This document shows, in pieces, positions 1-33,118 of a DNA stretch of 33,118 bases; the stretch's first letter is position 1; every line of letters begins with the position of its first letter. Under the pieces are notes generated by a model. That model saw only the letters and a list, made by a program, of their open reading frames with translations, made no database searches and was not told where the DNA came from. Position numbers and translations under genes: made by a program. The DNA comes from Lachnospiraceae bacterium. GTDB taxonomy: Bacteria > Bacillota > Clostridia > Lachnospirales > Lachnospiraceae. The DNA lies in NCBI GenBank assembly GCA_024681985.1, contig JAIKZU010000054.1, positions 1-33,118 of the forward strand. Direction: 5' to 3'.

Positions 1-456
1 TTTATCTTCCATTTCCTGACGTTCAATTTCTTCCATATGGTCATAGCCCAAAAGATGCAGCATACTGTGGGCGATCAAAAAAGCATATTCTCTCTTTTCC
101 GAATGACCGTATTCCTTTGCCTGAGAACGGACGCGACTCACACAGATCACAATATCCCCCAGCAGGATATCCTCTGTATCGGGATCCAACATATCGTCCC
201 GAATCTCCAATTCGGAAAAATCTTTTACACCTTCCAACTCCAGCATAGGAAAGGACAAAACATCCGTAACCGCATCTTTATCCCTGAACTCTTTGTTTAA
301 CTTTTGTATTTCTTCTTCGGAAACCAAAGTCAGAGAAACTTCTACATCATTTGTAAACCCTTCATAGGATAGCACCGCCTGTATGACCTCTTTCGCCACC
401 TCCTTTGGATCGAAATCAAAGGACAAGGGTTCTTCGCAACTATATTCCAGTGTCAC
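1..456 (-). CDS. ybeY: Endoribonuclease YbeY (rRNA maturation), 3' end cut by window edge
   Basis: Reverse-strand translation contains FLIAHSMLHLLGYDHMEEIERQEMEDK, the HxxxHxxxxxH metal motif of YbeY. GTG start at 456-454 overlaps the upstream stop (GTGA), preceded by AAGGAGG. Absent from the ORF track. Confidence 0.9.
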   Translation of the reverse strand, partial: MTLEYSCEEPLSFDFDPKEVAKEVIQAVLSYEGFTNDVEVSLTLVSEEEIQKLNKEFRDKDAVTDVLSFPMLELEGVKDFSELEIRDDMLDPDTEDILLGDIVICVSRVRSQAKEYGHSEKREYAFLIAHSMLHLLGYDHMEEIERQEMEDK

Positions 457-1640
457 TTTAAGTCCTCCTTTATAATGAGACAATCCCGGATCTTCAAGAA
501 CTGATTCATGGTCAGATTGGAGTGATCATACATTCCGCTTTCCGAAAAACCGTTTAAGGTCTGATAGATCAGCATTTCCTGGTTCCAAGAACTATCCATC
601 TGTTCTCCTAGGGCTTCCATCTTTGTTACGATGGCATCCACAATCTGTACGATGGCGGATTCCGGTGTGGAAGGTTTTTTATCAATCCCCTTGTACTCGG
701 AAATGATACGGATCACATCGGCAGGAAGACAGTACTTCTGCGCGATGGATACACCGTTATCGATAATGGGTTCTCCCTCCATGATGCCGACGTGATAGTA
801 CAATCCGGCACAGGCACAAAGCTGTTCATTGACACCGATCTCCTTTGCGCAAGATCTGGACAGTTCGGAAACCTTTTTTCCGTGACTGAACTCTCCGGCG
901 GAAAAATGCTTAAGATCTATCGCGAGAGAATAGTCATAATCGCAAAACACATCGTAAGCCACTGCTTCTTCCCTGCGATCCCAGACAATGAGGATCCCAA
1001 AGCCGAAATACACAACAAAGGTAATGATGCAGGCTGTGATGAAACTGTACAGGATCGCATTTTCCGTGATCTTTCCTGCGCCGAAATCAAAGAAAATAAC
1101 AGGGATCAAAAACTGTACCAAAAAGATCAGAACGTAATAAATGCCGTTTTTTTCTTCGTGTTTTTCTTTTAAGTAATTGGCAAAGAGCACACCGAATATG
1201 GACAGGATACAATAACAATAGAGCACGAAGCTGGTTTTGCCACAGATAAAGCAGAGCAAAAGATCCATAAACAGGCAACACGCCAAAGACAACATACCGT
1301 CACTGACTGCCACAAATAAAAATGCCACAAAGATGATGGGTCCAAAATAATCCGGCAGATAGGAACATAAGATCACGAGCCCCCAACCGGCGGTGGTGAT
1401 GATGAACAGATTCCGATAGGTGGTGGAATTGTAGGTGAACTTGCCGATCTTTCGCTGTTGTAACAATGCCAGGATGAATACGATCCAAAAGGATGCAAAC
1501 AAAGTTACCAGACAAAGTGCCTGATCCAACAACAGTTTTTTCCCGTAGGAAAGCAAAAATACACTGATCACGGAGACAATGAACATGCCGGCAACAAAGA
1601 AGAACCTTTTGGGCGAGATCTTTTTTTCTTCAACGCTCAT
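453..1640 (-). CDS. PgpH/YqfF-like multi-TM HD-superfamily protein with degenerate HD dyad
   Basis: Several hydrophobic helices followed by a C-terminal HD-like domain (FSHGKKVSELSRSCAKEIG...AGLYYHVGIMEG). Sits between phoH and ybeY as PgpH-type genes do. The usual HD reads HV. Confidence 0.7.
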   Translation of the reverse strand: MSVEEKKISPKRFFFVAGMFIVSVISVFLLSYGKKLLLDQALCLVTLFASFWIVFILALLQQRKIGKFTYNSTTYRNLFIITTAGWGLVILCSYLPDYFGPIIFVAFLFVAVSDGMLSLACCLFMDLLLCFICGKTSFVLYCYCILSIFGVLFANYLKEKHEEKNGIYYVLIFLVQFLIPVIFFDFGAGKITENAILYSFITACIITFVVYFGFGILIVWDRREEAVAYDVFCDYDYSLAIDLKHFSAGEFSHGKKVSELSRSCAKEIGVNEQLCACAGLYYHVGIMEGEPIIDNGVSIAQKYCLPADVIRIISEYKGIDKKPSTPESAIVQIVDAIVTKMEALGEQMDSSWNQEMLIYQTLNGFSESGMYDHSNLTMNQFLKIRDCLIIKEDLK

Positions 1641-2614
1641 TTTCGATTCCTCTTGTTCTTTTGCTTTTGTTCATAGTCCTCATATGCATTGACGATCTTT
1701 TGTACCAGCGGGTGTCGGACCACATCCGCTCCCGTCAGACGACAGATCTTGATATCCTCCACCTTTGCCAAAACCTTCATGGCAACGTCCAAGCCGGAAA
1801 CAGCATCCTTCGGCAGATCCTTTTGGGTGGCATCTCCTGTGATCACCGCCTTGGAGCCGAATCCGATCCTGGTTAAAAACATCTTCATCTGCGCCGGCGT
1901 GGTGTTCTGCGCCTCATCCAAAATGATAAACGCATTGTCCAGGGTACGGCCTCGCATATAGGCCAAAGGCGCGACTTCAATCAGTCCCTTTTCCATATTC
2001 TTTTGAAAACTGTCCGCACCCATGATCTGGTAAAGGGCATCGTATAATGGTCTCAGATATGGATCCACCTTGCTTTGGAGATCACCGGGCAAAAATCCCA
2101 GTTTTTCTCCGGCTTCGATGGCAGGGCGGGTTAAAATGATCCGGTTTACTTCTCCCGTCATAAAGGCCGTGATGGCCATAGCCATGGCCAGATAAGTCTT
2201 TCCGGTACCGGCAGGGCCGATACCGAACACGATCATCTGTTTACGGATGGCATCCACATACTCCTTTTGTCCAATGGTCTTTGGCTTAACCGGTTTTCCG
2301 GATACGGTATGACAGATACAATCCTCATCGATCTTTACCATGGGATGATCCTTTAGGTTTTCTTTTAAAGATAGAGCATACCGAACGTTTTGTTCCGTGA
2401 TCCGGTTTTTTCTCCTGGAAAGGGAATATAACTCGTTGATCACGTTTTGCGCAGCCGAAACCGAAGATTCTTCTCCGATGATCTTTACGGAATCTCCCCG
2501 GTTCACCACGGATACGGAAAGGGAATTCTCTATAACCTTTACGTTATAGTCAAATTCTCCGAATATATTTTCCAGATGATCAGCCGGAATGTTTAACAAA
2601 ATCTCTTTTTCCAA
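1637..2614 (-). CDS. phoH: PhoH family ATPase
   Basis: Walker A GPAGTGKTYLAMAMA, RPAIEAGEKLGFLPGDLQSKVDPYLRPLYDAL, ILDEAQNTTPAQMKMFLTRIG. TTG start with AGGAG Shine-Dalgarno. ATGA overlap with the next gene. Confidence 0.95.
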   Translation of the reverse strand: MEKEILLNIPADHLENIFGEFDYNVKVIENSLSVSVVNRGDSVKIIGEESSVSAAQNVINELYSLSRRKNRITEQNVRYALSLKENLKDHPMVKIDEDCICHTVSGKPVKPKTIGQKEYVDAIRKQMIVFGIGPAGTGKTYLAMAMAITAFMTGEVNRIILTRPAIEAGEKLGFLPGDLQSKVDPYLRPLYDALYQIMGADSFQKNMEKGLIEVAPLAYMRGRTLDNAFIILDEAQNTTPAQMKMFLTRIGFGSKAVITGDATQKDLPKDAVSGLDVAMKVLAKVEDIKICRLTGADVVRHPLVQKIVNAYEDYEQKQKNKRNRK

Positions 2615-2623
2615 TCCAAACTC

Positions 2624-3931
2624 CTACTTAATTATTTCCAAGACCATGGGGATCTTTTCGGGACAGCTATCCGAAAACTCACAGGATTCCAAAATCTCTT
2701 TTTCTGCCAAACGGACCTTTTCTTCGTCATTTCCGTATATCACAGCGATCTTCTCTCCAATTTTTACGGGATCCGCCACTTTCTTTAACAGCCGCACCCC
2801 AACGGAAAGGTCGATATCATCTTCTTTCTTGGCTCTTCCACCACCAAGTACCACGGATGCATGTCCGATGCGCTCCGCATTGATATGAGACAGATATCCT
2901 TCATTTGTGCTTTTCACCTTTTGTACGAAGGATACTTTCTGTAAAGAATCAATGTGTTCCACATCCGAGCGATGCCCGCCCTGGGCTTCGATAAAACAGC
3001 AGAACTTCTCATAGGCACTGCCGTCCGAAATGGTATTTTTAAGTTTATCCTCAGCTTCCTTTGCATCCTGGGCGGCACCGGCCATCATAAGCATCTGTGT
3101 CCCCAGAGCAAAAACCACTTCCATCAGGTCTTTTGGCCCTCTTCCCTGCAGGGATTCCACGGCCTCCATCACTTCCAATATGTTTCCGACACAGTTTCCC
3201 AGAGGTTCATCCATATTGGTCAAAAGCGCCACCGTCTGTTTATTGGCACGTTTACCGATATCCACCATGGTTTCGGCCAATTTTTGGGCGTCCTTAATGG
3301 TCTTCATAAAGGCTCCGCTTCCCACCTTAACATCCAGACAGATGCCGTCGGCACCGGAGGCCAGTTTTTTACTCATAATGGAACTGGCAATGAGAGAAAT
3401 CTCATCCACACAGGCCGTTGCATCCCGAAGGGCATAGATCTTTTTGTCGGCAGGTGCCAGATTTTTCGTCTGCCCCGCTACAGCGATCTTATAACGGTTC
3501 ACGTTTTGGATGAATTCTTCTTCACTGATGGAAGTCTGAAATCCGGGAAATGCCTCTAATTTATCAATGGTGCCCCCTGTATGTCCCAGTCCTCTTCCGG
3601 ACATCTTCGTCATTGGAATGCCCAAGGATGCGATCATGGGAGCTAAAACCAGCGTCACCTTATCTCCCACTCCCCCTGTGGAATGTTTATCCACTTTCAC
3701 TCCGGAGATGGCGGAAAGGTCCATCACATCACCGGAATCTCTCATCAACATGGTGAGGGTAAAGGTTTCTTTTTCATTCAGACCGTTGAAATAAACCGCC
3801 ATCAAGAAAGCCGACATCTGGTAATCCGGTACGGATCCATCGGTAAAGCCATTGACGATGAAGCGCAGTTCCTCTTCGTCCAGAACACCTTTTCTTTTTT
3901 TCTTTTCGATCAGGTCGTACATCCGATACAT
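2624..3931 (-). CDS. pdp: Pyrimidine-nucleoside phosphorylase (thymidine phosphorylase family)
   Basis: Family signature KVDKHSTGGVGDKVTLVLAPMIASLGIPMTKMSGRGLGHTGGTIDKLE. Full length, 435 aa. Confidence 0.93.
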   Translation of the reverse strand: MYRMYDLIEKKKRKGVLDEEELRFIVNGFTDGSVPDYQMSAFLMAVYFNGLNEKETFTLTMLMRDSGDVMDLSAISGVKVDKHSTGGVGDKVTLVLAPMIASLGIPMTKMSGRGLGHTGGTIDKLEAFPGFQTSISEEEFIQNVNRYKIAVAGQTKNLAPADKKIYALRDATACVDEISLIASSIMSKKLASGADGICLDVKVGSGAFMKTIKDAQKLAETMVDIGKRANKQTVALLTNMDEPLGNCVGNILEVMEAVESLQGRGPKDLMEVVFALGTQMLMMAGAAQDAKEAEDKLKNTISDGSAYEKFCCFIEAQGGHRSDVEHIDSLQKVSFVQKVKSTNEGYLSHINAERIGHASVVLGGGRAKKEDDIDLSVGVRLLKKVADPVKIGEKIAVIYGNDEEKVRLAEKEILESCEFSDSCPEKIPMVLEIIK

Positions 3932-3943
3932 GGGAAATACCTC

Positions 3944-4426
3944 TCACTTATGATATGGTTCTTTATGCATGATCCGAAAACCCCGATAGATCTGCTCCAG
4001 TAAAATAACCCGCATCAGCTGGTGGGGAAAGGTCATATCGGAAAAGCTTAGGCGATGATCCCCTCTTTTTTTTACCTCATCAGAAAGGCCGAGGGACCCG
4101 CCGATCACATAGCAGATATGACTCTGACGATCATTACAGTTCGCCTCTATCAGTTTGGAAAAGCCGACAGAGTCCGTCTTTTTCCCGTCAATGTCCAGGA
4201 TATAGACAAAAGCATTCTCCGGGATCTTATTTAAGAGCCGCTGTCCCTCCAAAGTCAGGACTGCTTCTTTTTCTGCCAAAGAAGGGTTTTCCTTTGTCTT
4301 TTCATCCGCCACTTCCAGGATCGAAAGATTTGCATACTTGGAAAGTCGCTTTTCATATTCAGCTATAGCGTCTCTGTAAAAAGACTCTTTAATTTTACCA
4401 ACACATAAAACCGTGATCTTTATCAT
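3944..4426 (-). CDS. rlmH: 23S rRNA (pseudouridine1915-N3)-methyltransferase RlmH
   Basis: SPOUT fold motifs CYVIGGSLGLSDEVKKR and C-terminal EQIYRGFRIMHKEPYHK. 160 aa. Confidence 0.96.
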   Translation of the reverse strand: MIKITVLCVGKIKESFYRDAIAEYEKRLSKYANLSILEVADEKTKENPSLAEKEAVLTLEGQRLLNKIPENAFVYILDIDGKKTDSVGFSKLIEANCNDRQSHICYVIGGSLGLSDEVKKRGDHRLSFSDMTFPHQLMRVILLEQIYRGFRIMHKEPYHK

Positions 4427-5532
4427 GGCAGATAGATATAATTCGCTTTCAATACATCGGAAGACATATCGTGTGTGCTGACGGCGATCACCGTCAGGAT
4501 ATTGTTGCCTTCCGGAACCAGGATCGGTCCCGTGTACCGGGCAGAATTCACTGTGGGGACGGTATCGTCCCAGGTGTAATAGATCCGATCCGTTTCGTTT
4601 GCGGGAGTAATGGTGATAAAGGTTTCCTGGGTCATCTTTCCTCCCGAAGGAGACAACGTCGGCGTGGAAGGTGCTTCATAGGAGATCTCATAAGTCTCGG
4701 AAATAACGGCCGAAAGCTTTCCAGTGTTTTGATCCTTGCTCACTGCCGAAAGAATCGTGGTACCCTGTTTGGAAAGATGGACTCCCTCTTCATAAAGGGT
4801 TCCGTTATGTTCACTGGGGGCAGTTCCGTCTGTAGTGTAATAAATGGCATCTCCCTCATCACAGGACATCTCCACCGTTACATCATCCGCATAAGCACCG
4901 CCGGGAACAGAAAAACTTGGCGGAGCGATACGATAGGTGTCCAAAAACTCCTGTTGTTCTTTCGTTTTTACAATAGCACTTAAGGTATCGATCTCCGCAC
5001 TGTCATTATTGTTATTCAACATAAGGACCAGTGCCTGAAATGCCTCTAAATTGGTTTCGTCCAAAAGGAGCACATGACCGTAAGTATTCTTTGCTTCTTC
5101 AAAATAACCCGCAGCATTCTGCGCGTTACCCAAAGACAAAAGCACCTGGATATCATCTCCTGTTTCATCCAGAACGCGGGTATAGTAGGAAATTGCTTTT
5201 CCGTACTCCTGGCTATAAAAAGCATCATTCCCTTTTTTCAAAAAATAGGAAGGGGAATTATAATACCGCATGGAAAAGAATACCGCTAAAATGATCGCAA
5301 ATACCAGGGCGGTGGATGCGAAAAATCCAACCGCCGAGATATTGGTACTGCGCTTCTTTTGCTCTTTTTTTTGTTCCTTTTTTACAGGCTCCTTGTTTTT
5401 GTCGCTCAACAGTTCCGGAAGTACTTCGTCTTCCAACAGATTGTAATCCGGGACCACCTGTATGGCATTACCGCAATGATTGCAGAACAAAGAGCCTTCT
5501 TCAATTTCCGTATCACAAAAAGGACACTTCAT
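4423..5532 (-). CDS. Zinc-ribbon, TM, TPR protein with two C-terminal chitobiase/beta-hexosaminidase C-type (CHB_HEX_C-like) repeats
   Basis: N-terminal CPFCDTEIEEGSLFCNHCG; one hydrophobic segment (GFFASTALVFAIILAVFF); TPR-like repeats; then IYYTTDGTAPSEHNGTLYEEG and IYYTWDDTVPTVNSARYTGPI. 4-nt overlap with rlmH. Confidence 0.8.
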   Translation of the reverse strand: MKCPFCDTEIEEGSLFCNHCGNAIQVVPDYNLLEDEVLPELLSDKNKEPVKKEQKKEQKKRSTNISAVGFFASTALVFAIILAVFFSMRYYNSPSYFLKKGNDAFYSQEYGKAISYYTRVLDETGDDIQVLLSLGNAQNAAGYFEEAKNTYGHVLLLDETNLEAFQALVLMLNNNNDSAEIDTLSAIVKTKEQQEFLDTYRIAPPSFSVPGGAYADDVTVEMSCDEGDAIYYTTDGTAPSEHNGTLYEEGVHLSKQGTTILSAVSKDQNTGKLSAVISETYEISYEAPSTPTLSPSGGKMTQETFITITPANETDRIYYTWDDTVPTVNSARYTGPILVPEGNNILTVIAVSTHDMSSDVLKANYIYLP

Positions 5533-5546
5533 CGCTTACTCCAATA

Positions 5547-7217
5547 TTAAAACAATCCAGTGATCTTTCCGTCGCTGTCTACGTTGATATTGTATGCTGC
5601 CGGCTGTTTCGGAAGTCCCGGCATGGTCATGATGGCGCCCAGCACACAGACCACAAATCCTGCACCTGCCGAAGGATATACCTCCCGAACGCTGATGTTA
5701 TAATTCGTGGGTCTCCCCAGTTTTTTCGCATCATCCGAAAGTGAGTATTGGGTTTTGGCCATACATACCGGGCAGTTTGACATTCCCAGTTTTTCCAAGC
5801 GATCCAGTTCCCGAAGGGCTGCCGGAGAATAATCCACTCCGTCTGCACCGTAGATTTCCTTTGCCACTGTCTCCACTTTTTCTTTTAAAGACATGGTATC
5901 TGGATAGAGCACCTTGAAATCGGAAGGCTTGTTCTCCAAAACATCCAGCACTTTATTGGCCAAAGCGATACCGCCCTCTCCGCCTTTTTCCCAAACCTCG
6001 GAAAGTGCGAAGTCACAGCCTCGTTCTTCACAGAAAGTTCTGACATAGTCCGTCTCCGCCTGTGTATCCGTAACAAAAGAGTTTAAGGTCACTACGATAG
6101 GTACATTGTATTTCTGCAGATTTTCGATATGCTTTTCCAGATTGACGATACCCTTTTTCAAAGCATCCAGGTTTTCTTTGGAAAGTTCATCCTTCGGCAC
6201 ACCGCCGTTATATTTTAATGCACGGACCGTAGCAACCAAAACCACGGCATCCGGTTTCAATCCGGACATACGACATTTAATATCAAAGAATTTCTCCGCT
6301 CCTAAATCTGCGCCGAAACCTGCCTCCGTCACCACGATATCCGCCAGCTTTAAGGCCGCCTTGGTGGCCCGGACCGAATTGCATCCGTGGGCGATATTGG
6401 CAAAAGGACCGCCGTGGATGATGGCAGGGGTATGTTCAAGTGTCTGGATCATATTGGGTAAAAAGGCATCCTTTAAAAGCGCGAGCATGGAACCCACGGC
6501 TTTTAAATCCTTTGCGGTAACGGGATTTCCGTCAAAATCATAAGCTACGATGATCTTGCCCAAACGGTCCCGCAGATCCTCCAGATCGGAAGCCAGGCAA
6601 AAGATGGCCATGATCTCGGAAGCCACGGTGATCACGAAATGATCCTCCCGGACCATACCGTCTGCCTTGGCACCCAGTCCTACGACTACGTTTCTTAAGG
6701 CACGATCATTCATATCCTCGCAACGTTTCCAAACCACGGCCCGGGGATCGATCCGCAGTTCGTTACCTTGCTGAATGTGGTTATCTAACAGTGCGGCCAA
6801 AAGATTGTTGGCTGATGTGATGGCATGAAAATCACCGGTAAAATGAAGGTTTAGATCTTCCATGGGCACCACCTGAGCATATCCGCCACCGGCGGCACCA
6901 CCCTTGATACCGAAACAAGGTCCCAAGGAAGGCTCACGTAAAGCCAAAACAGCTTTTTTATTCAGCTTTCCAAAGGCTTGTCCCAGTCCCACGGAAGTAG
7001 TGGTCTTTCCCTCTCCGGCAGGAGTAGGATTAATTGCAGTCACCAGTACCAGCTTTCCGTCGGGATTCCCCTGGGTTCTTTTTAATAGATCCTCGGATAG
7101 CTTTGCTTTGTACTTGCCATACAGTTCCAAATCGTCGTCTGTTAATCCAAGCTGTTTTGCCACCTCGACGATAGGCAGCATTTTTGCCTCCTGTGAAATC
7201 TCGATATCACTCTTCAT
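5547..7217 (-). CDS. fhs: Formate--tetrahydrofolate ligase
   Basis: [63 protein letters not shown]. 556 aa. Confidence 0.98.
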
Positions 7218-7238
7218 TTTTCTTCTCCCTCGCTTTTT

Positions 7239-9902
7239 TTATATACTTGAAACCATTTCGTCAAATTCGGAAATGGTCAAAAGTACCCTTCTGGGTTTTG
7301 TCCCCTCTTCGGGGCCTACCACACCGGCCTCTTCCAACTGATCCATGATCCTGGCCGCCCGGTTGAAACCGATCTTAAAGTTTCTCTGCAGCATGCCGAT
7401 GGATCCCTTTTCTTTTTCAATGATCAGTCTGCCTGCATCCGCGAAATAACTGTCTCTCTCATCCCCCTCTTCCGCAGCGGAACCGGCTGCAGAATCGGTA
7501 GGCAGGGCATTTTCGATCTGGTTTTGCACATCAGTATTGTATAAACTCTCCGCATCGTAATGGGATTTGATATATTCCGTTACATTGGCCACTTCCTTAT
7601 CGGATACAAAGGCACCCTGTACACGTAGCGGCTTGGTGAATCCCTGGGGATAATAGAGCATATCGCCTTTTCCCAAAAGCTTTTCCGCTCCGTTCATATC
7701 CAAAATGGTACGGGAGTCCACACCGCTGGTAACCGCAAAGGCGATCCGGGAAGGCATATTCGCCTTAATAAGTCCCGTGATGACATTGACGGAAGGCCGC
7801 TGGGTGGCGATAATCAAATGGATTCCGGCGGCTCTGGCCAGCTGTGCCAGCCGACAGATGGCTTCTTCCACTTCCTTGGAGGAGACCATCATCAGATCCG
7901 CCAGCTCGTCTACGATCACCACGATCTGTGGCATCTTTTCCGCAGCTACCTGATCGCCATTGGAAATGGTCATAAATCCGTCTTTGATCTTTGCATTATA
8001 GCCTGCCATATCCCGCACACCGGCATTGGCAAATAACTGATAACGATCCGTCATCTCTTTTACTGCCCAATGAAGAGCACCTGCCGCCTTTTTGGGATCC
8101 GTCACCACAGGGATCAACAAATGAGGAATACCGTTGTATACGGATAGTTCCACCACCTTCGGATCGATCATGATGAGTTTCACCTCATCCGGAGCCGCTT
8201 TGTAAAGGATGCTCATGATGATGGTGTTGATACATACGGATTTACCGGATCCTGTGGATCCTGCGATCAACAGATGGGGCATCTTGGCAATATCGGATAT
8301 GATCACATTTCCACTGATGTCGCGCCCCGCCGCAAAAGCGATCTTGGATGTGGTACTCTTAAACTCTTCGGATTCCATTAGCTCCCGAATAGAAACCATC
8401 ACGGTCTCCTTGTTGGGGATCTCGATACCCACCGCGGACTTACCGGGAATGGGGGCTTCGATACGGATATCTTCCGCTGCCAGATTCAGTTTGATATCAT
8501 CTGCCAGATTGGTGATGCGGGACACCTTTACCCCCATCTCCGGCTGTAACTCAAACCTGGTCACGGCAGGGCCGCAGCTCACATCCGTCACCGATACCTT
8601 TACACCGAAATTGATCAGTGTACTCTCTAGCTTTTCCGCCGTTTCCTGTAAAGATGCTTTTGTATTCTTTCCGGCAGGTTTTACCGGTTTATTAAGCAGG
8701 TTTACAGGCGGGAATTTATAGTCTTTCTGGTGGTTTGTCTTTGAAACCGTCACTTCCACATCTGACGGTTCCGCAGTCTTTTTATCCGCCATCGTCTCTG
8801 CTTCTTTTGTTTTCGTCGTCTCAAATACATCCGAAGCAGGAATCTCTTCCACAACCGGCTCCATAATCACCGGTTTTACTTCTTCCACCAGTTTCTCCTC
8901 TACAGGTAAAGGCTTGTTTTCTGCCGGTGGATCCATCGAAACGGGTTTGTCCTCTATACCCACAGACAAAAGACTTTGCGAGGAAGATCCGGAACTTAAT
9001 TCCACGCGATTGACGTTGTCAACTTCGGAAGCGCCGTAAATATTGATATTCATCTCGCTCATATCGTCCGTAACTTTTGCGGATTCGTCGGAAACTCTGG
9101 TGTCAAAGGTCACGCCCCGGGCAGGACGTTCCTTACGAGGTTTATCTTTAAGCTGCGCTGCTTCCTTCCTTGCCTGTTCCTTCTTCGCAGAAAGCTGTTC
9201 TTTCCTTTGCATCCGCTCCACTTCTTTTTCTTTGCGTCGCATCTGCGACTTCACCCGATGATGTCTGTTCTTGTTGGACAAAAAGCGAAATGCGGATCTT
9301 TCCGTGATCAGTACCAAAAGGATGATGCAGGCGATGACATTGATGACATAAGCACCGATAAGTCCAAACCCCTTTACCAGTAAAAAGGCGATTATCCCCC
9401 CAAAGAATCCCCCTCCGGTCTTGGCCTCAAACCCATAGGTATAGGCCATGGAGGGCGTAACTACATTTTCACCCCGAAGGATCAGTTCGATCAGCGCAGA
9501 TACAAAGAAAAACAGTAACACTGCGGAGATCACCTTTGCCCGGGCGATCTGATTCTGTTGGTTGGATACCAAAAAGAAGGTGATGGCCAAAAGAACAAAG
9601 GGAAATATATAGGAAAGTATGCCAAAAAGGCCGAAAAAGAATCGACCGATATTATTTCCTACCACACCTCCGAATCCCAAATCACTGATAAACAAAAGTA
9701 TGCTGATGGCCAGCGCACTCCACAGGACAACATCTGCCGAGATGGGACTTTTCTGTCGGATCTCAAGGGTCCGATCTGTTTTCTGTGACCGATTTCTCTG
9801 TTGACCCGTAGCAGACTTACTTTTTGCAGTGCCGCCGGTCTTTGTCTGATTGGATTTTGTATTTCTGGATTTTGTTGCCGTACCTTTGGCTGCCATGTCC
9901 AT
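7239..9902 (-). CDS. ftsK: DNA translocase FtsK/SpoIIIE family
   Basis: N-terminal TM helices, acidic linker, [33 protein letters not shown]-terminal gamma-like winged helix ([32 protein letters not shown]). Start placed at MDMAAKG (9902), just after AAGGA, not at the ORF-track 9959. Confidence 0.95.
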
Positions 9903-9988
9903 CCGATCCTTATCTGATTTCTTTTCTTTTACGCACTTTACCGAAAAACATCTTATCACAAATCCGCCGGAAAGTCATCATCAAAACA

Positions 9989-10005
9989 CAAAATATTGTA
10001 TTTTG
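9989..10005. promoter_or_regulatory. Short perfect inverted repeat upstream of ftsK (CAAAATA-TTG-TATTTTG)
   Basis: 7-bp perfect arms with a 3-nt spacer, in the intergenic region between the glgA terminator and ftsK. Confidence 0.35.
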
Positions 10006-10031
10006 GCAAAGATGCATCAACTATATGTGCG

Positions 10032-10066
10032 AAAAAATGGGGTTGCCCAAAGGCAACCCCAAAAAA
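10032..10066 (-). terminator. Rho-independent terminator downstream of glgA
   Basis: Minus strand GGGGTTGCC-TTTG-GGCAACCCC followed by ATTTTTTC. Directly after the glgA stop. Confidence 0.92.
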
Positions 10067-11518
10067 TTAAAATCCGATGAGATATTTATACAATCCCTCG
10101 TATTGGAACTTGGATGCGGACCAGGAATAATCTTTGTTCATTCCCCTTTCCACCATCTTGTTCCACTGCGCTTTCTTTACGAAGTAGATATACTTGGAAT
10201 AATTAATGGTATTTAATAGCTCATCAGCGTTGTAATTCGTAAAGGAGAATCCGTCTCCCGTATGCTCATATTCGTTATAAGCCACCACCGTGTCCTTTAA
10301 TCCACCAGTCTCCCTGACAATGGGCACCGTGCCATATCTAAAGGAGATCAGCTGCGTCAGACCGCATGGTTCAAACCGGGACGGCATCAGGAAGGAATCC
10401 GCTGCCGCATAGAGCTTTCTGGCCAGATCATCGGAATAACAGATGTTCGCAGATACCCGATCCGGATATTTCCATGCATAATGACGGAACATATTCTCAT
10501 AGCGGGATTCGCCGGTACCGATGACCACCAGCTGGGTATGTTCGTCTACGATGCCTTCCATGCAATAATTGATCAGATCCAGGCCCTTTTGATCCGTCAG
10601 ACGGCTTACAAGACCGATCATATATTTCTTCGGATCCACGCACAGATCCAATTCTTCCTGTAGGCGAAGCTTGTTGGCCTTCTTTTCCTTGCGGAAATTG
10701 GAAACGTCATAATTATTGTATATCTTCGGATCTTTGGCCGGATCGTATTCGTCATAATCGATGCCGTTGATGATACCCTGCATGTCGAAGTGACGTGATC
10801 CCAAAAGGCCGTCCAATCCCTCTCCGTAATACGGAGTCTGGATCTCGTCCGCATAGGTGGCACTGACGGTAGTGATATAGTCCGCATATACCAGACCACC
10901 CTTTAACATATTTCCGGCTTTGTTGCACTCTAACTTATCCGGCGTGAACAGATCCATAGGCAAGCCCGACAATCCCTGCAAGGTCTTTACATCCCAGATC
11001 CCCTGGAACTTAAGATTATGAATCGTCATAATGGACTTCATCCCCCAGAAGAAGGGATTTGCCTGAAACTCTGTCTTTAGATATACCGGGATCAATCCCG
11101 TCTGCCAGTCATGGCAATGGATCAGATCCGGTTTGAAATCGATGAGGGGTAACATGGAGAGCACAGCTTTATCGAAATAGGTAAACTTCTCCATATCATA
11201 TCTGGTATCTCCGTAAGGATAAAAGCATTCGAAATATTCCAGGTTGTCTATGAAATAATAGGTCACTCCCTGAAATTCGTACTTCATGACACCGCAATAC
11301 TTTTCACCGATGTAGGGCCCCATCCCCAGGTTAAAGCTGGTCACAAATTCAAAATTGTCACGGTACTGCGGAGGAATGCAGGTGTAGTTGGGCAGGACCA
11401 CCCGAATATCCCAGTCCTCTTTAAAGAATTCCTTGGGCAAAGCGCCTACAACATCTGCCAGGCCGCCGGTCTTTACAAAGGGTACACACTCACTGGCTGC
11501 AAACAGGATCTTTCTCAT
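10067..11518 (-). CDS. glgA: Glycogen synthase
   Basis: MRKILFAASECVPFVKTGGLADVVGALPKEF; HCHDWQTGLIPVYLK; SRFEPCGLTQLISFRYGTVPIVRETGGLKDTV. Start moved to MRKILF (11518) after GAAGGA. Confidence 0.96.
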   Translation of the reverse strand: MRKILFAASECVPFVKTGGLADVVGALPKEFFKEDWDIRVVLPNYTCIPPQYRDNFEFVTSFNLGMGPYIGEKYCGVMKYEFQGVTYYFIDNLEYFECFYPYGDTRYDMEKFTYFDKAVLSMLPLIDFKPDLIHCHDWQTGLIPVYLKTEFQANPFFWGMKSIMTIHNLKFQGIWDVKTLQGLSGLPMDLFTPDKLECNKAGNMLKGGLVYADYITTVSATYADEIQTPYYGEGLDGLLGSRHFDMQGIINGIDYDEYDPAKDPKIYNNYDVSNFRKEKKANKLRLQEELDLCVDPKKYMIGLVSRLTDQKGLDLINYCMEGIVDEHTQLVVIGTGESRYENMFRHYAWKYPDRVSANICYSDDLARKLYAAADSFLMPSRFEPCGLTQLISFRYGTVPIVRETGGLKDTVVAYNEYEHTGDGFSFTNYNADELLNTINYSKYIYFVKKAQWNKMVERGMNKDYSWSASKFQYEGLYKYLIGF

Positions 11519-11588
11519 TATTCCTTCTCCCAATCTTAAGTAAGCTTTCTTGTTGCAATACAAACGATATCAAATGATCGTCGTCACG

Positions 11589-12317
11589 TTATTCGTCCCA
11601 GTTATGATAAACCTCCTGGACATCGTCATCTTCGTCCAAAAGGTCCAAGATACGATTGATAAAAGTAATGTCTTCTTCCGATTCCAATGTCACGTAATTC
11701 TGCGGTATCATGGTCACTTCCGCATCGGCCATGGGGATGTTTTCCTTTTCCAAAGCTGCATAGACTGCAGAAAAATCCTCCGGCGCCGTAAGGACTTCAT
11801 AGGAATCCTCTTCCTCGGAGAAATCCTCCGCCCCCGCATCTAAAGCCATCATCATCAGATCGTCCGCATCCATGGAACAGTCTTCCTTTGCGATGATGAT
11901 CTGTCCCTTTTCATCGAACATATAGGAAACACAGCCCTGGGTACCGATACTGCCGTGTCCTTTTGTAAAACAGTTTCTGACATTGGCTGCCGTCCGGTTC
12001 TTATTATCCGTTAAAGCCTTTACAATGATGGCGGTTCCGCTGGGGCCGTATCCCTCGTATGTAACGGACTCATAGTTAACGCTCCCCAGGTCGCCGGCAG
12101 CTTTTTTGATGCCACGCTCGATAGTATCGTTAGGCATGTTGTTGGATTTCGCTTTAGCAATGACATCCCGGAGCTTGCTGTTGTTCTCCGGATCTGCTCC
12201 ACCCTCTTTCACCGCAACTGCGATCTCACGTCCGATGATGGTAAAGATCTTTCCTTTGGCGGCATCATTCTTTTCTTTCTTGTGCTTGATATTCGCGAAT
12301 TTTGAATGTCCTGACAT
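11589..12317 (-). CDS. yebC: YebC/PmpR family DNA-binding regulator / translation factor
   Basis: [46 protein letters not shown]. 242 aa. Confidence 0.95.
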
Positions 12318-12348
12318 GATAAAACTCCTTTAATATTAATCGTCCATT

Positions 12349-12377
12349 AGTGTATCATTTTTAAGGCCTATATTCAA
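12349..12377 (-). promoter_or_regulatory. SigmaA-type promoter for yebC-glgA
   Basis: Minus strand TTGAAT - 17 nt - TACACT. The -35 overlaps the end of the upstream CBS gene. Confidence 0.6.
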
Positions 12378-13690
12378 GAATCGGCCACATCCTCTCCCGG
12401 TAGGTTTTCGGGGGTGAGTTTTGTTACCGAAACATCGGAAATGATGCGATTTTTCACATCCAAAACATCAAAACGACAACCACCGAATTCGATGGAGAAT
12501 CTGGCACCGTCCTCCGGCACATTGCCGTACTGATCCGTCAAAAATCCGTTTAAAGTCTCGAATTCACAATCCTTTAGATCGATCCCCAAGGTATTTATCA
12601 CTTCCTCCATAGGAGTGGAACCCTGCATTCGGAAATGATCCTTATGGATCTGGGTCACCATATCTTTTTCTTCGTCATGTTCATCCTGGATATTTCCAAC
12701 AATCTCCTCGAGAATATCTTCCATGGTCACCAGTCCCGAAGTCTGTCCGTACTCATCCACCACGATGATCAGATGATTTTTGGAAAGCTGCATCTGGGTA
12801 AACAACGTATGGATCCCATGGGTTTCCGGCACAAACTCCGGCTCGTTCATCAACTCTTTAAAATCTTTGATCTTTTTGTGATAGAGATCACTCCGGTCGG
12901 AATATTTTAAGACCTCTTTCATGTGGATGATACCAATGATCTCATCCAGATCATTCATATATACCGGAATTCGTGAAAAATGGTTCTCATTGAAAAACCG
13001 GATAGCTTCTTTAAAATCCGTTTCTCCGTCCAGCGCTACCATGTTTTTTCGATTGACCATGATATCCTTGGCGATCTTGTCATCAAACGCAAAGATATTC
13101 TGGATCATGACAGCTTCGGAAGCCTTAAAAACGCCCTGCTCATGTCCTTCATGAATGAGATCGATCACGTCCTCCTGTGTCACATCATCCAGGTCTTTGC
13201 CGGTGTCCACTCCCATCATAGAAGAGATCAAAACCGCAAGACCGGTGGCCGTCATGGCAAGAGGCGCCGTCACTGCCTCCAACATACGGTAAAACCGGCA
13301 GAACTTTATAAACTTGGCCTTGGGGCTGACAAAGGACAGATAATAAGGCATCAGGATACCAATGCCCAGATAGAGGACCAGAAGGAAAAAACTTAAGATC
13401 ACAAAAATGCCTATTTTTGCCATATCGGAAGCTGGCAAAAGAGGATTTATGAAAAGCCAGATCCGAAAGGTGCAAAATAAAAGGATCCATACCCCCAGAA
13501 CGGTACCCGTAAAAAAGGTTCGCTTGTCCCGAAGATAATCGTCCGTATAGATATCATAAAATTTCTTTGTGTTCTCTTCTTCAGAAAAATCCGTATCATT
13601 TAGTTCATCCAGTGCAAAATGCACCGTTGCGGATATGATCTGTACCGCAAACACAATGATCATCAGTAAGCCGCATATGCCGGGCTCCAT
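12374..13690 (-). CDS. CNNM/HlyC-CorC family membrane protein (DUF21 + CBS pair + transporter-associated domain)
   Basis: DUF21-like TM region; CBS segments (IMVNRKNMVALDGETDFKEAIRFFNENHFSRIPVY; VVDEYGQTSGLVTMEDILEEIVGNIQDEHD); CorC_HlyC C-terminus. ATG at 13690 preferred because the track GTG at 13702 overlaps the GGAGG. Confidence 0.93.
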   Translation of the reverse strand: MEPGICGLLMIIVFAVQIISATVHFALDELNDTDFSEEENTKKFYDIYTDDYLRDKRTFFTGTVLGVWILLFCTFRIWLFINPLLPASDMAKIGIFVILSFFLLVLYLGIGILMPYYLSFVSPKAKFIKFCRFYRMLEAVTAPLAMTATGLAVLISSMMGVDTGKDLDDVTQEDVIDLIHEGHEQGVFKASEAVMIQNIFAFDDKIAKDIMVNRKNMVALDGETDFKEAIRFFNENHFSRIPVYMNDLDEIIGIIHMKEVLKYSDRSDLYHKKIKDFKELMNEPEFVPETHGIHTLFTQMQLSKNHLIIVVDEYGQTSGLVTMEDILEEIVGNIQDEHDEEKDMVTQIHKDHFRMQGSTPMEEVINTLGIDLKDCEFETLNGFLTDQYGNVPEDGARFSIEFGGCRFDVLDVKNRIISDVSVTKLTPENLPGEDVADS

Positions 13691-13707
13691 AAAACAATTC
13701 ACCTCCG

Positions 13708-14883
13708 TTACGTGGTCTGTTCCACCGATGTATAACCTTTGACTTCTATGAGTTTTCCGTCCCGATAATATTCTCTGGGGATACGCATACCCAGGTCGCA
13801 GACAAATTCATAATTGAAACGGCCGGAAAGATCCCCCAGTTCCTCTAAAGTGATCTCATGCTCCCCGTCCCTACCGATCAAAATGACTTCATCCGTTACC
13901 GCTACATCATGGATGTCTGTTACATCCACCATAAACTGATCCATGCAGACTCGTCCCAGAATGGGGGCTTTTTCCCCATGGATCAATACATATCCCTTAT
14001 TGGAGAGTCCTCTGCAATATCCGTCCGCATATCCAACGGGAATAGTAGCTACCCGGGTAGTCTTTGCCAACGTATTGGTGCCGCCGTAACTGATACTGCG
14101 CCCTGCTTCTAAAGTCTTTACATGAACCACATGAGAATACAAAGAAAGTGCAGGCTTTAAATCTATATCGTGACGCACCTCAGGGGACGGCCATAGGCCG
14201 TAGAGGATGATCCCCGCTCTTACCAGATCCAAAGATGCCTTCGGATACTCCAATATGGCTGCGGAGTTGGCACAATGCTTCAGGTCGAAACTGACCCCTC
14301 GTTCTTCGCATAGGCCGATCATTTTATTAAACAGATCGAACTGGTGATCCGTATAGGATTTGTCTTCTTCGTCGGATCGGGCAAAATGTGTGAATATGCC
14401 AGCCATATGCAATCCGGGTAGTTCGCTGATCTTTTTTATGGTATCCGCTTCATCCGGCGTTACCTGAAAGCCGATGCGGCTCATACCCGTATCGATCTTA
14501 ATGTGACAGGAAACGGTCTTTTTAAGAGAAACGGCCAATTTTGAATACTTTTCTGCCGTATGAAGATCAAATATGGTCGGCATGATATCCCTGCGGATGA
14601 TCTCCTGATAGGTGTCTTCAAACGTATATCCCAGGATCAAGATGGGTTTTTTGATCCCCTGCTCCCTGAGTTCAAAAGCCTCTTCCGCCGTAGCTACGGC
14701 ATATCCCCAAAGGATATCCAGATCCTCTAAAGCTCCGGCTATGGGACCGGATCCATGGCCGTAACCGTCCGCTTTGATCACTGCCATGATCTTTGTTACA
14801 TCTCGTAATCGTTTTGACATTTCCTTTATGTTCCAAAGAACAGCGTCCAAATCCACCTTGGCATAAACGCGATTATTCTTCAT
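13708..14883 (-). CDS. alr: Alanine racemase
   Basis: AKVDLDAVLWNIKEM...MAVIKADGYGHGS (PLP lysine motif); GRVCMDQFMVDVTDI. 391 aa. Confidence 0.97.
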   Translation of the reverse strand: MKNNRVYAKVDLDAVLWNIKEMSKRLRDVTKIMAVIKADGYGHGSGPIAGALEDLDILWGYAVATAEEAFELREQGIKKPILILGYTFEDTYQEIIRRDIMPTIFDLHTAEKYSKLAVSLKKTVSCHIKIDTGMSRIGFQVTPDEADTIKKISELPGLHMAGIFTHFARSDEEDKSYTDHQFDLFNKMIGLCEERGVSFDLKHCANSAAILEYPKASLDLVRAGIILYGLWPSPEVRHDIDLKPALSLYSHVVHVKTLEAGRSISYGGTNTLAKTTRVATIPVGYADGYCRGLSNKGYVLIHGEKAPILGRVCMDQFMVDVTDIHDVAVTDEVILIGRDGEHEITLEELGDLSGRFNYEFVCDLGMRIPREYYRDGKLIEVKGYTSVEQTT

Positions 14884-14946
14884 GTTTGGCTACCTCGTGT
14901 GCATATATTTATGGGATATAACTTTACACATTATACTCCACTTACT

Positions 14947-15067
14947 CGAAAAATGATTATGAATTATTATACCAAAAATCAAATATCGGTTGTCGAAAAT
15001 GTCCGCCACAATTAAATAATTCCAATTTTCGCACATTTATGGTAAAATTATAAAAGTTTTACGAAAA
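14947..15067. promoter_or_regulatory. Cluster of four CGAAAA motifs upstream of the hydrogenase-MCP gene
   Basis: CGAAAA at 14947-14952, 14994-14999 and 15062-15067, plus its reverse complement TTTTCG at 15026-15031. Confidence 0.35.
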
Positions 15068-15086
15068 CAAGCAAAGGAGATAGACT

Positions 15087-17018
15087 ATGGGTTTAGTTAA
15101 AACGAATGATAATTGTGTCGGTTGCAACAGATGCATCAGTGCATGTCCTTCTTTGGGTGCAAATGTAGCCATAGAACAGGAACGAGGAAATATCATTGAA
15201 GTTGACCCTGTAAAGTGTATTGCTTGCGGAGCCTGCATCGATGCCTGTGAACATAATGCACGTGAATATGAAGATGACGTGGAACAATTCATGGAAGACC
15301 TGAAAAAAGGCGAAAAGATCTCCGTGCTCATCGCTCCTGCCTTTTTGGCAAATTATCCCAACGAATATGAAAAATATCTGGGTATGTTGAAAAAACTGGG
15401 GGTAAACCGTTTCATCAGCATTTCCTTTGGTGCGGATATATGTACCTGGGGATATATCAAATATATCACAGAGAGAAATTTCTATGGTGGCATCTCCCAG
15501 CCCTGCCCCGCTGTGGTGGGATACATAGAGCGCCACCTGCCCGAGCTTCTACCTAAGCTCATGCCGGTACAAAGTCCTATGATGTGTGGCGCCATCTATG
15601 TGAAAAAATATATGAAGGTACCGGATAAACTGGCGTTCATCAGTCCCTGTATCGCAAAGAAGAATGAGATCGATGACCCCAACAACAAGGGCGTTATTTC
15701 TTACAACCTTACATTTTCACATCTGGTGAAATACTTAAAGGATAATCCTGTCAGCGGATATCAGCCCTATACGGACGAGATCGAATACGGCTTGGGTTCC
15801 ATCTATCCCATGCCCGGTGGCTTAAAAGAAAACGTTTACTGGCTTTTGGGTGAGGATGCCATGGTCCGCCAGATGGAAGGCGAGCACCATATGTACGAAT
15901 ACTTGGAACGCAACAAAGACAAGATCAAGAGTACCAAGTTTCCTTACCTGTTCATAGATGCGTTAAACTGCACCAGCGGATGTTTATACGGTCCCGGTAC
16001 GGAATCCAGGAAGACCATGGATGAAAACACTTTCATCAGCATTCAAAAGATCAAAGCCGACAGCAAGAACGATACCAAAAAGAACCCTTGGAGCAGGAAA
16101 CTGACTCCCGCCAAACGTCTTGCGGAATTGAATAAACAGTTTGCTTCCCTTGACTTAAATGATTTTGTCCGGAAATATACGGATCGCAGTGCGGAGTGCA
16201 AATACAAAGAGCCTACTGCCGCCGAACTCGAGAAGGTCTATGAAAACATGCACAAAGACACCGCAGCCAAACGATCCATTAACTGCGGGTGCTGCGGATA
16301 CAGCACCTGTGAGGAAATGGCAAAGGCCATCTATAATGGAGTCAACCACAAGCACAACTGTGTGCATTATATCAAGGATCGGGCCTACGAAGAAAAAGAC
16401 CGCGTCATGGCCTTAAACGATGAAGTACAGCAGACCAAAGAAGAGATGCATGAAAAGATCGCGGAACTCTCCGAAGGCATCAAAGAAAACTTCCGGAATC
16501 TTACCCAGTCTGTCAGCGAGATTGAAAGTACCAGTTCCGAAAATACCAAGCAGACCACCGGTATCTATGATGCAATGGCAGAAGTGGACAGCTTCGGTGA
16601 GAACTTAAAAAATGTACTCTCCACCATTCAGGAATATCTGGAAAAGCTGGATGAAAACAATGCGGACGTAATCGCAATTTCTTCCCAGACAAATCTGTTA
16701 GCATTAAATGCCAGCATCGAAGCTGCCCGTGCGGGTGAGGCCGGCAAGGGCTTTGCGGTAGTTGCGGATCAGATCAAGATCCTTGCAGAGAATTCTAAGA
16801 CCACTGCAGATGACAGCAACAAGAATAACAACGACATCAAAGAGACCATCGAAATGCTTACGGAAGAAACCGAAAAGCTATCCGGTATCGTGGAAGAAGT
16901 CAATAAACGTGCCGAAAACCTGGTGGCGGCCGCTGAGGAAACTACTGCTTCCATCGGAAATATGCGTTCCATTACGGAAGAGGTTAAAGATTCCCTGTCA
17001 CAGATACTTCAGGAATAA
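15087..17018 (+). CDS. Soluble fusion: 2x[4Fe-4S] ferredoxin, [FeFe]-hydrogenase H-cluster domain, Fe-S (CGCCG) domain, methyl-accepting chemotaxis signalling domain
   Basis: [12 protein letters not shown] and [13 protein letters not shown]-cluster-like L1 SQPCPAVV, L2 [10 protein letters not shown]3 [41 protein letters not shown] hairpin tip [44 protein letters not shown] upstream of the ATG. No TM segment seen. Confidence 0.9.
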
Positions 17019-17040
17019 GTAAAACGAAATCATATGCAGC

Positions 17041-17080
17041 AAAGGTGAGCATCACATAACCATGATGTTCACCTTTTTTT
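17041..17080 (+). terminator. Rho-independent terminator after the hydrogenase-MCP gene
   Basis: AAAGGTGAGCATCA-CATAACCA-TGATGTTCACCTTTTTTT: long stem with one G-T wobble, followed by a T-tract. Confidence 0.88.
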
Positions 17081-17095
17081 ATCTCTCATCAAGTA

Positions 17096-17123
17096 TTGAA
17101 AAATAATATACCGGCGTTATAAT
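17096..17123 (+). promoter_or_regulatory. SigmaA-type promoter for the aldo/keto reductase gene
   Basis: TTGAAA - 16 nt - TATAAT, between the preceding terminator and the ATG at 17174. Confidence 0.7.
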
Positions 17124-17173
17124 GAGTTTAACACAATTAGATCGAGCAAAATGCAAAGGAGAACACAGATCAT

Positions 17174-18355
17174 ATGGAATATCGTTTAAACAGAAAAGGG
17201 GAAAAGATCTCTGTCTTAGGTTATGGCTGTATGCGTTTTACCACAAAAGCAGGATCCATCGATTTGGATAAGGCCGAATCCGAGATCATGGAAGCCATCA
17301 AAAACGGAGTCAACTACTTCGATACCGCTTATGTTTATTCCGGCAGCGAAGTCGCCTTAGGAGAAATCCTGCATCGCAACAATGTACGGAAAGACATACA
17401 GATCGCTACGAAGCTTCCGCAGTATTTAGTCAGCAGTCGAAGCGCTTTAGACCGTTATTTTGACGAAGAATTAAAACGACTGCAGACAGATTATGTGGAC
17501 TACTATCTCATGCATCATATGACGGCAAAGACACAATGGGATAAACTGGTCCGTCTGGGTGTCATCGAGTGGATCGCAGAAAAGAAAGCCAACGGCAGCA
17601 TCAAAAACATCGGTTTTTCCTATCACGGGAATACCGAAGACTTTATCGGGATCTTAGATGCTTATGACTGGGATTTTTGCCAGATCCAGTACAATTATGT
17701 GGACGAGCATACCCAGGCCGGTCGGGCCGGACTGGAACATGCCGAAGAAAAAGGCATCCCCGTCGTGATCATGGAACCTTTACGGGGCGGCAAACTGGTG
17801 AATCTCCTTCCCGAAAAAGCCAAAACAGCCATTAAAAACTATGAAAAAGGCTATTCTCCGGCGGAGCTGGGACTTCGCTGGCTATGGAATCAACCGGGGG
17901 TAACCTGTGTACTTTCGGGAATGAATTCCCTGGATATGGTACGGGAAAATTGCCGCATTGCTTCCGACGCCAAAGCCAATTCCTTTACGGATGAAGATTT
18001 TAAGCTGGTGGAGCAGGTAAAGGAAGCTATTTCGGAAACGGAACTTGTGGGATGTACCGGCTGCCGGTATTGCATGCCCTGTCCCAAAGGCGTAGACATA
18101 CCTGCACTCTTCCGTTGCTACAATATGACCACCCTTGACAGTAAACGGGAGGCTAGATTTGAATATGCCCAAACCGTAGGATTAAAGGATGAGCCGGGAT
18201 TTGCCACCCAATGTATCGAATGCGGAAAATGCGAAGCCCACTGTCCCCAGAGTATTCCCATCCGGGAAAAGATCAAAGAGGCGGATCGTGTGGTACGTCC
18301 CATTCCCTATCGGATCGGCATCAATGTGGTTCGTAAATTCATGTTGCGGAAGTAA
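17174..18355 (+). CDS. Aldo/keto reductase with C-terminal [4Fe-4S] ferredoxin-type domain
   Basis: AKR fold segments (SVLGYGCMRF, NYFDTAYVYSGSE, YVDYYLMHHM) and C-terminal CTGCRYCMPCPKGVDIP and CIECGKCEAHCPQSIPI. Confidence 0.93.
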   Translation: MEYRLNRKGEKISVLGYGCMRFTTKAGSIDLDKAESEIMEAIKNGVNYFDTAYVYSGSEVALGEILHRNNVRKDIQIATKLPQYLVSSRSALDRYFDEELKRLQTDYVDYYLMHHMTAKTQWDKLVRLGVIEWIAEKKANGSIKNIGFSYHGNTEDFIGILDAYDWDFCQIQYNYVDEHTQAGRAGLEHAEEKGIPVVIMEPLRGGKLVNLLPEKAKTAIKNYEKGYSPAELGLRWLWNQPGVTCVLSGMNSLDMVRENCRIASDAKANSFTDEDFKLVEQVKEAISETELVGCTGCRYCMPCPKGVDIPALFRCYNMTTLDSKREARFEYAQTVGLKDEPGFATQCIECGKCEAHCPQSIPIREKIKEADRVVRPIPYRIGINVVRKFMLRK

Positions 18356-19835
18356 ATAAATTAGGGATTTCCGTAACCAGATCCCCGGCAATCAGGGAGG
18401 CACTCCCCAACTTTTCTTTTGCCAGATCACCGCACTTCCCATGGAGATATACTCCCAAGGGAGCTGCTACAGAGGCTTTGGTCCCGGTGGCAATTAGCCC
18501 CGCGATGATGCCGGAAAGCACATCTCCGCTTCCGGCAGTGGCCATGCCCTGATTCCCCGAGAGATTGATATAGCTTTGCATATAAGGGACTGCCGTCACC
18601 GTCACCGCATCCTTTAATGCGAGTATCACGTCATTTTCACGGGAAAACTCTTCTGCCGTCTGAAACAGGTTCTGCTTTATATAGGAAACCGGCTGATCCG
18701 TTAGCCGGGACATCTCTCCCAAATGCGGTGTAAGCACCAGATCCATGTGGGGTCTTTTTAGCAAAGAAATGTCCTTGGACAAAAGATTCAACCCATCCGC
18801 ATCCACCACCATCGGCATCTGGGCATGCTCCATCGCGAAGGTAAGGATCTTTTTCTGCAACGTCCCTGTTCCCAGTCCCGGGCCGATTAAAACCACATCT
18901 GCCCAATCCAGTTCGTCTTTTAATGATGACTCATCAAATCTCTCTTCGTAGGTGGAAAGCAATGCCTCCGGCAGGAGGGTCTGTAAAATCACTCTGTTAC
19001 ACTCCGGAGAATAGATCTTTACCAGACCGGCTCCCATGCGATAGACCGCCCGGGCACTAAGTGCTGCAGCACCTGCCATATTTTTGCTGCCGGCGATGAC
19101 CAATACCTTTCCGTAGCTTCCCTTATGACTATCGGCTTTTCTCTTTGGTAATAATTCGAAAATATCCTGCTCTTCCAATGCCAGATATCCGGGCTTTTTA
19201 TTTTGAAATGCCCGCTCGGAAATACCGATATCACACAGGATCACTTTTCCGCAGTACCCGCGTCCGGGAAAGAGCAGCTGTCCGGTCTTATAAAAGGCAA
19301 AGGTCACAGTCACATCCGCGTGGAAGGCTGTACCCAACACACTGCCGTCGTCGGAGGATATGCCACTTGGAATATCCACAGCGACCTTATATCCCTTCAT
19401 ACGGTTAAGGTCCTCGATGAGCAGGGCATACTCTCCTTCCACCTCCCGGGAAAGACCCGTTCCGAAGATGGCATCTATCAAAATATCACAGTCTTTTAAG
19501 ACTGTGACATCATCTGTGACAGGCACGCTGTATGCATCTGCCATTTTCTTTTGTTCCGTTTCATCCTTGGAAAACTTTGAAGGATCACAGGCATAATACA
19601 AATAAACAGCATAGCCCTGATCATACAGCTGTCGTCCCACTGCGATACCGTCTGCCCCGTTATTCCCCGGGCCGCAGACGATCCCGACTTTTGTTTCCGT
19701 AGGAAAATGGTCACTTACGTAACCGGATACAGCCAGTGCCGCTTTTTCCATCAAAACAAGGGAAGGCACATGAAACTCGTTGATGACTGTCTGATCCGCG
19801 CTTTTCATTTCTTTGGCGTTTAATACATGAAGCAT
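18339..19835 (-). CDS. nnr: Bifunctional NAD(P)H-hydrate epimerase / ADP-dependent NAD(P)H-hydrate dehydratase
   Basis: N-terminal YjeF_N (VGIVCGPGNNGADGIAVGRQLYDQGY) and C-terminal carbohydrate-kinase-like domain (HKGSYGKVLVIAGSKNMAGAAALSARAVYRMGAGLVKI; NQGMATAGSGDVLSGIIAG). Confidence 0.95.
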   Translation of the reverse strand: MLHVLNAKEMKSADQTVINEFHVPSLVLMEKAALAVSGYVSDHFPTETKVGIVCGPGNNGADGIAVGRQLYDQGYAVYLYYACDPSKFSKDETEQKKMADAYSVPVTDDVTVLKDCDILIDAIFGTGLSREVEGEYALLIEDLNRMKGYKVAVDIPSGISSDDGSVLGTAFHADVTVTFAFYKTGQLLFPGRGYCGKVILCDIGISERAFQNKKPGYLALEEQDIFELLPKRKADSHKGSYGKVLVIAGSKNMAGAAALSARAVYRMGAGLVKIYSPECNRVILQTLLPEALLSTYEERFDESSLKDELDWADVVLIGPGLGTGTLQKKILTFAMEHAQMPMVVDADGLNLLSKDISLLKRPHMDLVLTPHLGEMSRLTDQPVSYIKQNLFQTAEEFSRENDVILALKDAVTVTAVPYMQSYINLSGNQGMATAGSGDVLSGIIAGLIATGTKASVAAPLGVYLHGKCGDLAKEKLGSASLIAGDLVTEIPNLFTSAT

Positions 19836-19847
19836 AGGGATATCCTT

Positions 19848-20558
19848 TTAAGATTCTTTTTTTACATCAAAGTTTGTCGTGCGATCTTTATTGGCTTCTT
19901 TTTCTTCTTTTATTTTTACCCCTTCGGGTACTTCTTCTTTCTTTTCCGGAATGGTAATAGATTCATCCAGTTTCACATCAAAGAGCTGCATCACATCTTT
20001 TCCGAATATGTCATGCAAATAGGCATAGATCTCTTTGTTATTGATCTCCCGATTCTGTTTTTTAATGATGTTTTTCTTTAGTTCGATGCGGATATTGGTG
20101 ATCCATTCCGTGATCTCCGACGCCTCATGAGAGTTGATCCGCAGCCGTTCATAACAGAAATTCATGGTAGCCAGCATCAGTTCGTCATTAACTTCCTTTA
20201 GCTGCTTCGGGATCTCCATGAGTTCGTCTTCATCGGCATCCATCTTTGCATTGGTCTCATCCAAAAGGCGTTTATTATCCTTCAGATTCTTTTCGCTCTG
20301 GGTGGTTGCCGCCTGCGCGTCCGCTCCCTCCATATTCTGAACGATGCCGTTCATAAGATCCTGCTTGATCTTTTTTAGGTTTTTAAGTTCCTGATTCAAA
20401 TGTCCCTGGCGAAGGAGGATCTCTTTTTCTTTTACTTCCAGATCCTTCACGTTCTGCGGTTTTCCGCTGATGGCAAACAGACGGTGCCATTTCTGATCCA
20501 ATACCAGCGTAGGGATACGATTAGCTTTTAATGCACTTTCAAACTGTTTTTCGTCCAT
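19848..20558 (-). CDS. Uncharacterised coiled-coil protein between rex and nnr
   Basis: 236-aa ORF ending 12 nt before nnr. Charged coiled-coil-like middle, K/E-rich tail, no family signature recognised. Confidence 0.75.
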   Translation of the reverse strand: MDEKQFESALKANRIPTLVLDQKWHRLFAISGKPQNVKDLEVKEKEILLRQGHLNQELKNLKKIKQDLMNGIVQNMEGADAQAATTQSEKNLKDNKRLLDETNAKMDADEDELMEIPKQLKEVNDELMLATMNFCYERLRINSHEASEITEWITNIRIELKKNIIKKQNREINNKEIYAYLHDIFGKDVMQLFDVKLDESITIPEKKEEVPEGVKIKEEKEANKDRTTNFDVKKES

Positions 20559-20601
20559 TAGATATCCTCAAAGAAAATACATCAGAAAAGAAATACAGTA
20601 C

Positions 20602-21231
20602 TTATTTGTTCTTTTGCGCAATGCTGTAAGATAACTGCATCAGATAATCGGACAAATGCACATTCTCCACCACTACATCGCCGGGCAATTCCAGATCCAC
20701 ATGGGCAAAATTCCAGATGGCCGTAATGCCCAGATCCACCAGTTCATTCGCTACGGAAACCGCATTTTCTTTTGGCAATGTAAGGGCGGCGATGTCCACC
20801 TGATGATCCTTTAAAAAATCCTTCAGTTCATCCATATGCATTACCTTGATGCCGCCTACTTCACTTCCGATCTTTTTGGGATCGATATCAAAAAGGCCGA
20901 TCATGCGAAAGGCCAGCTTTTCAAACTTCACATAGTTTGCGATGGCATGTCCCAGATTACCGGTACCGATCAGTATCACATTATGGATCTCCTCCAAACC
21001 CAGGATCTTGCCGATCTCATCATGAAGATACTGCACGTTATAGCCGTAACCCTGCTGTCCAAAGCCTCCGAAATTGTTCAGATCCTGACGGATCTGAGAT
21101 GCGGTAACATGCATGATATTGGATAGTTCGTTAGATGATATACGCTCTACATCAGACTGTAACAGTTCATCCAGATAACGATAATACCTGGGCATACGAC
21201 GGATCACAGCCTGTGAAATCTCTCTCTCCAT
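20602..21231 (-). CDS. rex: Redox-sensing transcriptional repressor Rex
   Basis: N-terminal wHTH (AVIRRMPRYYRYLDELLQSDVERISSNELSNIMHVTASQIRQDLNNFGGFGQQGYGYNV) and Rossmann NVILIGTGNLGHAIANY. Confidence 0.97.
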   Translation of the reverse strand: MEREISQAVIRRMPRYYRYLDELLQSDVERISSNELSNIMHVTASQIRQDLNNFGGFGQQGYGYNVQYLHDEIGKILGLEEIHNVILIGTGNLGHAIANYVKFEKLAFRMIGLFDIDPKKIGSEVGGIKVMHMDELKDFLKDHQVDIAALTLPKENAVSVANELVDLGITAIWNFAHVDLELPGDVVVENVHLSDYLMQLSYSIAQKNK

Positions 21232-21315
21232 TCTTTCATCCTCACGTCAAAATATCACCATTACGCAAAATATAGCACAATGGCAAACTCATTTTTCATC
21301 AATTGATTCAATTAA

Positions 21316-21344
21316 AGTATAAGGATTCTTTCATGGATTGTCAA
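21316..21344 (-). promoter_or_regulatory. Strong sigmaA-type promoter for rex
   Basis: Minus strand TTGACA - 17 nt - TATACT. The -35 overlaps the stop of the upstream ABC-F gene. Confidence 0.82.
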
Positions 21345-23251
21345 ATTATTAACAGAGATTCCCACTTTTCATAACAGTCATCCAATTGCGCTTTTAAGGC
21401 ATTCTGCTCCGCTGTCAGTTCGTTTAGTTTGGCGGAATTTTTGGCCACCTCTTCATCCAAAAACATCGCATCAATGGCAGCGATCTTCTGTTCTAATTCC
21501 TCGATCTTTGCCTCAGTCTTTTTAATGTCACTCTCATTTTTCTTTTTTTGGGCCGCTTCCCGTTTTTGTTCTTCCCAGTCTTTTTTGCTCTGGCTCTTAT
21601 CTTCCTCGATCGATGCTTCCGACGTTTCCGATGCTGTAAAAAAGGCTTCTTTTTTCTTTTCCATATAGTAATCGTAATTACCAAGGTAAGAAAACAGGCT
21701 ATTGCCTTTCAATTCCAGGATCCGATGGGCCACGCGATTGATAAAATAGCGGTCATGGGAAACAAATAGAACCGTTCCCGTATATACGCTAAGAGCCGCT
21801 TCCAAAATATCCTTTGAAGTCATGTCCAAATGATTGGTAGGCTCATCTAAGATCAAAAGATTCGCACCGGAGAGCATCAGTTTCGCCAGGCTCACCCTGC
21901 CCCGCTCACCACCGGATAAGGCAGATATCTTCTTATAGGCATCTTCGCCGGTGAACAAAAAAGCCGCCAGTACATTTCGGATCTTTGTTTCCGTAAGGGA
22001 CGGATAGGCATCGGAAAGCTCTTCGAACAGAGTTTTTTCACCGGAAAGTTCCTGCTGTTCCTGGTCATAATACGCGATCTTTACATTGGCTCCAAAGTTA
22101 TACGTTCCACCATCTGCCGGGATCTTGTTGTTTAGGATCTTTAGGATGGTGGTCTTTCCCGTTCCGTTGTCACCGATCAGCGCAACGTGCTCTCCCCGCT
22201 GCAGCTGGAAAGAAAGATCGCTAAACAGGCTTTGGCCGTCAAATGTTTTTTTTAGATCCTGCACCGAAAGCACATCCTTACCGCTTTTTTCATCCGGTTC
22301 CAGGGACATGTTCATAGCCGCATCATCTGCCACGGGCTTATCCAGCACATCCATCTTGTCCAGCAGCTTTTCTCTGGAACGAGCGCGTTTTACGGATTTT
22401 TCCCGATTGAACTGCTTCAGTTTGTCGATGACTTCCTTTTGATGCTCGATCTGCTTCTTCTGGTTCTCATATTCTCGTTGTCTGGTCAAAAGGATCTCTC
22501 TCTTTTGCCGCACATACGCCGTATAGTTACCCTTGTAGGCATGGGCGGTTTTTTGGTCCATATCCACAATGGAATCTGCGATATGATCCAAGAAATACCG
22601 GTCATGGGCAACGATCAAAACTGCCCCTTTATAGGCCGACAAAAATCCCTCCAACCACTCTATGGCAGAAAGATCCAAATGGTTGATGGGCTCGTCCAAT
22701 ATCAAAAGATCCGGTTTCTTTAATAATAGTCCCGCCAGATTGACACGGGTCTTTTGCCCGCCGGAGAGATCTTTAAAATGCTTTGCAAACTCCTCTTCCG
22801 TAAAGCCTAAACCTTTTAAGACTCCGGTGACCTCACTGCGATACGTAGTCCCGCCCATCAGTTCAAAAACCCGGCTTTTTTCCTGGTACAGGTTTAAAAA
22901 GTCCTCCATCTTCGATGCATCTATGGTTTTTAACTTTTCTTCCATTTGGCGGAGTTCTTTCTCCGCATCCATGATCTTTGCATTGGAATGCAGCACATGA
23001 TCATAGATATTTTCATCAAAAGCTACATTCTGGTATTGCGCCAGATAACCGACAGTCGCATCTTTTTGCAATATAACAGAGCCCTCCCCGGGGGAGAGCT
23101 CGCCAACGATCAGTTTTAATAGGGTGGTCTTGCCGCAACCGTTGTTTCCTACGATGGCCACCTTTTCCTGCTCCCGCACGAAAAAGGAAACCTCTTGAAA
23201 CAACACTTCGTCGCCAAATGCCACCGACAGATTCTGGCAGGACAGGATCAT
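21341..23251 (-). CDS. ABC-F family ATPase (Uup/YdiF-like)
   Basis: Two ABC domains (GNNGCGKTTLLKLIVGELSPGEG; GDNGTGKTTILKIL), LSGGQKTRVNLA and LSGGERGRVSLAKLM, interdomain linker, C-terminal coiled coil, no TM. Confidence 0.95.
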   Translation of the reverse strand: MILSCQNLSVAFGDEVLFQEVSFFVREQEKVAIVGNNGCGKTTLLKLIVGELSPGEGSVILQKDATVGYLAQYQNVAFDENIYDHVLHSNAKIMDAEKELRQMEEKLKTIDASKMEDFLNLYQEKSRVFELMGGTTYRSEVTGVLKGLGFTEEEFAKHFKDLSGGQKTRVNLAGLLLKKPDLLILDEPINHLDLSAIEWLEGFLSAYKGAVLIVAHDRYFLDHIADSIVDMDQKTAHAYKGNYTAYVRQKREILLTRQREYENQKKQIEHQKEVIDKLKQFNREKSVKRARSREKLLDKMDVLDKPVADDAAMNMSLEPDEKSGKDVLSVQDLKKTFDGQSLFSDLSFQLQRGEHVALIGDNGTGKTTILKILNNKIPADGGTYNFGANVKIAYYDQEQQELSGEKTLFEELSDAYPSLTETKIRNVLAAFLFTGEDAYKKISALSGGERGRVSLAKLMLSGANLLILDEPTNHLDMTSKDILEAALSVYTGTVLFVSHDRYFINRVAHRILELKGNSLFSYLGNYDYYMEKKKEAFFTASETSEASIEEDKSQSKKDWEEQKREAAQKKKNESDIKKTEAKIEELEQKIAAIDAMFLDEEVAKNSAKLNELTAEQNALKAQLDDCYEKWESLLII

Positions 23252-23274
23252 ATATAAACTCCGTTCTTTATCTT

Positions 23275-24486
23275 TTAAGCATAAAACTTATCAAGTTCTT
23301 CTTTAATGGCCAGGATGAAATCTTCGCTGTTTAATACTTTAGGATCAGGCATGCTTGTGATCCGTGCCAGATCTCCCGTCATCTTTCCGGATTCAATGGT
23401 AGAAATGCATGCTTCTTCCAGATGATCCGCAAAGGTGGAAAGATCTGAAAGACCGTCCAGCTCGCCACGTTTTCTTAATGCACCGCTCCAGGCAAAAATG
23501 GTGGCCACGGAGTTGGTGGAGGTTTCCTCTCCCTTTAGGTGCTTGTAATAATGCCGCTGTACGGTTCCATGTGCCGCCTCGTATTCAAAGTATCCATCGG
23601 GAGATACTAAAACAGAGGTCATCATTGCCAGTGAACCAAAGGCAGATGAAAGCATATCGCTCATCACGTCACCGTCATAGTTTTTGCAGGCCCAGATAAA
23701 ACCACCTTCGGACTTCATTACCCGTGCCACTGCATCATCGATCAGGGTATAGAAATAAGTAATGCCGGCCTTATCAAACTTCTCTTTGTATTCCGCATCG
23801 AATATCTCCTGAAAGATATCCTTAAAGGTGTGATCATATTTTTTGGAAATGGTATCCTTTGTGGCAAACCACAGATCCTGCTTAACATCCAAAGCAAACG
23901 CAAAGCAGCTTCTGGCAAAGCTTTCAATGGAAGCATTTAAGTTATGCTGTCCCTGGATCACACCGGCTTGTGAAAACTCATGGATCAGTTCCCTCTCTTC
24001 GGTTCCGTCCGGTTTTGTGTAAACCAGTTCCACTTTGCCGGGACCGGGGATCTTCATCTCCGTCGACTTATACACATCACCGTAGGCATGTCGCGCTATG
24101 GTAATGGGCTTTTTCCAGTTTTTCACACAGGGTTCGATCCCTTTTACGATGATGGGAGCCCGAAATACAGTACCGTCCAATATGGCACGGATGGTCCCGT
24201 TGGGAGATTTCCACATCTCCTTTAAGTCGTACTCTTCCATTCTGGCAGCATTGGGAGTGATGGTAGCGCACTTTACAGCCACCTTATACTTTTTGGTGGC
24301 ATTCGCCGCATCCACGGTAATCTGATCATCGGTGCGATTTCTGGACTCCAGCCCCAGATCATAGTACTCGGATTTCAAATCCACAAAAGGCAGGATCAAA
24401 TGATCCTTGATCATCTGCCACAGGATCCTGGTCATCTCATCCCCGTCCATTTCAACCAGGGGAGTCGTCATCTGTATCTTGTTCAT
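23275..24486 (-). CDS. icd: NADP-dependent isocitrate dehydrogenase
   Basis: [94 protein letters not shown]. Confidence 0.96.
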
Positions 24487-24501
24487 AAAACCATCCTTTA
24501 C

Positions 24502-26922
24502 CTATTTTGCAACAATGTTTACGATACGTCCGGGTACGTAGATCTCTTTTACGATCTGTTTACCCTCCAGCTTGTCCGAAATCTCTTCCTTTGCTTTCGC
24601 GATCACAGCATCCTTCGCTTCGTCTTTTTCGATGTTTAAGGTTGCCTTTACTTTTCCGTTGATCTGAATAGCGATCTCCACGGTGGAAGTCTCGGTCTTT
24701 TTCGGATCGAATTCGGGCCATTTCTGCTCAAAGATGTACCCCTCGCCACCGATGCGTTCCCAGATCTCCTCTGTCACATGAGGTGCCACTGGATTTAATA
24801 ATAAAAGCAATGTCTGATACTCTGCTCTGGTAACTGAGTTCTTTTTATAGAAATCATTGATCAAAGACATCATAGCTGCGATGCCCGTATTAAACTTTAA
24901 GTTTTCAAAGTCGTTGGAAACCTTTGCGATGGTCTGGTGCATTACCGTCTCCAAGTCGGCGGAATAAGCATCGTCATCCGTCATGATCTCCTGCAGTTTC
25001 CAAACACGCTCTAAAAATCTGCGGCATCCCTTTACGCCGTCTTCCGACCAGGAAGCAGCCAGATCAAAGGCTCCGATAAACATCTCGTAGGTCCGCAGGG
25101 TATCCGCGCCGTAATCTCTGACGATATCATCGGGATTTACCACGTTTCCTCTGGACTTGGACATCTTTTCTCCGTTCTCCCCCAGGATCATCCCGTGAGA
25201 GGTCCGTTTCTGATAGGGTTCCGGCGTGTTGACAACACCCTGATCATACAGGAATTTATGCCAGAATCTGGAATAGAGAAGATGCAGCGTGGTGTGTTCC
25301 ATACCGCCGTTGTACCAGTCTACCGGCATCCAGTATTTCAAAGCTTCTTTGCTGGCCAGCTCTTTTTTGTTGTTGGGATCCGTATAACGCAGGAAATACC
25401 AGGAAGATCCGGCCCACTGGGGCATGGTATCCGTCTCCCGCTTGGCAGGACCGCCACAGCAGGGACAGGTGGTATTTACCCAGTCTGTCATAGCTGCTAA
25501 GGGAGATTCTCCGTTATCCGTAGGCTCGTAGCTGTCCACTTCCGGGAGTAACAGAGGCAGATCCTCTTCCTTTAAACCTACATAACCGCATTTCTCACAA
25601 TGAACAACGGGAATGGGCTCTCCCCAATATCTCTGACGGGAGAAAACCCAGTCACGGAGCTTGTAATTTACCTTTGCATGGCCGATCTTTTTATCCTCCA
25701 AAAAGGAGATCATCTTTTCCTTAGCATCATTTACGGATAAGCCGTTGATAAAATCGGAATTGATCAGGATCCCGGTCTCCACATCTGTAAATGCAGCTTC
25801 GTTTACGTCCACTTCCTCTCCGTCTTTTGCCACCACCTGGATAATGGGAAGGTCAAACTTCTTTGCAAACTCCCAGTCTCTGGTGTCATGGGCCGGTACC
25901 GCCATGATGGCACCGGTTCCGTAACTCATGAGTACGTAGTCGGATACCCAGATGGGGATCTCCTTACCGTTTACGGGGTTAATTGCTACCAGGCCCTTTA
26001 CTTCCACACCGGTCTTATCCTTTGCCAGCTCGCTTCTTTCAAAATCGGATTTCTTGGAAGCCTCCTCCCGATAGGAAAGGATGGCATCATAATTGGTGAT
26101 CTTGTCGCTGTACTTATCCAGATAAGGATGCTCGGGAGATACCACCATATAGGTAGCACCAAACAAAGTATCACATCTGGTGGTATAGACCGTAAGCACA
26201 TCGGAGGTATCTTTGATGGCAAAATCCACCTCTGCTCCGGTGGACCGTCCGATCCAGTTTTTCTGCTGTACCTTAACCCGCTCGATATAATCAACGGTAT
26301 CCAGGCCCTCAATGAGCTTGTCAGCATACTCCGTAATCTTTAACATCCACTCGCTTTTTACTTTGCGGACCACAGGAGAACCGCAGCGCTCGCAAACGCC
26401 GTTAACCACTTCTTCATTTGCCAGACCTACTTTACAGGATGTACACCAGTTGATGGGCATTTCCTTTTTGTATGCCAGGCCCTCATTGAAAAGCTTTAAA
26501 AAGATCCACTGGGTCCAGTGATAATAATCCGGATCCGTGGTATTGACCTCTCTGTCCCAGTCGAAAGAATAGCCCAGGGACTGCAGCTGCTCTTTAAAAC
26601 GGGATACATTCTTTTTCGTAACGTCCTTCGGATGTATGTGGTTTGCGATGGCATAGTTTTCCGTAGGCAGGCCGAAGGCATCCCAACCCATGGGATACAG
26701 CACGTTATACCCCTGCATTCTCCTCTTTCGGGCAACGATATCCAACGCGGTATAGGGACGGGGATGTCCCACATGAAGTCCCTGTCCGGAAGGATAAGGG
26801 AATTCCACCAACGCATAAAACTTCGGTTTGGAATAATCGTCAGATGCCGCAAAGGGCTTCTTCTCAGCCCAGATATCCTGCCACTTTTTTTCAACTACAT
26901 GATGATTGTATGCCTGTGCCAT
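24502..26922 (-). CDS. leuS: Leucyl-tRNA synthetase
   Basis: [25 protein letters not shown] (HIGH-type) and [17 protein letters not shown] (KMSKS). 806 aa, full length. Confidence 0.98.
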
Positions 26923-26994
26923 ATTTCATCCTCCAAATCAGCCTTCGCATATTTATTCACAAAGCGTATTTTATTGCCAAAAAACAACAATAAA

Positions 26995-27022
26995 ATATTA
27001 TCACAAGAGGCGGTTTTGTCAA
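26995..27022 (-). promoter_or_regulatory. SigmaA-type promoter for leuS
   Basis: Minus strand TTGACA - 16 nt - TAATAT, abutting the T-tract of the upstream terminator. Confidence 0.72.
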
Positions 27023-27070
27023 GAAAAAGGGCAATCCCACCGCCCTTTGCAAGCGGTATGGACTGCCCTT
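27022..27070 (-). terminator. Rho-independent terminator downstream of the EF-G paralogue
   Basis: Minus strand AAGGGCAGTCC-AT-ACCGC-TTGCAAAGG-GCGGT-GGGATTGCCCTT followed by TTTCTT: long, nearly continuous stem. Confidence 0.85.
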
Positions 27071-27111
27071 AAAAATAGATACTCTCAAACGGTCATAAAC
27101 CGTATCGTTCA

Positions 27112-29205
27112 CTAAACTTCTTCGTCGTTTTCAAGTTTGCTCTTTCTGCGCTCGATCTCCGCATCCATCACATCCTGCGGTGTCTGCTGATACTTTAAGA
27201 AGCTGTAGGAAAAGGTTCCGGCACCACCGGTCAGGGAACGAAGGGTGGTCCCATATCCGTATAACTCCGCATCCGGGATCTCGGCTACGATCTCCTGCTT
27301 ACCGCCTTCTACGGGGTTCATGCCCATTACTTTAGCACGGCGCTTGTTCAGATCGCCCATGGCATCTCCGGTATTCTCATCCGGCACCAATACGTGGATC
27401 TCGGAAATGGGCTCTAAAAGAACGGGCTTCGCTTCCAAGATTCCCTTCTTCAAAGCCTGGATGGCAGCGGTCTTAAATGCCATTTCGGAAGAGTCCACCG
27501 CATGGTAAGATCCGTCGTACAGATTGGCCTTGATACCCACCACCGGATAAGCTGCCAGAGGGCCGCTCTTTACGCCTTCTTCAATACCCTTTTCCACTGC
27601 GGGGAAATAGTTCTTGGGAACTGCGCCACCCACAACGGTCTGAGAGAACTCATAGGATTTTTCCATATCCGCTGACGGCTCGAAGGTCATCTTAACGTGA
27701 CCGTACTGTCCATGACCGCCGGACTGCTTTTTATATTTGTATTCCACATCGCTCTTTGCGCGAATGGTCTCTCTATATGCAACCTTCGGCTTGCAAAGCT
27801 CGATCTCAACCTTATACTTCTCCTGAAGCATATCGGCTACGATCTCCAGATGCTGTTCACTGATACCGTACACCAGTGTCTGGTGGTTCTCACCGTCATT
27901 AACCACCTTTAAGGTAAGGTCTTCCTGGGCGATCTTTGCCAATGCAGCAGAAGCCTTCTCCTCTTCTCCTTTTTTCTTTACCTTATAGCGAAGGCAGGTA
28001 TAAGGAGTCGGGATCTCCGTACGGATATATACGATGGGATTGGCCTTTGTGGAAAGGGAATCCGTGGTGGTGACTTTATTCAGCTTACTGAGGGCACCGA
28101 TATCTCCGGCGTGCAATTCCTTAACTTCTTCTGCTTTAGATCCGCAAAGCACGTAGATCTTTCCGATCTTTTCCTCTGCATCTTTATGGTGATTAAACAT
28201 CACATCATCGGTCTTTAATACACCGGAATTCACCTTAATAAGAGAATACTTTCCTACGAAAGGATCCACGATAGTCTTAAATACGTAGGCTGACTTCGGT
28301 TTGGAGAAGTCGTAGTCCGCTTCAAATACTTCATTGCTCTTTGCATTGATTCCTGCGCATTTCAAACGATCCGGTCCGGGCAGATATTTAACGATATCCA
28401 CCATCAGGGTAAACATGCCACGGTTGGTAAGGTTGGATCCCATCAGTACGGGAACGATAGAACCATCTGCCACATTTACACGAAGAGCCTGACGGATCTC
28501 ATCATCGGAAAACTCCTCGCCGCCGAAATAGCGATCCATGAATTCCTCGGAGGTCTCCGCAACGGATTCCATTAATGCTTCTCTGCATACTTCGAGGTTT
28601 TCTTTGGAATAATCCGGAACATCCATCGTCTCGGGTTTACCCTCTCCGTTCCATCTCTTTGCGCGCTGCTGGATGACATTTACATATCCCACAAACTCGC
28701 CGTTCTCTCTCACCGGCAGATGGAAGGGAGCGATCTTCTTTCCGTATAACTCCTGCAGATCCAAAACCACCTGCTTGAAGCTGGCTTCATCAATATCCAT
28801 CTCGGTAACGAAGACCATACGAGGCAAATGATACTTTTCACACAGTTCCCATGCACGCTTGGTGCCGGTCTCCACGCCGTTCTTTCCGGATACTACGATA
28901 ATGGCGGAATCGGCGGCGGAAACTGCTTCTTCTACCTCCCCCACAAAATCAATGGATCCCGGCGCATCCAGGATATTGATCTTGCAATCCTCCCATTCAA
29001 TGGGTATCAGCGATGTCTTAATGGACATCTTACGTTTGATCTCCTGGGAATCATAGTCGCTGATGGTATTCCCATCCTCGATCCGGCCGGCACGATTCGT
29101 GATCTTTGCCAGATAGGCCATGGACTCCACAAGAGATGTCTTACCGGCGCCACCATGGCCCAGTAATACAACGTTTCTGATTTTGTCTGTTGTAAAAACC
29201 TTCAT
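27112..29205 (-). CDS. Elongation factor G-like translational GTPase paralogue (FusA2-like)
   Basis: GHGGAGKTSLVESMA, DGNTISDYDSQEIKRKMSIKTSL, domain IV YDGSYHAVDSSEMAFKTAAIQALKKGILEAKPVLLEPI. Start moved to ATG 29205 (MKVFTTDK) after GGGGGA; the ORF-track start at 29220 is a TTG. Confidence 0.92.
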   Translation of the reverse strand: MKVFTTDKIRNVVLLGHGGAGKTSLVESMAYLAKITNRAGRIEDGNTISDYDSQEIKRKMSIKTSLIPIEWEDCKINILDAPGSIDFVGEVEEAVSAADSAIIVVSGKNGVETGTKRAWELCEKYHLPRMVFVTEMDIDEASFKQVVLDLQELYGKKIAPFHLPVRENGEFVGYVNVIQQRAKRWNGEGKPETMDVPDYSKENLEVCREALMESVAETSEEFMDRYFGGEEFSDDEIRQALRVNVADGSIVPVLMGSNLTNRGMFTLMVDIVKYLPGPDRLKCAGINAKSNEVFEADYDFSKPKSAYVFKTIVDPFVGKYSLIKVNSGVLKTDDVMFNHHKDAEEKIGKIYVLCGSKAEEVKELHAGDIGALSKLNKVTTTDSLSTKANPIVYIRTEIPTPYTCLRYKVKKKGEEEKASAALAKIAQEDLTLKVVNDGENHQTLVYGISEQHLEIVADMLQEKYKVEIELCKPKVAYRETIRAKSDVEYKYKKQSGGHGQYGHVKMTFEPSADMEKSYEFSQTVVGGAVPKNYFPAVEKGIEEGVKSGPLAAYPVVGIKANLYDGSYHAVDSSEMAFKTAAIQALKKGILEAKPVLLEPISEIHVLVPDENTGDAMGDLNKRRAKVMGMNPVEGGKQEIVAEIPDAELYGYGTTLRSLTGGAGTFSYSFLKYQQTPQDVMDAEIERRKSKLENDEEV

Positions 29206-29246
29206 GAATTGTTCCCCCAATCTATATTTTTTACAAATACATTAAT

Positions 29247-29275
29247 ATTTTACTTCTCATCAGTCCTAAAAACAA
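29247..29275 (-). promoter_or_regulatory. Candidate promoter for the EF-G paralogue
   Basis: Minus strand TTGTTT - 17 nt - TAAAAT. Confidence 0.45.
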
Positions 29276-29296
29276 TGATAAGTTTTCAAATCAAAA

Positions 29297-29325
29297 TTGC
29301 CCTGGAACCTAAAATCATATACAAT
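29297..29325 (+). promoter_or_regulatory. SigmaA-type promoter for tyrA-aroA
   Basis: TTGCCC - 17 nt - TACAAT, upstream of the GGAGG/ATG at 29388. Confidence 0.62.
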
Positions 29326-29387
29326 AAGACGAGTCATTTAAAGTACGAAATATATTGCATTTTATCAATACAAACGGAGGAAATATC

Positions 29388-30485
29388 ATGAATATCCGTA
29401 CAGCCGGTTTTATCGGCCTCGGTTTGATCGGGGGATCCATCGCAAAGGCCATCCGCCAAGTCTATCCCGATATCAAGATCATCGCCCATGCATCCCATAC
29501 ATCCACCCTGGAAGAAGCCTATGACGCAGGTGTCATTACAAATAATACCCCTCTTCCTCTTTCGGAATTTGCAAATACGGACGTTTTGTTTCTGTGCTCT
29601 CCCGTTAAGGTCAATCTGGACTATATGAGCCAGCTGGCACCCCTTTTAAAGGATGACTGCATCATAACGGATGTGGGCAGCGTCAAAGGAGATATTCATA
29701 AACATGCCCATGCTTTATCTATCACAAATCAGTTTATCGGCGGACATCCCATGACCGGATCGGAAAAAATCGGTTTTTCCAATTCCGATCCCTCCCTTTT
29801 GGAAAACGCCTATTATATCCTGACAAAAGACGAGCATACGGACCAAAAGCTTTATGAGGAGTTTTCCCGGTTCATCTCCTCCCTTGGTCCTCTGGTGATG
29901 GCACTGTCTCCCGAAGAACATGACTTCGCCACAGCAGCCATCTCCCACCTGCCCCATGTCATCAGCGCATCGTTAGTCAACGTAGTAAAAAACAATGACG
30001 AAAACTCCGTATTAAAGACCATAGCCGCCGGAGGCTTTAAGGACATCACCCGTATTTCCTCATCATCACCCGTCATGTGGCAGAATATCTGCATGGAGAA
30101 CAAGGAGGAGATCCTAAAGCTCATCGACCTCTACAAACAGGAGTTAGAGCATTTTACCGAAGCAATCTCCAAGGGAAACGAGGCAGAACTGATCGAGCAG
30201 TTTTCTTCTGCAAAAAACTATCGCGACTCCCTACGGATCCGAAAGTCTTCCTTACTCCCTCGCACTTTTGAATGCTTCGTGGACATCCCGGATGTCACCG
30301 GTGTCATTGCTAAAGTGGCTACGCTTTTGGCTAAATACGATATCTCTATCCAAAACATCGGCATCGTCAACAACCGGGAATATGCAAACGGTGCGCTGCA
30401 TATCGAATTCAAGACAGAGACCGATCTTTTAAAAGCCGAAACCTGTCTTAAGAAAAACGGATTTAAAACGTTTCCCAAACAGTAG
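29388..30485 (+). CDS. tyrA: Prephenate dehydrogenase with C-terminal ACT domain
   Basis: RTAGFIGLGLIGGSIAKAIRQ; GGHPMTGSEKIGF; ACT-like FVDIPDVTGVIAKVATLLAKYDISIQNIGIV. ATG 29388 preferred, with GGAGG upstream. Confidence 0.94.
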   Translation: MNIRTAGFIGLGLIGGSIAKAIRQVYPDIKIIAHASHTSTLEEAYDAGVITNNTPLPLSEFANTDVLFLCSPVKVNLDYMSQLAPLLKDDCIITDVGSVKGDIHKHAHALSITNQFIGGHPMTGSEKIGFSNSDPSLLENAYYILTKDEHTDQKLYEEFSRFISSLGPLVMALSPEEHDFATAAISHLPHVISASLVNVVKNNDENSVLKTIAAGGFKDITRISSSSPVMWQNICMENKEEILKLIDLYKQELEHFTEAISKGNEAELIEQFSSAKNYRDSLRIRKSSLLPRTFECFVDIPDVTGVIAKVATLLAKYDISIQNIGIVNNREYANGALHIEFKTETDLLKAETCLKKNGFKTFPKQ

Positions 30486-30515
30486 CTTTTGTTCGAAAAG
30501 AAAGGCGATACGCTC

Positions 30516-31805
30516 ATGTCTCAAAATACAGTGATTCGAAAAAAGAATGCTCTAAAAGGTGAGATCACGGTTCCGGGAGATAAATCCATCTCCCATCGAG
30601 CCATCATGTTTGGTGCCTTAGCCCAGGGGATGACCGAGATTGACGGTTTTTTGGAGGGGGCCGACTGTCTCTCCACCATATCCTGTTTTAAAAAAATGGG
30701 GGTGGATATTCAGCGGGATGGATCCAAGGTAAAGGTATATGGCAGCGGACTTCACGGTCTTAAAAAGCCATCGGATACCCTGGATGTGGGAAACAGTGGT
30801 ACCACTACCCGTCTCATCAGCGGCATCCTGGCAGGACAATCCTTTGTTTCCACACTGAACGGAGATGCCTCTATCCAAAAAAGGCCAATGAAACGGATCA
30901 TGGATCCCCTTCGCAAAATGGGAGCGGATATCACTTCCATCCATCAAAATGACTGCGCACCACTACGCATTGCCCCTGCATCCACCGGGCTTCATGGGAT
31001 CGACTACATCTCTCCCGTGGCCTCCGCACAGGTAAAATCCTGCGTGCTCTTGGCCGGCCTCTATGCATCGGGAAAAACTTCCGTAACGGAACCCCTGCTT
31101 TCCCGTAATCATACTGAGCTGATGCTTTCCGCCTTCGGAGCAGACATTCATAGTATTGGTTTGAAAACCACTATTTCCCCGGATCCGATACTACACGCAC
31201 AAAAAATCCTGGTACCGGGAGATATCTCTTCGGCCGCTTACTTTATAGCAGCAGCTCTGATCACAGAAAACAGCCAACTGTTGATCAAAAACGTAAACAT
31301 CAACCCCACCCGTGCCGGTATCCTGAAGGTAGCCGAAGCCATGGGGGGTAACATCACCTATGAAAACAAACGCATCATCTCCAACGAAGAAGTAGCCGAT
31401 CTGTACGTGCGGTCATCTGCTTTGCACGGAACAAATATCAGTGGCGAGATCATCCCGACTCTCATTGATGAGATCCCGGTGATCGCCATAATGGCAGCCT
31501 ACGCCTCCGGCAAAACTACGATCGCGGATGCAGCGGAACTGAAAGTAAAAGAATCCGACCGTATCACGGTAGTAACGGAAAACCTGAAAGATATGGGCTG
31601 CGATATCACACCCACAGAAGACGGTATGATCATCAACGGCGGATCGCCTCTTCACGGAGCTGTCATCTCCACCCATATGGATCACCGGATCGCCATGGCC
31701 TTCGCTGTGGCAGGTTTAAATGCAAATGGAGAGACATCCTTTGACGATGCTACAGTGGTAGATATCTCTTACCCCCATTTTTTTAATACCTTATCATCTC
31801 TATGA
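30516..31805 (+). CDS. aroA: 3-phosphoshikimate 1-carboxyvinyltransferase (EPSP synthase)
   Basis: LKGEITVPGDKSISHRAIMFGALAQG; LDVGNSGTTTRLISGILAGQ; KVKESDRI; MDHRIAMAFAVAGL. Start at ATG 30516. Confidence 0.97.
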   Translation: MSQNTVIRKKNALKGEITVPGDKSISHRAIMFGALAQGMTEIDGFLEGADCLSTISCFKKMGVDIQRDGSKVKVYGSGLHGLKKPSDTLDVGNSGTTTRLISGILAGQSFVSTLNGDASIQKRPMKRIMDPLRKMGADITSIHQNDCAPLRIAPASTGLHGIDYISPVASAQVKSCVLLAGLYASGKTSVTEPLLSRNHTELMLSAFGADIHSIGLKTTISPDPILHAQKILVPGDISSAAYFIAAALITENSQLLIKNVNINPTRAGILKVAEAMGGNITYENKRIISNEEVADLYVRSSALHGTNISGEIIPTLIDEIPVIAIMAAYASGKTTIADAAELKVKESDRITVVTENLKDMGCDITPTEDGMIINGGSPLHGAVISTHMDHRIAMAFAVAGLNANGETSFDDATVVDISYPHFFNTLSSL

Positions 31806-31806
31806 A

Positions 31807-31833
31807 GCTAACGAGGGTAGCGTTATCGTTTTT
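31807..31833 (+). terminator. Possible weak terminator after aroA
   Basis: TAACG-AGGGTAG-CGTTA followed by TCGTTTTT. The stem is only 5 bp. Confidence 0.35.
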
Positions 31834-31839
31834 ATACAT

Positions 31840-33118
31840 TTAATTGGATACACTGAGTTCATAGATCACAAGATGGTGTTCGATAACAGAGCCAAATACT
31901 CGACAAGTAAGCACTCCGTTAGGAAACAGTATTCCTAACGGCTCATAAGTATCTTTGGTCATATCTGCAAACTGTACTCCGTTGGTGATCTGAATGGTTC
32001 CTGTGTTCCCGATGGTATAGGCGGGATCCAACATGATCAGTTCGTTTTTATTTGAAGTGTTTTTCAAATAAATATCATCGAATACATGTAATCCGGTAGA
32101 TTCCACCACCGGTGTGGCCTGAAAAAAATAATTTGTAGTGCGCCTGGCATAACCGGATCCGTTGGTCTTCATATAAGTGACGCCTTTGTTATACCCGATC
32201 TGTTCTCCTTCGGATTTACCCTGCGACTTTCCGGCTGCAAATCCGGCATCATACCCCTCTCTACTCTTTTTATCCGCAATCTCATCAATGCTCTGTGAGA
32301 TCTCCTCGATGGTAGTGGGAGCATCATCTTCCGAAAGATAATCCTTTGTCTTTTCCCGCAATATAGAAATACCGTTATGGATGGAATCGGCATATACTAA
32401 AAACGGTACCAGAGGTGCTTTATCTTCCACATCCTCACTCCGCAAATCGGCAACCGTGAATCCATTTGTCAGCAACGACGTCGCCAATGTACATTTTCCG
32501 TTACTGACTGACCGAAAAACCGATTGAATATCTTCGTCTGTTTGCCTTTCATGCGTCATGATCTCATCAATTTTTTGATGAAGTAATTCGTCCCTTTGGG
32601 ATGATAACCTACTTTCGTCACTTTGCGCAGACTCTAAAACCTCCAATTTATCACTGAGTTCCTGCAGTCCTGTTTTATTCTGCTCCTGTATTTGACTCAG
32701 TGAATCATTTGTCCTATCCTGCATCTTTTCCAATGAATCACTTGTTTGCTTTTGCATCTGTTCAAAGGATGCGTTGGATTGCTCCTGCATCCGATCTAAG
32801 GTTTCGTTTGTTTTGTTCTGCTCTAAAAACAGCAAAGACTGGGCTTCGGTTTTATCCTGTACATCTTCCAGTGCATTTAAGATTTCTTCATACTTAGCTT
32901 TGTCCTGTACCGACATGCTGTTCCATATGGTTTTAAACTCTTTTACGGATGCACTGTATGTCTTGGTGATAGCTTCCAAATCCTGACCGATGGCAGATAC
33001 TTTTTCATCCACATCCGATACTTTCCCCTCATCCATCTCTGTGAGTAGATTGGTGATCTCATTTTGCGTCTCGTAGATATCCGTCTGCAGGGTTTCCAGA
33101 TTGGTGGTCTCATGATTG
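31840..33118 (-). CDS. Uncharacterised coiled-coil / hendecad-repeat protein with GX3 array and unknown C-terminal domain; 5' end outside window
   Basis: ORF-track call begins at 33036, but the frame stays open to the window edge (…HETTNLETLQTDIYETQNEITNLLTEMDEGKV…). Contains MQEQSNASFEQ/MQKQTSDSLEK/MQDRTNDSLSQ/IQEQNKTGLQE repeats and GYDAGFAAGKSQGKSEGEQIGYNKG. Confidence 0.8.
   Translation of the reverse strand, partial: NHETTNLETLQTDIYETQNEITNLLTEMDEGKVSDVDEKVSAIGQDLEAITKTYSASVKEFKTIWNSMSVQDKAKYEEILNALEDVQDKTEAQSLLFLEQNKTNETLDRMQEQSNASFEQMQKQTSDSLEKMQDRTNDSLSQIQEQNKTGLQELSDKLEVLESAQSDESRLSSQRDELLHQKIDEIMTHERQTDEDIQSVFRSVSNGKCTLATSLLTNGFTVADLRSEDVEDKAPLVPFLVYADSIHNGISILREKTKDYLSEDDAPTTIEEISQSIDEIADKKSREGYDAGFAAGKSQGKSEGEQIGYNKGVTYMKTNGSGYARRTTNYFFQATPVVESTGLHVFDDIYLKNTSNKNELIMLDPAYTIGNTGTIQITNGVQFADMTKDTYEPLGILFPNGVLTCRVFGSVIEHHLVIYELSVSN
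31916..31941. repeat. Perfect 10-bp inverted repeat inside the coding region
   Basis: CCGTTAGGAA-ACAGTA-TTCCTAACGG, no mismatch. Confidence 0.9.
32182..32256 (-). repeat. GX3 tandem array: seven glycines at exact period 4
   Basis: Encoded peptide GYDA GFAA GKSQ GKSE GEQI GYNK G. Confidence 0.9.
32659..32823 (-). repeat. Five consecutive 11-residue (hendecad) protein repeats
   Basis: EQNKTNETLDR / MQEQSNASFEQ / MQKQTSDSLEK / MQDRTNDSLSQ / IQEQNKTGLQE, ungapped. Confidence 0.88.

What the first reader, a model, noticed from the sequence alone, without database searches (positions are those of the whole stretch)
15087..17018. Soluble [FeFe]-hydrogenase/chemoreceptor chimera: candidate H2 or redox sensor wired to chemotaxis
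Seen: one 643-aa ORF carries two 4Fe-4S ferredoxin motifs, an H-cluster-like hydrogenase domain, a CGCCGYSTC...C Fe-S domain and a canonical MCP signalling tip ([16 protein letters not shown]), with no TM segment. Established: MCP tips couple to CheA/CheW; sensory [FeFe]-hydrogenases (group C, HydS-like) are usually joined to PAS or kinase-type outputs. Inference: the protein is a cytoplasmic receptor that converts H2 or redox state directly into a chemotaxis signal.
Basis: partly seen in the sequence, partly recalled or inferred. Interest (0 to 1): 0.72.

Follow-up and report, generated by a model that had tools for sequence, protein, structure and literature searches.

The report
Hydrogenase-fold soluble chemotaxis receptor
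A rumen Lachnospiraceae bacterium makes a soluble protein that joins a complete hydrogenase-type iron-sulfur sensing domain directly to a chemotaxis output, so it can probably steer swimming by hydrogen or redox state; this kind is already listed in databases but no experimental test of it was found.

Summary
The 643-aa ORF (15087-17018 +) carries two [4Fe-4S] motifs, an H-cluster-type domain, a C-terminal Fe-S domain and an MCP hairpin, with no TM segment. It is not a frameshift: 119 homologues share the layout. All four H-cluster cysteines and the CpI-K358 lysine are invariant (119/119). The genome has HydE/F/G, 13 MCPs, flagellins and one flhB/flhA-cheB-cheA-cheW-cheC-cheD-sigma operon. Across 299 family genomes, 56 of 57 carriers have CheA; the exception is a 76%-complete genome. 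The C-terminal cluster's last cysteine abuts a 123-residue helix, and the hairpin is about 9 heptads shorter than in the genome's membrane receptors. The kind is not new: HydDB names it [FeFe] group C2, 'Chemotactic (putative)'. What is added: (i) the same sensor is joined in relatives to GGDEF-EAL, histidine-kinase/REC or MCP-REC outputs; (ii) 24 of 57 carrier genomes lack detectable HydE, HydF and HydG, although most keep catalytic [FeFe]-hydrogenases and their sensors keep every cofactor residue checked. The link to chemotaxis is well supported. H2 itself as the stimulus is not; redox sensing without the [2Fe] subcluster remains open.

The parts
15087..17018 (+). Gene for the [FeFe]-hydrogenase-fold chemoreceptor, 643 aa (P0001)
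   Evidence: same-length homologues
15096..15260 (+). Two ferredoxin-type [4Fe-4S] motifs, residues 4-58 (C10, C13, C16, C20 and C44, C47, C50, C54)
   Evidence: Fer4_10/Fer4_7; 117-118 of 119 homologues keep each Cys, the rest are gaps
15315..15995 (+). H-domain (Fe_hyd_lg_C), residues 77-303; ligands C140, C188, C295, C299; K191 (= CpI K358)
   Evidence: 108 bits; 119/119; Foldseek to [FeFe]-hydrogenases, best E 5.5e-16
15504..15506 (+). C140, L1 ligand (= CpI C300); preceding P139 replaces the proton-relay C299
   Evidence: alignment to the genome's own group A enzyme
15648..15659 (+). C188 to K191, L2 motif SPCIAK; S186 in place of CpI M353
15969..15983 (+). C295 to C299, L3 motif NCTSGC; L293 in place of CpI M497
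16278..16364 (+). C-terminal Fe-S domain (PF04060), residues 398-426; C400, C403, C408, C425 invariant in 119/119
16362..17012 (+). Antiparallel MCP hairpin, residues 426-642: helix 426-548, turn, helix 550-642
   Evidence: AlphaFold2 model, mean pLDDT 83.2; MCPsignal
16719..16766 (+). MCP tip [16 protein letters not shown] (CheA/CheW contact region)
   Evidence: E545 119/119, R548 118/119, F556 119/119
16923..16952 (+). Methylation-site-like segment [10 protein letters not shown] (imperfect here); family consensus nLaAStEEiaAS at +68 from the tip
   Evidence: strict consensus at +68 in 49 homologues; not in P0001 itself
15076..15079 (+). Shine-Dalgarno-like GGAG 7 nt before the ATG
   Evidence: sequence read directly
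17041..17076 (+). Strong terminator-like hairpin (14 pairs + T run); with the divergent alr upstream it makes the gene a single-gene unit
   Evidence: gene order

Best explanation
P0001 is a soluble chemoreceptor whose sensor is a complete sensory-type [FeFe]-hydrogenase module of the HydDB group C2 kind. Electrons from H2 at the H-cluster, or from the ferredoxin pool through the two N-terminal clusters, set the redox state of the cluster chain. The C-terminal [4Fe-4S] cluster, whose last ligand C425 immediately precedes the signalling helix, passes that state into the short MCP hairpin. The tip then modulates the genome's CheA-CheW flagellar system. Shown by sequence: domains, cofactor ligands, absence of TM, presence of CheA/CheW/CheB/CheC/CheD, flagellar genes and maturases, and co-occurrence with CheA. 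Inferred: cluster loading, electron flow, the stimulus (H2 and/or ferredoxin redox), the sign of the response, and joining CheA arrays.
For: Domains and fold. 119/119 homologues keep the four H-cluster Cys, the CpI-K358 lysine and the four Cys of the C-terminal cluster. Own genome: HydF (14), HydG (29), HydE (44), one CheA (13), 13 MCPs (10), flagellins (30), and an flhB/flhA-cheB-cheA-cheW-cheC-cheD-sigma operon (79-81). 56/57 carrier genomes have CheA against 98/242 other genomes, Fisher p 1e-17; the related SpoIIE-linked sensors show no such link, 23/50. No conserved neighbours, best 12 of 81 loci, so the output is likely in the protein itself. Continuous helix 426-548 starts right after C425. 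The hairpin aligns end to end, without net indels, to the soluble MCP 3g67/3g6b.
Against: CpI C299 is Pro and M497 is Leu; in CpI, M497L lacked a properly integrated [2Fe] cluster (PMC10055695). 24 of 57 carrier genomes lack HydE/F/G. A study of acetogens discarded its group C2 hits at motif validation (PMC9431212). The short hairpin may not fit the membrane arrays of the longer receptors. No sigma-28 promoter motif above background. The CheA association is uncorrected for phylogeny, though it is about one genome per genus.
Confidence: 0.72

Rival explanations
1. [quoted passage not shown]
For: 24 of 57 carriers have none of HydE/F/G, many 94-100% complete, including G116 (71% identical) and G206 (69%). 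P139 and L293 replace CpI C299 and M497. Some GGDEF-EAL relatives have lost the K358-equivalent or a ligand Cys.
Against: K191, P84 and P164, which line the [2Fe] pocket, and all four Cys are kept even in HydF-less genomes (19/19 checked). 20 of the 25 HydF-less carriers still have catalytic group A/B hydrogenases, so maturation by an unknown route or missed genes is possible. The window's own genome has HydE/F/G.
Confidence: 0.35
2. H2-specific sensor with a full H-cluster, as proposed for HydS.
For: All ligands and K358 invariant; HydEFG in the own genome. T. maritima HydS also lacks C299, M353 and M497 yet takes up the [2Fe] cluster and is active (PMC10055695).
Against: Maturase-less carriers; no biochemical test of any C2 protein found in the papers searched.
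Confidence: 0.45
3. The MCP hairpin is not used for flagellar chemotaxis but as a dimerisation or scaffold element of a redox enzyme.
For: Hairpin shorter than in all other full-length receptors of the genome; no sigma-28 promoter motif.
Against: Tip residues invariant; near-exclusive occurrence with CheA; relatives swap MCP for other signalling outputs.
Confidence: 0.12
4. Artefact: frameshift, chimera or mis-assembly.
For: None.
Against: Same layout in 119 homologues from many genomes.
Confidence: 0.01

Closest known systems
HydDB [FeFe]-hydrogenase group C2, 'Chemotactic (putative)' (PMC5037454)
   Same: Sensory [FeFe] branch linked with methyl-accepting chemotaxis output
   Different: HydDB calls the role undetermined; its classifier was not run here. 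Hairpin length, CheA co-occurrence, output swaps and the maturase pattern are additions of this work
Thermotoga maritima HydS (group C, PAS-linked)
   Same: Hydrogenase module with extra [4Fe-4S] clusters; C299/M353/M497 replaced (PMC10055695)
   Different: Here no PAS domain; the Fe-S domain runs straight into an MCP hairpin
SpoIIE-linked sensory group C3
   Same: Sister clade in the tree, same Fe-S + H-domain + PF04060 core
   Different: About 26-27% identical in the H-domain; an adjacent SpoIIE phosphatase is the likely output (L096); occurs regardless of CheA
Soluble MCP of PDB 3g67/3g6b
   Same: Hairpin of equal length: profile 450-643 to chain 4-197
   Different: A 213-residue hairpin, no Fe-S sensor
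HemAT and other soluble cofactor-bearing MCPs (from knowledge)
   Same: Cytoplasmic cofactor sensor fused to an MCP hairpin
   Different: Heme/globin rather than Fe-S/H-domain

Membership tests
[FeFe]-hydrogenase H-domain superfamily | Four Cys ligands of the [4Fe-4S]H cluster in L1/L2/L3 | tested here: met
   C140, C188, C295, C299 in 119/119
[FeFe]-hydrogenase H-domain superfamily | Fold | tested here: met
   Foldseek, top hits all [FeFe]-hydrogenases, best E 5.5e-16
Catalytic group A [FeFe]-hydrogenase | TSCCP / MPC / ACPGGC with C299, M353, M497 | tested here: not met
   QPCP / SPC / LNCTSGC; outside catalytic clades
HydDB group C2 | Sensory [FeFe] branch with MCP output | tested here: met
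   MCPsignal in the same chain; groups with the C3 sensors, apart from catalytic A/B, support 1.0
HydDB group C2 | Assignment by the HydDB classifier | not testable with these tools
   classifier not available
Group C HydS (PAS type) | PAS domain after the hydrogenase module | tested here: not met
   no PAS hit in Pfam
MCP chemoreceptor | Conserved tip hairpin | tested here: met
   E545, R548, F556
MCP chemoreceptor | Methylation consensus sites | tested here: inconclusive
   No strict site in P0001; strict site at +68 in 49 of 119 homologues
MCP chemoreceptor | CheA/CheW in the genome | tested here: met
H2-sensing hydrogenase | Binds [2Fe] and responds to H2 | not testable with these tools
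   needs biochemistry

The most novel reading that the evidence does not exclude
The hydrogenase module has become a general redox signalling module in Lachnospiraceae: it works on its iron-sulfur clusters without the [2Fe] subcluster in many species that lack HydE/F/G, and it is plugged interchangeably into MCP, MCP-REC, histidine-kinase/REC and GGDEF-EAL outputs.
Probability: 0.3. Interest if true: 0.72.

Novelty: new member of a known kind. Interest (0 to 1): 0.5.

Why it matters
H2 and reduced ferredoxin set the fermentation balance in the rumen and colon. A receptor that reads them and steers swimming would tie hydrogen exchange between species to behaviour. Group C2 has been a database label without a test that I could find; this gene and its relatives give defined proteins, named residues and a paired comparison (carriers with and without HydEFG) that could separate H2 sensing from plain redox sensing.

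Tried and rejected
(1) Maturase absence as proof against H2 sensing: rejected, because 20 of 25 HydF-less carriers keep catalytic A/B hydrogenases, so the absence is not specific to the sensor. (2) Operon partners: none conserved. (3) Flagellar sigma-28 control: strict motif 0 of 77, loose motif 5 of 77 against 2.5 expected. (5) A published test of group C2: none found. (6) Masking as the cause of missing maturases: in the 91-100 loci checked, an N run was seen in only one (L096), away from its hydrogenase genes; not excluded elsewhere.

Full report
Observation. The ORF at 15087-17018 (+) is intact and encodes 643 aa. Pfam finds two ferredoxin motifs, the hydrogenase large-subunit C-terminal domain, the PF04060 Fe-S domain and the MCP signalling domain, in that order. 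There is no PAS domain and no TM segment. An AlphaFold2 model from 48 homologues (mean pLDDT 83.2, pTM 0.65) puts a 123-residue helix (426-548) directly after C425, the last cysteine of the Fe-S domain, followed by a turn and the return helix 550-642. Foldseek against PDB returns [FeFe]-hydrogenases, best E 5.5e-16.

Active site. Aligned with the genome's own group A and B enzymes, all four H-cluster ligands are present, with the CpI-K358 lysine (K191) and the APA and SP motifs of the pocket. CpI C299 is replaced by Pro, M353 by Ser and M497 by Leu. In 119 MCP-fused homologues the ligands and K191 are invariant, and the replacements are near-invariant. T. maritima HydS also departs at these three positions and still accepts the [2Fe] cofactor, but M497L in CpI did not integrate it properly (PMC10055695). 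CpI equivalences rest on motif alignment and on CpI numbering from papers and from knowledge, not on a superposition.

Genome. The genome (2.24 Mb, 87% complete) has three [FeFe] proteins, HydF, HydG, HydE, 13 MCPs, one CheA, flagellins, and one operon holding flhB, flhA, cheB, cheA, cheW, cheC, cheD and a sigma factor.

Distribution. In 299 genomes of the family, nearly all from different genera, 57 carry an MCP-fused homologue and 56 of them have CheA; the one without is 76% complete. CheA occurs in 98 of the 242 others (Fisher p 1e-17, no phylogenetic correction). The SpoIIE-linked sensory type shows no association, 23 of 50. The counts use listed matches, so the second group may be incomplete. 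In GTDB the 80 best of at least 571 related stretches are almost all Lachnospiraceae, mostly rumen and gut. No neighbouring gene family recurs in more than 12 of 81 loci; the window gene sits alone between divergent alr and a terminator.

Output. From tip to C-terminus the hairpin is 92 aa (13 heptads; 13-14 in most of the family) against 148-175 aa in the 11 other full-length MCPs, all with a hydrophobic, TM-like segment. A methylation-like site stands at +68 from the tip in 49 homologues, against +103 to +117 in most of the membrane receptors that have one; P0001 has an imperfect version. The hairpin matches the soluble receptor structure 3g67/3g6b end to end. So the receptor is cytoplasmic and of a shorter class; whether it mixes with the membrane arrays is unknown.

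Relatives. A tree of the hydrogenase region places the C2-like clade beside the SpoIIE-linked C3 type and apart from catalytic A and B. Within it, MCP forms occupy two separated clades, with histidine-kinase and GGDEF-EAL forms interleaved; parsimony counts 8 label changes against about 30 for shuffled labels. Confirmed outputs: GGDEF-EAL in L054, L055, L059, L062, L063, L064 and L139; HisKA/HATPase in L052, L053, L056, L057, L060 and L061, most with REC; MCP-REC in L089. Several deep nodes have low support, so the number and order of swaps is uncertain.

Maturases. HydF was not found in 25 of the 57 carriers; HydG was absent in the same 25, and HydE in 24 of them (G086 has it). Twenty of these 25 keep catalytic A/B hydrogenases, as do several C3 carriers without maturases. 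Agreement of three genes that often lie apart argues against random misses, but a systematic cause (unknown maturases, withheld or missing sequence) is not excluded. The sensors in such genomes keep every cofactor residue tested, 19 of 19. This is the least expected result here and it keeps the nature of the stimulus open.

Literature. HydDB defines [FeFe] C2 as 'Chemotactic (putative)', with an undetermined role that may be H2 sensing via methyl-accepting chemotaxis proteins (PMC5037454). An acetogen survey discarded its C2 hits at motif validation (PMC9431212). No experimental study of C2 was found in the library searched.

Verdict. A genuine, conserved, soluble hydrogenase-fold chemoreceptor; a new member of a named but apparently untested class. 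Coupling to CheA is well supported, the stimulus is not settled.

Noticed in passing
L054:1238-3853, L055:2086-4656(-), L059:1487-4048, L062:1933-5364(-), L063:1774-4356, L064:1849-4467(-), L139:679-3270: The same hydrogenase-type sensor fused to GGDEF-EAL, a possible c-di-GMP output; some have lost the K358-equivalent or a ligand Cys. HydDB's [FeFe] table lists no such class.
   Followed up: partly
G116, G206, G060, G031, G022, G039 and others: Near-complete Lachnospiraceae genomes with catalytic group A/B [FeFe]-hydrogenases but no detectable HydE, HydF or HydG.
   Followed up: partly
L089:2054-4429(-): MCP-fused homologue with an added response-regulator receiver domain.
   Followed up: no
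L052, L053, L056, L057, L060, L061: Same sensor fused to histidine kinase, often with REC (and Hpt in L056).
   Followed up: partly
L025 upstream of 1495 (G116:C8): Catalytic-type [FeFe]-hydrogenase gene directly upstream of the MCP-fused gene, possibly one operon.
   Followed up: no
L077:2179-6162(-): Two MCP-fused homologues of the two separate clades side by side in one genome (G108).
   Followed up: no
L072:2848-4824: Divergent MCP-fused homologue with altered L1/L2/L3 surroundings (NYC, STCVAKQ, TNCELQC).
   Followed up: no
window 17174-18355 (+): Aldo/keto reductase with a C-terminal 2[4Fe-4S] domain, next gene downstream with its own promoter-like site; not conserved as a neighbour.
   Followed up: partly
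L096:167-1216: Run of 1050 N in a fetched stretch, assembly gap or withheld sequence.
   Followed up: no
L032, L040, L047: Homologues with one in-frame stop each, decay or sequencing error.
   Followed up: no
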